Part shown: in pieces, positions 1 through 64,000 of the stretch
Position numbering within the stretch: position 1 is the first letter of the stretch
Layout of the letters: the number at the start of each line of letters is the position of its first letter
Source: Mesorhizobium shangrilense
Lineage (GTDB): Bacteria > Pseudomonadota > Alphaproteobacteria > Rhizobiales > Rhizobiaceae
DNA: 64,000 bases
Assembly: GCF_028826155.1 (NCBI RefSeq)
Contig: NZ_JAQGPN010000001.1
Coordinates: 2,671,501-2,735,500 of the forward strand
Direction of reading: 5' to 3'
Position numbers and translations under genes: made by a program
Notes under the pieces: model-generated
What the model was told of the DNA's origin: nothing
Databases searched by the model: none
Seen by the model: only the letters and a program-made list of their open reading frames with translations

Positions 1-2334
1 ATTGGCGCCCGCGTGGCGCGTAAGGAAGACAAGAGGTTCATCACCGGCGGGGGCCGCTACACGGACGACATGGTCGTTCCCGGCATGAAGCATGCCGTGT
101 TTGTGCGCAGTCCCTACGCACATGCCGACATCAAGAAGATTGACGTCAAGGCGGCGCAGGCCATGCCGGGCGTAATCGACGTGTTGACCGGCAAGCAGCT
201 CAAGGCCGATGGCATCGGCAACCTGATCTGCGGCTGGATGATCCACTCGAAGGACGGCTCGCCCATGAAGATGGGCGCCTGGTCGCCGCTGGCGGTCGAT
301 CGCGTCCGCTATGTCGGCGACGCGGTGGTGATCGTGATCGCCGACACCAAGGGCCAGGCGCGCGACGCCGCCGAGGCCGTCGAGGTGACCTACAAGGAGC
401 GGAAGTCGGTGACCGAGGCGGTGGATGCCCTCAAGCAGGGAGCGCCGCAGTTGCATCCGGAGGCCGAAGGCAACCAGATCTTCGACTGGGAACTCGGCGA
501 CGCCCAAGCGACCGACGCGGCGCTGGCCAAGGCCGCTCACATCACCAAGATGCACATCGTCAACAACCGCCTCGTGCCCAACGCGATGGAGCCACGCGCT
601 ACGCTCGGCCACTACGACAAGGCCGAGGACCACTTCACCTGCTGGACCACCTCGCAGAACCCGCACGTGGCGCGCCTTGTGATGAGCGCGTTCTACAACG
701 TGGCGCCGGAGAACAAGCTGCGGGTGATCGCGCCCGACGTCGGCGGCGGCTTCGGCTCGAAGATCTTCATCTATCCCGAGGAAGTCGTCTGCCTGTGGGC
801 CTCGAAGAAGACGGGCGTTCCGGTCAAGTGGGTGGCCGACCGCACCGAGAGCTTCCTCACCGACGCGCATGGCCGCGACCACGTGTCTGAAGTGCAGATG
901 GCCTTCGACAAGGACAACCGCATCATCGGCCTGAAGGTCGACACGATCGCCAATTTCGGCGCCTACATGTCGCTCTTCTCGTCGTCGGTGCCGACCTACC
1001 TCTACGCAACCCTGCTGTCGGGCCAGTACAACATCCCGGCGATCCACGCGAATGTGCGGGCTGTGTACACCAACACGGCGCCCGTGGACGCCTATCGCGG
1101 GGCAGGGCGGCCGGAGGCCACCTACCTGCTTGAACGCACCGTCGAGACAGCCGCGCGCGAGCTCGGCGTGTCGCCGGCTGAACTGCGCCGCAAGAACTTC
1201 GTCACCCAGTTCCCGCACCAGACGCCCGTCATCATGGCCTATGACGCGGGCGACTACGCCGCCTCGCTCGACGCCGCCATGAAAGAGGCCAACTATGCCG
1301 GCTTCGAGAAGCGGCGCGCCGAGGCGAAGAAGCGCGGCAAGCTGCGCGGCATCGGCATGTCGAACTACATCGAGGCCTGCGGCATCGCGCCGTCGGCGGC
1401 GGTCGGTTCGCTCGGCGCCGGCGTCGGCCTCTGGGAGTCTGCCGAGGTGCGCGTCAACGCGGTCGGCACCATCGAGGTGTTGACCGGCTCGCACAGCCAC
1501 GGCCAGGGCCACGAGACGACCTTCGCCCAGCTCGTCAACCAGCGCTTCGGCGTGCCGATCGACAGTGTGTCGATCGTCCACGGCGACACCGACAAGGTGC
1601 AGATGGGCATGGGCACCTACGGCTCGCGCTCGGGCGCGGTCGGCATGAGCGCCGTGGTCAAGGCGCTCGACAAGGTCGAGGCCAAGGCCAAGAAGATCGC
1701 CGCGCACCTGATGGAGGCCGACGAGGGCGACATCGTGATCGAGGACGGCGCGCTGAAAGTCGCCGGCACCGACAAGAGCGTTCCGTGGTTCCAGCTGGCG
1801 CTCGCCGCCTACACCGCCCACAACCTGCCCGCAGGCATGGAGCCCGGCCTGAAGGAGACGGCGTTCTACGACCCGTCCAACTTCACCTTCCCGGCCGGCT
1901 GCTACATCTGCGAGGTCGAGGTCGATCCCGATACCGGCGTCACCGAGATCGTCCAGTTCGTGGCGGCCGACGACTTCGGCAACATCATCAACCCGATGAT
2001 CGTCGAGGGTCAGGTGCATGGCGGCATCGCCCAGGGCGTCGGCCAGGCGCTGCTGGAAGGCGCCCACTACGACGCCAACGGGCAGCTCATCACGGCGAGC
2101 TACATGGACTACACCATGCCGCGCGCCGACGACCTGCCGTCGTTCAAGGTGTCGACGTCCAACACGCCGTGCCCGGGCAATCCGCTCGGCATCAAGGGCT
2201 GCGGTGAAGCCGGCGCCATCGGCTCGCCGCCGGCGGTGATCAACGCCATCACCGACGCCATCGGCAACAACGACCTGTTGATGCCCGCCACGCCGCAGCG
2301 CGTGTGGGCGGCCATCAACGCCGCGAAGCACTGA
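1..2334 (+). CDS. coxL: Form II CO-dehydrogenase-like molybdopterin subunit (5' partial)
   Basis: Large, molybdenum-cofactor-binding subunit of a xanthine dehydrogenase/aerobic CO dehydrogenase family hydroxylase. The reading frame is open from base 1 (I-G-A-R-V-A-R), so only a few N-terminal residues are outside the window. The active-site loop at 1090-1110 reads AYRGAGR. That is the signature of form II (BMS-type) CoxL-like enzymes, not the AYxCSFR of true form I CO dehydrogenase, so the physiological substrate is uncertain. The C-terminus carries the GCGEAG motif expected near the conserved active-site glutamate. The medium subunit follows 12 bases downstream; in form II clusters the order is S-L-M, so the iron-sulfur subunit is probably just upstream. 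Confidence 0.93.
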
Positions 2335-2346
2335 GGAGGGGAAGTC

Positions 2347-3144
2347 ATGTATTCGGTCAACTATCATCGGGCCTCCTCGGTTTCGGGGGCGGCCAAGCTC
2401 GCCAAGGGCGGAGACGCCAAGTTCCTGGCGGGCGGCATGACGCTCATCCCGGCCATGAAGACGCGGCTCGCCGCGCCTTCGGACGTCATCGACCTGACCC
2501 ACATCGACGCGCTCAAGGGCATCAGCGTGTCGGGCAAGTCGGTGACGATCGGCGCGGCGACGACCCATGCCGAGGTGGCAAGCGACGCCAAGCTCAGGAA
2601 GGCGATTCCCGCGCTGGCAAGTCTCGCATCCCTCATTGGCGACCCGCATGTGCGCCACCGAGGGACGATCGGCGGCTCGATCGCCAACAACGATCCGGCG
2701 GCCGACTATCCGGCGGCGATGCTGGCGCTCGCCGCCACCATCGTCACCAACAAGCGCGAGATCCCTGCCGACAAGTTCTTCAAGGGCCTGTTCGAGACGG
2801 CGCTGAAGGACGATGAGATCGTGACTGCCGTCACGTTCACCGTTCCTGCCAAGTCGGGCTACTCGAAATTCCCGAATCCTGCCTCTCGTTACGCCATGAC
2901 CGGCGTCTTCGTGACCAAGGACAAAGCGGGCGTGCGGGCCGCGGTGACGGGCGCCGGCGACAACGGCGTCTTCCGCTCGAAGGAGATCGAGGCCGCCCTG
3001 GCGAAGAAGTTCGACGCGGCTGCGCTCGACGGGGTCAAGGTGCCGTCGAAGAACCTCATGGGCGACATCCACGCCTCGCCGGAGTACCGCGCCAATCTCG
3101 TCGCGGTCATGGCGAAGCGGGCGGTCGCAGCCGCCAACGCCTGA
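2347..3144 (+). CDS. coxM: CO-dehydrogenase-like FAD-binding medium subunit
   Basis: 265-residue FAD-binding subunit of the same molybdenum hydroxylase. It carries the two flavin-binding motifs of the CoxM/XDH-B family: AGGMTLIP near residue 28 and TIGGSIANNDPAADYPAA near residue 106. It would pass electrons from the iron-sulfur subunit to quinone or another acceptor. The ATG is preceded by a strong GAGGAGGGG ribosome binding site and lies 12 bases after the coxL stop, so the two genes are co-transcribed. A terminator hairpin follows directly, so coxM is the last gene of this operon. Confidence 0.92.
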   Translation: MYSVNYHRASSVSGAAKLAKGGDAKFLAGGMTLIPAMKTRLAAPSDVIDLTHIDALKGISVSGKSVTIGAATTHAEVASDAKLRKAIPALASLASLIGDPHVRHRGTIGGSIANNDPAADYPAAMLALAATIVTNKREIPADKFFKGLFETALKDDEIVTAVTFTVPAKSGYSKFPNPASRYAMTGVFVTKDKAGVRAAVTGAGDNGVFRSKEIEAALAKKFDAAALDGVKVPSKNLMGDIHASPEYRANLVAVMAKRAVAAANA

Positions 3145-3157
3145 CATCAGGGCATTG

Positions 3158-3194
3158 ACGAGGCGGCCGGCACGCACCGGCCGCTTCGTTTGTT
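3158..3194 (+). terminator. Rho-independent terminator after coxM
   Basis: A 13-base-pair stem (3158-3170 with 3177-3189, one G-U pair) closes a six-base loop and is followed by a short T-rich stretch. It sits 14 bases after the coxM stop and separates the cox operon from the convergent SRPBCC gene. Confidence 0.75.
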
Positions 3195-3246
3195 CCCATT
3201 CCGGAGGGGCAGCATTTGCGGGCCGGATAGCGCCTGCCAACACGGC

Positions 3247-3738
3247 CTATCCGGCCGATCCGGATTCGCGCCGCTTCGCAAGGTAGCGTCGCAGACCAGC
3301 TTCGCCGCGCGGCGTCGTCCAGCGATGGTTCCAGGCAAAGGCCGGTCGCAACAGGGGCGAGAAGAATTTCAGGATCGGGCGCTCTACGATGACCTGCCAG
3401 GTCAGCTCGACGCGCGTGCCACCGTTCTCGGGGAAGAGATTTGCGGTCCACAGGCCGTCGAAGTCGCCATAGGTCTTCACGACGACCTTGCGGCCCGGCT
3501 CGAGTTCGGCGGCTTCGATGATGAAATTCAGCTCGTAGGGCAGGGCGCCGCGCGCCCGCGCCTTCGACCGTGCCCCAACCTGCCCCTTGCCGAGGTCGTT
3601 GAGCGGGGTGACTTCCCTGTAGACGTCGCCCCACCATTCGGGCAGCAGTGCCGCGTCCGAGAGCACGTCCCAGACCTCACCGGGCGCCGCTTCGGGGATG
3701 CGCCAGACCTCGTCGAAACGGAACACGTTGCTCGGCAT
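3247..3738 (-). CDS. SRPBCC (START-like) family protein
   Basis: 163-residue protein of the SRPBCC/polyketide-cyclase ligand-binding fold. Visible features are the N-terminal [16 protein letters not shown] segment typical of the first strand and helix, an acidic-aromatic PEWWGDVY stretch, and the C-terminal helix ([11 protein letters not shown]). No enzymatic residues are diagnostic, so ligand and role are unknown. It is convergent to coxM, behind that operon's terminator, and does not look like CoxG. The same-strand GNAT gene ends 47 bases upstream. Confidence 0.8.
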
Positions 3739-3762
3739 GAAACCTCACACGAGGTTCGCCCG

Positions 3763-3789
3763 CCCCTGGTTTCAGCCCCCTGGTTTCAG
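3763..3789. repeat. 14-base tandem duplication across the GNAT stop codon
   Basis: Two adjacent copies of CCCCTGGTTTCAG (3763-3775 and 3777-3789) occur between the SRPBCC start and the GNAT end. The right copy contains the GNAT stop codon (TGA on the minus strand, 3788-3786), so the left copy is a duplicated stop-proximal segment. Confidence 0.7.
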
Positions 3790-4268
3790 TCCTTCAGCGA
3801 CCGCTCAAAATACCGCACCGTCTTCGTCCCGTCTCCCAGGGATGCGCTGCCGACCTCGAAAAATCCCAGCGCGGCATGGAAGGCGTCCGAACCGGGATTG
3901 GGCGGGTCCAGGTTGACCTCGCAGGTCACCACCTCGTGCCCGGCCATTCGCGCCGCTGCAAACAGGTTCTCGTAGAAACGCCGCGCGATGCCGCGCCCGC
4001 GGGCATGGGCGGCAACCGCGACCCTGTCGACGTAGACGAAACGCGGATAGCGTTCGCGGAACCAGACGAAGTTCGGGCTGTCGTAGTCCGCCGTCTGGTC
4101 GAAGGCGAGGATGAAGCCGTCGAGGCTGCCGACGCGGCGCGCATGGAATGCCTGGCCAATGAGGTGCGAAAGGCGCTCCGGTTCGAGCCAGGAGAGCTCG
4201 GCCGCATGCTCGTTGTTGAGCGCCAGCACTGCCGCTTCGTCACCCGGGGAGATCGCTTCGATGGTCAT
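3786..4268 (-). CDS. GNAT family N-acetyltransferase
   Basis: 160-residue acetyltransferase of the GCN5-related family, using acetyl-CoA on an unknown amine. The acetyl-CoA pyrophosphate-binding motif is visible as VDRVAVAAHARGRGIARRFYE (the R-G-R-G-I-A loop), followed by the EVNLDPPNPGSDAFHAALGF motif B region. The start at 4268 is chosen because ATG overlaps the cutC stop as ATGA, showing translational coupling to cutC. A longer in-frame reading exists upstream but would be buried in cutC. Confidence 0.85.
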   Translation of the reverse strand: MTIEAISPGDEAAVLALNNEHAAELSWLEPERLSHLIGQAFHARRVGSLDGFILAFDQTADYDSPNFVWFRERYPRFVYVDRVAVAAHARGRGIARRFYENLFAAARMAGHEVVTCEVNLDPPNPGSDAFHAALGFFEVGSASLGDGTKTVRYFERSLKD

Positions 4269-5020
4269 GCCCGGCGCGCCGCTGCAATGGTCGCCGCGAC
4301 CAGTTCGCGGTCGGTGACCGTGTTGCGGTACTCCCGGTCGAGTTCGGTACCGCCCATGCCGACCTGCGCATTGCGGTAGGTCATCGCGCTCGGCAGCTCG
4401 CGGGGCGCTGCGAAGTGGATCTCGGGCAGCCCTGTCCTTTCCAGCAGCTGCGCCACGTTTTCCGGCCGCAGGCCCCCGCAGCCCATGATGGCGATTCGCC
4501 CGGCCGCCCGGCGCACGAGTTCGGCAAGCAGGTCCGCGCCTTCCATCGCGGTGTCCCGCTGGCCGCTGGTGAGCACGCGCCCGACACCGCAGCGAACGAG
4601 CGCCTCGAGCGCTTCGATCGGGTCGCGGGTCATGTCGAAGGCGCGGTGGCAGGTGACGGCGAGCGGCCCGGCCGCCTCGACCAGCGCGCGCATACGCGGC
4701 TCGTCGACCGTACCGTCCGCCGCGAGGCAGCCGATCACGACGCCGGCGACGCCGAGTTGCCGGCAAGCCTCGACATCGGCAACCATCGAGAGGAATTCGG
4801 CTTCCGAATAGAGAAAATCCCCGCCACGCGGGCGGATGATCACGTGGAAGGGGATGGTCGCGACGGCAAGCGCGCCGCGGATCGTGCCGATGCTCGGCGT
4901 GATGCCGCCCTCCAGCAGGCTGGCGCAGAGCTCAACCCGGTCTGCGCCGCCCTCCTGGGCAGCAACGAGGCCGTCGATGCCTTCGACGCAAATTTCGACC
5001 AGGGGAAGAGGTGCTGTCAT
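4265..5020 (-). CDS. cutC: Copper homeostasis protein CutC
   Basis: 251-residue CutC family TIM-barrel protein. Typical segments are LVEICVEGIDGLVAAQEGGADRVELC at the N-terminus, the HVIIRPRGGDFLYSE strand, VTCHRAFDM, and VLTSGQ with IMGCGGL toward the C-terminus. The family was named from copper sensitivity of E. coli mutants, but its biochemical role remains unclear. Start at 5020 (M-T-A-P-L-P-L) is supported by an AGAAGG site five bases upstream. It is the first gene of a two-gene unit with the GNAT gene. Confidence 0.92.
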   Translation of the reverse strand: MTAPLPLVEICVEGIDGLVAAQEGGADRVELCASLLEGGITPSIGTIRGALAVATIPFHVIIRPRGGDFLYSEAEFLSMVADVEACRQLGVAGVVIGCLAADGTVDEPRMRALVEAAGPLAVTCHRAFDMTRDPIEALEALVRCGVGRVLTSGQRDTAMEGADLLAELVRRAAGRIAIMGCGGLRPENVAQLLERTGLPEIHFAAPRELPSAMTYRNAQVGMGGTELDREYRNTVTDRELVAATIAAARRA

Positions 5021-5461
5021 GATTGCCTTCTGACGAAACGGGAGCGGCACATGAGCACTGCCGGTCTGCCGGGTCAACCGACGAGCTTGGCGCACGGGAA
5101 AGAGCCCGGATGCGGTGACCGCCGTCGTGGCTCCTGCCGGCTGACAGTCTGCCGGATGGTATGCTTGGCGGCCCCGTTGCCGTGCATGAAGGTTTGCGTT
5201 GCATGGTTGGGCGGGCTGCCGTGACGTGGCGGATAGGCGCCCAACGACGCAATGCTAGACCCATTCCGTGACCCACCGGACAAGTGCCCAACCGCAATGC
5301 TGGGCGCGTTCCGCAGCGCGGCAGGCAAGCGGCCAACTGCGCAACGAGAGATCCTCGGCGATTGCCATTCGCCGCCTCCCACACCCCGGCCTCGAAACGA
5401 GGCGCGGGAACGATCTCGCATGGAAGGCTTTTGCACGATGTGCAAAGATTCCCGGCTCCAG
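5021..5461. other. Intergenic region between cutC and the ECF42 module
   Basis: About 440 bases between divergent cutC and the sigma-factor module. The frames here encode low-complexity arginine/serine-rich peptides without recognisable domains or good ribosome binding sites. Apart from the bipartite promoter that begins at 5462, I see no gene or structured RNA. Confidence 0.5.
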
Positions 5462-5493
5462 TGTCGGCATGCCGCTGGCGCCCACGTCCTAGT
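5462..5493 (+). promoter_or_regulatory. Putative ECF42 sigma promoter upstream of the YciI/DGPF gene
   Basis: TGTCGG at 5462-5467, 17 bases, then CGTCCTAGT at 5485-5493, 19 bases ahead of the start codon. The same two elements with the same 17-base spacing recur at 7167-7198 ahead of the VOC gene. The TGTCG -35 and CGTC -10 elements agree with what I recall for ECF42-group promoters, so autoregulation by the adjacent sigma factor is likely. Confidence 0.7.
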
Positions 5494-5511
5494 CACAGAA
5501 CGGGATCATCC

Positions 5512-5886
5512 ATGCTCTACGCCATCCTCTGCTACAATTCGGAAGACGTTGTCTGCTCCTGGACGAAGGAACAAGACGACGCCACGATGGAACGGCTCGG
5601 ACGAGTGGAGGACAAGCTGGCCAGGGCCGGGCGACTCGGGCCGGGCGCCAGACTGCTGCCGACCAGTGCGGCGACGACGCTGCGCAAGACCAGGTCCGAT
5701 CCGATCGTCATCGACGGCCCCTTCGCCGAGACCAAGGAGCAGTTGCTCGGCTTCTACGTCATCGACTGCAAGTCGCTCGACGAGGCGCTGGAGACGGCGC
5801 GCGAACTCGCCGCCGCCAACCCTGACACCGGCTCCTACGAGATCCGGCCGCTCGCCCTCTTCCACCCTGGCATCGGACTCTCATGA
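5512..5886 (+). CDS. YciI/DGPF-domain protein of an ECF42 module
   Basis: 124-residue YCII-superfamily protein with the DGPF motif (V-I-D-G-P-F-A-E-T-K-E near residue 67) that gives this group its name, in a dimeric ferredoxin-like fold. DGPF proteins are the standard genomic partners of ECF42 sigma factors; their activity is unknown. The ATG at 5512 begins the conserved MLYAILCYN segment. The stop overlaps the sigma-factor start as ATGA (5883-5886). A matching bipartite promoter lies directly upstream. Confidence 0.9.
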   Translation: MLYAILCYNSEDVVCSWTKEQDDATMERLGRVEDKLARAGRLGPGARLLPTSAATTLRKTRSDPIVIDGPFAETKEQLLGFYVIDCKSLDEALETARELAAANPDTGSYEIRPLALFHPGIGLS

Positions 5887-7151
5887 GCGACCTCGACTAT
5901 CTCGATGCGACCCTTGCGACCGCGCGCCCACAGGCGGTCGCGGCGCTCCTGCGCTATTTCCGCGACCTCGACACGGCGGAGGAGGCCTATCAGGAGGCGT
6001 GCCTCAGGGCGCTCAGGACCTGGCCGAAGAACGGCCCGCCGCGTGATCCCGTCGCCTGGCTGATCTTCGTCGGCCGCAACGTCGCCATCGACGCCGTGCG
6101 CAAGAAGGCGCGGCAGGCGCCGATGCCGCCCGAGGAGGCGGTGTCCGACCTGGAGGACGCCGAGGGCAACATTGCGGACCGTCTGGACAATGCCGACTAC
6201 CGCGACGACGTGCTGCGGCTCCTGTTCATCTGCTGCCATCCCGACCTGCCGTCCACCCAACAGATCGCGCTCGCGTTGCGCATCGTCTCCGGCCTGTCGG
6301 TGAGGCAGATCGCACGCGCCTTCCTCGTCTCCGAGAGCGCGATGGAGCAGCGCATCACGCGGGCCAAGGCACGCATCGCGCAGGCCAACGTCCCGTTCGA
6401 GACACCGGGTCCGGTGGAACGCAGCGAGCGGCTGGGGGCTGTCGCGGCCATGGCCTACCTGGTTTTCAACGAAGGTTACTCGGCCAGCGGCGGCGGCGCC
6501 GAGCCAATGCGCGCGCAGCTCTGCGACGAGGCGATCAGGCTGGGCCGCCTGCTGCTCAAAATGTTCCAGACCGAACCTGAGATCATGGGGCTGCTCGCGC
6601 TCATGCTGCTGCAGCACTCGCGCACCCCGGCGCGCTTCGATGCCAATGGCGAGATCGTGCTTCTCGAACAGCAGGACAGGTCGCTGTGGAGCCGCCCTAT
6701 GATCACCGAGGGGCTGGCGCTCATCGACAAGGCCATGCGCCACCAGCAGCCGGGTCCCTATCTCGTGCAGGCGGCGATCGCCGCCCTCCATTCGCGGGCG
6801 GCCAGGCCCGAGGATACCGACTGGGAGCAGATCGATCTGCTCTACGGCACGCTCGAGGTGCTGCAGCCGTCGCCCGTGATCACGCTCAACCGCGCGGTCG
6901 CCGTCTCGAAGGCGAGGGGACCGGAGGAGGCGCTCGCCATGATCGAGCCGCTGGCAAGGCAGCTTTCCGGCTACTTCCACTTCTTCGGCGTCAAGGGGAA
7001 CCTTTTGATGCAACTCGGCCGCGACCGCGAGGCCCGCACCGCCTTCGACCAGGCGATCGCCCTTGCCAACAGTCCGGCCGAGGCCTCGCACATCAGGATG
7101 CACCTCGACCGCCTCATGACGGAGGGAGCGCGCTCCAAAGCTTCATCCTGA
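5883..7151 (+). CDS. ECF42-group RNA polymerase sigma factor
   Basis: 422-residue extracytoplasmic-function sigma factor with a long C-terminal extension. Region 2 is around residues 15-80 (YFRDLDTAEEAYQEACL and DPVAWLIFVGRN), and region 4 is around residues 120-165 (ALRIVSGLSVRQIARAFLVSE). The extension of some 240 residues (AMAYLVFNEGYSASGG onward) resembles the TPR-like domain of ECF42 proteins, which replaces a classical anti-sigma factor. Translationally coupled to the DGPF gene. The twin upstream promoters suggest it drives both this operon and the following VOC gene. Confidence 0.92.
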   Translation: MSDLDYLDATLATARPQAVAALLRYFRDLDTAEEAYQEACLRALRTWPKNGPPRDPVAWLIFVGRNVAIDAVRKKARQAPMPPEEAVSDLEDAEGNIADRLDNADYRDDVLRLLFICCHPDLPSTQQIALALRIVSGLSVRQIARAFLVSESAMEQRITRAKARIAQANVPFETPGPVERSERLGAVAAMAYLVFNEGYSASGGGAEPMRAQLCDEAIRLGRLLLKMFQTEPEIMGLLALMLLQHSRTPARFDANGEIVLLEQQDRSLWSRPMITEGLALIDKAMRHQQPGPYLVQAAIAALHSRAARPEDTDWEQIDLLYGTLEVLQPSPVITLNRAVAVSKARGPEEALAMIEPLARQLSGYFHFFGVKGNLLMQLGRDREARTAFDQAIALANSPAEASHIRMHLDRLMTEGARSKASS

Positions 7152-7166
7152 GATTGTTGGAGGGCA

Positions 7167-7198
7167 TGTCGGGAGGCGCGCACACCGAACGTCCTAGT
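7167..7198 (+). promoter_or_regulatory. Second putative ECF42 promoter, upstream of the VOC gene
   Basis: TGTCGG at 7167-7172, 17 bases, CGTCCTAGT at 7190-7198: identical elements and spacing to the promoter at 5462. The spacers differ in sequence, so the match is not a recent duplication. It lies 16 bases past the sigma-factor stop and 30 bases before the VOC start codon. Confidence 0.7.
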
Positions 7199-7227
7199 TG
7201 CGGACCAGTTCAAGAGGAGAGAGAAAA

Positions 7228-7631
7228 ATGGCCAATGAAATGCCGAACAGCCCGATGACCGGCGTCATCCCTGCCGTCAGTCTCGCCGATGCCAACGACG
7301 CTTTCGACTACTACGCCAGGGCGCTGGGGGCCAAGCAGATCGACCGCCGTCTGACCGACGACGGGCGCGTCATGTACGGTCAGGTCGAGATCAATGGTGG
7401 CGCCTTCATGTTAACGACGCTTTCCCGGAACACGGCATGGCATTGCAGCCGACCCAGAACGTCGTCATGCATCTCGTGGTGGACGATGCCGGACCCTGGT
7501 GGAAGCGGGCGATGGACGCCGGCTTCGAGATCGCGATGCCGCTTGAGCTTGCCTTCTGGGGAGATTTCTACGGCCAGATGAAGGACAAGTTCGGCATCAC
7601 CTGGGCCGTCGTCTCGTCGAAGAACAGCTGA
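7228..7631 (+). pseudogene. VOC (PhnB/glyoxalase-like) family gene with a single-base frameshift
   Basis: The first 61 codons (M-A-N-E-M-P through GGAFM) read as a PhnB-like VOC domain after an AGAGGAGAGAG site. The frame then fails near 7411. The continuation N-D-A-F-P-E-H-G-M-A-L-Q-P and the C-terminal part (V-V-M-H-L-V-V-D-D-A to the stop at 7631) lie one frame over. Restoring one base at about 7411-7412 gives a full-length protein of about 134 residues. Either this is a true inactivating deletion or a sequencing error. VOC genes are common members of ECF42 operons, and this one has its own matching promoter. Confidence 0.85.
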
Positions 7632-7759
7632 TCGCGCGTTAGGCGTTTCACGCCGGCCTTCGTCGTGGGCCAAGGGTGACGCCGATACCGCAATGCGATA
7701 CCTTGGCGCAGAAACGGGATCTCGCCGATCCGGCGCAAGTTTTTGCGACACAAGGAAAA

Positions 7760-8758
7760 ATGAACAATTACAATCGCTTCCGCCTATCCATTGCGCCGAT
7801 GATGGACTGGACTGACAGGCATTGCCGCTTTCTTCATCGCCAATTGACGCAGCGGGCGCTGCTCTATACGGAGATGGTGGTTGCCGACGCGGTGATCCAT
7901 GGTCCGCGGGAGCGTCTGCTTGGCTTCGACGACGTGGAGCATCCCGTCGCGCTGCAGCTTGGCGGTTCGGAGCCGGAGAAGTTGGCTGCGGCCGCCCGGA
8001 TCGGCGCGTCCTTTGGCTATGACGAGATCAACCTGAACGTCGGCTGTCCGTCCGACCGCGTTCAGTCCGGAACCTTCGGCGCCTGCCTTATGCGCACGCC
8101 CGGTCTGGTCGCCGACTGCGTCGCCGCGATGAAGGCGGAGGTCGGCGTGCCGGTGACCGTGAAATGCCGGATCGGCGTCGACGATCAGGATCCCGAGATC
8201 GCGCTGGACGAGGTTGCAGAGCGCGTTTTCGCAGCGGGCGCGGACGCGCTTTGGGTGCACGCGCGCAAGGCGTGGCTTCAGGGTCTAAGTCCCAAGGAAA
8301 ACCGGGATATCCCGCCGCTCGACTACGATCGCGTCTATAGGTTGAAGAGCAAATATCCGAATCGATTCATTGGGATCAACGGCGGTATTCAAACTCTGGT
8401 CGAGGCGCGCGACCATCTGTTGCACACCGATGGCGTCATGCTCGGACGCGCCGCTTACCATGCGCCGGCCATGCTGGCGACCGTCGATCGGGACATTTTC
8501 GGCGTATCTGCGGATCCGGTCGAGTTGGGAGCCGTGATCGAAGCGATGGCGCACTATGCAGCGCGCCACATCGCGGCCGGCGGTCGACTGGGGCATGTCA
8601 CGCGTCACATGGTCGGGCTGTTCCACGGTTTCCCCGGCGCGCGCCGGTATCGGCAGATCCTCTCCACGGACGCGACGCGGCCGGGCGCGGGACCGGAAGT
8701 GCTGCTCAGCGCCTTCGCCGCGGTCGACCTTTCTGCGGCGGACACAGTCGCCGCGTAA
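7760..8758 (+). CDS. dusA: tRNA-dihydrouridine synthase A
   Basis: 332-residue flavoprotein that reduces uridines in the tRNA D-loop. The N-terminal SIAPMMDWTDRHCRF is the DusA FMN-binding start. The catalytic cysteine sits in EINLNVGCPSDRVQSGTFGACLM. The FMN phosphate site is GINGGIQ and VMLGRAAY. The ATG at 7760 is chosen because the conserved region starts nine residues later and AAGGAAAA lies directly upstream; longer readings have no support. Convergent with the aspartic protease gene, nine bases apart. Confidence 0.95.
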   Translation: MNNYNRFRLSIAPMMDWTDRHCRFLHRQLTQRALLYTEMVVADAVIHGPRERLLGFDDVEHPVALQLGGSEPEKLAAAARIGASFGYDEINLNVGCPSDRVQSGTFGACLMRTPGLVADCVAAMKAEVGVPVTVKCRIGVDDQDPEIALDEVAERVFAAGADALWVHARKAWLQGLSPKENRDIPPLDYDRVYRLKSKYPNRFIGINGGIQTLVEARDHLLHTDGVMLGRAAYHAPAMLATVDRDIFGVSADPVELGAVIEAMAHYAARHIAAGGRLGHVTRHMVGLFHGFPGARRYRQILSTDATRPGAGPEVLLSAFAAVDLSAADTVAA

Positions 8759-8767
8759 GGCCGCCGG

Positions 8768-9478
8768 TCAGTCGCGCAGGATCATGCGGTCGCCGCGGAT
8801 GTCGAAGCCCGACAAGGTGCCGATGAAGTTCATGCCGAGCAGGCTCTGGTCCAGCATCCCGTCGGAGGCCACCAAAGCGGGGATCTTCCTTCGTGATATC
8901 GCCCCGACGCTGAGGTCGTCCAAGACGATGCGGGCGGCGAGCGCCTGACCGTTCGCCGTGGAAATCGGGATCTGGAACGCCAGCGACGCCGTGTCGATGC
9001 CGACGCGGCTCGCGTCGCGCGTCGTCAGCACGGTGGTCGTCGCGCCCGTATCGATCATCATCTGCACGGAGCGGCCGTTCACCTGCGTCTGAGCTTCGAA
9101 ATGACCGTTGGGCAGCTTGTCCAGCATCACGGTCGTGCCGCCGTGGGCGTCGGTGATGGAGAGGGGGCTGCCGGGAACCAGTCCTGCGGTCACCCGGCTC
9201 GCAAAATCCTGCAGTTCGTAGCGATATTGGTAGCTGGCGACGAGCGCCAAGATGATCAGCGCCCACAGCGCGAGGCTGCGCGCCAGGTCGCCCAGCCGGC
9301 GGCCGGATCCCAGGATGCCTGCGGCGATCACCAGCCCCAGGATGGTGAGATAGATGCCCTGGCCGAGGCCGTCATCGCCCGAGAATTCCGCGTCGGACAT
9401 GGTGTCGCGCGCGACCAGGAAGATGGCGGCAGCGCCGATCAATCCCAGGATGATCCACAAAAACCGCCCGCCCGTCAT
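8768..9478 (-). CDS. TIGR02281-type clan AA retropepsin-like aspartic protease, membrane-anchored
   Basis: 236 residues with two N-terminal membrane helices (about 5-22 and 42-60) and perhaps a third (68-83), followed by a soluble retroviral-protease-like domain. The catalytic triad is MMIDTGATTTVL near residue 142. A second family motif is LLGMNFIGTLSGFDI near the C-terminus. Such proteins are common in alphaproteobacteria; substrates are unknown. It starts three bases after the DUF1289 gene and is probably co-transcribed with it. Confidence 0.88.
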   Translation of the reverse strand: MTGGRFLWIILGLIGAAAIFLVARDTMSDAEFSGDDGLGQGIYLTILGLVIAAGILGSGRRLGDLARSLALWALIILALVASYQYRYELQDFASRVTAGLVPGSPLSITDAHGGTTVMLDKLPNGHFEAQTQVNGRSVQMMIDTGATTTVLTTRDASRVGIDTASLAFQIPISTANGQALAARIVLDDLSVGAISRRKIPALVASDGMLDQSLLGMNFIGTLSGFDIRGDRMILRD

Positions 9479-9481
9479 TGG

Positions 9482-9715
9482 TCAGGATTGCTCCGAGCGT
9501 TCGCGCGCCATGCGGGTGCGCCGCGTTTCCCTTCGCGGCGGGCGCTCCACCGTCTGAAGCCGGGCCGGTAGCTCGGCCATGACGGCGCGACGTGTCTCCG
9601 GCGTCATCGCGATCCAGCCTGATATCTCGTCGCGCGTGCGCCCGCAGCCGAAGCAATAGCCGGTCTTCATGTCGATGGAGCAGACCAGTATGCAGGGGGA
9701 TTCGATCAGCGACAT
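9482..9715 (-). CDS. DUF1289 domain-containing protein
   Basis: 77-residue protein with the conserved cysteine pattern of DUF1289: SPCILVCSIDMKTGYCFGCGRTRDEI, a likely four-cysteine metal site, then a basic C-terminal tail. Function unknown. The start at 9715 (M-S-L-I-E-S-P-C) places the conserved motif at the N-terminus as in the family. Upstream and divergent is cobT; downstream is the TIGR02281 protease. This trio is a frequent rhizobial arrangement as I recall it. Confidence 0.85.
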   Translation of the reverse strand: MSLIESPCILVCSIDMKTGYCFGCGRTRDEISGWIAMTPETRRAVMAELPARLQTVERPPRRETRRTRMARERSEQS

Positions 9716-9844
9716 TGTATTCCCGAGAGCGCCGATCCCACATGGGGCACAGCCGGCTGCAATGCAAGCCTCGGATGAAATGCGCAATTGTGCCTTTCGG
9801 CCGTGGCGACTATGGCTGCGTCCAAACTCTCTGGATGACGCCTC

Positions 9845-10822
9845 ATGACGACCGCACTGCCTTTCGACGATTTCCGCTCCCTGCTCGACAATCTGCCCGG
9901 CGCCGATACGGCTGGGGCCGAGCGCGTGCGCGACATGTTCAAGCGGCGGGGCGTATCCCGCTCGCTCGCTCCGATCGTCGAGCTTGCCGCCTGGCTGGGC
10001 GCCTGGAGCGGCAGGCCTCCCGCAGTCACACGGCCGGTCGTCGCAATCTTCGCCGGCACGCATGGCGTGACGCAGCGCGAGGTTTCGCCGCGCCCCGCAT
10101 CGCCGACCCAGGAAGCCGTCGAGATGCTTGCGGCCGGCGGCGCGGCCGTCAATCAGGTCTGCCTTGCGCATGATCTCGGTCTGAAGGTGTTCGACCTGGC
10201 GCTCGACCTGCCGACCGAGGACATCAGCGTCGAGGCTGCGCTCGATGAGAAGGGCTGCGCCGCGACCATGGCGTTTGGCATGGAAGCCATCGCCGGCGGC
10301 ATGGATCTGGTATGCGTCGGAGATCTGGCGAACGGCAATTCCACCGTTGCGGCGGCGCTGTTCGCCGCGACGCTGGGCGGCAAGGGCGCGGACTGGGCCG
10401 CAGCCGAACACGGCGTCGATCAGGCGACGGCAGTCGGCCGCATCGACGCCGCGCTGGCGCTGCACGGCGCACATCTGAGGGATCCGTTCGAGGCGTTGCG
10501 CCGCGTCGGCGGGCGGGAGTTTGCGGCGATTGCCGGGGCGATCCTGGCGGCGCGGATGGAAAAGATTCCGGTCATCATCGACGGCTTCGCTGCCACTGCC
10601 GCCGCTGCCGTGCTCCATCGCGCCAATCCTGGTGCGCTAGACCATTGCCGCCTTGCGTGTCTTTCGAACGAGCCGTCGCACCTCCGCGCTGCGGAGCGTC
10701 TGGGCCTGCGCCCGATTCTCGGGCTGCCGTTCGGCGAGCCGGGTGTCGGGGGAGGGCTGGCGGCCGGTGTCGTCAAGGCCGCGGCGCTGACCTACTCGGG
10801 GATGGCAGCGGCGCTGACGTAG
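9845..10822 (+). CDS. cobT: Nicotinate-nucleotide--dimethylbenzimidazole phosphoribosyltransferase
   Basis: 325-residue CobT, which makes alpha-ribazole phosphate for the lower ligand of cobalamin. Visible motifs are IFAGTHGVTQREVSP near residue 69, the glycine-rich VGDLANGNSTVAAALF segment, IIDGFAATAAAAVLH, and LPFGEPGVGGGLAAG near the end with the glutamate expected as general base. It is monocistronic here. The B12-dependent reductase gene nrdJ is elsewhere in the window, so the cell likely both makes or salvages and uses cobalamin. No cobalamin riboswitch is visible in the 129-base upstream gap. Confidence 0.93.
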   Translation: MTTALPFDDFRSLLDNLPGADTAGAERVRDMFKRRGVSRSLAPIVELAAWLGAWSGRPPAVTRPVVAIFAGTHGVTQREVSPRPASPTQEAVEMLAAGGAAVNQVCLAHDLGLKVFDLALDLPTEDISVEAALDEKGCAATMAFGMEAIAGGMDLVCVGDLANGNSTVAAALFAATLGGKGADWAAAEHGVDQATAVGRIDAALALHGAHLRDPFEALRRVGGREFAAIAGAILAARMEKIPVIIDGFAATAAAAVLHRANPGALDHCRLACLSNEPSHLRAAERLGLRPILGLPFGEPGVGGGLAAGVVKAAALTYSGMAAALT

Positions 10823-10834
10823 CCGCGGGCTGCG

Positions 10835-12364
10835 TCAGGACGCCAGGGCGCGGCGCTGCGACCTTGCCGGCTTCGCTGCTGCCTCTGTGGGTATGGCGGG
10901 AAGCTCCTCCATCACGCGCGACGACGGGAAGATGGCGATCGCCTCGGTGCCGCCGCGCAGCTCGGATTCCAGGATGAATTCGCCACCGTGCATGGCAAGC
11001 AGGCCCTGGACGATCGGCAGGCCGAGGCCCGTGCCTTCCTCGGCGGCCTTGATGGCGACCGAACCCTGTCCGAAAGCCGAGAGAACCACCGGGATTTCGT
11101 CCGGCGGGATGCCGGGGCCGTTGTCCTTCACCGAAACATACTGACCTGCGCCGGCCGTCCAGCCGACCCGGACGAGGATCTCTCCGCCCTTGGGACTGAA
11201 CTTGATGGCGTTCGACAGGAGGTTGAGCGTGATCTGCCGCACCGAGCGCTCGTCCGCGAATACGCGTGCGAGCGTCGATTCGAACTCGGTGATCAGCGTC
11301 AGGTCCTTGTGGCGCGCCTTGAGCTCGACCATGTGGCAGCACTCCTCGACGACGGCGGCAAGGCTGAGCGGCTCCGCATTGAGCTGGTACTTGCCCGCCT
11401 CGATTCGCGACAGATCGAGGATCTCGTTGATGAGTGCCAGCAGGTGCTGGCCGGAATCGTGGATGTCGCGCGCATATTCGCGATACGTTCCGTTCTCAAT
11501 GGGCCCCAAAACTTCCTTCGCCATCACCTCGGAGAAGCCCAGGATGGCGTTCAGCGGCGTGCGCAGTTCGTGGCTCATCGTGGCCAGGAAGCGTGATTTG
11601 GCGAGGTTGGATTCCTCCGCCCGCCGACGGGCCTCGTCCGATACTGCCTTGGCCGTCTCCAACTCGGCGATCAGCCCGTCGTTTTCCGACCGGAAGGTCA
11701 GCAGCAGCAGCGAGGATTTGTTCAGCAACGCGGCGATGTAGGAGAAGAAGGGGATCGACAGGATCAGAACGATCGCCATCATCGCCTGGCTGAGCGCGGC
11801 AAAATTGGCGGTGAGCAGCGTGTAGACCGCGACCGGGACAACGAAGGTGACGGCGAGGGCGCCGGGCAGGGAAGAGGCGACGAGGGCGGTCGCTGCGATT
11901 CCCACCAGCAGCAGCGTGCCCTTCGTCACCGGGAAAAGCTGCGACTGGCACGCATCGCAGGTGATGAACGCCAGATAGGCCCAGCCCAGCCCGCTAATGA
12001 AATGGACGATCAGGAACAGACGGCGCGTGGCGGCGGCGTCGATCGAGGCGACTTCGGTGGCGTCGACGCGCCGCGCGACGACGAAGAGGCAGGAATAGCA
12101 CGCCACCGACACCAGCGCCCAGGCCAGCATTTGGTCCCGTGCGCCGCTCACCATGCCGGCGACAGCGACGATCAGCACCAGAAGCGGCAGCACGCCTGCG
12201 CCCCGCATGATGCTGCGTGCATGGATCTTGATCAGTTCGCGGTCGAAGACCGGATTGCCCACGCGTTGCGACAACTGTTCACGCGTCTTGCGCACAGCCC
12301 GTGCCACCTCACTGTTGCGGTGAGGCTTTCTGCGGTCCACAATGGTCTTGTCTGGCGCGTTCAC
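10835..12364 (-). CDS. PdhS/PleC-like membrane sensor histidine kinase
   Basis: 509 residues. The N-terminal half has about six hydrophobic segments between residues 56 and 222 and no clear extracellular sensor. A short coiled-coil linker leads to the HisKA domain with phospho-acceptor His265 in FLATMSHELRTPLNAILGFSEVM, then an HATPase domain with N box (NLLSNAIKF), DNGPGIP and GTGLGLPI. The H-box and the following EVLGPIENGTYREYARDIHDSG are typical of the PdhS family that controls DivK in Hyphomicrobiales cell-cycle signalling. No response regulator is adjacent. It converges on cobT, 12 bases apart. Confidence 0.9.
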   Translation of the reverse strand: MNAPDKTIVDRRKPHRNSEVARAVRKTREQLSQRVGNPVFDRELIKIHARSIMRGAGVLPLLVLIVAVAGMVSGARDQMLAWALVSVACYSCLFVVARRVDATEVASIDAAATRRLFLIVHFISGLGWAYLAFITCDACQSQLFPVTKGTLLLVGIAATALVASSLPGALAVTFVVPVAVYTLLTANFAALSQAMMAIVLILSIPFFSYIAALLNKSSLLLLTFRSENDGLIAELETAKAVSDEARRRAEESNLAKSRFLATMSHELRTPLNAILGFSEVMAKEVLGPIENGTYREYARDIHDSGQHLLALINEILDLSRIEAGKYQLNAEPLSLAAVVEECCHMVELKARHKDLTLITEFESTLARVFADERSVRQITLNLLSNAIKFSPKGGEILVRVGWTAGAGQYVSVKDNGPGIPPDEIPVVLSAFGQGSVAIKAAEEGTGLGLPIVQGLLAMHGGEFILESELRGGTEAIAIFPSSRVMEELPAIPTEAAAKPARSQRRALAS

Positions 12365-12442
12365 CTTGTCGACGCCCTGGGCATGCGCATTCCGATCGGT
12401 TCTGCCCGCAACCTAGTCACGAATGATTAAGAGACCCTGAGG

Positions 12443-13060
12443 ATGAGGCAGGCATGGAGCGCGCGCGGACGGCGCTACCATCCTCGACGTCGCCGCCGGA
12501 CCTTGCTTCGCAAGATCGTGGACGTCGGGCTGGCCTTTGCCCTGCTGGGAGGGCTTGCCCTCGTGTCGGCGCGGCTCGAGCGTTTCAGCACCATCAGCCC
12601 GGCCGGGGTCGCCCGCATCGCGGATGGCGATTCGCTGGAGCTTGGCGGCGAAAGGATCAGGCTGCGGGGGATTGATGCGCCCGAACTCGCTCAGACGTGC
12701 CGCCGCCAGGAGGCGGAGTATCCCTGCGGCCGACTGGCGCGGGATGCATTGCGCAAGCTTGCCGGAAGCGGTCGGATTTCCTGCGAGGGCTGGGAGCGTG
12801 ACCGCTATGACCGGTTGCTGGCCGTGTGCTCGGCGGGCGGGCTGGAGCTCAATCGCGAGCTTGTGGCGCTGGGGTGGGCGGTCGCCTATGGTGGGTACAG
12901 GGTTGAGGAAGCCGAGGCGCGCGCCGCGCGCGTCGGTCTTTGGGCGGGAGAATTCGACACGCCCGGCGAATGGCGCAAGATGCGCGGTGCGCTTTCCGAG
13001 GCTCCGCACGACTTGCTGGGCGCCATGCTCAACTGGCTGCGCCAACTGATTGCGTTGTGA
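12443..13060 (+). CDS. Thermonuclease (SNase-like) family protein
   Basis: 205 residues: a basic N-terminus with one membrane helix (about 26-43), then a staphylococcal-nuclease-like OB-fold. Motifs seen are VARIADGDSLELGGERIRLRGIDAPEL (metal- and phosphate-binding), the cysteine pair in CRRQEAEYPCG, and DRYDRLLAVC with LNRELVALGWAVAYGGY. Likely a membrane-anchored periplasmic nuclease. Divergent from the histidine kinase with a 78-base gap; the GST gene follows 31 bases downstream. Confidence 0.88.
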   Translation: MRQAWSARGRRYHPRRRRRTLLRKIVDVGLAFALLGGLALVSARLERFSTISPAGVARIADGDSLELGGERIRLRGIDAPELAQTCRRQEAEYPCGRLARDALRKLAGSGRISCEGWERDRYDRLLAVCSAGGLELNRELVALGWAVAYGGYRVEEAEARAARVGLWAGEFDTPGEWRKMRGALSEAPHDLLGAMLNWLRQLIAL

Positions 13061-13091
13061 ATGAAACGATTTGGGTGAGGATCGACGTCTC

Positions 13092-13703
13092 ATGAAACTC
13101 TTTGACGGCGGCAGAGCGCCGAACCCCCGTCGCGTTCGCGTCTTTCTGGCCGAGAAGGGCATCGATGTGACGATCGTGCCGGTCGACATGGGCGCGATGG
13201 GCCACAAGGCCGAGGAGATCACCTCGCGCAATCCGCTGCAACGGCTTCCGGTTCTGGAACTCGATGACGGGACGATCCTCACCGAGTCGATCGCCATCTG
13301 CCGCTATTTCGAGGAGTTGCACCCAGAGCCGCCGCTGTTCGGCACGGGCGCGCTCGGCAAGGCCGTCGTGGAGATGTGGCAGCGACGGATGGAGTTCAAC
13401 TTGCTCGGCTGCGTGGCGCAGGCGTTCCGCCACACCCATCCGGCCATGAAGGACTGGGAGGTGCCGCAGGTTCCCGAGTGGGGCGAGGCCAACAGGCCGA
13501 AAGCGATGGCGTTCATGGAGTTGCTCGACAAGGAACTGGCGGATCGCGAGTTCATCGCCGGCGACGCCTACACGGTCGCTGACATAACCGGCCTGATCGC
13601 GGTCGACTTCATGAAGCCGGCGCGGATCGCCATTCCGGATGGCCTCGACAATCTCGTGCGCTGGCATAAAGCGGTATCCAGCCGGCCGAGCGCGAACGCG
13701 TGA
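13092..13703 (+). CDS. Glutathione S-transferase family protein
   Basis: 203 residues with an N-terminal thioredoxin-like glutathione-binding domain (MKLFDGGRAPNPRRVRVFLAEKGI; NPLQRLPVLELDDGTILTESIAICRYFEE, which holds the cis-proline and the ES glutathione-contact residues) and an all-helical C-terminal domain with the DxYTVADIT motif (GDAYTVADITGL). Substrate unknown. The ATG at 13092 has a GGTGAGG site upstream. Its TGA overlaps the GTG start of the uracil-DNA glycosylase gene. Confidence 0.9.
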   Translation: MKLFDGGRAPNPRRVRVFLAEKGIDVTIVPVDMGAMGHKAEEITSRNPLQRLPVLELDDGTILTESIAICRYFEELHPEPPLFGTGALGKAVVEMWQRRMEFNLLGCVAQAFRHTHPAMKDWEVPQVPEWGEANRPKAMAFMELLDKELADREFIAGDAYTVADITGLIAVDFMKPARIAIPDGLDNLVRWHKAVSSRPSANA

Positions 13704-14329
13704 CCTCCGACGCCCTCGCGCGCCTTGCCGAGGAGATCCGGGCCTGCCGCATCTGTATCTCCAACCCGCTCGGGAAGCCGCTGCCGCACGAGCCGCGCCC
13801 TGTGGTCGTCCCGTCGGCCACGGCGCGGATCCTCATCGCCGGCCAGGCGCCCGGCACGAAGGTGCACGCGACCGGCATTCCATTCAACGACGCATCGGGT
13901 GATCGCCTGCGCGACTGGATGGGCGTCACGCGTGACGAATTCTATGACGCCTCGCTGTTCGCGATCGTTCCCATGGGCCTTTGCTTTCCCGGACAGGATG
14001 TAAAGGGTTCGGACCTCCCGCCGCGGCGGGAATGCGCCCCTGCCTGGCGCGGGCGGCTCCTCGAGCTGATGCCCCAGATCGAGCTCGTGCTGGCCATCGG
14101 CGGCTACGCCCAGGCATGGCACCTGAAGGAGGCCCGGGCGCGCACCTTGAGTGAGACTGTCGGCAACTGGCGGCAGATTTTTGCGTCTCCCAGCTCGCCG
14201 AAAATCCTTCCGCTTCCGCACCCGTCATGGCGCAACACTGCCTGGATGAAGAAGCACCTATGGTTTGAAACGGATTTGCTGCCATTCCTGAGAACGGAAA
14301 TCCGTCGTCGCCTTTCGCCATCGGGTTGA
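13700..14329 (+). CDS. Uracil-DNA glycosylase family protein
   Basis: 209-residue member of the UDG superfamily. The N-terminal C-R-x-C-x-x-N (ACRICISN) resembles the start of the cluster-binding families, but a complete set of four iron-sulfur cysteines is not evident. The catalytic-type motif 1 is LIAGQAPGTKVHATGIPFND, and motif 2 is LPLPHPSWRNTAWMKKH. These match the uracil-DNA glycosylase-like group of rhizobia. Exact substrate specificity cannot be read. It starts with GTG inside a GTGA overlap with the GST gene, so it is translationally coupled. Confidence 0.86.
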   Translation: MTSDALARLAEEIRACRICISNPLGKPLPHEPRPVVVPSATARILIAGQAPGTKVHATGIPFNDASGDRLRDWMGVTRDEFYDASLFAIVPMGLCFPGQDVKGSDLPPRRECAPAWRGRLLELMPQIELVLAIGGYAQAWHLKEARARTLSETVGNWRQIFASPSSPKILPLPHPSWRNTAWMKKHLWFETDLLPFLRTEIRRRLSPSG

Positions 14330-14429
14330 AACATCATACCCGGAACCGCGCCCGCGACGCGCTTTTGTTCCTTGCCGTTTCCCGCAAAGCAGCGCAATTT
14401 CCGCAAAATATTTCTACTGGAGTGTTTTG

Positions 14430-14933
14430 ATGGACCGGCTTGATAGAAAAATCCTCCGGCTATTGCAGGAAGACGCCACGCTTGCGGTGGCCGACATCGC
14501 CAAGAAAGTCGGTCTTTCGACGACGCCCTGCTGGCGGCGCATCCAGAAGCTGGAGGAAGAGGGGATTATCACCCGCCGCGTCGCGGTTCTCAATCCGGTG
14601 AAGGTCAACGCCCGCGTCAACGTGTTCGTCTCCATCCGCACGAGTTCCCACAGCCTCGAGTGGCTGCGGCGCTTCTCCGAGGTCGTGCAGCAATTTCCCG
14701 AAGTTGTGGAATTCTACCGCATGAGCGGCGACGTGGATTATCTGCTGCGCGTCGTCGTGCCCGACATTGCTGCCTACGACGCGTTCTACAAGCGGCTGAT
14801 CGCCAAGATCGAGATCCGCGACGTCTCTTCGACTTTCGCGATGGAGCAGATCAAGTATACGACGGAGATGCCGCTCGACTACCTGGTGCTCGACAAGGAA
14901 AGCGGGACGTATTCGGTCGGCGCCGGCATCTAG
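14430..14933 (+). CDS. Lrp/AsnC family transcriptional regulator
   Basis: 167 residues: N-terminal winged helix-turn-helix (D-R-L-D-R-K-I-L-R-L-L-Q; VADIAKKVGLSTTPCWRRIQKLEEEGII) and C-terminal RAM ligand-binding domain (VVEFYRMSGDVDYLLRVVVPD). The HTH with STTPCWRRI is the Lrp-proper subtype. A TTG immediately precedes the ATG in frame; the ATG is preferred. No obvious amino-acid metabolism target is adjacent, so the regulon is unknown. It is preceded by a 100-base gap after the UDG gene. Confidence 0.92.
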   Translation: MDRLDRKILRLLQEDATLAVADIAKKVGLSTTPCWRRIQKLEEEGIITRRVAVLNPVKVNARVNVFVSIRTSSHSLEWLRRFSEVVQQFPEVVEFYRMSGDVDYLLRVVVPDIAAYDAFYKRLIAKIEIRDVSSTFAMEQIKYTTEMPLDYLVLDKESGTYSVGAGI

Positions 14934-15019
14934 CGGCGCATCGATGTGCAGGGTCGTCTTGATTTCGAAATTGGGTCGCCGCTCGGTACCGAAACTCGTC
15001 GGACCTCGATATCACGAAC

Positions 15020-15736
15020 CTAGCCGGCCGGCGTGGTCCTTTTCCTCGCGAGCCGTTCAAGCGTTTTCGGGTTTGTGAGTTCGCGCACGGCATCCTTCCC
15101 GATCCAGCGCGCCGTCTTGTCAGACGACGCGGCCAGCTTCTCGGCAAGGGCGACGGCGGGTGCGTGCAAATTCATCGAACGCTTGCCGATCGTGCGCAGG
15201 GCCCAGTTGACCGCTTTCTTGACGAAGTTGCGGTCGTCGGTGGAGTGCTTCTCGATCAGCGGCAGGTAGGCGGCGAAGGTCGCGTCGGGCTCCGTCTTGC
15301 GATGCACCGTGGCCCAGCAGAGCATGGCGAAGGCCGTCCTGCGCACGAACTCCGGCTCGGCCTCAGCGAACTCATCGATCAATTCCCGCCAGGCGTCGGT
15401 CCCGACGAACAGATCCGACACGCCGTCGACGATGTCCCAGGAATCGAATTCGCGCGCCCAGCGGCGCGCGTCGGCGGCGGTGAAGCGTTTCGGATCGGCG
15501 GTGACGGAGGCGATGAACTGCGCCTCCACGATGCCGGTGTCCCAAAGTTCGAAGGCGCGCTCGTGGTTCCGCTTGATCTTGCGGGCGATGTCACGCTGCA
15601 CGCCGTGGGAGATGCCGAGCGCCCGGTCGATCCGGATGCCGTAACGCTTCATCCCCTGCCGGTTCTCCTCCGAGCCAATCGGACGCAGGTGCGCGACGAT
15701 TTCCTCGGAAGTGGAACTCGGCGAGAGCTCGCCCAT
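15020..15736 (-). CDS. DNA alkylation repair (AlkD-like HEAT-repeat) protein
   Basis: 238-residue HEAT-repeat protein of the DNA alkylation repair family. Characteristic stretches are the N-terminal R-Y-G-I-R-I-D-R-A-L-G-I-S (position on DNA-facing helices), DSWDIVDGVSDLF with its W-D-x-V-D signature, RRTAFAMLCWATVHRK, and NFVKKAVNWALRTIGKR. AlkD relatives excise bulky or cationic alkylpurines, but activity here is inferred from the family. The beta-hydroxyacid dehydrogenase gene ends eight bases before its start, suggesting co-transcription from upstream. Confidence 0.9.
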   Translation of the reverse strand: MGELSPSSTSEEIVAHLRPIGSEENRQGMKRYGIRIDRALGISHGVQRDIARKIKRNHERAFELWDTGIVEAQFIASVTADPKRFTAADARRWAREFDSWDIVDGVSDLFVGTDAWRELIDEFAEAEPEFVRRTAFAMLCWATVHRKTEPDATFAAYLPLIEKHSTDDRNFVKKAVNWALRTIGKRSMNLHAPAVALAEKLAASSDKTARWIGKDAVRELTNPKTLERLARKRTTPAG

Positions 15737-15744
15737 GTTTCTGC

Positions 15745-16614
15745 CTACTTCTCCAGGCGCGCGAGCAGGGACGACGTGTCCCAGCGCTTGCCGCCCATGG
15801 CCTGGACATCCTTGTAGAACTGGTCGACCAGCGCCGTGACCGGCAGCCTGGCGCCGTTGCGGTCGGCCTCCTCGAGGCAGATGCCCAGATCCTTGCGCAT
15901 CCAGTCTACCGCGAAGCCGAAGTCATACTTGCCGGCGTTCATGGTCTTGTGGCGGTTCTCCATCTGCCATGACCCCGCCGCGCCCTTGGAGATCACCTCA
16001 ATCACCTTCTCGATGTCGAGACCGGCCTTCCTGCCGAAATGGATGCCTTCGGCGAGCCCCTGGACGAGGCCTGCGATGCAGATCTGATTGATCATCTTGG
16101 TAAGCTGCCCGGCGCCGTTCGGCCCCATGTGCCCCACCATCCGCGCAAACGCATCGATCACCGGCTGCGCCTTGGCGAAATCGGCGGCATCCCCGCCGAC
16201 CATCACGGTGAGCACGCCGTTCTCGGCGCCGGCCTGGCCGCCCGACACCGGTGCGTCAAGGAAGCCAAATCCGCGCGCGCGCGCCTCGTCGCCCAGTTCG
16301 CGGGCAACTTCAGCGGAAGCGGTGGTGTTGTCGATGAAGATCGCGCCCTTGGCCATCTCCTTGAAGGCGCCCTGCGGGCCGATCGTGACCTCGCGCAGAT
16401 CGTGGTCATTGCCGACGCAGGCGAACACGAAATCCTTGCCGGCAGCAGCCTGCTGAGGCGTGTCGGCAACGTCGCCTCCGAACTCGGCCGCCCACTTCTC
16501 GGCCTTGGCCCGCGTGCGGTTGTAGACGGTGACCTCGTGACCGCCCTTGCGCTTAAGATGACCCGCCATGGGGTAGCCCATCACACCGAGCCCAATGAAC
16601 GCCACTTTCGCCAT
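15745..16614 (-). CDS. NAD(P)-dependent beta-hydroxyacid dehydrogenase (HIBADH/GarR family)
   Basis: 289 residues. The N-terminal Rossmann domain begins AKVAFIGLGVMGYPMAGHL (GxGxMGxxMA), followed by VSGGQAGAENG with the substrate-binding SGG loop. The catalytic lysine region is GAGQLTKMINQICIAG, and the C-terminal helical domain contains KDLGICLEEA. Members oxidise 3-hydroxyisobutyrate, tartronate semialdehyde or related acids; the substrate is undetermined. The ATG at 16614 has AGGAG nine bases upstream; a TTG two codons earlier is less likely. Confidence 0.9.
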   Translation of the reverse strand: MAKVAFIGLGVMGYPMAGHLKRKGGHEVTVYNRTRAKAEKWAAEFGGDVADTPQQAAAGKDFVFACVGNDHDLREVTIGPQGAFKEMAKGAIFIDNTTASAEVARELGDEARARGFGFLDAPVSGGQAGAENGVLTVMVGGDAADFAKAQPVIDAFARMVGHMGPNGAGQLTKMINQICIAGLVQGLAEGIHFGRKAGLDIEKVIEVISKGAAGSWQMENRHKTMNAGKYDFGFAVDWMRKDLGICLEEADRNGARLPVTALVDQFYKDVQAMGGKRWDTSSLLARLEK

Positions 16615-16695
16615 TTCCAACCGCTCCTCAAGATACAGGCGCGGCAGCTTTAGCGGGTCGCGCCGCAGCGCACAATGCGCCAGCGCGGGGGAGGA

Positions 16696-17748
16696 CTATG
16701 GCGCGGTATCGTAGTCCAGGACGGTCTCCGGATTGATCTCCTCGTCGTAGGAGGCGTCGACGTCGTATTTCGTCAGCGCGAAGTCGCCGTCGCGGAAAAG
16801 ATAGGAACCCGAGGAAGACGCATCGCCCATCCCGCGCCATTTGGCGAAGAACTGGAGGCTCATCGACTTGTCGTCGTAGAAGGAGTTCACCAGCCGGTCG
16901 GTGCTCCGATACCCGATGATCGAAACGGACTCGACCTTGCCTTCGCTGTCTTCGTTCTCGTAACGGATATCGAGTTCCGGCCGTGCGAACTGGAGTTGCC
17001 GGAACCCGCCGATGTCGTCGGCCAGATAGTAGACCTCGTCGCTGTTGTACGCGCCATGTCCGCAGGCGAAGCGGAAGAGCCGCGCCGTGCGGTCGGGATC
17101 GCTCGGATCCTGTTTGGCGTTGCGATAGGACAGATCGTGGATCTCCGGATCCGCCGCCCCTTTCTCGGCATCCGCCCCCAAGGTCTGGCACATGGACCCG
17201 TAGGTCGCCTTGAACGCAGCTTCGACCGCTTCACGCATTCGGTCGCGCGCAGCCGGCGCCGGCCCGTCGCCGCAGGAGGCCGGGAGGATTTCGGCAAGGT
17301 CGCCCTCGGCCGGCTTCAGGGCCCCTTTCTCGAGCTGCAACGGCAGAAACGGCGGCTGTTGGTTCGCCGGTTGTGTGAGGCGCACAGAGAAGCACCCCGC
17401 AAAAGTGCGTTCGCTCCCGTCTTCGGCGCTCGCCCTGATCGCCACCGGCACCTGATAGAAAATGCTGCCGGCAGCGCCTTCCTCACTCACTGCTCCGGTT
17501 TCCACGGCTACGCTCCTGGTCTTTGCATAGCCCTGAACGAAGGTTTCGAAGTCTTTCGACGGCTTCTTCTCGCCAAAATAGTCCCAGGCCCGGGCATACT
17601 CCCTTCGGCTCACGGCGTTGTAGAGCGAGCGCACGAGTGCTTCGGGGGACGAGCGATCGTCGAGGTATTGAGTGGATTGCGCGAAAGCCGGCGGCGTCGC
17701 AGATACCGCGCCGGCCAAAAGCAGGCTGTGCCAAGGGAATCTGGTCAT
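16696..17748 (-). CDS. DUF1176-type secreted protein
   Basis: 350-residue exported protein. A signal peptide is clear (MTRFPWHSLLLAGAVSATPPAFAQS, likely cut after AFA). The mature part starts with a conserved SPEALVRSLYNAVSRREYARAWDYF segment and ends in a DUF1176-like domain with FACGHGAYNSDEVYYLADD. The function is unknown. The start at 17748 is supported by GGAGGAGAACG directly upstream; a longer frame lacks such a site. Confidence 0.78.
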   Translation of the reverse strand: MTRFPWHSLLLAGAVSATPPAFAQSTQYLDDRSSPEALVRSLYNAVSRREYARAWDYFGEKKPSKDFETFVQGYAKTRSVAVETGAVSEEGAAGSIFYQVPVAIRASAEDGSERTFAGCFSVRLTQPANQQPPFLPLQLEKGALKPAEGDLAEILPASCGDGPAPAARDRMREAVEAAFKATYGSMCQTLGADAEKGAADPEIHDLSYRNAKQDPSDPDRTARLFRFACGHGAYNSDEVYYLADDIGGFRQLQFARPELDIRYENEDSEGKVESVSIIGYRSTDRLVNSFYDDKSMSLQFFAKWRGMGDASSSGSYLFRDGDFALTKYDVDASYDEEINPETVLDYDTAP

Positions 17749-17873
17749 CGTTCTCCTCCGAATCGCCCCAGAGTCCCGCGCAATTGCGGCAGACATTTGC
17801 CGGGCGCCCCACGGCTACCTGCATCATGCCCCGATGTGATCTCCGGGACCCGCGTGAAGATGGCTGGACTTAG

Positions 17874-18194
17874 TCACTCGTCGTAAATTTCGCGCAGTAT
17901 TTTCAATGCGCGGCTCAGGACGTCGTCGGGCACGGATCCCAGCCTCCGGACGAGCCGGCGCTTGTCCAATGCGCGGCACTGCTCAAGCAGGATCAAGCCA
18001 TTCACCCCTGCGAAGGTCACCGGGACGCGGAATGCGGCCGGGCGGCTGCCCGAAGTCATGGGCGCAGCAATCACCATCCGCAGATGATCGTGGATTTCCG
18101 GAGGCGAGACGATGAGGCAGGGCCGCGTTTTCTCGATTTCGCTGCCGACGGTCGGATCGAGCGCGGCGAGCCAGACCTCGCCCCTGGCTACCAT
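17874..18194 (-). CDS. MazF/PemK family toxin endoribonuclease
   Basis: 106-residue type II toxin. Family signature RGEVWLAALDPTVGSEIEKTRPCLIVSP at the N-terminus, then PMTSGSRPAAFRVPV and GLILLEQCRALDKRRLVRRLG; the arginine of the KTRP segment and the SGS-region threonine/serine are the usual catalytic positions. MazF toxins cleave mRNA at short sequences. The start ATG lies inside the last codons of the antitoxin gene (seven-base overlap), the usual coupled arrangement. Confidence 0.93.
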   Translation of the reverse strand: MVARGEVWLAALDPTVGSEIEKTRPCLIVSPPEIHDHLRMVIAAPMTSGSRPAAFRVPVTFAGVNGLILLEQCRALDKRRLVRRLGSVPDDVLSRALKILREIYDE

Positions 18195-18442
18195 TTCAGA
18201 GCGCCATCGTCCTCGTTCGGGAACTCCGGCCAAATGAGACCGTCGTCGCCTTCCGCGGCGAGCTGGGCCGCGTCCTCGGCCCAACCTTGGCGCGGCGCAT
18301 CGGCCACTCGCCGAATGACCAGGCAATCGCCGTCGACGCTCACATCCACGGCATCGCCGGCTTGCGCTCCCAGTTCGGACAGCAAAGGCTTGGGTATGAT
18401 TATTCCAGCAGAGTTGCCGAATTTCTTGAGTGCGCTGCGCAT
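18188..18442 (-). CDS. MazE/AbrB-type antitoxin
   Basis: 84-residue SpoVT/AbrB-fold antitoxin beginning MRSALKKFGNSAGIIIPKPLLSELGAQAGDAVDVSVDG, with an acidic C-terminus (EDDGALKW) expected to bind the toxin. The start at 18442 matches the usual M-x-x-x-x-x-K-x-G-N-S family start; an upstream ATG at 18466 would add eight residues. The operon is probably autorepressed by the complex, as is usual for this family. Confidence 0.9.
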   Translation of the reverse strand: MRSALKKFGNSAGIIIPKPLLSELGAQAGDAVDVSVDGDCLVIRRVADAPRQGWAEDAAQLAAEGDDGLIWPEFPNEDDGALKW

Positions 18443-18525
18443 GTCGACCCCAAGGATTTCATGCATCCAGATAGCATTCCCCGGCCGTCGTTACAACATT
18501 GTGGCTACGGGCCGTTCGATGCCCT

Positions 18526-18690
18526 TCAGCTTCGCAGCGCCAGTTCGCGGGCAAATCGTGGAAATTCGGCGACCCGCACGGGGTGATCGCGATGCATGTC
18601 GCCGATCGCGGCCAGAATGGCCGCGGTGGCTCGCTGGCGGATGCGTTCGGGCAAACGCCCCTCTTTGAAGAACTCGTTCCGGAAACCCAT
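18526..18690 (-). CDS. Small hypothetical protein upstream of mazEF
   Basis: 54-residue reading frame beginning MGFRNEFFKEGRLPERIRQR and ending RFARELALRS. It is helical and basic in predicted composition. An AGGAG site lies nine bases ahead of the ATG, and codon use resembles neighbours. It is on the same strand as mazEF, 83 bases upstream of the antitoxin start. No family recognised. It may be a third partner of the toxin-antitoxin locus or unrelated. Confidence 0.5.
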   Translation of the reverse strand: MGFRNEFFKEGRLPERIRQRATAAILAAIGDMHRDHPVRVAEFPRFARELALRS

Positions 18691-18888
18691 GACGTAGGCT
18701 CCTGTTGGTCCTCCCAACGGGGATATAGGCGATGCATCTCTTATTGTGCAATGCAGCATTGGAATGACAGGGATGTGTCTGCGGCATGTCCGGATGAGGC
18801 AAATTGCCGGGTCTTGCACAACCATTTCTTGAGAACCATGGCTTATGGTGCCGCCGCCCGATGCGTCTTTTCGGGTCAGGGAGAGTGC

Positions 18889-19377
18889 ATGGCATCCGCC
18901 AAGAACCGCGATTTCGCGCGCCTGCTGGACGACCTTTTCCAGGCGGCCGCGATTCCGGAGACGGAAGATCACAGCGAGTCCGCGACGACCCCGACGATTC
19001 CCTTCGACTATCTATCCGTTGTCGACGAGCTTCATTCGGGGCGCATCAGGGTTTCCGGCGAAGAGGCGTCGGCCGAGTATCGCGCCGCCAGCACTGCGAT
19101 AGAGGAGGCGCTGAGGGAAATGGAGCTGCGCCGCGCCGAGATCGTGCCGCCCCCGCTGGAGCCCGCGCCGCTTCCGTCAATAGATCCCCTCGACATCGCG
19201 CGCGAGTTGGAGATCGATCGCATATCGTCGGCGGGCGATCTGGCGCGGGTGCGCCGCGCCTTCGCCTTCGAGAACCATCCGGACCGGGTTGCGCCACACC
19301 TGCGCGACCGCGCTATCCTGCGCATGCAGGTCGCCAACATGCTGATCGACGAGGCGCTGCGGCGAAAAAAGAGCTAG
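18889..19377 (+). CDS. J-domain-like hypothetical protein
   Basis: 162 residues. The N-terminal half is an uncharacterised acidic region; the C-terminal part resembles a degenerate J domain, with RRAFAFENHPDRVAPHLRDRAILRMQVANMLIDEALRR around the HPD tripeptide that normally contacts DnaK. The central ALREMELRRAEIVPPPLEPAPLPS is a proline-rich linker. Starts after an AGGGAG site. No chaperone gene is adjacent. The J-domain assignment rests on the HPD motif and its helical context and is tentative. Confidence 0.75.
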   Translation: MASAKNRDFARLLDDLFQAAAIPETEDHSESATTPTIPFDYLSVVDELHSGRIRVSGEEASAEYRAASTAIEEALREMELRRAEIVPPPLEPAPLPSIDPLDIARELEIDRISSAGDLARVRRAFAFENHPDRVAPHLRDRAILRMQVANMLIDEALRRKKS

Positions 19378-19473
19378 CAGGATCGAGCCGCTTTCTGATT
19401 GCGGCGCACTGCAATAAGGTGCACGCACGACATTCGTCGCTTCCAGATCTCCGAACCGTTCCGGGAACTCAAT

Positions 19474-20526
19474 ATGCAGAAGCGCCATCTCGGTCGCACC
19501 GACCTCCTCGTTTCAAAGGTCTGCCTCGGCACCATGACCTGGGGCCAGCAGAACACAGAGGCCGACGGCCACGCCCAGATGGACTTTGCGCTCGACCGCG
19601 GCGTCAATTTCCTCGACACCGCCGAGCTTTATTCGATTCCGCCCATGGCCGAGACGCAGGGCAGCACCGAGCGGATCATCGGCAGCTGGCTGAAGGCGCG
19701 GCGGAACCGCGACAAGGTGATCATCGCATCCAAGGTGGTCGGCCGCACGCCGCAGGACTGGCTTCGCGGCGGGCGGCCTTCGAAACTGGTTCGCGCCGAC
19801 ATCATGGACGCCATCGAGAAATCCCTGAAGCGGCTCGGCACCGATTACCTCGATCTCTACCAGATCCACTTTCCCGAGCGACGCGCAGCGTGGGGGGCAA
19901 ATCCGACGCGGGTGGGCGCATGGCCTCCCAGACGCGATGAGGATGAAACGCCGATCGCGGAGACCCTCGCCGTCTTTGACGAACTCGTGAAAGCCGGCAA
20001 GATCAGGCACCTTGGCCTTTCCAACGAAAGCTCGTGGGGCGTGATGCGCTTTCTGTTCGAGAGCGAGAAGGGGATTGGACCGCGGGTCGCCTCGCTGCAG
20101 AACGCCTACAATCTCGTCAACCGCACCTTCGAGGTGAACCTCGCCGAGGTGAGCGACCGCGAGGACGTGAGTCTGCTCGCCTATTCCCCGCTTGCGCAGG
20201 GTTATCTGACCGGCAAGTACGACCACGGCGCCCGGCCGGCGGGCGCACGAACGACCCTGTTCAATCGGGGCCAGCGCTACGAGAAGCCGAACGCCGCACA
20301 GGTGCTGCTCGAATACAACGAGCTGGCGCGCGGCTTCGGCATGGAGCCCGCGCTGTTTGCCAACGCCTTCGTGGTCAGCCGGCCCTTCGTCACGTCTTCG
20401 ATCATCGGCGCGACATCGATCGCGCAGCTGGAAGTCGCACTGAACGCGGCCGACGTCGAGTTCACCAAGGAAATGCTGGAAGCGGTCGACGCCATCCATC
20501 AGCGCACAGGAAACCCCTGCCCATGA
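19474..20526 (+). CDS. Aldo/keto reductase
   Basis: 350-residue NADPH-dependent aldo/keto reductase of the Tas/YajO-like branch. The AKR tetrad is visible: Asp48 and Tyr53 in FLDTAELY, Lys87 in VIIASKVVG, and His132 in LDLYQIHFP; the cofactor-binding end is SSIIGATSIAQLE. Natural substrate unknown. The stop overlaps the next gene's start as ATGA, so the enzyme is translationally coupled to a PLP-fold protein. Confidence 0.92.
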   Translation: MQKRHLGRTDLLVSKVCLGTMTWGQQNTEADGHAQMDFALDRGVNFLDTAELYSIPPMAETQGSTERIIGSWLKARRNRDKVIIASKVVGRTPQDWLRGGRPSKLVRADIMDAIEKSLKRLGTDYLDLYQIHFPERRAAWGANPTRVGAWPPRRDEDETPIAETLAVFDELVKAGKIRHLGLSNESSWGVMRFLFESEKGIGPRVASLQNAYNLVNRTFEVNLAEVSDREDVSLLAYSPLAQGYLTGKYDHGARPAGARTTLFNRGQRYEKPNAAQVLLEYNELARGFGMEPALFANAFVVSRPFVTSSIIGATSIAQLEVALNAADVEFTKEMLEAVDAIHQRTGNPCP

Positions 20527-21785
20527 CATTCGAGATCGACGCCGTCCGCGCCCAGTTTCCGGCGCTTTCGCTCACCGATGAGGGCCGCCGCCGGATCTAT
20601 CTCGACAATCCCGCAGGGACGCAGGTTCCGCGGCGCGTCGCTGACGCCGTAGCGCGCTGCCTGCTCGAAACGAACGCAAATCTCGGGGGCTATTTCGCCA
20701 CGACCGTCGCTGCGCAGCAGGTGGTCGACGCTGCGCATGCCGCCATGGCCGATTTCCTTGGCGCGGCGACGCCGGAGGAAATCATCATCGGCGCCAACAT
20801 GACGACACTGACCTATCACATGTCCCGCACCATCGGTCGCGACTTCCGCCCGGGCGATGAGATCGTCGTCACGCGCATGGACCACGAAGGCAATGTGTCG
20901 CCATGGCTGCAACTGGCTGAGGATCGCGGCCTGACAGTTCGCTTCCTGCCATTCGACGCCACGAGCTGGCAGATCGAACCCGCAGCCCTGCAGGACGTGC
21001 TGACCGAAAGGACGCGGCTCGTCGCGCTCAACTACGCAAGCAACCTGACGGGCTCGATCAACCGGGTCAAGGAATTGACCGGGATCGCCAAGCGGGCAGG
21101 GGCGCTCGTCTATATCGATGCCGTGCAGTTCGCGCCGCACGGGCCGGTCGACGTGCGCGACATCGGTTGCGATTTCCTGGCCTGCTCGGCCTACAAGTTC
21201 TTCGGGCCGCACATGGGCATGTTGTGGGGACGCCACGACGTCATCGATGCGCTGCAGCCCTACAAGTGCCGGTGCTCCTCGAACGACCTCCCGGAGCGCT
21301 TCGAACTCGGCACACCGCAGATCGAGCTGATGGCGGGATTGTCGGCGACCGTCGGATATTTTGAAGAACTCGGCGCGCGCACTGACGCATCCGGCTCGCG
21401 CCGCGAGAAGATTGCGGCAGCCTACCGCGCCTCGATCGCCTACGAAAACGGCCTTGCGACGCAGCTCATCGACGGCATTCGCGATATCCCGGGCCTGACC
21501 ATCCATGGCATCACCGATGCCTCTCGCATCGCGGAACGCGTGCCGACCGTCTCCTTCACCGTCGAAGGCATCCGCCCGGAGACGATTGCTCGGCAGCTCG
21601 CGGAGGAGGGAATCTTCGTGTGGTCCGGCCACAACTATGCCTGGGAGATCGTGCACCAGCTGGGCATTCCAGCCGAGGAGGGCGTCGTGCGCATCGGCAT
21701 CGCCCACTACAATACCGCCGGTGAAATCGACGAGACGGTCGAAGCCGTGCGCCGGATCGTGGCCATGCTGCGTCAGGTGCGATGA
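20523..21785 (+). CDS. Cysteine-desulfurase-like class V aminotransferase lacking the active cysteine
   Basis: 420-residue fold-type I PLP protein of the cysteine desulfurase-like group. PLP lysine is Lys225 in ACSAYKFFGPHMGM, with IDAVQFAPHGPVDV ahead of it. The loop that holds the persulfide cysteine in SufS/CsdA (R-x-G-H-H-C-A) reads S-G-H-N-Y-A-W at residues 368-374, so no catalytic cysteine is present. Cysteine desulfurase activity is therefore unlikely, and another lyase or transaminase reaction is possible. ATGA overlap with the aldo/keto reductase points to a joint pathway. Confidence 0.9.
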   Translation: MTFEIDAVRAQFPALSLTDEGRRRIYLDNPAGTQVPRRVADAVARCLLETNANLGGYFATTVAAQQVVDAAHAAMADFLGAATPEEIIIGANMTTLTYHMSRTIGRDFRPGDEIVVTRMDHEGNVSPWLQLAEDRGLTVRFLPFDATSWQIEPAALQDVLTERTRLVALNYASNLTGSINRVKELTGIAKRAGALVYIDAVQFAPHGPVDVRDIGCDFLACSAYKFFGPHMGMLWGRHDVIDALQPYKCRCSSNDLPERFELGTPQIELMAGLSATVGYFEELGARTDASGSRREKIAAAYRASIAYENGLATQLIDGIRDIPGLTIHGITDASRIAERVPTVSFTVEGIRPETIARQLAEEGIFVWSGHNYAWEIVHQLGIPAEEGVVRIGIAHYNTAGEIDETVEAVRRIVAMLRQVR

Positions 21786-21861
21786 AATCTCATCCTGCGA
21801 TCCTGACGCGGATTGGCAGGAGGGGCGTGGTATTCAGCTCCTTCGCTCAAGGGAGGACACA

Positions 21862-22227
21862 ATGGCGATCAGCGGAAGCTGCCACTGCCAGTCGACCCGC
21901 TTCGAGGTCGACGCGGCGCCGGAAACGGTAACCTATTGCACCTGCTCGATCTGCTCCAAGCGTGGTGCGCTCTGGGCCTACTACAAGAGGGCCGACGTGC
22001 GCATTCTGTCGAAGGACGGGCAGAGCACATATCTGTGGCAGTCGCGGACCGTCCGCCACAACTTCTGCAGCATATGCGGCTGCACGACATATACAGAATC
22101 TCCAGACTTTTCGACCGGCGAGCCGGACTTCGACAATCCCCGGATCAGTATCAACGCGCGGCTGCTGGACGATTTCGATCTCGATGCCGTGCCTGTGACT
22201 GTGATCGACGGCAAGAACCTGTGGTGA
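21862..22227 (+). CDS. GFA (glutathione-dependent formaldehyde-activating enzyme-like) family protein
   Basis: 121-residue CENP-V/GFA fold protein with two zinc sites. The cysteine motifs are GSCHCQSTRFEV, TYCTCSICSKRGALW and HNFCSICGCTTYTESP. Members spontaneously bind S-hydroxymethyl-glutathione or have unrelated zinc roles. GGGAGGA sits just upstream of the ATG. It follows the aminotransferase-like gene by 76 bases and converges on the topoisomerase gene 20 bases away. Confidence 0.9.
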   Translation: MAISGSCHCQSTRFEVDAAPETVTYCTCSICSKRGALWAYYKRADVRILSKDGQSTYLWQSRTVRHNFCSICGCTTYTESPDFSTGEPDFDNPRISINARLLDDFDLDAVPVTVIDGKNLW

Positions 22228-22247
22228 CCACGGCAAGGTGACATCCG

Positions 22248-23435
22248 TCATCGCGCGGCAGGATCCGGCCCGGATCGCCTTTCCAGCCAGCGCAACACCG
22301 TCAATTCCTCCTCGTCGAGACCGTCCGGGATCTTGCGGAACGATCGTCGCGCCGCCTTCATCTCTCCGGCGAGCGTGCCGGCGAGCCAGGATTCGATCAA
22401 TTCCGGGTGGATGTAGCAGGTGCGGCACACGGTTCGCGTATTGCCGAGGCGCGCCGCGACATGGTCGATCGCCTTGTTCAATATCTGCCGCGCGCCCGAC
22501 TTCGTTTCCGGCAGTTCGGTGGCGGCCAGAAGATCGGCCGCCTGGACGGTGCCGCCCCACGTCCGGAAATGCTTCGACGAGACGTCAGCGCCGATGGCCT
22601 CGCGCATGTACTCGTTGACATCGTTGGACCTGACGACGCGCCGCGTCCCCTCGGCGTCGAAATACTGGAAAAGAGCCTGACCGGGCAGTTCCTGTATGCT
22701 GCGGATGATCTTCGCCATCCGCCGGTCGACCAGTTGCAGCCGCCATTCCTTGCCGGACTTTCCCCTGAACGAGAAGCGCAGTTTCGCTCCCTCCACCTCG
22801 ACGTGGCGGCTTCTGAGCGTGGTCAATCCAAAGCTCTTGTTGTCGCGGGCATAGGCCGGGTTGCCAACGCGGATCAGCGTGTTGTCGAGCAGCCAGATGA
22901 TGGCAGCCACCACGCGCTCGCGCGACAGGCTGCGCTTGCGCAGGTCCGCATCGACACGTTCACGCAGCGCCGGAAGCGCCCCTGCGAAGCTCAGCAGGCT
23001 GCCGTATTTCACCTCGTCGCGCGTTGCCGCCCAGCGGTCGTGGTACCGGTACTGCTTGCGCCCACGCGCATCGCGGCCGGTCGCCTGGATGTGTCCATCG
23101 GGTGAAGGCGAGATCCAGACGTCCGTCCAGGCGGGCGGGATGGCGAGCGCGCGGATTCGCGCCAGGGTCTGTTCGTCCCGGATCATGGCGCCGTCTGGCT
23201 GGTGATAGGAGAAGCGCCTGGGCCCGCCCTTGCGCCGGATGCCGGGCTCCGTGTCGCTGACATAGGCGAGCTCGACGCTCTTTGCCCTTACCTCGGGCGC
23301 CGGCGTTTCGGAGACGATCGGATCGGCTGAAGCTGCGGAAACCAAGACAGGACTCTGGGTGCGGGATCGGCGGAGGAAACACCCAGAAGGCCGACTTGTT
23401 CCGCCGATGCTTGCCGCTCCGCGGCAATGCGGCAT
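22248..23435 (-). CDS. DNA topoisomerase IB
   Basis: About 395-residue poxvirus-like type IB topoisomerase that relaxes supercoils by a 3'-phosphotyrosine intermediate. N-terminal domain: LAYVSDTEPGIRRKGGPRRFSYHQPDG and IPPAWTDVWISPSPDGHIQATGRDARGRKQYRYH. Catalytic domain: active residues in LTTLRSRHVEVEG, KHFRTWGGTVQAAD and the tyrosine in CRTCYIHPELIESW. The start is uncertain: ATG at 23435 is used, but conserved sequence begins some 50 residues later and no strong ribosome binding site is seen. Its 5' end lies only 26 bases from the divergent ParB-like gene. Confidence 0.9.
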   Translation of the reverse strand: MPHCRGAASIGGTSRPSGCFLRRSRTQSPVLVSAASADPIVSETPAPEVRAKSVELAYVSDTEPGIRRKGGPRRFSYHQPDGAMIRDEQTLARIRALAIPPAWTDVWISPSPDGHIQATGRDARGRKQYRYHDRWAATRDEVKYGSLLSFAGALPALRERVDADLRKRSLSRERVVAAIIWLLDNTLIRVGNPAYARDNKSFGLTTLRSRHVEVEGAKLRFSFRGKSGKEWRLQLVDRRMAKIIRSIQELPGQALFQYFDAEGTRRVVRSNDVNEYMREAIGADVSSKHFRTWGGTVQAADLLAATELPETKSGARQILNKAIDHVAARLGNTRTVCRTCYIHPELIESWLAGTLAGEMKAARRSFRKIPDGLDEEELTVLRWLERRSGPDPAAR

Positions 23436-23461
23436 AGAAAGGGCGTCGAAGATGAGGCGCC

Positions 23462-23710
23462 ATGCTCCGGGTTCAGACAATCAAGATCGACAGCATCTAT
23501 GTGCCTGCGGCTCGTCGCAAGACGCTGCATCCGCAGACTGTGCGCCTCCTGGCCGAGGACATTCTGGAAAACGGGATGAAAACGCCGATCCAGGTGCGCG
23601 CCGACGGCGGGCGCTACGTGCTGGTCGAGGGCCTGCACCGGCTGGAGGCGGCGAAGTGGTTGGGGGAGGATACGATCGACGCCTACCTCGTCCAGGCACG
23701 GAAGCACTGA
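23462..23710 (+). CDS. ParB N-terminal-domain (ParB/sulfiredoxin fold) mini-protein
   Basis: 82 residues consisting only of a ParB-like nuclease/sulfiredoxin fold: IKIDSIYVPAARRKTLHPQTVRLLAEDILENGMKTPIQVRADGGRYVLVEGLHRLEAAKWLGEDTI. The ENGMKTPIxVR and VEGxHRxEAA segments are the box I/II signatures. It has no HTH or dimerisation domain, so it is not a chromosome-partitioning ParB. Function unknown. It shares a very short divergent promoter region with topoisomerase IB. Confidence 0.85.
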   Translation: MLRVQTIKIDSIYVPAARRKTLHPQTVRLLAEDILENGMKTPIQVRADGGRYVLVEGLHRLEAAKWLGEDTIDAYLVQARKH

Positions 23711-23905
23711 GCGCGGGGATCCGCCAGCGCTTTGACGCTTGCCCTGCCACACAAGGCATTGCTCACGACTGTATACCCGTGGCGGCTGAGGCATTTTCCT
23801 GACGTTATTCCGACTTTGGCCCAGATTAAGCCGCCGAAGCGTCATTGAGCCGTCAAATCGCCAACCTATGTAGGAGGGACTGAGCCAACAGCACGGAGGT
23901 GGCAA

Positions 23906-24115
23906 ATGAGCGAGAGGACGATGCTTGACGAGCTTTTGGGCGATCCGATGACCAGGCTTGTGATGGCGCGCGACCAGGTGAATCCCGACGCGCTGCGCCG
24001 CATGCTGATGGAACGCGCACGTCCTCGCGCCGCGAACAGCGACGTTCCGGCCGCGCATGTCATCAGTCAGGTCTGTTGCATGCATTCTCCCCTCATGACC
24101 GAATGCCGGTGCTGA
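23906..24115 (+). CDS. Small hypothetical protein with cysteine-rich tail
   Basis: 69 residues, MSERTMLDELLGDPMTRLVM at the start and a C-terminal cluster of four cysteines (V-C-C-M-H-S-P-L-M-T-E-C-R-C). The initiation region is excellent (GGAGGTGGCAA directly before ATG), which is the main support for it being translated. The middle contains methionine/arginine-rich helix. No family recognised. Flanked by 195 bases upstream and a 459-base gap downstream. Confidence 0.6.
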   Translation: MSERTMLDELLGDPMTRLVMARDQVNPDALRRMLMERARPRAANSDVPAAHVISQVCCMHSPLMTECRC

Positions 24116-24574
24116 CCGGCAGCAATCGGGCGTTCAGCCAAATTCGAACCACGAGAGCCACTGCGCGATGTGCCTGCCGGAAGGGGCGCCCACACAGCTG
24201 CAATGCTCAAGACTTGCATCCGCTGATCTGAAGACCGCCTGACCGCCATCCCCTGTGGTGGTGGCGGCGCGGAAATGCACGTTCACCGGCGGCTCGCGCT
24301 CCCGCGCGACGCTGCGGCGCCTTGCTGCGGCGAGCCGGATGTTCGCCGCATGCCGTCTGTCCGGCTCGGCGACCGCAGGCTCTTTAGCTCGCCGATCCCG
24401 CGATCAACGATCGATCAACTTCTGCTTGTGAACCATCCGTGCCCGCCGGACCCTGACCGGACGGCCGCAGGTCTTTTTCGCGCCAGTTTGAGCCAGCGCA
24501 AATTAGCACCCGCTGTTTCCCGCTATTCAGGCTGCAACGGCTGACGCCGTCGTCTGAAGAAAGGAACGAATTCC
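24116..24574. other. Long intergenic region upstream of pseudoazurin
   Basis: 459 bases without a convincing gene. It holds a direct repeat GATCAAC (24406-24419 region) of unknown meaning and the FNR/NnrR-family palindrome at 24488-24501. The rest shows no recognisable RNA or coding signal. Confidence 0.5.
24488..24501. promoter_or_regulatory. FNR/NnrR-family operator upstream of pseudoazurin
   Basis: TTGAGCCAGCGCAA, a 14-base dyad with arms TTG..CAA extended to TTTG..CAAA, 73 bases before the pseudoazurin start. Its right half CGCAA and spacing are shared with the site ahead of nirK, and resemble the TTGCG-N4-CGCAA type recognised by NnrR-class nitric-oxide-responsive Crp/Fnr regulators. 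Confidence 0.6.
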
Positions 24575-25018
24575 ATGAAATCCCTCGCTTACGCCGCCGC
24601 CATGGTGTCCCTCCTCGCCATGGTTACAGGGGCATCGGCGGAAGAGCACGTCGTGCACATGCTGAACAAGGGCCAGAAAGGCGCGATGGTCTTCGAGCCC
24701 GATCTCGTGAAGGCGGCGCCCGGCGACACGATCAAGTTCGTGCCGACCGACAAGTCGCACAACGCCGAGGTGATCAAAGGAATGATCCCCGAGGGTGCAG
24801 AGCCCTTCAAAGGCAAGATAAACGAGGAGTTCTCCGTCACCATGCAGCAGGAGGGCGTCTACGGCATTAAATGCACACCGCACTACGGCATGGGAATGGT
24901 CGCGCTGGTGGTCGTCGGTAACCCGGCCAACATCGAGGAAGCAAAAGCGGTCAAGCAGCCGGGCAAGGCCAAGGCGGTCTTCGCCGAGCTGTTTGGGCAG
25001 GCGGTCGCGGCCAACTAG
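24575..25018 (+). CDS. Pseudoazurin
   Basis: 147-residue periplasmic blue copper protein that donates electrons to nitrite reductase. The signal peptide is cut after ASA (residue 22), giving mature [11 protein letters not shown]. The four type 1 copper ligands are present: His62, Cys100, His103 and Met108 ([14 protein letters not shown]), equal to His40, Cys78, His81 and Met86 of the mature protein. AAAGGA ribosome binding site upstream. It is preceded by an FNR/NnrR-type box and followed by two hairpins before nnrS, consistent with higher expression of the cupredoxin than of downstream genes. Confidence 0.96.
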
Positions 25019-25075
25019 CCTCCGCTTTCATGCGATGCGGAGGCGGATCGGGCGGGCCGGGGGGCCGCCCGATCC
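25019..25075 (+). terminator. Double hairpin between pseudoazurin and nnrS
   Basis: Two hairpins in series: CCTCCGC/GCGGAGG (25019-25025 with 25037-25043) and an 11-base stem (25045-25055 with 25065-25075, nine-base loop). No long T-run follows, so this may be a partial terminator or an mRNA 3'-stabilising structure. Confidence 0.55.
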
Positions 25076-25096
25076 AACTTGTTAGTGGAGTTTCCC

Positions 25097-26272
25097 ATGG
25101 CCGTTCCAAGACTGAGATCCTACGAGGGACCGGCGTTCCTGTCCTACGGGTTCCGCCCGTTCTTCCTGCTCGGTTCCGCCTATGCGGGCCTGTCGATCCT
25201 TTTCTGGCTGCCGGCCTATTCCGGCCATGTGGAAACGTTCAGCCTGTTCGCGCCAGTCGACTGGCATGTCCACGAGATGCTGTTCGGCTATCTGGCTGCG
25301 GTCGTGACCGGTTTCCTGCTGACCGCGATTCCGAACTGGACCGGGCGGCTGCCGGTCCTCGGGTTGCCGCTCCTCGGTCTGATGTCGCTCTGGATTGCCG
25401 GCCGCTTCGCCGTCTTCTTCTCCGACCTGCTCGGATGGCAACTCACCGCGATCATCGACTGCGCATTTCTGGCGGCGGTCGGCGCGGCGGCGGCTCGCGA
25501 GATCATATCCGGACGGAACTGGCGCAACTTGAAAGTGCTCGTCCCGCTGGCGGTGCTGCTCGCCGCAAACATCTGCTTCCATGTCGAAGCGCATCTGTAC
25601 GGGATGTCGGACGCAAGCAGGCGACTGGGCATCGGCGCGGCGATCCTGCTGATCATGATCATCGGCGGGCGCATTATCCCGAGCTTTACCCGGAACTGGC
25701 TCGCACGCGAAAATCCTGGGCGGCTTCCCGCACCCTTCGGCCGCTTCGATATGGTTTCGCTGGCGGTCTCCGCAGGCGCGCTGCTGGCGTGGACCGCTCT
25801 GCCCGACAGCGTCGGCTCGGCCGCGCTGCTCGCGGTCGCCGGAGCCCTGCAGGCAGCACGGCTGGCGCGCTGGGCGGGGGATCGCACGGTTGCCGACCCG
25901 CTCGTCCTCATTCTTCATCTCGCCTACGCGTTCATCCCCGTCGGCATGCTGCTGATCGCGCTGGCGATCGTGCTGCCGTCCACGGTGCCGGCAGCGGCTG
26001 GCATCCATGCGCTCGGTGGCGGCGCCATCGGCGCGATGACGCTCGCCGTCATGGTAAGGGCAACGCTCGGGCACACCGGGCGCGCATTGCAGGCGGGGCG
26101 GGCGGGTATGTTCGTCTTCGCGGCGGTGCTCCTTGGCGGCCTGGTGCGGATCGCCGCAGCCTTCGTCCCTGACCCCTTGCTCATACAGCTCGCCGGCGTC
26201 GCGTGGGCCGCGGCCTTCCTCGGCTACGCCGTCGCCTTTGCTGCGGCGCTGACACAGCCGCGGGCCATCTGA
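25097..26272 (+). CDS. nnrS: NnrS family heme-copper membrane protein
   Basis: 391-residue polytopic membrane protein with about twelve hydrophobic helices. Family features: N-terminal [18 protein letters not shown], histidines in [41 protein letters not shown] in the middle, and [16 protein letters not shown] with a conserved arginine/histidine region. NnrS binds heme and copper and protects against nitrosative stress during denitrification, per studies of Rhodobacter and Vibrio homologues. GTGGAG precedes the ATG. Sits between the electron donor and nirK. Confidence 0.93.
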
Positions 26273-26401
26273 ACGCGGCGGCGCCCGTCCGCTCACCACA
26301 CCGTAGCAACGAACCCACGGCGGCCGCCGGGCATACGTCCCGTCGGCCGCCGCGGCGCGTCATATCTTGTCCAAAATGTCGCAGCCCGCGAGGCCCGCTC
26401 T

Positions 26402-26415
26402 TTGCTCCCGCGCAA
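26402..26415. promoter_or_regulatory. FNR/NnrR-family operator upstream of nirK
   Basis: TTGCTCCCGCGCAA lies inside a perfect longer dyad (CTTTGC, six bases, GCAAAG; 26400-26417), 66 bases before the nirK start. It differs at one position from TTGCG-N4-CGCAA, the NnrR-type consensus, and matches the pseudoazurin site in half-site and spacing. Confidence 0.7.
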
Positions 26416-26481
26416 AGAGGCGCGGCCCCAGCACGCCTACCTTCATTCTCGCAAATAGACGTCGTCACAAGGAGACGAACA

Positions 26482-27585
26482 ATGTTGACGAGACGCGAAG
26501 CCCTCATCGGAGCAGCCATGACGGCTGCCGCGGCGGCCGCGATACCATCACTGCCGACGATGGCGAATGCGGCTGAGGTTGCCGGATTGCCACGCCAGAA
26601 GGTGGCGCTTGTCGCTCCGCCCTTTGTCCACGAACACGAGCAGGTCGCGACCGGCGGCCCGAAGGTGGTCGAGTTCACCATGACCATCGAGGAGAAGCCT
26701 GTGGTCATCGACGACGAAGGGACCACCCTCAGGGGCATGACCTTCAACGGCTCGATCCCGGGCCCGATGATGGTCGTCCATGAAGGCGACTACCTGGAAC
26801 TGACGCTGGTCAACCCCGAGACCAACGAAATGCCGCACAACATCGACTTCCATGCCGCCACCGGCGCGCTGGGCGGCGGCGCGCTGACCCACGTCAATCC
26901 CGGCGAGCAGGTGACGCTCCGCTTCAAGGCGACCCGCAGCGGCACCTTCGTCTACCACTGCGCGCCGGAAGGCATGATCCCCTGGCACGTGGTGTCGGGC
27001 ATGAGCGGAACGGTCATGGTGCTCCCCCGCGACGGCCTGAAGAACGAAAGGGGCGAACTGGTCCGCTACGACCGCATCTACTATGTCGGCGAGAACGAGT
27101 TTTACATCCCGCGCGACGAGGCCGGGAGCTACAAGAGCTACGAGTCGCTCGGCGAGAGCTATGCGGATACGCTCGTCGCGATGAGGGGCCTCATTCCGAC
27201 CCACGTCGTCTTCAACGGCAAGGTCGGCGCGCTCACCGGCGAGAGAGCCATGAAGGCCAAAGTGGGCGAAACGGTGCTGATCGTCCATTCACAGGCCAAC
27301 CGCGATACGCGGCCGCACCTGATCGGCGGGCATGGGGACTATGTGTGGGAAGAAGGCAAGTTCGCCAACCCGCCCGCCAAGGACCTCGAGACCTGGTTCA
27401 TCCGCGGCGGCTCGGCGGGGGCGGCGCTCTACACCTTCCTGCAGCCCGGCGTCTACGCCTACGTCAACCACAACCTGATCGAGGCAGCTGAGCTGGGCGC
27501 CACAGCGCACTTCACCGTGGAAGGCGAGTGGAACGACGACCTGATGAAGCAGGTCGAGGCGCCGCGGCCCATCGTATCGAACTGA
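26482..27585 (+). CDS. nirK: Copper-containing nitrite reductase
   Basis: 367-residue periplasmic NirK, which reduces nitrite to nitric oxide. It begins with a Tat-type signal (M-L-T-R-R-E-A-L, then an alanine-rich stretch to ANA). All copper ligands are present: type 1 His119, Cys160, His169, Met174; type 2 His124, His159, His330; catalytic Asp122 and His279, at a constant offset of 24 from the numbering of characterised enzymes. Sequence features fit class I NirK. AAGGAGA precedes the start. An NnrR-type box lies upstream and nirV downstream. Confidence 0.97.
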
Positions 27586-27600
27586 GCTGCTGCCTAAAAA

Positions 27601-27637
27601 CGCGGCCCGTCGAAGCGTCGCCGGGCCGCGCTCTTTT
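27601..27637 (+). terminator. Terminator between nirK and nirV
   Basis: Nine-base perfect stem CGCGGCCCG/CGGGCCGCG (27601-27609 with 27622-27630) followed by CTCTTTT, after an AAAAA on the 5' side. It lies 15 bases after the nirK stop, so nirV may be expressed at a lower level by read-through. Confidence 0.7.
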
Positions 27638-27653
27638 CCACGGAGGACAGGTT

Positions 27654-28487
27654 ATGCCATTGCTGACGTACAAACTCATCGGCAGCCTGGCCGGAGCGAT
27701 GGCCGTTTCAGCCGCGGCGCTGGGGCTCGAGGATCTTGCTCCGACCGCTTGGCACCGCGCGAACGATACCGTGCCCGTCCGGACGACGACCCTTGCACCG
27801 GGCTCCTTCATGCATCCGCAGCAGGGCGAGTTTCTCCGCCAGGGTCGTCCAGCGCCGGCGCCGCTCGTCGAGGTCGTGATCGACAGGCCGCTGGAGATCA
27901 TGACCTACCAGGTAAGCCTTGATGACTATGCGCGCTGCGTCGATGACGGCGCATGCGATCCGGCAGATGCGCGGGGCGCCGGCGACGCACCGGTAACCGG
28001 CGTCAGCTTTCTCGACGCGACCGCCTATGCCGCCTGGTATTCGGAGCAAACCGGCAATGCCTGGCGTCTGCCCACGGACGAGGAGTGGGCCTTCGCTGCC
28101 GGCGACCGTTTCCGTGCCGACATGGAGCCTCTGGAGGAGGATCCGGAGAATCCCGCCAGGGCGTGGCTTTCAAGCTACCAGCGGGAAGTCGACCTTGCGC
28201 GCAAGCCGGACCCGAAGGCGCGACCGCGCGGCGCCTTCGGGATGAACGAAAAAGGCGTCGCCGACGTGGCCGGCAATGTTTGGGAATGGACGTCGACCTG
28301 CTACCGGCGAAGCACGATCGCCGCAGACGGCGGGGCGGTGAAGACATCGATCGACAATTGCGGCGTGCACGTCGTCGAGGGCTTTCACCGCACCTACATG
28401 TCGAACTTCATCCGCGACGGGAAGAGCGGCGGATGCGCCATCGGCCTGCCGCCGGACAACCTCGGCTTCCGGCTTGTGCGCGGGTAG
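27654..28487 (+). CDS. nirV: NirV, formylglycine-generating-enzyme-like protein
   Basis: 277-residue SUMF1/FGE-sulfatase-fold protein regularly found directly after nirK. An N-terminal hydrophobic segment (about residues 8-24) suggests export or anchoring. Motifs: TGVSFLDATAYAAWYSEQTGNAWRLPTDEEWAFAAG, GVADVAGNVWEWTSTCYRR and the terminal NLGFRLVRG. The role of NirV is unproven, with maturation or assembly of NirK suggested. CGGAGGA ribosome binding site. Converges on napC across a shared hairpin. Confidence 0.92.
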   Translation: MPLLTYKLIGSLAGAMAVSAAALGLEDLAPTAWHRANDTVPVRTTTLAPGSFMHPQQGEFLRQGRPAPAPLVEVVIDRPLEIMTYQVSLDDYARCVDDGACDPADARGAGDAPVTGVSFLDATAYAAWYSEQTGNAWRLPTDEEWAFAAGDRFRADMEPLEEDPENPARAWLSSYQREVDLARKPDPKARPRGAFGMNEKGVADVAGNVWEWTSTCYRRSTIAADGGAVKTSIDNCGVHVVEGFHRTYMSNFIRDGKSGGCAIGLPPDNLGFRLVRG

Positions 28488-28518
28488 CGCGCCGGTGCAA
28501 CAGGCCCGCCGGCGTGCT
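28486..28518. terminator. Bidirectional hairpin between nirV and napC
   Basis: Ten-base-pair stem with one G-U pair (28486-28495 with 28509-28518) fills the 30-base gap between the convergent stop codons. No T-run on either side, so termination would be weak or Rho-assisted. Confidence 0.5.
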
Positions 28519-29201
28519 CAGCGGTAGGTTTCGACCAACTGCTGCAGGTCGCGCAGCTCCGAGGTCTGGGGCAGCTGCTCGCCACGGAACTCCGGCGGAA
28601 CCTGCCAACCCGGTTCGATGCCCTCCATGTTCGGCAGCTCGTGCGCAATGCCCTTGTGGCAGTCGATGCATGTCGCTTCGCCGGTCAGCAGATAGCGCGT
28701 GTGGATGGCCGCGGCGCGCTCGGTCTGCTTCGACAGGTCCATGGCGACCGACGAGTGGCAGTTGCGGCATTCGAGGCTGTCATTGGCCTTGAGGCGCGCC
28801 CATTCGTGCTTGGCGAGTTCAAGGCGCTTGTCGAGGAACTTCCTGCGCGTGTCGATGGTGCCGAAGATCTTGCCCCAGACCTCCTTCGACGCCTGCATCT
28901 TGCGGGCTATCTTGTCCGTCCATTCATGCGGCACATGACAATCTGGGCAGGATGCGCGCACGCCGGAGCGGTTCGAGAAATGTACCGTGCGGGTAAGCTC
29001 CTGGTAGACGTTGTTCTCCATCTCATGGCACGAGATGCAGAAGGTCTCCGTGTTGGTGATCTCCAGCGCCGTGTTGAAGGCGCCCCAGAACAGCACGCCG
29101 CCCACGAAGCCGCCAAGCGTGAGGAAGGCCAGGCTGAGTGTGGCCGCGGGCGTGGTGAGGACGCGCCACACCCAGGCGAGAAGGCTCTTGATCCGCCCCA
29201 T
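28518..29201 (-). CDS. napC: NapC/NirT family tetraheme cytochrome c
   Basis: 227-residue membrane-anchored quinol dehydrogenase that feeds electrons to NapAB. One N-terminal helix (about residues 18-42) followed by four CxxCH heme sites: CISCH, CPDCH, CRNCH and CIDCH. Last gene of the napEFDABC operon, starting three bases after the napB stop. Confidence 0.96.
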
Positions 29202-29204
29202 GGC

Positions 29205-29666
29205 CTATTTGTCCCCTGCGTGGCCGACGCCCATCTCGCTCATGTCCCTGAAGGTGTTGTCGATCGGCGGCTTTGCGTTTGCCTGGGGCACATGGCAGGC
29301 CGTGCAGAAGTAGCGGCGAGGCGAGACATCGGCCAGCATCTGACCATCGCGCGTCAAGTAATGGGTCACGCTGATCATCGGCGCCCCCGAGCTTTCGGTG
29401 AACTCCCGCTTGTGGCACGACAGGCACCGGTTGGCGTTGACCGAGAGCTGGTAGCCCTCGATCGAATGCGGAATGACCGGCGGTTGGTCCGGGTAGGCGC
29501 GCATCTTGCGCACGTCGTCCACCACCCACTTCGGCAAGGGTTTGGCAGCCGGCGTCTCTGTGTAGGGCACGTCACCCATAATGGCCGACCCCATCTCGGC
29601 AAGCGCTGCCGAGACTCCAAGGACTGCGACGACAGCGAACGTTCCAGCGAGAACGCGCCGCTTCAT
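29205..29666 (-). CDS. napB: Periplasmic nitrate reductase diheme cytochrome subunit
   Basis: 153-residue diheme cytochrome c with signal peptide ([23 protein letters not shown]) and two heme motifs, CLSCH and CTACH, plus the family's [15 protein letters not shown] segment. It passes electrons from NapC to NapA. The start at 29666 is chosen because ATG overlaps the napA stop as ATGA; an alternative start eight codons upstream lies inside napA. Confidence 0.95.
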
Positions 29667-32164
29667 ACGGAAACGATCTTGACTGCGCATTTCTTGAAAT
29701 CCGTCTGTTTGGAAATGGGATCGGTGGCGTCGAGGGTAACCTTGTTGATGAGTTGGCTGGCGTCGAACCAGGGGACGAAGATCACGCCCTTCGGCATACG
29801 GTTGCGGCCGCGCGTCTCCAGGCGCGTGCGGATCTCGCCTCGCCGCGAGATGACCCTTATCTCAGCGCCCTGGTTGAGACGGCGGTCGCGCGCGTCGTCG
29901 GCGTTCATGAAGCAGACCGCTTCCGGAAACGCCTTGTAGAGTTCGGGGACCCGCATGGTCATCGAGCCGGAATGCCAGTGCTCCAGCACACGGCCGGTCA
30001 CCAGCCACAAATCGTATTCCTCGTCGGGGGATTCAGCGGGCGGCTCGTAGGGGAGGGCGACGATCTTCGCCTTCCCGTCAGCATTGCCGTAGAACCTCAC
30101 GCTTTCGCCGGGTTTCACATAGGGGTCGTAGCCCTCTCGGAAGCGCCACAGCGTTTCCTTGCCGTCGACGACCGGCCATCGCAGTCCACGCACCTCGTGG
30201 TACACGTCGTAGGGCGCGAGGTCGTGGCCGTGTCCCCGCCCGAACGAGGCGTATTCCTCGAAGAGGCCCTTCTGGAGGTAGAAGCCAAAGGCCTTCGCCT
30301 CGTGGTTCGCGTATTCCGCGTCGATCTCGGCGGCGGGGAACTGGTCCACGTTGCCATTCTTGAACAGCACGTCGAATAGTGTCTTCCCGCGATAATCCGG
30401 GTTGGCGTCGAGGATCTCCGCCGGCCAGACCTCGTCGGTGGTGAAGCGCCTGGAGAACTCGGCCAGTTGCCACAGATCGGAGCGCGATTCGCCGGGCGCG
30501 TCCACAAGCTGATGCCAGACATGCGTGCGCCGTTCGGCATTGCCGTAGGCACCTTCCTTTTCGACCCACATCGCGGTCGGCAAGATCAGGTCGGCATTGA
30601 CTGCGGTGAGCGTCGGATAGGCGTCCGACACCACGATGAAGTTGTCCGGGTTGCGGTAGCCCGGATATGTTTCGTTGGCTGTATTGGGCGCCGCCTGCAG
30701 GTTGTTGTTGACCTGGATCCAGTACCAGTTGAGCTTGCCGTCCTTGAGCATGCGATCCTGCTCGACGGCGTGGTAGCCGGGCTTCTCCGGCAGCAGGCCG
30801 AGCGGCACCTTCCAGATCTCCTCCGCGCGCTTGCGGTGATCGGGATTGGTCACCATCATGTCGGCGGGCAGCCGATGGGCAAAGGTGCCGACCTCGCGCG
30901 CCGTGCCGCAGGCGGAGGGCTGGCCGGTCAGCGAGAACGGGCTGTTGCCGGGCTCGGAGATCTTTCCGGTCAGGAGGTGGATGTTGTAGAGCAACTGGTT
31001 CGCCCAGACGCCCCGCACATGCTGGTTGAACCCCATGGTCCAGAGCGACATGACTTTCTTCGCCGGATCCGCATAGAGCTCCGCCAGATCCTCCAGGAAG
31101 CCGGCCTCCACTCCGCTGATCTCGGAGACCTTCTCCAGCGTGTACTCGGAGACGAATTGCTTGTAGGCCTCGAAGTCGCTCGGTTCGGTCTTGGCCGCCT
31201 CGGCCCTCCCAGTCGCCGCCACCTCCAGCGGGTGTTCCGGACGCAGGCCGTAGCCGATGTCCGTCTGGCCCTTGAAGAACACGGTGTGGTTGCGCACGAA
31301 GTCCTCGTGCACGCGGCCGGTCGTGATGATGTGATTGGCGATGTAGTTGAGGATCGCGAGGTCGGTGCCAGGCGTGAACACGATCGGAATATCGGCGATG
31401 TCCATCGAGCGGTGGGTGAACGTGGACAGCACCGCGCAGCGAACATGGGGGTGGCCCAGCCGTCGGTCGGCGACGCGTGTCCAGAGAATGGGATGCATCT
31501 CGGCCATGTTCGAGCCCCAAAGCACGAAGGCGTCTGCATGCTCGAAGTCGTCGTAGCAGCCCATAGGCTCGTCTATGCCGAAGGTGCGAATGAAGGCGTA
31601 GGCGGCCGACGCCATGCAGTGCCGCGCGTTGGGGTCGAGATTGTTGGAGCGGAAGCCCGCGCGCATCAGCTTGGTGGCCGCGTAGCCCTCGAAGATCGTC
31701 CACTGGCCGGAGCCGAACATGCCGACCGCGGTCGGCCCCTTCTCCTTCAGCACCTGCTTGCATTTCTCGGCCATGACGTCGAACGCCTCGTCCCACGACA
31801 CCGGCTCGAACTCGCCCTCCTTGTCGTAGACGCCGTTTCGCTTGCGCAGCAGCGGCTGGGTCAGTCTGTCGGAGCCGGACATGATCTTCGACAGGAAGTA
31901 GCCCTTGACGCAGTTGAGGCCGCGATTGACCTCGGCCTGCATGTCGCCATGGGTGGCGACGACCTTGCCCTCCTTGACCCCGACCATGACGCCGCAGCCG
32001 GTGCCGCAGAAGCGGCAGGGGGCTTTCGACCACTTTATCTCGAGCGCGCCGACCCCGCCGGGCACTGGCTGGGCCGCCGCCGGCGCGGTCATGCCGGCCG
32101 CTGCCGCCGCGATCCCCGCGGCCTGGGCTTTCAGCACTTCGCGTCGCGTCAATTGCTTGTTCAT
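29663..32164 (-). CDS. napA: Periplasmic nitrate reductase catalytic subunit
   Basis: 833-residue molybdopterin oxidoreductase reducing nitrate to nitrite in the periplasm. It has a Tat signal (L-T-R-R-E-V-L-K then an alanine-rich core), an N-terminal 4Fe-4S motif ([14 protein letters not shown] with the fourth cysteine in LNCVKGYF), and the molybdenum-ligand cysteine in [12 protein letters not shown]-terminal bis-MGD domain includes [20 protein letters not shown]. Overlaps napD upstream and napB downstream by four bases each. Confidence 0.98.
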
Positions 32165-32424
32165 GTCTCCGCGACCTCCAACTCGTCGATATGTTCGTAG
32201 ACCATGTTCGCCGTGATAACTCCGTCGAGCAGCGCGATGCGGGTCAGCCGGTCGCCCAGCGCTCCGGTGTTCGGCCCCTCGATGACGACGACGATCTTGT
32301 TGTTCTCGGCGGCGTAGACCTCGACGCCGTCCATGGCCGCGATACTGCGCTGCACTTCGGTCGAGCGCTCCGGCAAGGTGGTGACGACCGCGCTCGAAAT
32401 GTGATGGCGTTCGACGTCAGGCAT
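32161..32424 (-). CDS. napD: NapD, NapA-specific Tat chaperone
   Basis: 87-residue ferredoxin-fold chaperone that binds the NapA Tat signal before export. Family features: [14 protein letters not shown] at the N-terminus, [18 protein letters not shown] in the core and [10 protein letters not shown] at the end. Its stop overlaps the napA start (ATGA), and its start overlaps the napF end by eight bases. Confidence 0.95.
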
Positions 32425-32914
32425 GGGCTGGCTCCTGTTTCCGCTCGATACCGATCGCGCCGGCCGGGCAGGGTGCGATGCAGGCGCCGCAGCCATTGCA
32501 GGCGCTCGCATCCAGTTCCGGCAGGAACGGACCGCCGATGCGTGGCCTGAAACGGATCGCGTCCTGCGGGCAGGCGTCGCGGCAGGTCTGGCAGGCGATA
32601 CCCGAGCGCGGGAAGCAGGCATCCGAGATGATGGCGACATGCGGAAATGCGATAGGGGTCCGGCTGTCGAAAACCGGCTCGGGGCAGGCGTCGGCGCAGG
32701 CGCCGCAGAAGGTGCATTCGCCCGCCGCGAAGCAGACGGCCGGAAGGCCCCGGGACAGCGCGATGATGCCTGTCGGGCAGGCGTCGACACATGCGCCGCA
32801 GCCCGTGCAGCAGTCGAGACCGCCGATCGCCGTGCCGGGTGGTCGGGTTGCTGGCTGGACTTTGTGGCCTGAGAGGAACTCGCGGCGACTGGGTCTGGCG
32901 GGCGCTTCTGTCAT
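32417..32914 (-). CDS. napF: NapF ferredoxin-type protein
   Basis: 165-residue cytoplasmic polyferredoxin with an N-terminal S-R-R-E-F-L and four cysteine clusters: CTGCGACVDACP, CTFCGACADACP, CQTCRDACP and CNGCGACIAPCP. NapF is thought to help mature the NapA iron-sulfur/Mo centre. The third cluster lacks the spacing of a fully classical motif, which is normal for NapF. Located seven bases after napE. Confidence 0.95.
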   Translation of the reverse strand: MTEAPARPSRREFLSGHKVQPATRPPGTAIGGLDCCTGCGACVDACPTGIIALSRGLPAVCFAAGECTFCGACADACPEPVFDSRTPIAFPHVAIISDACFPRSGIACQTCRDACPQDAIRFRPRIGGPFLPELDASACNGCGACIAPCPAGAIGIERKQEPAHA

Positions 32915-32921
32915 CGGCGCC

Positions 32922-33113
32922 TCAGTGCAAGGACGCCGGAGGGCCAGGGGGACCGAAAACGATCTGCCACATCCAGACCAGGAAGCCGTAACCGCCGACG
33001 ACGCCCACCGCCACGATGGGCCATATGCCGAAGGCCAGGACGAGAAAGGTGAGGAGTTCGGAACGCCGAGTGCTGCGCGGCCGGGTTTCCGTCTCGATGG
33101 AACCCTTGGTCAT
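32922..33113 (-). CDS. napE: NapE, small nap operon membrane protein
   Basis: 63-residue protein with one strong membrane helix (L-L-T-F-L-V-L-A-F-G-I-W-P-I-V-A-V-G-V-V, continuing to VWMWQIVFG). The motif R-R-S-E-L-L-x-F-L-x-L-A-x-x-I-W-P-I is typical of NapE. Two adjacent ATGs follow GGAGGAGGA; the second, 33113, is used. First gene of the operon; function of NapE is unknown. Confidence 0.92.
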   Translation of the reverse strand: MTKGSIETETRPRSTRRSELLTFLVLAFGIWPIVAVGVVGGYGFLVWMWQIVFGPPGPPASLH

Positions 33114-33340
33114 CATTCCTCCTCCGTTCCTGCGCACCGCTCCGCCAAGGCAGCCGCCGAAGACGACAGCGCCGCGGCGCGTCGTCCCATACAGCCTACC
33201 TCTAAAAGCTTTCTCTGCAACACTATTGATCGAAACACGGCAAAAAATGCCCGTCGGTGCCGGTCGCGGATCGGCATTGGAACTGTCCGCGGCCAGACAT
33301 CCGCTTGCCTCCCATCTCTTTCGGTGTGCCCGGGCCGGGT

Positions 33341-33625
33341 CTACCGCAGGATCCGGAAATCGGCTCGCAAGGCGTCCGCGTCGGCGCTCTCGGTCGACAC
33401 GTCCGTCACCCGTGCGCCCGATGGACCCACGCGAAGCTTCGCCAGCATGGCGGCAACCGCATCGGCCGGGCCTGCGATCAGGGCGGTGACGGAGCCGTCC
33501 GGCTCGTTGCGCACCCAGCCTGAGAGGCCGAGCGCCCGCGCCTCGTCGCGCGTCCAGTAGCGGAAGCCGACGCCCTGCACGACGCCGCGGATGCGGGCGA
33601 GGGTTGCTGTCCGGTCCTCCTGCAT
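33341..33625 (-). CDS. acyP: Acylphosphatase
   Basis: 94-residue acylphosphatase hydrolysing carboxyl-phosphate bonds. The phosphate-binding loop is RIRGVVQGVGFRYWTRDEA, containing the catalytic arginine, and the catalytic asparagine is in LSGWVRNEPDGSVTALIAG. Start at 33625 (M-Q-E-D) has GGAGGACC upstream on its strand. It ends 227 bases upstream of napE on the same strand. Confidence 0.94.
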   Translation of the reverse strand: MQEDRTATLARIRGVVQGVGFRYWTRDEARALGLSGWVRNEPDGSVTALIAGPADAVAAMLAKLRVGPSGARVTDVSTESADADALRADFRILR

Positions 33626-33645
33626 GGGCGACTTGCCAATACGCC

Positions 33646-34155
33646 TCAATTGACGGGGTTGAGCGTCATCGATGTGCCGGTCGCGGCGACATTAAGCCCG
33701 ATCTGCCCGGTCACGCTCAGCATCTGCAGGTGGATCGAGCCCGTGGTGCCGCCGACCAGGAGATTGCCGCCGACGCCCGCGCCGATCGTAGCCTCGACCG
33801 TGGCGCCCCCATAAAAGCCGCTCAGCGAGCCGCGATGGTACCCGGCAGTCGGGGCGAATACCGCCCAGACGAGGCCCTGGCGCGTGGTGAAGCCGAGGTC
33901 GACGCCGAGCTTTCGAATGCTGCCGGCGTAATACTCCGTCCTGCCAGCGGTCGAGGTGAACACGCAGTTCACCGTCTTGGCGGAGCCCAGCACATAACCG
34001 ATGCCGCCGCCGACCTCGCAGGACAGCGTACCGATGCGGACGCCGCCGTAATCGTCCGGCTCCTGATGGGGCCGGCGTGCGTCGGCGGCTTGCGCGATGC
34101 CCGCTGTTGCGAGCGCCACGGGGGCGAGAAGGGCTGCGGCCAGAAGGGTTTTCAT
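33646..34155 (-). CDS. DUF992 domain-containing secreted protein
   Basis: 169 residues with a clear signal peptide (MKTLLAAALLAPVALATAGIAQA) and a DUF992 body: RIGTLSCEVGGGIGYVLGSAKTVNCVF with a cysteine pair, YYAGSIRKLGVDLGFTTRQGLVWAVFAP and a glycine-rich GGATVEATIGAGVGGN stretch. Found mainly in alphaproteobacteria; unknown function. GGAG eight bases before the ATG. The acylphosphatase gene follows after 20 bases. Confidence 0.9.
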   Translation of the reverse strand: MKTLLAAALLAPVALATAGIAQAADARRPHQEPDDYGGVRIGTLSCEVGGGIGYVLGSAKTVNCVFTSTAGRTEYYAGSIRKLGVDLGFTTRQGLVWAVFAPTAGYHRGSLSGFYGGATVEATIGAGVGGNLLVGGTTGSIHLQMLSVTGQIGLNVAATGTSMTLNPVN

Positions 34156-34410
34156 ACAAAAATCTCCATCTCAAACGGCAGGGAACAGTGTGGGCACGAC
34201 CTAGCCTGAGAACCAATGCTGGAACGCCATTTAGGCGGAAGGGCGGCGGCTTCAACAGCCATCGCGATCTCACTCGCTTGACGGCTTGGCGACGGTGTCC
34301 GGCGCCGGCGCTCAGGCGCAATTTCACCCGCGCCTACGCGCAATCGAGGCGGACATCCGTCTCGACCCTGGGCGCCGATGTTCTTCCCCCTCTCAGGGGA
34401 GGAAGACGCC

Positions 34411-35442
34411 TTACCCGGCGATCGCCTTCGCCTGCCGGAACGACACCAGCCGCCGGCCCGCTTCATCCCACAGGACGAAGCGAACGCAGCGAAGGCTTTC
34501 GCGAAAACCGATGCGCCCGATATCCGCCAGTTCCGGATGGTCGCGCAAAACCTCCGGCAGCCGGTAGTAGGGCACGCGGCTCGCCAGATGGTGCACGTGG
34601 TGGATGCCGATATGGCCGGTCAGCCAGGCCAGCGGGCGCGGCAGCACATAGTGGGACGACCCGTGCAGGGCGGCCTCGCCAAAATCCCACCCGTCCTCGC
34701 GCGACCATGTGGTCTCCTCGAACTGATGCTGGACGAAGAACAGCCATATGCCCGCTGCCCCGGCCATGATGACCACGGGCAGATGAACCGCGAAGAACGC
34801 CGCCGAGCCCATCAACCAGATCAGGATGGCGGCGGCGACGGCAATCGCCAGATTGGTGAGCATCGTCGACAGCCACGGCATGGCGCCGGAGCGCATCATG
34901 CCGATCGGCAATCTCTGCTTGAAGATGAACAGCCAGATCGGTCCGATCACGAACATCACGAAAGGGTTGCGATAAAGCCGGTAGGCAAGCCGCCTGCTCC
35001 AGCTCAACGCGCGATACTCCTGGACGGTCAAGGTCGAAATGTCGCCAACGCCGCGCTGGTCCAGATTGCCGGACGAGGCGTGGTGCTCGGCATGCGCCCG
35101 CCGCCAGTAGTCATAAGGGGTCAGCGTCAGCACGCCGATGACCCGCCCGATCCAATCGTCCGAGGCACGGTGCGCGAGAAAGGCGCCGTGCCCGCAATCA
35201 TGCTGGATCATGAACAGCCGAAGCAGGAACGCAGCCGCCGGCACCGTCAGCAACAGACCCCACCAGAAGCCGTGGTGGAAGGACGCCCAGGCCAGCGTCC
35301 AGAAGGCCACGAAGGGAACGACCGTCAACGCAAGCTCCACAACGCTGCGCAGCCGGTCTGGCGTGCGGTAGGCCTGCAGCACTTTGTGCCACTGCTTGAC
35401 CGACAGAGCGCGCGGGGAGGGTGGGACGCTGGTTTTTGACAT
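34411..35442 (-). CDS. Fatty acid desaturase
   Basis: 343-residue membrane di-iron desaturase. Three histidine boxes are present: HDCGH, HAEHH and HHVHH, with a fourth QHQFEETTW segment. Several hydrophobic helices flank them. Rhizobial relatives are annotated as fatty acid desaturases of the DesK/omega-3 type, but regiospecificity cannot be read. Start at ATG 35442; an in-frame TTG precedes it. A 255-base gap to the DUF992 gene holds an imperfect hairpin near 34383-34405 and nothing else evident. Confidence 0.92.
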   Translation of the reverse strand: MSKTSVPPSPRALSVKQWHKVLQAYRTPDRLRSVVELALTVVPFVAFWTLAWASFHHGFWWGLLLTVPAAAFLLRLFMIQHDCGHGAFLAHRASDDWIGRVIGVLTLTPYDYWRRAHAEHHASSGNLDQRGVGDISTLTVQEYRALSWSRRLAYRLYRNPFVMFVIGPIWLFIFKQRLPIGMMRSGAMPWLSTMLTNLAIAVAAAILIWLMGSAAFFAVHLPVVIMAGAAGIWLFFVQHQFEETTWSREDGWDFGEAALHGSSHYVLPRPLAWLTGHIGIHHVHHLASRVPYYRLPEVLRDHPELADIGRIGFRESLRCVRFVLWDEAGRRLVSFRQAKAIAG

Positions 35443-35725
35443 CAACGCCGATAGCCCGGACTTGCGCCGTCCGCAACATCACGAATGCGAGATATGGCAG
35501 TTGGTCGCGGGTCCCGGCCGGTTGTGGATGACCGGCAGGTGAGCAGGTCTCACGCCTAGCGCATGATGTGGGCGGCGCCGGATGCGCAGAAGAGCAGGTG
35601 ACACTCGATTCGTGCTCGCTTCGAGAGGCGGCAAGCTCGTCCAGGTTCAACCACAACGGGACACAACGGCAAGTTGTCGTCACATTTACGTGGGAAACAC
35701 CCCCCTCGATGCAGGGGAGGATGCC

Positions 35726-35977
35726 TTGGATCTGAAGCTTCTTGTCTTGTCGCTGCTGCGGTTGATCGGAATCGCTGCCATTTTCGTTGGCAGCTGGCTG
35801 CTGGCCTACGCGCTCGGGCGTCTACTGGCCGCCATCGGCGCGCTCGACTGCAGCGACGCCGCTGAATGCGACCTCTACGCTGCGGTCGTGATGATGCCGC
35901 TTGGGGGGACGGCCCTGTATTTCCTGGCGCTCGTGATCCGCTCGATTGTCGCGCGGCATAACGCGGCGCGAGCCTGA
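35726..35977 (+). CDS. Small hypothetical membrane protein (TTG start)
   Basis: 83 residues with two hydrophobic helices (about 4-33 and 53-73) separated by a short loop with two cysteines (L-D-C-S-D-A-A-E-C-D-L). TTG at 35726 is favoured because GGGGAGGA lies six bases upstream and no membrane sequence exists before it. No family recognised. Confidence 0.55.
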   Translation: MDLKLLVLSLLRLIGIAAIFVGSWLLAYALGRLLAAIGALDCSDAAECDLYAAVVMMPLGGTALYFLALVIRSIVARHNAARA

Positions 35978-36037
35978 AAGTCTCGCATGTCCAGGACAAT
36001 CTCATCCCCCATCCGCGCAAGTTGAAGGAGGAGTTCG

Positions 36038-36367
36038 ATGCGGTTCAGTTCAGCCATTTTCCCGCTTGCGTTTCTGCCGATCCTGGCGCTGCCTGCGTCC
36101 GGCGCGGAAAAGCGCTTCGAGGACGCAAGCGAAAGCAACAAGCAACTGATCGCTCTCTATGAGCAGGCGGGCGACACATGTGTTCGCAACCGCAGCCGCG
36201 ATGTGCAGGTGACCGTCGCCTGCATGTCGATGACGGTCTATGGCCTGGCGCTCAACGAAAGGGGCTGGTGCTACGGCAAGCAGTCCGAAGCGAACGCGGT
36301 CAAGCAATGGCACGAATGCCAGGAAGATTCGGACCGCTTTTCCGAGAGTAGCCTGACGCAGTTCTGA
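36038..36367 (+). CDS. Secreted hypothetical protein
   Basis: 109 residues with a signal peptide (MRFSSAIFPLAFLPILALPASGA) and a mature part with four cysteines, two of them in CVRNRSRDVQVTVACMSM and two in GWCYGKQSEANAVKQWHECQ, likely two disulfides. Strong GAAGGAGGAG ribosome binding site. No family recognised. It follows the small membrane protein gene by 60 bases on the same strand. Confidence 0.7.
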   Translation: MRFSSAIFPLAFLPILALPASGAEKRFEDASESNKQLIALYEQAGDTCVRNRSRDVQVTVACMSMTVYGLALNERGWCYGKQSEANAVKQWHECQEDSDRFSESSLTQF

Positions 36368-36677
36368 AGCGAGCGCCACCCGTCGCTCCACGGCATGGCT
36401 GCGTCGGCCGGTTTTATGGTCGGCCGGCGGTGAGCGCAAACGCAGGGGGCAACCGCAGCACAGGTGGTCCGGTGTGCCGAGTGCGCGGGCGTCTCGACGC
36501 CGGCTGCTTCGCGACGGGGACGCTGGTCAAAATCGAGATGGCGTGACTGGTCGCTCCAGAACGGAATTCGCCCCGCGGGGCCTTTCCGCGGCTTGCCCCG
36601 CCGACCGGCCTTCATGATCGTTGGAACCGGAGACAGCGCTTCGCATTCTTCCTGTGGTTGAACATGGGAGCGAAGCT

Positions 36678-37355
36678 TTGAAAGCGTTCTTGGCGATCTT
36701 TGGCGGATTCGTGGTGGCGCTTGGCATGTTCGTCGGCGGACTGGCGCTTGCCGCCGTCGTGCTCACAGCTGAACCGGCGCGTCAGGCGGAACCTACCGCG
36801 GGGATCGCGGACGTTTGGACCGGAAAACCCCGCGTCGTCGACGTGAAGGCGCAGGATTTTGAGCGCGTTGCCGCCATTCAGCCGACTGTAGAACAGGGAG
36901 CGGCGACGCAGGCGGCTGCCAACGGCACGACGGCTGAGTCTGAGCGGCCATCCGTTGATGCCGTCACGACCGCCTCGGTGCGCCTCCCCGCGGAAGAGAG
37001 CGAACCGGCAAGCCAATTTTCCGACGCGCACATGGCCTGGTGCTCCAGCCGCTACCGGTCCTACCGCGCCAGCGACAACAGCTATCGGCCCTATAGCGGC
37101 GGTCGACGGACCTGCACCTCACCATTCTCTGAAGAGGGTGTTTCCGCGCCGTTGTCCTCCCCGGAAGACGAGTTCGCCGACTACGAAGAGGCCTCGTCCC
37201 CGGTCCTGCTGCAGTACGCCGCCGACGGGATGGAGAGCCGCGTTGATCTCCCGGCGGACCATGTCAGCTACTGCTTCAGCCGCTACCGCTCATATCGCCC
37301 CTCGGACAACACCTATCAGCCCTACGGCGGCGGTCCGAGGAGGGAGTGTCTGTAG
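36678..37355 (+). CDS. BA14K-like protein with two lectin-type repeats
   Basis: 225 residues starting from TTG at 36678 ([17 protein letters not shown]), with GGGAG upstream and one N-terminal membrane helix. The exported part is low-complexity alanine/glutamate-rich and contains two BA14K units: [20 protein letters not shown] (near residue 118) and [18 protein letters not shown] (at the C-terminus), each followed by YxGGxRRxC. BA14K was described in Brucella as an immunoreactive lectin-like antigen. Confidence 0.87.
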
Positions 37356-37508
37356 GGGTTGGAGGTGCGTGAGGGGGGCGCTGTAGGGCTGCGCAGGCCG
37401 AGACGAGGCGGGCGAGAGCAGCACCCGCCATTCGACCTGCTGCGATGCGCGAGCGTCACGACGTCAGCGATCTCGGACGAAGACGCAGGACAAGCTCTAA
37501 AAGCGTGA
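37356..37508. other. Intergenic region after the BA14K gene
   Basis: About 150 G-rich bases without a recognisable gene or hairpin with T-run. Together with the remnant at 37509-37736 it forms the junction between the BA14K gene and a lower-GC orphan gene. Confidence 0.4.
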
Positions 37509-37736
37509 TCCGATCGCTACCGGCCTGGCGATAGCTTCCGGGCCCTTGGGTCTTCCGTCCGTGGCATTAGCCTGCTGCTGACGCAGTGGGAACGCGAACC
37601 GTCCGAGGTCGATCCGAACTCTTTCGACCATCCGGGAAAGAAGGCGAAGGTCGCGCGAGCGCTGCTGTGGCTCACGCCCTTCACCTTCGCGCTGTGCTGG
37701 TTCCTCGCCTCGGTTAAGTGGCCGTTGTGCGAGTAA
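37509..37736 (+). pseudogene. Possible gene remnant encoding a membrane-protein C-terminus
   Basis: An open frame without any standard start codon reads through L-L-L-T-Q-W-E-R-E-P-S-E-V-D and ends in a plausible membrane helix (L-L-W-L-T-P-F-T-F-A-L-C-W-F-L-A-S-V) before TAA at 37734-37736. Upstream it is closed by TGA at 37506. Composition is protein-like, but the 5' part is missing, so I call it a remnant. Not identified. Confidence 0.4.
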
Positions 37737-37747
37737 TGAATGGCGAT

Positions 37748-38473
37748 CTATGATCGCCTATGGGCTCGGCGTTCTGTTTCAATGATCCTTGACCGGATTG
37801 AAGGCCATCGATCGGCAATCTCCCGGCAAGCCGCCTTCAGCATTTTTGCCCTTTGCCGGTAGTTCCGTGGCGCACGGAATGTCCTCTGAGCGAATATGTC
37901 AATTACTGCGCACAGGTCGTGTCTTGGTTCACCTAGGGATCTGTAGGCATCCTCGGCATACATCAGCAAGAGGGCACCGTGCAGAGAAGACGTGTCGAGC
38001 GAGAGCGGTCTCGATTTGCTGATGTAGGGTTTAATCAGCCCGATGCCCTTGTCGCGCCTGCCAATTTGTGGGGCAACAATAAGATTCGTCGGGCGAACAC
38101 TAACTGCCACTCCTTCAAGATCATAGATTGGCTGCTTGTCTGGTAGAGAAGATATCGATCCAAGCGGCAATGCCGATAAATCGAGAGTACGGCAGAGTTC
38201 TATTGCGTCGTGCGCAGCTAGAAGACGTTGTTCCTCGTGGGAGGTCTCTGGCTTGCGTTTCAGTAATGCCTGATCGAGCGCCAGCAGCCTCCTATCGTCG
38301 GTCCCCCGGCTCTCCAGAAAATCCATCGTAGCTCGGTCGATGTCGTTGTAGCGGGTATCTAGCAGAAAGTTCTTCGGTTTGATTGCGTTGGCAATGATTG
38401 CGGCACGCCGCACGGGCGTTGCATAGCAATACTCGATCAACCCGTTCGAGCTGATTTGCGGTCTAGTTTTCAT
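37748..38473 (-). CDS. Orphan hypothetical protein of lower GC content
   Basis: 241 residues with no family I recognise. It starts MKTRPQISSNGLIEYCYATP and has a basic C-terminus (REIADRWPSIRSRII). The central part R-R-L-L-A-L-D-Q-A-L-L-K-R-K-P-E-T-S-H-E-E is helical. Codon use is visibly less GC-rich than the neighbours, and the downstream side is bordered by a gene remnant, so horizontal acquisition is plausible. No strong ribosome binding site is seen ahead of the ATG. Confidence 0.65.
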   Translation of the reverse strand: MKTRPQISSNGLIEYCYATPVRRAAIIANAIKPKNFLLDTRYNDIDRATMDFLESRGTDDRRLLALDQALLKRKPETSHEEQRLLAAHDAIELCRTLDLSALPLGSISSLPDKQPIYDLEGVAVSVRPTNLIVAPQIGRRDKGIGLIKPYISKSRPLSLDTSSLHGALLLMYAEDAYRSLGEPRHDLCAVIDIFAQRTFRAPRNYRQRAKMLKAACREIADRWPSIRSRIIETERRAHRRS

Positions 38474-38607
38474 ATTGAGTCCTGTGTCTGTGGGTATCCA
38501 ATGGTGCCTACCTCGACAGAAGGAACAGAATCTCTACAGTGCTCTTGCTCAAGAGGAGAGACGTCTGTCTTTTCGCCCCGCGTAGGCTTCGGCTTCATTC
38601 GCGGTAT

Positions 38608-38637
38608 CCAAAGCCGATCCGAATGGGTCGGCTTTGG
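38608..38637. terminator. Ten-base-pair hairpin in the gap after nrdJ
   Basis: Perfect stem CCAAAGCCGA/TCGGCTTTGG with a ten-base loop, in the 284-base lower-GC gap between nrdJ and the orphan gene. No T-run, so its role as terminator for nrdJ or a repeat remnant is open. Confidence 0.45.
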
Positions 38638-38700
38638 TGTTTCTGGATGTCACTCGTATAAAGACATCGTTATCTGTTTCTGCTTTGTTCCTCTTGCCAG

Positions 38701-38728
38701 TTCGGCCCGATCTTGCGACCGGGCCGAA
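38701..38728. terminator. Hairpin downstream of nrdJ
   Basis: Perfect nine-base stem TTCGGCCCG/CGGGCCGAA with a ten-base loop, 29 bases past the nrdJ stop. Likely the 3' end structure of the nrdJ mRNA, though no clear U-tract follows on the minus strand. Confidence 0.5.
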
Positions 38729-38757
38729 TGGTTTAACTATCTGATTTTGCTATCTTA

Positions 38758-41700
38758 TCAGGAGCACCCGCTCGTCGCCCCGCAGGTGTCGCACTTCTCA
38801 CAGGTGCCATTCCGCACCATCGTGAAGTTCTGGCACTCCGAGCAGGAATTGCCGGTGTAGCCCTGCAGCATCGATTTTGCGCGGCGGTCGGCTTCCAGCT
38901 TCTTCGCCTCCGCCTTGGCGGCCGCGGCGTCTGCTTGCGCCTTGTCGGAGAACAGCGCAGTGGTCGGCGACGGCGTGTCGAACAGGTCCGGCGGGCTGTC
39001 CTCTTCTACCTGCTCGGCGAATTCGGCGGCGCGCTCCTCGTAGTCGCGGCGGAAGGCGGTCGCTTCCTCGCGCTGCTCGGACGCCAACGGCTTCAGGGCC
39101 GTCACGGTCGCGCCGGTCGAGATGGCGCGGACGTTGGAGCCCGACACGGCCGTCGGTGCTGCACGCACCGGCTGGCCGCCGCCCGAAGCTCCGGCCGAGC
39201 CGGCAAAGCCCAGCGGCTCGCCGGTCTTGCCGGACACCACCTTCAGCGGCGCGCCGCGGGTCAGGCCCTTCGACACGGCCTGCGCCTTGCCCTCGTTGAT
39301 GCCCTTGCCGAGCGCCGTGTTGGAGAAATCCGACATGTCGACATGGGCGAGGTCGTTGCGGGCGAGGTAGGACACGGCCAGCTCGCGGAACACGTAGTCG
39401 AGGATCGACGTGGCGTTCTTGATGGCGTCGTTGCCGATGACCATGCCGGCCGGCTCGAATTTCGTGAAGGTGAAGGCCTCCACATATTCTTCCAGCGGCA
39501 CGCCGTATTGCAGGCCGAGCGAGATGGCGATGGCGAAATTGTTCATCATGGCGCGGAAGGCAGCGCCTTCCTTGTGCATGTCGATGAAGATCTCGCCGAG
39601 GCGGCCGTCGTCGAACTCGCCGGTGCGCAGGTAGACCTTGTGGCCGCCGATCACCGCCTTCTGGGTGTAGCCCTTGCGCCGGTTCGGCAGCTTTTCGCGG
39701 TCGCGGTAGAGGCGTTCCACCACGCGCTCGACGATGCGCTCAGTCACCTCGGCGGCGCGGGCGGCCGCAGGCTGCGCGACCAGCGCCTCGACGGCGTCGT
39801 CCTCGTCCTCGTCATCGGCGATGAGCGAGGCGTTGAGCGGCTGGCTGAGCTTGGAGCCGTCGCGGTAGAGCGCGTTGGCCTTCAGCGCCAGCTTCCAGGA
39901 CAGCATGTAGGCGTTCTTGGCGTCCTCGACGGTCGCCTCGTTCGGCATGTTGATGGTTTTTGAGATGGCGCCCGAGATGAAGGGCTGCGCCGCGGCCATC
40001 ATGCGGATGTGGCTCTCCACCGAAAGGAAGCGCTTGCCGATCTTGCCGCACGGGTTGGCGCAGTCGAACACCGGCAGGTGCTCGGCCTTGAGGAAGGGCG
40101 CGCCTTCCAGCGTCATCGCGCCGCAGACGTGGATGTTGGCGGCCTCGATGTCCTTCTTCGAGAAACCGAGGGCAGGAAGCATCTCGAACGAGAAGTCCGA
40201 AAGCTGCTCGTCGGTGAAGCCAAAGGTCTCCTTCACCCAGTCGGCGCCCAGCGTCCACTGGTTGAACACGAATTTGATGTCGAAGGCCGACTTCAGCGCT
40301 GCGTTGAGGGCGTCGATCTTCTCGTCGGTAAAACCCTTGGCCTTGAGCGAGCCGGGGTTGATGCCGGGCGCCTGGTTCAGGTTGCCGTGGCCGACCGCAT
40401 AGGCGTCGATCTCGGCGATCTGGCTCTCGGAATAGCCGAGCGTGCGCAGCGCCTCCGGGACGGCGGCGTTGATGATCTTGAAATAGCCGCCGCCGGCCAG
40501 CTTCTTGAATTTTACGAGCGCGAAGTCGGGCTCGATGCCGGTGGTGTCGCAGTCCATGACCAGGCCGATGGTGCCGGTCGGCGCAATCACGGTCGCCTGC
40601 GCGTTGCGGTAGCCGTGCTCCTCGCCGAGTTCGATGGCGCGGTCCCAGGCCGCCTTGGCGTGCTCGCCGAGCGCGGCCTGCCTGAGGTCGCCATGAACGA
40701 GCGGGACCGGGTTGACGGAGAGCTTTTCGTAGCCGTCCTTGTCGCCATAGGCGGCGCGGCGGTGATTGCGCATGACGCGCAGCATGTTGGAGCTGTTGCG
40801 GTCGTAGTCCGGGAAGGCGCCCAATTCCGACGCCATCTCGGCCGAGGTGGCGTAGGCGACGCCGGTCATGATGGCGGTGAGCGAGGCGCAGATGGCGCGG
40901 CCTTCGGCCGAGTCATAGGGGATGCCGGACGTCATCAGCAGGCCGCCGATATTGGCGTAGCCGAGGCCGAGCGTGCGGTACTCGTAGGAAAGCTTGGCGA
41001 TCTCCTTGGACGGGAACTGCGCCATCATTACCGAGATCTCGAGCACGATGGTCCACAGCCGGACCGTGTGTTCGTAGGCCTCGATGTCGATCGAGCCGTC
41101 TGCATTGCGATAGGGCAGAAGGTTGATCGAGGCGAGGTTGCAGGCCGTGTCGTCGAGGAACATGTATTCCGAGCAGGGGTTCGACGCGCGGATGGCGCCC
41201 GCCGAGGCACAGGTGTGCCAATCGTTCATTGTCGTGTTGAAGTGCAGGCCCGGATCGGCGGAGGCCCAGGCGGCGTAGCCGATCTTCTCCCACAGGTCGC
41301 GGGCCTTGAGCGTCTTCATCACCTTGCCGTCCTTGCGGGCGGTCAGGCGCCAGTCGCCATCAGCCTCCACCGCGCGCAGGAAATCGTCCTTCAGCGAGAC
41401 GGAGTTGTTGGAGTTCTGGCCAGAGACGGTCAGATAGGCGTCGGAATCCCAGTCGGTGTCGTAGGTCTTGAAATCGAGGCTGGTGTAGCCCTGGCGCGCG
41501 AACTGGATGACGCGCTGGACGTAGTTCTCCGGAACCGCGTTCTTCTTGGCGTCCTTGATGGCGCGCTTCAGCGCCGGGTTGACGGCCGGATCGAAGCAGT
41601 CGTCGTCGCTGCCCTCGCAGTTGACGCAGGCCTTCATGATCGCGTCGAGATGCTTCTTGACGATCTTGGAGCCGGTGACGAGCGAGGCGACCTTCTGCTC

Positions 41701-42600
41701 CTCGGTCACCTTCCAGTCGATGAAGGCTTCAATGTCCGGGTGGTCGGCGTCGACGATCACCATCTTGGCGGCGCGGCGCGTGGTGCCGCCGGACTTGATG
41801 GCGCCAGCGGCGCGGTCGCCGATCTTGAGGAAGGACATCAGCCCGGAGGAGCGGCCGCCGCCCGACAGCTTTTCGCCTTCGCCGCGGAGATACGAGAAGT
41901 TGGAGCCGGTGCCCGAGCCGTACTTGAACAGGCGCGCCTCGCGCACCCACAGGTCCATGATGCCGCCCTCGTTGACGAGGTCGTCGGCGACAGACTGGAT
42001 GAAGCAGGCGTGCGGCTGCGGGTGCTCGTAGGCAGACTTCGACTTGGTCAGCTTGCCGGTGAAGGGATCGACATAATAGTGGCCCTGACCGGGGCCGTCG
42101 ATGCCGTAGGCCCAGTGCAGGCCGGTATTGAACCATTGCGGCGAGTTCGGCGCGACGCGCTGGGTCGCGAGCATGTAGGCGAGTTCGTCGCGGAAGCGCC
42201 GGGCGTCATCCTCGGTCTTGAAGTAGCCGCCCTTCCAGCCCCAATAGGTCCAGGTACCTGCGAGGCGGTCGAAAACCTGGCGTGCGTCGGTCTCGGAGCC
42301 GTAGCGCTCGTCCTCCGGCAGCTTTGCCAGTTCGGTCTCGTCAGCGACGGAGCGCCACAGGAAGGAGGGGACGTCGTTCTCCTCGACGCGCTTCAGCCGC
42401 GCCGGCACGCCCGCCTTGCGGAAATACTTCTGGGCCAGAATGTCGGCGGCGACTTGGGAGAACTGCGCCGGCACGTCGATGTCGGCCGCGCGGAACACGA
42501 CCGAGCCGTCGGGGTTCTTGATCTCGGACAAGGCCTTGCGGAATTCGATCTCCGCGTAGCGAGATTGTCCTTCCTTGGTGAAACGCCGCTCAATGCGCAT
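38758..42600 (-). CDS. nrdJ: Vitamin B12-dependent ribonucleoside-diphosphate reductase
   Basis: 1280-residue class II ribonucleotide reductase making deoxyribonucleotides with adenosylcobalamin, oxygen-independent. Landmarks: [31 protein letters not shown], the catalytic region [24 protein letters not shown], and [24 protein letters not shown]. The C-terminus ends in a zinc-ribbon-like cysteine cluster ([30 protein letters not shown]). Length is normal for the alphaproteobacterial long form. Upstream, a tandem NrdR box and a 234-base leader are present. cobT elsewhere in the window fits with cobalamin use. Confidence 0.98.
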
Positions 42601-42615
42601 TCTGGTGGTCCCTTT

Positions 42616-42631
42616 GGTCTATATATAGCGT
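42616..42631. promoter_or_regulatory. Degenerate NrdR-like core near the nrdJ start
   Basis: The central CTATATATAG equals the core of the NrdR consensus, but flanking bases do not match (12 of 16). It lies 16-31 bases before the nrdJ ATG, where it could equally be an AT-rich translation-initiation or -10-like element. Confidence 0.3.
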
Positions 42632-42682
42632 CTTTCGCAGAGAGTTGCCGCTCTCAAGTCGCAAGACGTATGTCCGCCGCGT

Positions 42683-42704
42683 CCGCACGACCGAAGCCGT
42701 GCGG
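42683..42704 (-). other. UUCG-tetraloop hairpin in the nrdJ leader
   Basis: Read on the minus strand, CCGCACGGC-TTCG-GTCGTGCGG forms nine base pairs (one G-U) closed by an exceptionally stable cUUCGg tetraloop. It sits in the middle of the predicted 5' leader, not followed by a U-tract, so it is not an ordinary terminator. Confidence 0.55.
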
Positions 42705-42833
42705 TTCTCCATCTCGCAGATGCCTGCCAAATTGCCGGCCGACCCTTGCATGGGCGCCATGTCCGGCAACCGACGAGACCCCTGCGGGTCCGCTTGATTG
42801 CTCTGGTGTGGTTGTTTCCTTCGAAGAGGAGTT

Positions 42834-42880
42834 CCACATTATCTAGTGTCGATCGTAGGCGCAAACACTAAATATAGTGT
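42834..42880 (-). promoter_or_regulatory. Tandem NrdR boxes in the nrdJ promoter
   Basis: Box at 42865-42880, ACACTAAATATAGTGT, matches the NrdR consensus ACACwATATATwGTGT at 15 of 16 positions. A weaker box at 42834-42849 (CCACATTATCTAGTGT) matches at 12 of 16. They are separated by 15 bases, so centres are 31 bases or three helical turns apart, the standard NrdR tandem arrangement. NrdR is the dATP/ATP-sensing repressor of ribonucleotide reductase genes. Confidence 0.8.
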
Positions 42881-43347
42881 TAACAGACAATTTACGCCAG
42901 TTCCGACTTTGTCCCCAATGCCCCGTATTTTCCGCAACAGCAGCACTCGATCTGCCGCTTCGCGAGAAGCCAGACGATTGCCCCGATATGTCCCAAAATC
43001 TGGAAAAAGCCGGCGACACAACCCGTCCGGCCACGCCCGCAACAGGAGCGCATGGCCAATAAAAGGCGACTCGGAGGGCCCCGTCAAGGACTCGTTTCGA
43101 CCGATTTGCCAGACCCAACATGTTGTGTGGGAGCGATGTGGATATTGGGGAGAATTCGACCCGCAAGCAGCGTGCCTGGGGGTAGTTTGGCCGACGTGGC
43201 GGCCCCGTTCGTTGCCATTGCCGTCAAGCCCGCGCCCGGAATGCCGCGCGCTGTCGTGTTCCGCAGGGGACCGGCACGGTCAAGGAAATGGCGCGACAAG
43301 CCGGACGGCCCCCGCTATCCTCGGCGTGAACGGCGAAGAGGTGCGAG
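42881..43347. other. Intergenic region between nrdJ promoter and sulfite-oxidase-like gene
   Basis: About 470 bases between divergent genes. Holds a perfect ten-base palindrome CAACATGTTG at 43116-43125. The open frames here look like GC-driven shadows, without domains or good starts. Nothing else recognised. Confidence 0.45.
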
Positions 43348-43956
43348 ATGGCGACACGCGGCTTCCTGGGACGGCGCAACAGCGACGACACGACCAAGGA
43401 CCGATTGCCGCCCGGGCAGTTTCTGGAACAAGGCTTTCCAGTGCTGTCGGCGGGACCTACGCCGCGCGTGAAGACCGAGGAGTGGAGCTTCAAGCTCAAA
43501 GCAGGGCCCAGGCTGCTCATGCAGTGGAACTGGGCAGAGTTCAACGCTCTGCCGCAGACCAGGATGACCCGCGACATCCATTGCGTGACGACCTGGTCGA
43601 AGTTCGACACGGCCTGGGAAGGGGTTCTGATCGACGACGTGCTGGCCGAAGCCGGCATCGAGGCGCCGACGGGGTTCACCCTCGCGCATTCGGCTGACGG
43701 CTACACGACCAACGTGCCGACGGTCGATCTCGTCGGGGGCAGGGCGATGGTGGCCCTGCGCTACGAAGGCAAGGCGATCCCCCCGGACCATGGCGGTCCG
43801 GCGCGGCTCCTGGTGCCGCATCTCTATTTCTGGAAGTCGGCCAAGTGGATCACCGGCCTACAGTTCACCGAGAAGGACGAGTTGGGCTTTTGGGAGTTGC
43901 GTGGATATCATCGCTGTGGCGATCCGTGGCGCGAGCAACGCTACACAGATGACTGA
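43348..43956 (+). CDS. Sulfite oxidase-like molybdopterin oxidoreductase (YuiH type)
   Basis: 202-residue Mo-pterin protein of the sulfite oxidase superfamily without heme domain or Tat signal, so cytosolic. The molybdenum cysteine is in TRDIHCVTTWSKFD, with LMQWNWAEFNALPQT ahead and PHLYFWKSAKWITGLQF later; the end (GYHRCGDPWREQRY) is characteristic. Substrate unknown. The FAD reductase gene follows after 23 bases and is the probable electron partner. Confidence 0.92.
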   Translation: MATRGFLGRRNSDDTTKDRLPPGQFLEQGFPVLSAGPTPRVKTEEWSFKLKAGPRLLMQWNWAEFNALPQTRMTRDIHCVTTWSKFDTAWEGVLIDDVLAEAGIEAPTGFTLAHSADGYTTNVPTVDLVGGRAMVALRYEGKAIPPDHGGPARLLVPHLYFWKSAKWITGLQFTEKDELGFWELRGYHRCGDPWREQRYTDD

Positions 43957-43979
43957 CCGCGGCGGCGAAGGCTAGGCGC

Positions 43980-44702
43980 GTGCGCTGGCAGCAGGCGAGG
44001 ATCGCCGGCATCGTGCCGCGCTCGAAGACCGTGTCGAGTTTCTTCTTTGACCTGCCCGAGCCGTTCGACTTCCTGGCCGGTCAGCACGTGGTCGTCCGGC
44101 TCACCGCACCAGACGGCTATCGCGCGCAGCGCAGCTATTCGATCGCATCTGCACCGGGTGCGCGCAGCCGGATAGAACTCGCCATCGAGCGCCTGGATGA
44201 CGGAGAGGTGTCACCCTTCTTCCACGACGTCGCGGAGGTCGGAGACGAGATCGAAATCGGCGGCCCGATCGGCGGCCATTTTGTATGGACCGTGGCGGAC
44301 GGCGGCCCGGTCCTGCTGATCGCAGGCGGGGCGGGCGTGGTCCCGTTGCTGTCGATGCTGCGGCATCGCGCAGGCGAGGGGGCGACGACGCCGATGGCGC
44401 TGCTCTTCTCGGCGCGGACGAAGGCGGACGTCCTGTTTCGCGAGGAACTGTCTGGATTGGCCGCACGCGACGACGGGTTCGAGCTTCAGCTGACGCTTAC
44501 CCGCGAAGCATCGCCGCCGCCCGGCGCGTTCTCGCGGCGCATCGATCCGGACATGATCCTGGAAGTCACGCGACGGCTGCCGGGGCCGCCGCGCCGCGCT
44601 TACATCTGCGGCTCAAATGCGTTCTGCGAGCGCGCCGCCGATGGCGCGCTCGCCGCGGGAATCGACGCCGGCGACATCCGTACGGAGCGGTACGGCGCGT
44701 AA
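43980..44702 (+). CDS. Ferredoxin-NADP reductase-type FAD oxidoreductase
   Basis: 240 residues: FAD domain with R-S-Y-S-I-A-S-A-P (RxYSxxS flavin motif) near residue 44, and NAD-binding domain with VLLIAGGAGVVPLLSMLRH and YICGSNAFCERAADGAL. It lacks an iron-sulfur domain. GTG start at 43980 after a GAAGG site. Placed right behind the sulfite-oxidase-like gene, it likely shuttles electrons between NAD(P)H and that Mo-enzyme. Confidence 0.9.
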   Translation: MRWQQARIAGIVPRSKTVSSFFFDLPEPFDFLAGQHVVVRLTAPDGYRAQRSYSIASAPGARSRIELAIERLDDGEVSPFFHDVAEVGDEIEIGGPIGGHFVWTVADGGPVLLIAGGAGVVPLLSMLRHRAGEGATTPMALLFSARTKADVLFREELSGLAARDDGFELQLTLTREASPPPGAFSRRIDPDMILEVTRRLPGPPRRAYICGSNAFCERAADGALAAGIDAGDIRTERYGA

Positions 44703-44809
44703 ACACATTGGGGAGCGTGACCATCGGGTCGCCCGTGCCGCTCGACTATTTCTAACGAAACGTTAAAGGGACCAGCCTACACAGGCTTCGGTCATCAGGC
44801 GGAAGAACA

Positions 44810-45553
44810 ATGCTGAGGTATCTTGAGCGCCCGGAGGTGTGGCGGTCGATCGCCCTTTTCGGGCTGGTCCTGCTCGGCGTGGAGGCCATCGTCACCTTCT
44901 ACTATTGGGACGCCGGCTATGAGAGGCTGCGCTTTGAACTGGTGATCTCGGCCATTATCACCGCCGTTGTCGGCATCCCGGCGCTCGCATTCATCATCCA
45001 CCAACACATCGCCATGTCCACGCTGAACGCCCGCCTGGCGCATCTCAGCGCCACAGACCAGATGACCGACCTGCTCAATAGACAAACGTTCCTCGACCGA
45101 CTGGGCGTCTGCCTGCACGAACATGGGCGGCGCCGGTCGGCCGGCGTTTTCGCCTATGTCGACGCCGACCATTTCAAGACGCTGAACGACCGTTTCGGGC
45201 ACGAGGTGGGCGACCAGGTGATCGTCCTGCTGGCCGACTGCATCCGCGCTGCCGCCAGGCCCGGCGATCTCTGCGCCCGGCTCGGCGGAGAGGAGTTCGG
45301 CCTGTTCCTCAAGGGTGCTACGCACGACGAAGCCGCTGCGATCGCCGAGGCGTTGCGCAGGGACGTCGAACTGGCCGGGCTCAAGCTGAACGCGCCGGGG
45401 TTTGCTCTGTCGGTGTCGATCGGGCTTGCCGCGCATAGGTGCGGGGTCGGCGCGCTCGAGTTGATGCGCGAAGCCGACCGAAGCCTCTATGCTGCCAAGA
45501 ATGGCGGACGGAACACCGTGGTGATCGACCTGCGACGCTCTCGCGTCGCATGA
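44810..45553 (+). CDS. Membrane-anchored diguanylate cyclase
   Basis: 247 residues: two N-terminal membrane helices (about 13-32 and 44-65), then a GGDEF domain with active-site RLGGEEFGLFL, metal-binding YVDADHFKTLND and I-site RPGD five residues before GGEEF. It should make cyclic di-GMP with product inhibition. No other signalling domain. Convergent with the Nudix gene, 28 bases apart. Confidence 0.93.
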   Translation: MLRYLERPEVWRSIALFGLVLLGVEAIVTFYYWDAGYERLRFELVISAIITAVVGIPALAFIIHQHIAMSTLNARLAHLSATDQMTDLLNRQTFLDRLGVCLHEHGRRRSAGVFAYVDADHFKTLNDRFGHEVGDQVIVLLADCIRAAARPGDLCARLGGEEFGLFLKGATHDEAAAIAEALRRDVELAGLKLNAPGFALSVSIGLAAHRCGVGALELMREADRSLYAAKNGGRNTVVIDLRRSRVA

Positions 45554-45581
45554 CGCGGACGGGTCCCGATCCGGGCTCGCT

Positions 45582-46073
45582 CTATGCCGCAGAGCGTCTG
45601 GCTGACTCGCAAAAATCCGCTATCAGCGCGCCGAGATCCTGCTCGTGTACCGCCGCGGCGGCTTCATCGCCGAACATCCATTTGCGGGTTCGCTGGCGCG
45701 ATTCTTTCCATTTGTCGAAGACGTGCTTCACCTTGAGCGGAAAGACGCGGACCTCGCAGGCAACATCCTCGCCCGACGCCAGCGCCTTGGCGTAGAAGTA
45801 GCGGCCCGCCTCGCGAACCGCGACCGCGCCCTTCAGTCCAGCCTCCTCGTGAGCTTCCCGCGCGGCGGCGTCGTTCAGCGGCTCATCGTCCGCCGGCCAT
45901 CCCTTCGGCAACACCCACCGGCCAGTGTCCCGGCTGGTGATCAACATCACCTCGACGGCGTCACCGTTCCTGCGCCATGGCAGCGCCGCCACCTGAAGGC
46001 GGCAGGGCGCCTCTCCGAACAACCGTCGCATGCGATCGACAAGTTGATCGTTGTCGGAGCGATTCATCAACAT
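45582..46073 (-). CDS. Nudix hydrolase
   Basis: 163 residues with the Nudix box GWPADDEPLNDAAAREAHEEAGLKG (G-x5-E-x7-REUxEExGU with small deviations) near residue 58 after RWVLPKGW. The type resembles diphosphoinositol-polyphosphate or (di)nucleoside polyphosphate hydrolases of alphaproteobacteria. Two ATGs (46073 and 46067) are possible starts; neither has a strong site. Confidence 0.9.
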   Translation of the reverse strand: MLMNRSDNDQLVDRMRRLFGEAPCRLQVAALPWRRNGDAVEVMLITSRDTGRWVLPKGWPADDEPLNDAAAREAHEEAGLKGAVAVREAGRYFYAKALASGEDVACEVRVFPLKVKHVFDKWKESRQRTRKWMFGDEAAAAVHEQDLGALIADFCESARRSAA

Positions 46074-46261
46074 CGAAACGGTGGGCTCCCCATGCCCGAG
46101 TCGTTTGCCGACTTACGAGTTTAGGGGTTAATTGTGTGTAATCAATATTAATAAACAGTAAGCGGGTGGGCGTTTCGGGCAAAAACGCTCGCATTTCCCC
46201 ACGAAAATCCGGAATGTTCCCGCGAACTGCCCGGCCTTGTCCTGTCAGCCAGGCGTCCGGT

Positions 46262-46765
46262 TCATCCCCGATGATCGTCGGCGATCGGCTTCTGGTAGGT
46301 GAAGCCGAGGTCCCAGGGGAAGTAGATCCAGGTGTCCTGCGAGACCTCGGTCACGAAGGTGTCAACCAGCGGTCGTCCCTTGGGCTTGGCGTAGACGGTG
46401 GCGAAGTGCGCCTTCGGCATCATGGCGCGCACGATGGCTGCGGTCTTGCCGGTGTCGGTCAGGTCGTCGACGATCAGGACACCTTCGCCGTCATCCTCGA
46501 GGAGGGCAGGCGAGACCTCCTTGAGGACGGCCAACTGACCCTGTTCGGTATATTCGTGATAGGATGCGACGCAGACCGTTTCGATCAACCGGATGCCGAG
46601 CTCGCGCGAAATGATCGCCGCCGGCACCAGGCCGCCACGGGTGATGCAGACGATCGCCTTCCACCCGCCATTTCCCTGAGCGCCGGCGAGACGCCAGGCC
46701 AGCGCGCGCGCATCACGGTGGAACTGATCCCAGGAGACTGGGAAGGCTTTTTCGGGGAGAGACAT
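46262..46765 (-). CDS. gpt: Xanthine-guanine phosphoribosyltransferase
   Basis: 167-residue purine salvage enzyme converting xanthine or guanine with PRPP to the nucleotide. PRPP-binding motif [20 protein letters not shown]-terminal [15 protein letters not shown], and [22 protein letters not shown] are diagnostic of Gpt. Start ATG at 46765 has GGAG nine bases upstream; a GTG three codons earlier is less likely. Confidence 0.94.
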
Positions 46766-46888
46766 GCGATGCACTCCAGAGGGCGCGTGACGCGCCGGAC
46801 GGTCGAGGAATGCAGCCGGAATTAGCGGGAAAGGGCGGAGCTTGGCAAGTCCCGACGCCGCCTTCTCCCAACGTTTCGATGTCGCCGG

Positions 46889-47725
46889 TCAGCGCGACAT
46901 GAATGTCGCCACCGCCATCGACTTCAGGACGGTGCGGGTGACGCCGCCAAACAGGAACTCGCGCAGGCGGGAATGGCTATAGGCGCCGAGCACGACGAGA
47001 TCGATCGCCCGCTCCGCGACGCGCTGCACGATGACCTCGTCTATGCCGCGGCGCCCTGACTCCAGTCGGGCCACGGACACATTGGCGCCGTGCCGGCGCA
47101 GCGTCGCGGCGATGCCTTCGCCGGCCCTGTCGGCAGGGCGGGCAGGATTATCCTCTGCGTCGACGACGAGCACCTCGGTGTGCTCAGCGGCGAGAATGAA
47201 GGGCAGTGCGTCGAACGCCGCCCGGGATGCCTCGCGACTCGCGTTCCAGGCGACAAGAACGCGCTTGAAGGTGGTGGTGAGCGGCCCGGAGAACGGCGCG
47301 ATCAGGACTGGCCGCCCGCTGTCAAAGATCAGGGTCTCGACGTCGGCGGCGGGGGTCTGTGCATGGGGGGAGGGCTGCGCGACGACGACCAGGTCGACGG
47401 AACGTGCGCTGGACAGGCCGGAGACGCCGCTGTCGCCGGAAAAACTCTCCAGGCTGCGCCAGTCGTGCGAGATGCCCAGCGGCCCGACCTTGCCCCTGAA
47501 TACCTCTTCCAGCTTTGCCGCGCGCTCGGCGTTCACCTCGCTCGTCGCCTGCATGAATTCGGCCTCGGGAAAACCGACCGGGCTGGAATAGGCAATCGGG
47601 ATCGCCTCGGTATGCAAGCCGATCAGGTGCCCTTTCGTCTGCTCCACGAGCGGGATCGCGAACTGCAGCACGCGGTCAACATCGTCTTCGTTCTGGATGA
47701 TGACGAGAAAAGTTCTGTAGGTCAT
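46889..47725 (-). CDS. Tandem-domain universal stress protein
   Basis: 278-residue protein with two UspA-like Rossmann domains; the second ends in VVLGAYSHSRLREFLFGGVTRTVLKSM, the G-x(2)G-x(9)-G(S/T)-type nucleotide site. The first domain is degenerate. Typical stress or anoxia response protein; function inferred. Preceded by a GGGAGCTG site. Its promoter region is the 75-base gap from the CinA-like gene. Confidence 0.9.
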   Translation of the reverse strand: MTYRTFLVIIQNEDDVDRVLQFAIPLVEQTKGHLIGLHTEAIPIAYSSPVGFPEAEFMQATSEVNAERAAKLEEVFRGKVGPLGISHDWRSLESFSGDSGVSGLSSARSVDLVVVAQPSPHAQTPAADVETLIFDSGRPVLIAPFSGPLTTTFKRVLVAWNASREASRAAFDALPFILAAEHTEVLVVDAEDNPARPADRAGEGIAATLRRHGANVSVARLESGRRGIDEVIVQRVAERAIDLVVLGAYSHSRLREFLFGGVTRTVLKSMAVATFMSR

Positions 47726-47800
47726 GACAGCTCCCTCAACGGCGCTCTATTGTGCCATAAACAGCGAGCGGCCGTCACGGGTTCCGTTGCGGACCAGGCC

Positions 47801-48541
47801 TCAGCGCTGCTCGGCCAGCCCGTTCACCATAGCCTCGACTTCGATCCGGGCGGCGTCCAGCGCGTCCTGCGAACGGGCGCGGACAACCAGCTCCGTCCAG
47901 AACGTTCCATCTGCGAATTTTGGGTAGGATCCGATGATCGTATCCGGATAACGCTTCTGGACCTCGGCCAGCGGGCCGCCGATGACGCCCTCGCCGAACG
48001 GGCAATGGACGGCGGCCGACAACAGCTTTGCGCCCGTGCGCAGCGTAGGAACGACATTGTCCAGCATCGCCTGGAACACGGCCGGCACCCCCGCCATGCA
48101 GTGGACGTTGCCGATGCGGAAACCGGGCGCGACCGAGACCGGATTGTCGATGTGCTCAGAGCCCACCGGCAGGCGCGCCATGCGCTTCCTCGCCTCGGTG
48201 AATTCCATGCCGCGCTTCGCGTAGCTCTCGGCAAGCATCGCATAGGCCTTCGCGTCGTAGTCGCAGGGCACGCCGAACGCCTTGGCGATCGAGTCGGCGG
48301 TGATGTCGTCATGCGTCGGGCCGATGCCGCCCGTCGTGAAGACGTAGGTGTAACGGGCGCGCAGCGCGTTCACCGCGGCGACGATGTCGTCTTCCTCGTC
48401 GGCAACGATACGCACCTCCTTGAGATCTATGCCCACGGCCGTCATGACGGCGGCCAGGTGGCCGATGTTCCGGTCCTGCGTGCGGCCCGACAAGATCTCG
48501 TCGCCGATGACGATCATGGCGGCGGTGACGACGTCTGACAT
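47801..48541 (-). CDS. CinA-like molybdopterin-binding (MoCF) domain protein
   Basis: 246 residues matching the N-terminal half of CinA (COG1058). Motifs: AAMIVIGDEILSGRTQDRNI, FTTGGIGPTHDDITADSIAKAFGV and HCMAGVPAVFQAML. It lacks the C-terminal NMN deamidase domain, as is common in rhizobial versions. Likely a pyrophosphatase of the damaged-nucleotide cofactor type; the exact substrate is uncertain. Confidence 0.92.
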   Translation of the reverse strand: MSDVVTAAMIVIGDEILSGRTQDRNIGHLAAVMTAVGIDLKEVRIVADEEDDIVAAVNALRARYTYVFTTGGIGPTHDDITADSIAKAFGVPCDYDAKAYAMLAESYAKRGMEFTEARKRMARLPVGSEHIDNPVSVAPGFRIGNVHCMAGVPAVFQAMLDNVVPTLRTGAKLLSAAVHCPFGEGVIGGPLAEVQKRYPDTIIGSYPKFADGTFWTELVVRARSQDALDAARIEVEAMVNGLAEQR

Positions 48542-48753
48542 GGGAGCGCTCCGGTGGTGCTTGGTGAGATACCGGGGCTAAACGGACCCTGCAAGCCCGG
48601 CGAAGGTCGACGGCAGCTTAGGCCCTTCGCGACTTGCTCCGCTGGGAATGCACGACGAAAAGTCAATCACAGGCTGACAAAGTGGCGGTCAGCCAACCGC
48701 GATCCACTGCATATTGCGACTGACAGCGCCTGGTGGTCGGCGTGATCGCGAGT

Positions 48754-49056
48754 TCAGGTGGGTGGCGTCGGCCGGTTCGGGTCACGCGTCGCCGGGGCAG
48801 TGTCGCGCCTGCGAACGACATACCCCCAAACCAGCAAGACGATGACAGCTCCCACAACAGCGCCAACGAAGCCCGCCTGCTGACCGGGACCATACCAGCC
48901 GAGCGCGCGACCGAGGAAAGTGGCGACTATGGCGCCGACAATCCCCAGAATCGCGGTCATTACAAAATCGCTGGGCTCGGTCCTTGAACGAAAGAGGAGA
49001 TACTTGGCGACTATGCCGGCTGCCAATCCGATGAGGATCGTCCAAAGGATGTCCAT
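48754..49056 (-). CDS. GlsB/YeaQ/YmgE family small membrane protein
   Basis: 100 residues with three membrane helices: LWTILIGLAAGIVAKYLL, VMTAILGIVGAIVATFLG and GFVGAVVGAVIVLLVWGYVV. The G-x-x-A-G-x-x-A-K and GIxGAxVA motifs are typical of transglycosylase-associated/stress-response proteins. No enzymatic residues. The tail is proline-rich (R-P-T-P-P-T). Stand-alone gene. Confidence 0.88.
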   Translation of the reverse strand: MDILWTILIGLAAGIVAKYLLFRSRTEPSDFVMTAILGIVGAIVATFLGRALGWYGPGQQAGFVGAVVGAVIVLLVWGYVVRRRDTAPATRDPNRPTPPT

Positions 49057-49107
49057 CCAGAGCTTCCCGTATTTTGCGAGTGCGAATCCGCTGGCTTCAG
49101 GCTCCGA

Positions 49108-49608
49108 TTACCACGGCGACGTCTCCTCCCGGGTCGGCAGGCGACCGTTCGGGGTCATCTTGTCGACGGCCTCGGGCAGAACACTCTTCAGGCGCGCGAG
49201 CAGTTCCTCTCGCGAAAGCCCTGTCTGGCTGGCGAGTTGGTCTATGGTGTCGCTCCCGAGCGCTTCGGCGAGTTGGGGTTCTTCCACGTCCTTGTTTGGT
49301 CCGGGCTGAACCCATGAGTCGGCAACATCGCCATGCCCGCTGCCGCTGAAGTTGTCGATCAATTCGCCCAGTCCGCCTGACACATCCGTCTGCTTTGCTC
49401 CTGGAGAGCCCCCGAAAAGTTCGCCGAGCAACCCACCAAGACCGCCGGCGCCAGCCGATGCGACTCCAGCTCCCGGACGTGTGCCTCCCGCCTGGCCGCC
49501 AGCGGATTGGCCGGTGATGCTGCCAAGCAATTCGCCAAGTCGATCGCGGTTCTGCCAACCGGCCACGGCCAGCATTGCGAGCAGGGCTGTCATGTTGCGA
49601 GACGCCAT
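49108..49608 (-). CDS. DUF937/YidB-like protein
   Basis: 166 residues. A glycine-rich N-terminal half (LGELLGSITGQSAGGQAGG; GGLGGLLGELFGG) precedes a C-terminal YidB-like domain (LAEALGSDTIDQLASQTGLSREELLARLKSVLPEAVDKMTPNGRLPT). Function unknown. The ATG at 49608 is preferred because GGGAGGAAACA lies directly upstream; the longer frame lacks a site. Confidence 0.88.
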   Translation of the reverse strand: MASRNMTALLAMLAVAGWQNRDRLGELLGSITGQSAGGQAGGTRPGAGVASAGAGGLGGLLGELFGGSPGAKQTDVSGGLGELIDNFSGSGHGDVADSWVQPGPNKDVEEPQLAEALGSDTIDQLASQTGLSREELLARLKSVLPEAVDKMTPNGRLPTREETSPW

Positions 49609-49905
49609 TGTTTCCTCCCTGGAAGAATGCCCGCCGCCCGCAAGTTCAATCAGGATATTATCATTTCGTGACAATGAGGGAAGCGCCGAAGCGCGAAAGG
49701 CCATAGCCATGGCCCGCTGCGGGCTTTACGGCCCCGCATTTTGGATCGCTGCGGGATTGCTGTCCGACGCAAAAGCTCACCCGATCCGAACTCTTCGAAG
49801 ATCTGCTGTATACGTTGTGCCGGTACGCAATCTCGCATCGAGGCAGGGAGCATGTTGAGGCGCTCAACAGAAGTCGACTGCGATGCTCTCCTGTTTGGAG
49901 ACAGC

Positions 49906-49992
49906 TGGTGCGGGCGACGGGGATCGAACCCGTAAGTCACTGAGGACGCAAGATTTTAAGTCTTGTGCGTTTACCAGTTTCGCCACGCCCGC
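49906..49992 (-). tRNA. tRNA-Leu (anticodon UAA)
   Basis: Cloverleaf on the minus strand: acceptor GCGGGCG/CGCCCGC with encoded CCA, D-arm with GTAAACGC, anticodon stem CAAGA/TCTTG with loop CTTAAAA giving UAA, a long variable arm (GCGTCCTCAGTGACTTAC) typical of type II leucine tRNAs, and T-arm GGGTTCGATCCCC. Reads UUA and UUG codons. Confidence 0.95.
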
Positions 49993-50293
49993 TGGCTCAG
50001 CTGTGGGAATTGGCACCGTTTCCCACACGTCTGGCGCATTTCCCACACGCGGAAGCCGTGGTCAACCTGACCCCAATTTCCGCAGGCTCGCGCCGATTCC
50101 ATACGGATGTGAGGGGTGGGGCGGCCTCCATGCGCGTGAACGCGGTGGTTACACTTGCCCGCTATCCTGCACAGCGGATCGTCATCGCCGGGCCAGCCCG
50201 CCGCCGGGCAGGCAGTGGCCGATGCGGAGCCCGCGACGCAGGCTCGGGCCAGGAACATCCTCGCGCCGCCGGCACGGGGAAGCGGGGAACACA
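49993..50293. other. Intergenic region upstream of the small membrane protein
   Basis: 301 bases between the tRNA-Leu 5' end (minus strand) and the 42-residue gene. The tRNA promoter must lie here on the minus strand. No gene recognised. Confidence 0.4.
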
Positions 50294-50422
50294 ATGCGCT
50301 ACGTCATCGTGATCGTTGCGATCGCCTTCTTCATCATCTGGGACGGCCTCTACAATCAGGGCGTCTACCTAGACCAGTTCTTCCGCCTTCTCGTCTCGGT
50401 GATGCGTTCGGTCGGCCTCTGA
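50294..50422 (+). CDS. Small single-pass membrane protein
   Basis: 42-residue frame: M-R-Y-V-I-V-I-V-A-I-A-F-F-I-I-W-D-G-L-Y-N-Q-G-V-Y and on to VSVMRSVGL. One N-terminal membrane helix, then an amphipathic tail. A weak GGGGAAC site precedes it. Similar mini-proteins are, as I recall, common in rhizobia. Convergent with tctA, 20 bases apart. Confidence 0.6.
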   Translation: MRYVIVIVAIAFFIIWDGLYNQGVYLDQFFRLLVSVMRSVGL

Positions 50423-50442
50423 CCGTCGTCGGCTGGACGAAA

Positions 50443-51948
50443 TCAGTCTTCGACGAAGACCTCGTCGCGCTTCTTGCGCACGGCGGGCAGCAGCACCACG
50501 ACCAGCACGATCACCGCGATCGCCAGCAGCACGGCGCTGATCGGACGCGTGAGGAAGGTCGTCGGGTCGCCGCGTGACAAGATCATGGCGCGGCGCAGGT
50601 TTTCCTCCAGCAGCGGGCCGAGGACGAAGCCGAGGAGCAGAGGCGCCGGCTCGCAGCGGAGCTTGGCCAGCACGTAGCCGAGCAGTCCGAAGAAGGCGAC
50701 CGCATAGAGGTCGTAGGCATTCGAGTTCACGCTGTAGACGCCGATCGAGCAGAACGCCATGATGATCGGGAACAGCACATAGTAGGGCACCCGCAGCAGT
50801 TTCACCCAAAGGCCGACCAGCGGAAGGTTCAGGACCACCAGCATCAGGTTGCCGATCCACATCGAGGCGATGATGCCCCAGAACAGCGCGGGCTGCTCGG
50901 TGGCGACGTTCGGGCCCGGCACGATGCCCTGGATGATCATCGCGCCGATCATCAGCGCCATCACCGGATTGGCGGGGATGCCGAGCGTCAGCATCGGGAT
51001 GAAGGAGGTCTGCGCGCCCGCATTGTTGGCCGATTCCGGGCCGGCGACGCCGGCGACAGCGCCCTTGCCGAACTCCTCCGGCGTCTTCGAGACGCGCTTC
51101 TCGACCGTGTAGGAGGCGAAGGAGGCGAGAATGGCGCCGCCTCCGGGCAGGATGCCGAGGGCCGAGCCGATCGCCGTGCCACGCAGTATCGGTGCAGCCA
51201 TCGTGCGGAAATCCTCGCGCGTCGGCATCAGGCCGGAAACCTTGGCCATCAGCACCTCGCGCGTCCGCTCGTTCTCCAGGTTGCGCAGGATCTCGGCGAT
51301 GCCGAAGACGCCCACCGCTACGGCCACGAAGTTCAGGCCGTCGGCATATTCGCGGATGCCGAGCGTGAAGCGCGGGGCGCCCGAGATGACGTCGGTGCCG
51401 ACCAGCCCCAGCAGCAGGCCGAGCACGACCATGGCGAGCGCCTTGATCACGGAGCCGTGGGCCAGCGCAATAGCCGAGACGAGGCCGACGATCATCAGCG
51501 AAAAATACTCTGCCGCGCCGAATTTCAGCGCGATCACAGTCAACGGCGGGGCGAAAATGGCGACCAGGAAGGTCGACACGGTGCCGGCGAAGAAGGAGCC
51601 AATGGCGGCGATGGCGAGGGCAGCGCCTGCGCGGCCCTTGCGGGCCATCTGATAGCCGTCGATCGCGGTGACGGCGGAAGAGGATTCGCCGGGCATGTTG
51701 ATCAGGATGGCGGTCGTCGAGCCGCCGTATTGTGCGCCGTAGTAGATGCCCGACAGCATGATCAGCGACGACACCGGGTCGCCGATCTGGAAGGTAATGG
51801 GCAGCAGCATGGCGATTGTTGCGGTGGCGCCGATGCCCGGGAGCACGCCGATGAGGGTGCCGAGGAGGACGCCGATCAGGCAGAAGCCGAGGTTCCAGAT
51901 CGTCGACGCGGTCGAGAACCCGAGCGCGAGATTGCTGAAGAGTTCCAT
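50443..51948 (-). CDS. tctA: Tripartite tricarboxylate transporter large permease TctA
   Basis: 501-residue permease with about 11-12 membrane helices. Conserved LPGIGATATIAMLLPITF, the YYGAQYGGSTTAILINMPGESSSAVTAIDG family signature, GILPGGGAILASFASYTVEKR and an intact AGPESANNAGAQTSFIPMLTLGIPANPVMALM segment. It takes up carboxylates with TctB and the periplasmic receptor TctC. Last gene of the unit, ten bases after tctB. Confidence 0.95.
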   Translation of the reverse strand: MELFSNLALGFSTASTIWNLGFCLIGVLLGTLIGVLPGIGATATIAMLLPITFQIGDPVSSLIMLSGIYYGAQYGGSTTAILINMPGESSSAVTAIDGYQMARKGRAGAALAIAAIGSFFAGTVSTFLVAIFAPPLTVIALKFGAAEYFSLMIVGLVSAIALAHGSVIKALAMVVLGLLLGLVGTDVISGAPRFTLGIREYADGLNFVAVAVGVFGIAEILRNLENERTREVLMAKVSGLMPTREDFRTMAAPILRGTAIGSALGILPGGGAILASFASYTVEKRVSKTPEEFGKGAVAGVAGPESANNAGAQTSFIPMLTLGIPANPVMALMIGAMIIQGIVPGPNVATEQPALFWGIIASMWIGNLMLVVLNLPLVGLWVKLLRVPYYVLFPIIMAFCSIGVYSVNSNAYDLYAVAFFGLLGYVLAKLRCEPAPLLLGFVLGPLLEENLRRAMILSRGDPTTFLTRPISAVLLAIAVIVLVVVLLPAVRKKRDEVFVED

Positions 51949-51958
51949 GGGGTTCTCC

Positions 51959-52420
51959 TCAGAAATGCAGCCAGGGGCCGAAGCGCTGGAAGGGCAGGCC
52001 CAGCGCGTAGCTGAAGACCACCACCGAAAACAGCGTCACCCCCGCGGCGAGCGCGAGCGCCGCCGGAACCTTCATGCGATGGCTGGCGAAGGCGGCGATG
52101 AGGCAGGTTAAAAACAGCGCCGGCACGAAGCCCAGCCCGCGTACGGTGAGGCCGAAGAAGATCGGGGCCGGCAGTATGAAGAGCGCGCCGCGCCAGGCGA
52201 GGGCGCCGATCGGCTCGCCCGCCACGCGTGTCGCCTGGACGAGGACGACGATACCCAGCAGGACCAGTATGCCGGAGAGCACGAGCGGGAAGTAGCCTGG
52301 CCCCATGCGGAACGCGGTGCCGATCTCGAGACCAAGCGACTGCAGGCCGAAGAAGAGGCCGCAAGCGATGAACAGCGCCCCGCACAGCGCATTGGCGGGA
52401 TCAAAGGATAATGGCTTCAT
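51959..52420 (-). CDS. tctB: Tripartite tricarboxylate transporter small subunit TctB
   Basis: 153-residue membrane protein with four hydrophobic segments (around residues 12-25, 40-58, 76-95 and 103-140). Features: F-x-M-G-P-G-Y-F-P-L-V-L-S-G typical of TctB. Start at 52420 after a GGAGGACGCC site on the minus strand. It lies 238 bases from tctC. Confidence 0.9.
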   Translation of the reverse strand: MKPLSFDPANALCGALFIACGLFFGLQSLGLEIGTAFRMGPGYFPLVLSGILVLLGIVVLVQATRVAGEPIGALAWRGALFILPAPIFFGLTVRGLGFVPALFLTCLIAAFASHRMKVPAALALAAGVTLFSVVVFSYALGLPFQRFGPWLHF

Positions 52421-52658
52421 GGCGTCCTCCGCAAAGGAGTTCCAACCTGCCGTACGACGACGTCAACTGGCACGATCATGCCGTCGTTCAACTCGCCGCG
52501 CGACCTCCCCGGCAGATGCTGCCGCCTTCTTTGCCCTTGGCGAAGGGGCGTTTCCCGGCAGCCGCCACCAATTGCAAGGGGCGCAGGACGCGCCCCTGTG
52601 TTGAGCAGTAAGGACAGCGCAGCAGTTCGCAGCGCCGTCCCTCGGGTCAGAACCGCGC

Positions 52659-53636
52659 TTAGTCGGCGTACTGGCCGGCTGCCTCGATGATCGGCTTCCA
52701 GCGCGCGATTTCGCTCTCCAGCTTCGCCTTCAGTGCAGCAGGTGTCGCGTCGGCGTCCGAAGACGGTGCGGTGCCGAGTTCGGCGAAGCGCGCGACGACG
52801 TTCGGATCCTTGAGCGCCACCTGCAGCGCCTTGGAAAGCCGGTCCGTGACTTCGGCGGGCGTGCCCTTCGGCGCGTAGAGGCCGTGCCAGATGCCGACCT
52901 GCATGCCGGACAGCCCGGCCTCGTCGGTGGTCGGGACGTCGGGCAGCACGTCGAGACGCTTCGGCGTGGTGACGGCATAGGCCTTGATGGTGCCGCCCTG
53001 GATCTGCTTGGTCGTATTGGTGGTCTGATCGCACATGATGTCGACCTGGCCGCCGAGCAGGTCGGTCATGGCCGGGCCCGTGCCCTTGTAGGGGACGGTC
53101 ACCAGCGGCGTGCCGATGGCGCTCATGAACAGCATGCCGCACAGATGCGAGGCCGCACCGATGCCGGCATTGGCGACGGTGACGGTGTCCTTGTTGGCCT
53201 TGGCGTATTCGACCAGACCCTTGAGGTCGGTCGGCTCGAGGTCCTTGCGGGCGACGATCGTCATCGGCACTTCGGTGACTAGGCCGACATATTCGAAGGC
53301 GTTCAGCGTGTCATAGGCAAGTTTTCTGTAAAGCGTCGCGCTGGTCGCCATGCCGATGTGGTGGAGCAGCAGCGTGTAGCCGTCAGCCTCGGCGGAGGCG
53401 ACGCGGCCCGCGCCGAGCGTGCCGCCCGCGCCGCCGACGTTCTCCACCACGATCTGCTGGCCGAGATCCTTGGACATCGATTCGGCGACGAGGCGGGTCA
53501 CGGTGTCGGTCGGACCGCCTGCGGAGAAGGGGACGACCACCGTGATGGTGCGGTCAGGATAGGTTTGTGCCTGCGCGGAAGTCGATCCGATGGCGACAAG
53601 GGCGAGTGCTGAGACAGCGGCAAGAATCGTTTTCAT
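52659..53636 (-). CDS. tctC: TctC/Bug family substrate-binding protein
   Basis: 325-residue periplasmic receptor of the Bordetella uptake gene (Bug) type. A signal peptide (MKTILAAVSALALVAIGSTSAQA) is followed by YPDRTITVVVPFSAGGPTDTVTRLVAESM, IVVENVGGAGGTLGAGRVASAEADGYTLL and TNTTKQIQGGTIKAYAVTTPKR, all family signatures. It binds a small carboxylate, identity unknown. GGGAGGAACT precedes the start. Probably the first gene of the tct unit. Confidence 0.93.
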   Translation of the reverse strand: MKTILAAVSALALVAIGSTSAQAQTYPDRTITVVVPFSAGGPTDTVTRLVAESMSKDLGQQIVVENVGGAGGTLGAGRVASAEADGYTLLLHHIGMATSATLYRKLAYDTLNAFEYVGLVTEVPMTIVARKDLEPTDLKGLVEYAKANKDTVTVANAGIGAASHLCGMLFMSAIGTPLVTVPYKGTGPAMTDLLGGQVDIMCDQTTNTTKQIQGGTIKAYAVTTPKRLDVLPDVPTTDEAGLSGMQVGIWHGLYAPKGTPAEVTDRLSKALQVALKDPNVVARFAELGTAPSSDADATPAALKAKLESEIARWKPIIEAAGQYAD

Positions 53637-53724
53637 AGTTCCTCCCTATTGCAATTCACTCCGCGCATCCATTGTTCGCCGGATCCCGGCGTCGGCTTCC
53701 TTCAGTCGCCTGTACGCGGTCGAT

Positions 53725-53758
53725 GACGGCCATCGAATGGAAGGCCGTCCGACATGTC
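53725..53758. promoter_or_regulatory. Palindromes in the tctC/ade divergent promoter
   Basis: GACGGCC/GGCCGTC dyad (53725-53731 with 53743-53749) and an adjacent perfect GACATGTC (53751-53758) in the 256-base gap between divergent tctC and ade. Possible operators for a shared regulator, not assigned to a family. Confidence 0.35.
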
Positions 53759-53892
53759 AAGCTCAAGCCTGCGGCATCAGACAAATGGATTAGAACGCAT
53801 GTCTAAGCCGTGGCGAATGGCGGATCGTTGCGCTTCCAACTGGCCAAGCAGGCGGGGACGTGGCTAGACTTCGCCGAAAGGAGATTCCGTCG

Positions 53893-55707
53893 ATGGACCG
53901 CACGCCGCCCTCATTCAAGAAGCCTGAGCCCTGGACCGCGGTGGCGCCCCTGCTCGTCGACGTGGCGACGGGACGCAAGCCTGCCGAACTGGTGGTGCGC
54001 AATGGGCGCTGGGTGAACGTGCATTCCGGCGAGATCATCGCCGGCACCGACATCGCCATCGTCGCCGGTCGTTTCGCCTATTGCGGGCCGGACGCCAGCC
54101 ACTGCATCGGCGAGGCGACGGAGGTGGTGGACGCCGAAGGCCGCTATCTCGTGCCCGGCCTGTGCGACGGCCACATGCATGTCGAGAGCGGCATGGTGAC
54201 GGTGACGGAGTTTTGCCGGGCGGTGATCCCGCACGGCACGACGACGATGTTCATCGACCCGCACGAGATCGCCAACGTGCTCGGGCTCGAAGGGGTGCGG
54301 CTGATGCACGACGAGGCTGTGGCGGCGCCGGTCAACGTGCTCGTCCAGATGCCTTCCTGCGTGCCCTCCGCGCCCGGTCTGGAGACCCCGGGCGCCACCC
54401 TCGACGAGCGGGACGTCGCCGAGGCGATGACCTGGGAGAACATCGTCGGTCTCGGCGAAGTGATGAACTTTCCGGGCGTCGCGGCCAACGACCGCAAGAT
54501 GGTGGCCGAGATCGCCGAGACCGTGAAGGCCGGCAAGACGGTCGGCGGCCACTATGCCTCGCCCGATCTGGGAAAAATGTTCCATGGCTATGTGGCCGGC
54601 GGACCCGAGGACGACCATGAAGGCACGCGCGCGGAAGACGCGATCGCGCGCGTGCGCCAGGGCATGAAGGCGATGCTGCGGCTGGGTTCGGCCTGGTACG
54701 ACGTCGAGGCGCAGATCAAGGCGGTGACCGAACAGGGCGTCGACCCGCGCAACTTCATCCTTTGCACGGACGACAGCCATTCCGGCACGCTGGTGAATGA
54801 CGGGCACATGGACCGCGTCGTGCGCCATGCCATCGCGCAGGGCCTGAAGCCGATCACCGCGATCCAGATGGCGACGCTGAACACAGCGCAGCATTTCCGG
54901 CTTGAGCGGGAACTGGGCTCCATAGCGCCGGGTCGGCTGGCAGACTTCCTGATCGTGTCCGACCTGCCGGGGCTGGTCATCGACCAGGTCTACGGCCGCG
55001 GCGCCCTGCTCGCGGAACAGGGCAACCTGGCGGTCGAGATACCGCCCTACGACTATCCGGCCAGCGCCAAGAACACCGTTCGCCTGGGCAAGGCCCTCTC
55101 GGCGGCGGACTTCGACATCGCTGCGCCGGAAGGCGCAAATTCGGTGCGGGCGCGCGTGATCGGCGTCATCGAGAACCAGGCGCCGACACGGGCGCTCGAG
55201 GCCGACCTCCCGGTGGTCGACGGGCTGGTCGGCATGGATCGCGCCAAGGATGTCTGCCAGATCGCGCTGGTCGAGCGTCACCGCGGGACGGGCAACGTCA
55301 CCAATGGCTTCGTTTCAGGCTTCGGCTACATGCAGGACTGCGCCATGGCGACGTCGGTCGCCCATGATTCGCATCACATCATCGTGGTCGGCACCAACAA
55401 GGAGGACATGGCGCTTGCCGTGAAGCGGCTGGGCGAGGTGGGCGGCGGTGCGGTGCTGATCTCGAAGGGCGAGGAACTCGCGCTCGTCGAAATGCCGATC
55501 GCCGGGCTGATGTCGGACGAGCGCGCCGAGATCGTGGCCGAGAAGGCCGCCAGGCTGACCGAGGCGATGCGGAAGATGGGCTGCGACCTCAACAACGCCT
55601 ACATGCAGCACTCGCTGTTGGCGCTGGTGGTCATCCCGGAGCTCAGGATCTCGGATGTAGGCATCGTCGATGTGACGAAGTTCGAGAAGGTCGATCTGTT
55701 CGTCTAG
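53893..55707 (+). CDS. ade: Adenine deaminase
   Basis: 604-residue amidohydrolase-fold enzyme converting adenine to hypoxanthine and ammonia. Metal-binding motifs: LVPGLCDGHMHVESGMV, FIDPHEIANVLG, GGHYASPD and FILCTDDSHSGTLVNDGHMDRVVRHAI. C-terminal lobe has GFVSGFGYMQDCAMATSVAHDSHHIIVVGTN. The start at 53893 has GGAG 11 bases upstream. It is divergent from the TctC receptor gene, raising the possibility of common control. Confidence 0.95.
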   Translation: MDRTPPSFKKPEPWTAVAPLLVDVATGRKPAELVVRNGRWVNVHSGEIIAGTDIAIVAGRFAYCGPDASHCIGEATEVVDAEGRYLVPGLCDGHMHVESGMVTVTEFCRAVIPHGTTTMFIDPHEIANVLGLEGVRLMHDEAVAAPVNVLVQMPSCVPSAPGLETPGATLDERDVAEAMTWENIVGLGEVMNFPGVAANDRKMVAEIAETVKAGKTVGGHYASPDLGKMFHGYVAGGPEDDHEGTRAEDAIARVRQGMKAMLRLGSAWYDVEAQIKAVTEQGVDPRNFILCTDDSHSGTLVNDGHMDRVVRHAIAQGLKPITAIQMATLNTAQHFRLERELGSIAPGRLADFLIVSDLPGLVIDQVYGRGALLAEQGNLAVEIPPYDYPASAKNTVRLGKALSAADFDIAAPEGANSVRARVIGVIENQAPTRALEADLPVVDGLVGMDRAKDVCQIALVERHRGTGNVTNGFVSGFGYMQDCAMATSVAHDSHHIIVVGTNKEDMALAVKRLGEVGGGAVLISKGEELALVEMPIAGLMSDERAEIVAEKAARLTEAMRKMGCDLNNAYMQHSLLALVVIPELRISDVGIVDVTKFEKVDLFV

Positions 55708-55859
55708 GGAGCTGCTTGATCTGACGGCTGGGGGATTTGTTCGGTGCAGCCATGGTTTGGCGATTGGACCTCTCTGAGAAGAAGTCAACTCGACACGATA
55801 TTACTCAAGGGATATTGAGGAAAACGGGTAGTGGGTTCCAATTTTTCTGGAGTTGCCAC

Positions 55860-56192
55860 ATGCGTTTTCAGTTTCCTTTTATGATCATCTGTCTTGCTGC
55901 GCTGGCGGCGTGCCAGTCCGACAGTCCGTCGACGACGGCGGGGCATCCGGTTGCAGCCGTACCTGCCGCAGCGCCCGTGAGCGGTCCACCCGCCGACATC
56001 GCGGACCTCGTCGGGGCGCGTGCGGCCGGCGGAGAGACCGCGCTGCAATCGCGCGGCTACACGTCTGCGCGGACGCAGGGGCTCACCGCCTTCTGGTGGA
56101 ATGCGAACAGCCGGACCTGTGCTCGGGTGACTACGGCGCAAGGGCGCTATGCGGAAGTGATGACGGCCGCTCCGTCAGATTGCGGCATGTAG
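55860..56192 (+). CDS. Hypothetical lipoprotein
   Basis: 110 residues. The type II signal peptide ends in a lipobox (L-A-A-L-A-A-C) with the lipidated cysteine at residue 18, followed by a proline/alanine-rich linker. The body D-I-A-D-L-V-G-A-R-A-A-G-G-E-T-A-L-Q-S-R-G-Y and TAFWWNANSRTC.RVTTAQGRY resembles small rhizobial surface proteins of unknown role. CTGGAG upstream of the ATG. Confidence 0.78.
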   Translation: MRFQFPFMIICLAALAACQSDSPSTTAGHPVAAVPAAAPVSGPPADIADLVGARAAGGETALQSRGYTSARTQGLTAFWWNANSRTCARVTTAQGRYAEVMTAAPSDCGM

Positions 56193-56299
56193 CTTCCGCC
56201 CGTCCTGTCCTGCCGCAGATGGTTCGGATCAGCAGGCCGGACCGCATGTGAGCCGGACGGGCACTGTCGGGCGGCGCGACGCGCAGAAGCGGCCCGCGA

Positions 56300-56337
56300 A
56301 AACAAAGCGGAGCCGGCCCGGGGACGTGGGCCGGCTC
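56300..56337 (-). terminator. Terminator of the BTLCP gene
   Basis: Perfect 11-base stem GGAGCCGGCCC/GGGCCGGCTCC (56308-56318 with 56327-56337), eight-base loop, and on the minus strand a following GCTTTGTTTT. It lies 59 bases past the transglutaminase-like gene's stop. Confidence 0.8.
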
Positions 56338-56396
56338 CTAAACCCGGTCGATGGGGACGGGGAGGTGGGGACTCGACCGGGGATTCCCAAATCGGT

Positions 56397-57002
56397 CTAG
56401 CGGACGGAACCGACAGCCACCGCGCGGCCGTCGTTGATCGAGACCCAGGCTCCGGAGTGTTTCGACGACTGGCGCTTGAGATAGGTGTAGGGGGTGTCGG
56501 TCCAGGCCAGGACGCGGCCGTCCAGGTTGTCGAGGACGTAATCGCCGCGATCGGTGTTGACGGTGAGAACCGCGTGACCGTCACCATTCTGTTGGCGCAC
56601 CACGGTGATGAGGAGGTTGCCGGCGGGGACGCCCGCATTCATCAGCAGCCGACGCTTCTCCAGCACATAGTCCTCGCAGTCGCCAACGTCGTCAGGGTAG
56701 GACCAGACCTCTTCGCTGCCCCAAATCTCCATGTCGGTCTTCGGTTCCACGCGGGCGTTGACCGAATTGTTGACGTCGACGATCTCGGACCAGAGGGCGC
56801 GGGTCAGCGTCACCGGCTTGGCGCGCGGGGTCTTCTGTGCGCATTCCTCCGGGCTCGACTGGCAGAGGTAATAGTGGCCGACCGGCTGCGTCGCGCGCCC
56901 GGCGGTGTTCATGAAGTTTCCGTTGGCGTGGGCCACGGAGCCCCAGGCTCCCAGCTGTGCGACGAGCATCGCCAGCAGCAGCGTCCCCTTCTTCTTTGCC
57001 AT
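56397..57002 (-). CDS. Bacterial transglutaminase-like cysteine proteinase (BTLCP)
   Basis: 201-residue secreted protein: signal peptide MAKKKGTLLLAMLVAQLGAWGSVAHA, then the BTLCP domain. The catalytic triad fits Cys in VGDCEDYVLEKRRLL, His in GDGHAVLTV and Asp in YVLDNLDGRVL. In alphaproteobacteria such proteins include LapG-like relatives, but this short single-domain type is of unknown substrate. Start at 57002 after GGGGAGACTGCA. An AT-rich divergent promoter region precedes it. Confidence 0.9.
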   Translation of the reverse strand: MAKKKGTLLLAMLVAQLGAWGSVAHANGNFMNTAGRATQPVGHYYLCQSSPEECAQKTPRAKPVTLTRALWSEIVDVNNSVNARVEPKTDMEIWGSEEVWSYPDDVGDCEDYVLEKRRLLMNAGVPAGNLLITVVRQQNGDGHAVLTVNTDRGDYVLDNLDGRVLAWTDTPYTYLKRQSSKHSGAWVSINDGRAVAVGSVR

Positions 57003-57283
57003 TGCAGTCTCCCCGTTTGAGAGCACAATGGCACAGTCGAATTTATTCGAGGCAAAGTCCTGAAGATGTTTTTGAGTAAAAACTACAGCGGATAAGAATA
57101 AAATTGAAATCGAATAATAATAAAAGTGGAGACAAATTCGATTAAAATTTGAAGGAATTGTGTTTCGGGGCTGTCAGAGCGGCGTCGCGAGGCCGTTGGA
57201 GCAGACGCGGCCAGGCGGGTTTCGGGTGTCTCGTCAATCGATGGACGGGCAATCTTCCCACCATACGAAACCGGGAGTCCCCA
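57003..57283. promoter_or_regulatory. AT-rich divergent promoter region with TCGAAT repeats
   Basis: 281 bases between the BTLCP and DUF1203 starts, markedly AT-rich at 57061-57160. It contains a perfect 14-base palindrome TCGAATTTATTCGA at 57037-57050, TCGAAT at 57110-57115, ATTCGA at 57136-57141, and a CAAATT-N7-AATTTG dyad at 57133-57151. Likely a regulated promoter, possibly for both genes. Confidence 0.5.
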
Positions 57284-57766
57284 ATGTCCATTCGCTTTGT
57301 TGCGCTGCCCACCAACGAGGTCCGCTCTCTGCAGGGCGGCGCGGCCGATGCCTACGGCGCTACCCCGGAGCGGAAGATCTCGGATGGTGACGGTGTGCCA
57401 TGTCGGCACTGCCTGAGGAACGTGGAGGCCGGCGAGCCTTACCTTGTGCTCGCCTATCGGCCGTTCCCCAGGCTCCAGCCCTATGCCGAGACCGGGCCGA
57501 TCTTCCTGCATGCCGAACCGTGCGCGCGTGCGCCGGAAACGGATGCGTTGCCCGAACTCTTCGGCAAATCGAAAGACTACATCCTGCGCGGCTACAACTC
57601 GGAAGACCGCATCGTCTACGGTACAGGCAGGGTTACGCCTACCGCGGAAATCCTTGCCTATGCGGCGAACCTGCTCGAACGCGACGACATCGCCTATGTC
57701 CACATGCGCTCCGCGCGCAACAACTGCTTCCAGTGCCGCATCGAATCGACCCCGGCTACCAGATGA
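57284..57766 (+). CDS. DUF1203 family protein
   Basis: 160 residues of the DUF1203 type: VPCRHCLRNVEAGEPYLVLAYRPFP, GPIFLHAEPCARAP and R-G-Y-N-S-E-D-R-I-V-Y-G-T-G, with an ending NCFQCRIE. Paired cysteines (CRHC, CFQC) suggest a metal or disulfide site. Function unknown. CGGGAG site upstream of the ATG. Its end overlaps the convergent CHAP gene by 11 bases. Confidence 0.88.
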   Translation: MSIRFVALPTNEVRSLQGGAADAYGATPERKISDGDGVPCRHCLRNVEAGEPYLVLAYRPFPRLQPYAETGPIFLHAEPCARAPETDALPELFGKSKDYILRGYNSEDRIVYGTGRVTPTAEILAYAANLLERDDIAYVHMRSARNNCFQCRIESTPATR

Positions 57767-58535
57767 TGAAGTCCTTCTTCGCGTAGTTGCGGACACGCTC
57801 ACTGGCCTCGAAGCCGTTATCGGAGCCGCCACTGTCGGTGTTGCCTTCCACCGTGCGCATGGTGTCCGCGCCGGCATCCGATACGACGCCGATGTGGGTC
57901 CAGTCGTTGTTGGTGCGCCGGACAAGAAAGAAGCTGCCGGGTAGGATCTGGGAGGGACGAACCGTTCCCTCCCGGTGATAGAGCCCGGCGTTGCGCGCGT
58001 TGGCGCTCATGGTGTCGCAGCTCGCGGAGGAGGGGATGGGCTGTCGGACGCCCAATGTCCGCGCTGCCTGTTCAAGCGCGAAGCAAACGAAGCCGGAACA
58101 CCAGCGCCAGTCAGGCCCGTCCTGTCCCATATACGCCCTTACCCAAGGCCCACAATTGTCGCCGCCGGCTTCGACGGGATGCTGTGCAACGTGTTGCACG
58201 GCGTAGCTGAGAATGAGATCGGCTAGTGTCCTGTTGCCTGCGTTGATCGGCGCGATGGCCTTTACGAGGGGATCGACGAGTTGTTCGTGCGTGCGTGCGT
58301 CCACCTGACCCGTGGCCGGCAGACCCCTGTTTGACTGAAAGTCCTTCACGCGCTGCTCGGTAGCAGCGCCGAAGTCCGAATCGATGTTCAGTGAAAAGCC
58401 GGCGATGGTCAGCCATTCCTGGACGCGCTTCGCCCGCATCTGCCTTGCGCCCCGTGCGATCGGCAGTGGCCAGTCCAGCTCGTTCCTAACACGCGTGGGC
58501 AGATGGGAGCCGGCTACAATCGTGGACGGAAGCAT
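57756..58535 (-). CDS. Peptidoglycan-binding plus CHAP-type cell-wall hydrolase
   Basis: 259 residues: an N-terminal PG_binding_1 domain (VQEWLTIAGFSLNIDSDFGAATEQRVKDFQSNRGLPATGQVD) and a C-terminal CHAP/NlpC-like domain. The catalytic cysteine is in WRWCSGFVCFALEQA and the histidine in DWTHIGVVSDAG; EGNTDSGGSDNGFE ends the domain. No signal peptide is apparent, so it resembles a phage endolysin or a secretion-system substrate. Expressed role is unknown. Confidence 0.85.
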   Translation of the reverse strand: MLPSTIVAGSHLPTRVRNELDWPLPIARGARQMRAKRVQEWLTIAGFSLNIDSDFGAATEQRVKDFQSNRGLPATGQVDARTHEQLVDPLVKAIAPINAGNRTLADLILSYAVQHVAQHPVEAGGDNCGPWVRAYMGQDGPDWRWCSGFVCFALEQAARTLGVRQPIPSSASCDTMSANARNAGLYHREGTVRPSQILPGSFFLVRRTNNDWTHIGVVSDAGADTMRTVEGNTDSGGSDNGFEASERVRNYAKKDFIIW

Positions 58536-58904
58536 GGACAGCCTCGCGTTGTATCGATCGATGAATGCTCTTTATGCGCGCAATCGATGGCGTCTCGCAA
58601 TCGTGGCCTTCTCGCCCGAAGGGCAGGTCGTGTCAGGCTTATCCCGGAGAGCGCATGCCGCGCCTGTAAATGCGCTGCCTCACGAGCGCACCGTGGGCGC
58701 GGTGCGGGCAGTCATAGTTTGTTAACCATAGCGTCCTAGAGATGCCCTATCGATCGATGTCGTCGACCATGGATGAACCGGCGGGGATACTGATCGGTGA
58801 GCGAGGAAGCGGGGTTTTTGCCCCGCTTTTTTGTTTCTGCGCATAGGAAAGCAGCCCGCCGACCTTGCGACGGGCCAATTTGGCTGGCCGCAAACGAACC
58901 GCGA

Positions 58905-60020
58905 TCAGGCGGCGAGAACGGCTTTCGGTTCGGCCATCTCATAGCCCAGTGCTTCGGCGACGGCCCGATTGGTGATCTTGCCCCGATGCACGTTGAGGCC
59001 GTTGCGCAGATGCTGATCGTCCACCAGCGCCTTCAGGCCCTTGTCGGCGAGCTGCAGACCATAGTGCAGCGTCGCGTTGTTGAGCGCATGCGCCGAGGTG
59101 ACGGGAACCGCACCCGGCATGTTGGCCACACAATAATGGATGATGCCGTCGACCTCGTAGGTCGGGTCGGCGTGCGTGGTGGGGTGGGAGGTCTCGAAGC
59201 AGCCGCCCTGGTCGATCGCCACATCGACCAGCACCGCCCCCTTCTTCATGCCTGTCAGCATCTCGCGGGTGACCAGCTTCGGAGCCGCCGCTCCGGGGAT
59301 CAGCACGGCGCCGACGACAATGTCGGACGAAAAGCACTCTTCCTCGAGCGCCTCGACGGTGGAGTAGCGAGTGTGGACGCGGCCGTTGAAGATGTCGTCG
59401 AGCTGGCGAAGGCGCGGGATCGAGCGATCGATGATCGTTACGTCGGCGCCCAGGCCGGCCGCCATCCTGGCGGCATGCAGGCCAACGACGCCGCCGCCGA
59501 TGACCGCCACCTTGCCGGGCATGACGCCAGGCACGCCGCCGAGCAGCACGCCGCGCCCGCCATTCGGCTTCTGAAGCGCAGTCGCGCCGGCCTGGATGGA
59601 CAGGCGGCCGGCAACTTCGGACATCGGCGCGAGCAGTGGGAGACCGCCGCGCTCATCGGTGACAGTCTCGTAGGCGACAGCGGTGACGCCTGACTCAACC
59701 AGACCCTTGGTCTGTTCCGGATCCGGCGCCAGATGCAGAAAAGTGTAGAGGATCTGGTTCTCGCGGAGCTGCGCCCATTCGCCGGGCTGCGGCTCCTTGA
59801 CCTTCACGATCATGTCGCTGCGGACGAAGACGTCCTCGGCGGTCTTTGCGATCGCAGCGCCGGCGGCGCGATAGGCATTGTCGTCGGCTCCGATGCCGGC
59901 GCCGGCGCCGGTCTCCACCAGAACTTCATGGCCATGAGCGACGTATTCGCGGACGGAGCCGGGCGTCAGCCCCACCCTGTACTCGTGATTCTTGATCTCT
60001 TTCGGGCAGCCGACACGCAT
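58905..60020 (-). CDS. ald: Alanine dehydrogenase
   Basis: 371-residue NAD-dependent enzyme interconverting alanine and pyruvate plus ammonia. Motifs: [30 protein letters not shown] with the catalytic lysine, FLHLAPD with the catalytic histidine, [29 protein letters not shown] (NAD fold) and [19 protein letters not shown]. Start at 60020 with AGGAG upstream on the minus strand. It is divergent from an Lrp-family gene, the usual AldR arrangement. Confidence 0.96.
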
Positions 60021-60181
60021 TCGACGATCTCCTCTTCCGGCCATCTTCGGGCCTTGTTCCCTGCGGGCAAATATTCAACCACAGGACGCACCGAAGGTCC
60101 TTGCGAAGTTGGTTGCGCCGCTTCCAAACCGCCGATACTTTCTTGCGTAGTGGGCGGCGCAATTCGAAGGAATCGCGGAAA

Positions 60182-60655
60182 GTGGCCGTAGACAGGATCG
60201 ATATCGCCATTCTCGATGTGCTGCAGAAGGACGGTCGCATCTCCAATGCGAGCCTGGCGGAGAAGGTTGGGCTCTCTCAGTCCGCGTGCTCCCGGCGGCT
60301 GGACACTCTTGAAAAGACCGGCGTGATCCGAGGCTATCATGCGCGGCTCTCCAACGCGGCGCTCGGGCACCAGATGACGGCGATCGTACACATCTCGCTG
60401 TCGGGCCAGTTCGAAAAGACGCTGTCCGATTTCGAAGCGGCAGTGAAACGATGCCCGAACATCCTCTCCTGTCACCTGATGTCGGGCGAATACGACTACA
60501 TCCTCAGGATCGCCGCGAAAGACCTCGCCGACTACGAGCGCATCCACAAGGAGTGGCTGTCGGCCATGCCGCACGTGACGAAGATCAACTCCAGCTTTGC
60601 GCTTCGCGAGATCATCGACCGGACGGCGCTGGGGCTCAAGCCCGAGATGGCTTGA
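60182..60655 (+). CDS. Lrp/AsnC regulator divergent from ald (AldR-like)
   Basis: 157 residues: HTH (VDRIDIAILDVLQKDGRISNASLAEKVGLSQSACSRRLDTLEKTGVIRGY) and RAM effector domain (CHLMSGEYDYILRIAAKDLADYERI). Start is GTG at 60182 after AAGGA. The 161-base gap to ald makes it the probable activator of alanine dehydrogenase responding to alanine, by analogy with AldR. Binding sites are not resolved here. Confidence 0.92.
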   Translation: MAVDRIDIAILDVLQKDGRISNASLAEKVGLSQSACSRRLDTLEKTGVIRGYHARLSNAALGHQMTAIVHISLSGQFEKTLSDFEAAVKRCPNILSCHLMSGEYDYILRIAAKDLADYERIHKEWLSAMPHVTKINSSFALREIIDRTALGLKPEMA

Positions 60656-60865
60656 GGGGCGCGGTCTGAGCGGTATGGTGTCGGCTCACCGCCGGATGGG
60701 CCACCAAGGCACGCAAACCGGCTGCCGGTCGAGAAGAGTTCCTGGTTCACTCGGGGACACCTGCGCCATGTCCTGCCAAATCATGCGGAGGGTTGCGCCA
60801 AGTTCCTGCGCTGTGCGACAAAGTAACTGCAAATGGTGACCAAAGACGGTTTCTGGGAGGAAGAG

Positions 60866-62116
60866 ATGATCTTTCGTGCCTTGCTTTCTGTCACGTTGTT
60901 ATCTGCATCGACCGCGCTGGTGTCTGCGCAGGACGCCGGAAATCTCGAAAAACTCAGCCAGTTCAAGACCACGGGGACGACCGAATTCACGGTCGTCGAG
61001 CAGACCGGTCCGAATGCCGACGCGATCAAGAAAAATCTTGAACGCATCAAGCTGCCGGAGGGGTTCAAGATCAGCCTCTACGCGATCGTTCCCGACGCCC
61101 GCCACATGGCGGTCGGTCCGCAGGGCATTGTCACGTTCGTTGGAACGAGAAAGACCAAGGTCTGGGCTGTGACCGACCGCAACAAGGATCGCGTCGCCGA
61201 CGAGGTGAAGGATTTCGCGCCGTCGCTGGCAATGGCTATACCGAACGGACCATGCTTCTCGCCTGACGGCTTTCTCTACATCGCCGAGCAGAACCGCGTG
61301 CTCACCTTTCCCGCGGCCGAGTTCTTCTATGAAAGCCCGGACGTGGCGGCCTTCAATGTCCTCGCCCAGGGCAAGCTGATCCCGGCCGACGAAGAGAGCT
61401 ACAATCACACGGCGCGCGTGTGCCGCATCGGGCCGGATGGCAAACTCTACATAACGCTCGGGCAGCCGTTCAACGTCTACGCGCCGGAAAAGGCGGACGT
61501 ATACGAACAGGCCGGCATCGGCGGCATCATTCGCGTCGGCATCGATGGCAATGGGCGGGAGGTGTTCACGCGCGGCGTGCGCAACTCGGTTGGCATGGAC
61601 TTCAATCCGCGCAACGGAGATCTGTGGTTCACCGACAACCAGGTCGATGGCCTCGGCGACGACACGCCTCCCGGGGAACTGAACCGGCAGACGGCCGCCG
61701 GCCAGCATTTCGGCTTCCCATGGTACGGCGGCGGCACGGTCCGCACCAACGAGTACAAGGACAGCGAGCCGCCGGCCGATACCGTCCAGCCCGCCGTCGA
61801 GATGGCGCCGCATGCCGCCGACCTCGGCATGAAGTTCTACACGGGCAAGCAGTTCCCCGAAAAATACCGGGACGGCGTCTTCTCGGCGCAGCACGGATCG
61901 TGGAACCGCACCACCCCGGTCGGCGCACGCGTCATGTTCACGCCGGTGAACGAGGACGGGACCGCGGGAGCCACCGAAGTGTTCGCGGAAGGCTGGCTTG
62001 ACGAGAACGGCGAATATCTTGGTCGCCCGGTCGACATAGCCCAACTGCGCGACGGCTCTATCCTGGTGTCAGACGATCTGGCGGGCGCGATCTACCGTAT
62101 TTCCTACGGCGACTGA
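60866..62116 (+). CDS. PQQ-dependent sorbosone dehydrogenase-like protein
   Basis: 416-residue periplasmic quinoprotein of the sorbosone/sugar dehydrogenase family. Signal peptide MIFRALLSVTLLSASTALVSA. Beta-propeller repeats with F-K-I-S-L-Y-A-I-V-P-D-A-R-H-M-A, NHTARVCRIGPDGKLYITLGQPFNVYAP, NSVGMDFNPRNGDLWFTDNQVD, and EYLGRPVDIAQLRDGSILVSDDLAGAIYRISY at the end are typical. GGGAGGAAGAG precedes the ATG. Substrate unknown. The cytochrome c after it is the likely electron acceptor. Confidence 0.92.
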   Translation: MIFRALLSVTLLSASTALVSAQDAGNLEKLSQFKTTGTTEFTVVEQTGPNADAIKKNLERIKLPEGFKISLYAIVPDARHMAVGPQGIVTFVGTRKTKVWAVTDRNKDRVADEVKDFAPSLAMAIPNGPCFSPDGFLYIAEQNRVLTFPAAEFFYESPDVAAFNVLAQGKLIPADEESYNHTARVCRIGPDGKLYITLGQPFNVYAPEKADVYEQAGIGGIIRVGIDGNGREVFTRGVRNSVGMDFNPRNGDLWFTDNQVDGLGDDTPPGELNRQTAAGQHFGFPWYGGGTVRTNEYKDSEPPADTVQPAVEMAPHAADLGMKFYTGKQFPEKYRDGVFSAQHGSWNRTTPVGARVMFTPVNEDGTAGATEVFAEGWLDENGEYLGRPVDIAQLRDGSILVSDDLAGAIYRISYGD

Positions 62117-62127
62117 CATGTCTCCCC

Positions 62128-62151
62128 AGGGCGCGGCGGTCGCCGCGCCCT
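62128..62151 (+). terminator. Hairpin between the PQQ dehydrogenase and cytochrome c genes
   Basis: Ten-base perfect stem AGGGCGCGGC/GCCGCGCCCT with a four-base loop in the 63-base gap, without U-tract; may lower expression of the downstream cytochrome or protect the upstream mRNA. Confidence 0.5.
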
Positions 62152-62179
62152 CTAACCTGTTTCAATTGAGGACAAGCCA

Positions 62180-62518
62180 ATGAGGCGTTTTTCCTGCGCC
62201 TGTCTCGGCGTCGGCATTTTCGCGTCGCTCGTTGCGGCGGCGCCGGCGATGGCGGCCGACCCGTCCGCCGGCAAGGACCTTGCCGCCGCACGGTGCCGGA
62301 CCTGCCACGGAATCGACGGTATCGCCAAGCTGCCGGTGGCCCCACATCTGGCCGGCGAGAGCGAGATGTATCTGCAGATGCAGTTGAAGGCGTTCCGTTC
62401 CGGCAAGCGCGAGAACGAGATGATGTCGGTGGTGGCCAAGGACCTGACTGACGCGCAGATCGCCGATCTGTCCGCCTGGTACAGCTCCATCAAAATAACC
62501 GCCACCGTCCCCGATTAG
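62180..62518 (+). CDS. Class I c-type cytochrome
   Basis: 112 residues: signal peptide ending in A-P-A-M-A, one CxxCH heme site (C-R-T-C-H-G) in a KDLAAARCRTCHGIDGIAKLPVAPHLAGE context, and the distal methionine region MMSVVAKDLTDAQIADLSAWYSSI. It is likely the electron acceptor of the upstream quinoprotein. Confidence 0.92.
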   Translation: MRRFSCACLGVGIFASLVAAAPAMAADPSAGKDLAAARCRTCHGIDGIAKLPVAPHLAGESEMYLQMQLKAFRSGKRENEMMSVVAKDLTDAQIADLSAWYSSIKITATVPD

Positions 62519-62724
62519 GGCGGCGCGGAAGCCCAGATCGATCGGGGCTGCGGTGGATCGTGTCGATCGGCTGGCATCCGAGGTCGCGGGCTGAATTTTT
62601 CTCCCCGCAACACTGGCCTGATGACTGGGCGTTTTCTTCGTCGGCGAAGTTTTTACCGGTCCCTGCTGGACACGGCTAAGACAGGGCGCAACACTCCAAT
62701 TTCGCAATCCTGGAGGAAGGCAAG

Positions 62725-64000
62725 TTGTTCCCATTCAATTCCGCCGTTACGCGGCGGTCGTTCATGGCGGGAGGAGCCGCCACAGCTTTCGTCATGCTCC
62801 ATCCATTCTCCGCGCGCGCCCAGGCGAACCAGGCGCATCTCAGGATCATGGAGACGACCGATATCCATGTGAACGTCCTGCCCTACGACTACTATGCCGA
62901 CAAGCCGAACGATACGATGGGACTGTCCCGCACGGCCTCGCTGATCGACGCGGTTCGCAAGGAAGCCACGAATGCCATGCTGGTCGACAACGGCGACTTC
63001 CTGCAGGGCAACCCGATGGGCGACTACATCGCCTACGAGAAGGGCATGAAGGAAGGCGACGTCCATCCGGTCATGAAGGGCATGAACCTGCTCGGCTACG
63101 AATGCTCGACACTCGGCAACCACGAGTTCAACTATGGCCTGTCCTTCATGGACAAGGTGCTGGCCGGCGCCAACTTCCCGTTCGTCTGCGCCAATCTGGT
63201 GCGCGGCACCGAACTCGCCGCCAATCCGCGCGACGACAAACTCTACCTGAAGCCCTACGTGATCCTCGACAAGACGATCAAGGACGGGGCGGGCGCTGAC
63301 CTTCCGATCAGGATCGGCATCATCGGCTTCGTGCCGCCGCAGATCATGCTTTGGGACGCCAAGAACCTCACCGGTAACGTGATCACTCGCGACATCGTGC
63401 AGGCCGCCAGCGCCTGGGTGCCGCAGATGAAGGAGGAGGGCGCCGACGTGGTCATCGCGCTGTCCCACTCGGGCATCGACATCAAGCAGGGCGACATGAT
63501 GGAGAACGCCTCGTTCTTCCTCGCCGGCGTCGAAGGCATCGATGCGGTGTTCACCGGTCACCAGCATCTGGTCTTCCCCGGCCCTAAGGATTTCGTCGAT
63601 CTCGAGGGCGTCGACGCCAAGGCAGGCACACTACAGGGCAAGCCGGCCGTTCAGGCGGGCTTCTGGGGCTCGCATATGGGCCTGATCGACCTGCTGCTCG
63701 AGCGCGACGGTTCCAAGTGGAAGGTGGTGTCGGCGACTTCGGAGGCGCGGCCGATCTACGAGCGCGTCGACAGCAAGAACAAGGCTTTGGTCGCCGACGT
63801 TCAGAAGGTAGTCGATACCATGAAGGACGACCACGAGGCCACGCTTGCCTATGTGCGTCGCCCGGTCGGCAAGACTTCGGCGCCGCTCTACTCTTACTTC
63901 GCGCTGGTGGCGGACGATCCGTCCGTCCAGATCGTGAGCCAGGCGCAGACCTGGTACATCAAGGACATGCTCAAGGACACCGAATGGAAGGATCTGCCGG
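62725..64000 (+). CDS. 5'-nucleotidase/2',3'-cyclic phosphodiesterase-like metallophosphatase (3' partial)
   Basis: The first 425 residues of a Tat-exported (T-R-R-S-F-M-A-G-G-A) metallophosphoesterase of the CpdB/UshA family, open to the window end. Metal-binding motifs: LRIMETTDIHVNVLPYDYY, MLVDNGDFLQGN, STLGNHEFNYG, VIALSHSGID and FTGHQHLVFPG. TTG start at 62725 with GGAGGAAGG upstream; the first ATG lies past the twin arginines and would remove the signal. Confidence 0.93.
   Translation, partial: MFPFNSAVTRRSFMAGGAATAFVMLHPFSARAQANQAHLRIMETTDIHVNVLPYDYYADKPNDTMGLSRTASLIDAVRKEATNAMLVDNGDFLQGNPMGDYIAYEKGMKEGDVHPVMKGMNLLGYECSTLGNHEFNYGLSFMDKVLAGANFPFVCANLVRGTELAANPRDDKLYLKPYVILDKTIKDGAGADLPIRIGIIGFVPPQIMLWDAKNLTGNVITRDIVQAASAWVPQMKEEGADVVIALSHSGIDIKQGDMMENASFFLAGVEGIDAVFTGHQHLVFPGPKDFVDLEGVDAKAGTLQGKPAVQAGFWGSHMGLIDLLLERDGSKWKVVSATSEARPIYERVDSKNKALVADVQKVVDTMKDDHEATLAYVRRPVGKTSAPLYSYFALVADDPSVQIVSQAQTWYIKDMLKDTEWKDLP

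Follow-up and report, generated by a model that had tools for sequence, protein, structure and literature searches.

An ECF42 sigma factor clade in Hyphomicrobiales is accompanied by a shared promoter signature and a predicted dispersed regulon in Mesorhizobium shangrilense

Results

Two identical promoter-like elements flank the gene of an ECF42 sigma factor in Mesorhizobium shangrilense, and their core, TGTCGG-N17-CGTCCT, appears to follow the sigma gene of one clade (at least 63% identity) from genome to genome, a pattern supported by comparison across the order. It is very probable that these sites are promoters read by this sigma factor, whose predicted regulon is scattered and comprises its own operon, the gene in the slot directly behind it, and five distant promoters. 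Positions refer to the window (the whole 64,000-nucleotide stretch of DNA that was analysed) except where they carry the prefix C1; the features are collected in Table 1.

Table 1. Predicted promoters and associated genes of the ECF42 module, and matching sites elsewhere in the genome
Feature	Position	Strand	Details
A/T-rich tract, UP-element-like	5444..5451	+	6/8 A/T; 11-18 bases before first -35
Predicted ECF42 promoter 1	5462..5493	+	-35 TGTCGG 5462-5467, 17-base spacer, -10 CGTCCT(AGT) 5485-5493
YCII/DGPF-family gene	5512..5886	+	124 aa; Pfam YCII E 6.4e-20
ECF42-type sigma factor gene	5883..7151	+	422 aa; sigma region 2, region 4, DUF6596, TPR-like C-terminal part
A/T tract position before second -35	7149..7156	+	5/8 A/T; overlaps sigma stop codon
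Predicted ECF42 promoter 2	7167..7198	+	-35 TGTCGG 7167-7172, 17 bases, CGTCCT(AGT) 7190-7198
Slot gene, VOC/glyoxalase-like	7228..7631	+	Frame broken near 7410; tblastn pieces in frames 2 and 1
Site at DoxX_2 gene	C1:737004	-	Exact motif match
Site at distant VOC gene	C1:1556494	+	Exact motif match
Site at DUF6958 gene	C1:1607012	+	Exact motif match
Site at DUF1428 gene, then FAA hydrolase	C1:4198996	-	Exact motif match
Site at AHSA1 gene	C1:4584207	+	Exact motif match

The sigma factor module and its twin elements

The stop codon of the YCII/DGPF-family gene shares a 4-base ATGA overlap with the start of the sigma gene, and the YCII protein matches the structure of PA1349 (1s7i). The sigma factor displays the characters by which ECF42 proteins are recognized: ECF sigma regions 2 and 4 (Pfam Sigma70_r2 and Sigma70_r4_2; NCBIfam sigma70-ECF), a TPR-rich C-terminal extension of ~200 residues (DUF6596 at residues 183 to 285, E 9e-35, and TPR matches in residues 348 to 411 that score below the curated Pfam cut-offs), an adjoining YCII/DGPF gene, and target promoters of the form TGTCG(A/G) / CG(A/T)C, as taken by the window elements. 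Its profile matches five solved structures, four over the sigma part and one over a short C-terminal stretch. Examination of the neighbours from 2347 to 10822 (small ORFs covered in part) revealed no anti-sigma gene; this region has matches to FAD_binding_5, SRPBCC, GNAT, CutC, Dus, aspartyl protease, and DBI_PRT.

The VOC gene behind promoter 2 is not intact, owing either to a true mutation or to an assembly error. Two of the three homologues used align to it by tblastn as two pieces in different frames, and the third aligns to the second piece only; this second piece (7413-7631) matches Pfam Glyoxalase (E 1e-06), and the 117-residue ORF from 7228 has no Pfam match. Promoter 2 itself is intact although the gene behind it is broken. 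In Pseudaminobacter soli, the VOC gene occupying the same slot (locus coordinates 5377-5769) contains an in-frame TAG, read by eye, which is a different lesion from the frameshift near 7410.

The initial annotation had described two identical elements, TGTCGG followed after exactly 17 bases by CGTCCTAGT, one on either side of the sigma gene, and a pattern search of the window recovers TGTCGG-N17-CGTCCTAGT twice on the plus strand in just this arrangement. This 15-letter pattern is absent from 100 dinucleotide shuffles of the window, versus 2 copies in the window itself. The looser TGTCGG-N15-19-CGTC has 5 matches against 1.82 expected, so much of the signal resides in the CCT extension. An SRPBCC-type gene (Polyketide_cyc2/AHSA1) also lies near the module (3247-3738, minus strand), and the window search found no TGTCGG-N15-19-CGTC match in its vicinity.

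Conservation in orthologous loci

Occurrences of TGTCGG-Nk-CGTC (k from 10 to 25) were counted 300 to 650 bases before the sigma start (upstream) and from 60 bases before to 150 bases after the sigma stop (downstream) in 80 named loci, the best 80 of 188. Comparison of orthologous loci, a check proposed in the initial annotation, shows that the element recurs: within these best 80 of 188, 72 loci have a 17-base spacer upstream, ahead of the YCII gene, and 43 have one behind the sigma gene. No other k exceeds 2 loci upstream or 3 downstream, and the reversed pattern never exceeds 1. The eight exceptions upstream comprise one locus with an 18-base spacer, two with the site further upstream, and five with none. 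The sigma gene follows a YCII-like gene in all 80 (again the best 80 of 188), and the two overlap by 4 bases in 56. The base after CGTC is C in 69% of the 72 upstream and 95% of the 43 downstream sites, and the core conserved in relatives is TGTCGG-N17-CGTCCT; the letters that follow vary in relatives, which places the AGT common to both window elements outside the core.

An A/T tract, which was not used in choosing sites, lies 18 to 11 bases before the -35 (positions -18 to -11) and reaches 0.94 bits at -13/-12 over the 72 upstream sites. Its A/T fraction is 0.84 in the 43 slot promoters (versus 0.34 to 0.38 in the flanks) and 0.58 in the 80 regulon sites described below (versus 0.41 in 20 control sites; p 0.006). 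On this compositional evidence, the tract is a predicted third promoter element. A perfect 17-base palindrome, TTTGCAC-GAT-GTGCAAA, is situated at 5430-5446, 15 bases before the -35, where 0.12 matches within two mismatches would be expected in the window. As a conserved operator it was rejected, being present within 4 mismatches in only 1 of 72 loci.

The signature and the sigma gene across genomes

We sorted 199 genomes of the order by their best match to the sigma protein, with the reversed motif serving as control. In the 38 genomes whose ortholog reaches 63% identity or more (a cut placed after a gap seen in the data), there are 249 exact TGTCGG-N17-CGTCCT sites versus 25 for the control, or 1.145 versus 0.115 per Mb, figures that are to be read with the relatedness of the survey genomes and the overlap between the genome sample and the named ortholog loci in mind. 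Each of these 38 genomes has at least one exact site. The seven genomes at 49 to 56% identity show 14 sites versus 4 (0.43 versus 0.12 per Mb), and in the remaining 154 the motif is at background, with 14 sites versus 20 in the 42 genomes having only ECF42s of at most 48% identity and 50 versus 48 in the 112 genomes without a sigma match. Thirteen families include genomes both with and without the ortholog, and in every one of them mean density is higher with it, though only 0.19 versus 0.10 in one family.

Genes behind the sites in relatives

Eighty of the 249 sites were examined, from 11 sigma-bearing genomes (one of which is represented by 6 of its 10 sites). These stand a median of 38 bases before start codons, and matches among the genes behind them, given for 25 of 64 families, include YCII (10), RibD_C (8), 3-dmu-9_3-mt (6), AHSA1 (6), DUF1428 (5), Glyoxalase (5), DUF899 (4), MFS_1 (4), Abhydrolase_1 (4), and DoxX_2 (3), counts that can overlap and that retain one locus with a wrong frame and two with doubtful frames. 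For comparison, genomes that lack an ECF42 or have only distant ones supplied 20 of their 64 sites, which were handled in the same manner. Of these, 19 gave a protein, and none of the 19 belongs to YCII, RibD_C, 3-dmu, AHSA1, DUF1428, Glyoxalase, DUF899, MFS_1, Abhydrolase_1, or DoxX_2. One control protein matched HlyD families, as do 2 of the 80 target sites.

The gene directly behind the sigma gene was surveyed in 43 loci and matched AHSA1 in 19, Glyoxalase in 11, SnoaL_3 in 7, Polyketide_cyc2 in 5, and DUF899 in 4 (family counts that may overlap); with its family varying in this way, this position acts as a slot whose contents are exchangeable. For DUF1428, a family present in 83 of the 199 genomes, the 30 best-scoring loci were compared. 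Within two mismatches, the motif is present ahead of the DUF1428 gene in 9 of the 14 sigma-plus genomes, none of the 14 sigma-minus genomes (Fisher p 0.0006 for these two groups), and neither of the 2 at ~50% identity; it sits 61 to 90 bases before the domain start, and 5 of the 14 genes in sigma-plus genomes are without it.

Sites in the M. shangrilense genome

The initial annotation had offered the element as a search pattern for a regulon, and in this capacity it works: the exact core occurs at 8 sites in the 5.55-Mb genome, versus 1 for the reversed control and ~0.65 expected at the background of ~0.12 per Mb, and is thus not randomly scattered. Seven of the eight stand before genes, two of them in the window. 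The remaining one (C1:973334) falls within a long coding frame and is regarded as a chance match. The five distant sites are ~30 bases before their genes, except at the VOC gene (~73 bases), for which the choice of start codon is uncertain. At each of the five, the first gene has a motif-bearing homologue in another family, with best matches of 53 to 70% identity; for the FAA hydrolase behind DUF1428, no motif-bearing homologue was found in genomes of other families. Allowing one mismatch brings the count to 46, close to the 45 of the reversed control, which leaves weaker sites impossible to call.

A second ECF42 in the same genome

Another ECF42 sigma factor, with 40% identity to the window sigma, is encoded behind its own YCII gene at C1:441774-442913 (minus strand). 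Its operon has TGTCGA-N17-CGACAT, and TGTCGA-N17-CGWCAT occurs at a single site in the genome, at this operon. Twenty paralogue loci of relatives, all at or below 48% identity, have TGTCGA-N17-CG[AT]C in 13 cases, TGTCGT-N17-CGAC in 1, and neither in 6, and TGTCGG in none of the 20. Because paralogue operons show TGTCGA and never TGTCGG, the two ECF42 factors probably read different promoters. The -35 of Streptomyces ECF42 is reportedly TGTCGA (a result attributed to Liu, 2018); this form, described for Streptomyces venezuelae, differs from the TGTCGG of the present clade and has the same letters as the -35 of the second M. shangrilense ECF42.

Discussion

Comparison across genomes supports the predicted promoter structure, its tie to the sigma clade, and the set of target families. 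The A/T tract, the broken state of the VOC gene, and the second ECF42 with a different promoter come in addition to what the initial annotation described. How far the sites depend on the window sigma factor can be judged against three other explanations. The initial annotation took this module to be exactly what the sigma factor controls, in which case the distant sites would be chance matches. Such a restricted role would fit the modest excess of loose TGTCGG-N15-19-CGTC sites genome-wide (29 versus 16 for the control), the background level of one-mismatch sites, and the presence of one exact site in a coding frame, but it does not account for the number of exact-core sites, 8 where ~0.65 are expected, nor for the five further sites elsewhere, which precede genes of matching families; homologues of these genes in other families have the site as well. 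With the same signal before five distant genes, a scattered gene set is probable, rather than neighbours alone; moreover, Sinorhizobium meliloti has a distant target, SMb20475 (PMC6180224). Confinement to the module is thus very unlikely.

Slightly less improbable, though still very unlikely, is that recognition of the TGTCGG sites falls to the ECF42 paralogue, alone or alongside the window sigma factor. A second ECF42 is indeed present in the same genome, and both -35 elements begin with TGTCG and both spacers are 17 bases long; against this, genomes with only ECF42s of at most 48% identity lack any excess of the TGTCGG motif, paralogue operons in relatives have TGTCGA rather than TGTCGG, and the single TGTCGA-N17-CGWCAT site in M. 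shangrilense is the paralogue's own. The motif might also be the binding site of a co-inherited transcription factor, a reading compatible with the sequence taken alone and with the 17-base palindrome beside promoter 1. The fixed 17-base spacing, the position of the 80 sites relative to start codons, the A/T tract upstream, and the same letters in mapped S. meliloti promoters (PMC6180224) all speak against it, as does the lack of conservation of the palindrome, and we regard it as extremely improbable.

Under the preferred reading, in which the window ECF42 reads the sites, a promoter would consist of the A/T tract, the -35 TGTCGG, 17 bases, and the -10 CGTCCT. The sigma factor would be made together with the YCII protein from an operon bearing this promoter and would direct RNA polymerase to its own operon, to the slot gene, and to five further promoters in its own genome, those of DoxX_2, VOC, DUF6958, DUF1428 plus FAA hydrolase, and AHSA1 genes. 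The TPR part and the YCII protein may together form the activity switch: in a review (PMC8999054), the TPR extension is described as essential for activity in the ECF42 proteins studied, and the YCII protein is suggested to take part in regulation. For this strain, activity of the promoters, their positive control by the sigma factor, autoregulation, and a signal are elements that we infer. A role in detoxification or a chemical-stress response is likely, since the targets belong mostly to families that bind or convert small molecules.

The closest known system is RpoE10, an ECF42 of S. meliloti, which shares with the present module the order YCII gene, sigma gene, target gene, the TGTCGG-N17-CGTC element before both the YCII gene and the target gene (there SMc01149), a distant target of the glyoxalase type, and the lack of an identified anti-sigma gene (PMC6180224). 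As described there, the promoter before SMc01151 (YCII) was located by 5'-RACE, with the motif overlapping the mapped start, and those before SMc01149 and SMb20475 come from earlier RNA-seq; a derivative of the laboratory strain Rm1021 that lacks ECF sigma genes is also described. RpoE10 overexpression raised SMc01149-SMc01148 and SMb20475-SMb20474 and left SMc01151, the YCII-sigma operon, without response despite its motif (PMC6180224), which makes autoregulation doubtful. In contrast to RpoE10, M. shangrilense has a larger predicted regulon of seven promoters, a broken VOC gene in the slot, and another ECF42 that has a promoter to itself. Further afield, the Streptomyces venezuelae ECF42s (Sven_0747, Sven_7131, and Sven_4377) likewise have a TPR-rich C-terminal extension and a YCII/DGPF gene nearby (PMC8999054), and Pseudomonas putida ECF-10, also an ECF42 with a similar neighbourhood, has a stress phenotype (PMC8999054, PMC6180224).

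The RpoE10 module having been published for S. meliloti (PMC6180224), the twin-promoter arrangement is already known; what is new is the comparative regulon and the separation of the paralogues, and not the module itself. A literature search, with most subscription papers outside its scope, found no paper defining this regulon across genomes, which is weak evidence of its novelty.

More broadly, it seems fairly likely that this Hyphomicrobiales ECF42 clade acts as a regulon commander and not as a local switch: through a -35 of its own, TGTCGG, it would drive as many as ~15 scattered promoters, belonging to families about which little is known (YCII, DUF1428, DUF899, AHSA1/SRPBCC, VOC, RibD_C, SnoaL-like, DoxX, and DUF6958). 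The slot behind the sigma gene would hold exchangeable cargo, and a second ECF42 in the same cell, kept apart by TGTCGA/CGAC, would serve only its own operon. Two ECF42 factors in one genome with different -35 letters would offer a ready system for studying promoter discrimination. The predicted regulon would tie families of unknown function (DUF1428, DUF899, DUF6958, and YCII) to one response, and a sharp promoter signature that accompanies the sigma gene from one genome to the next makes this regulon testable.
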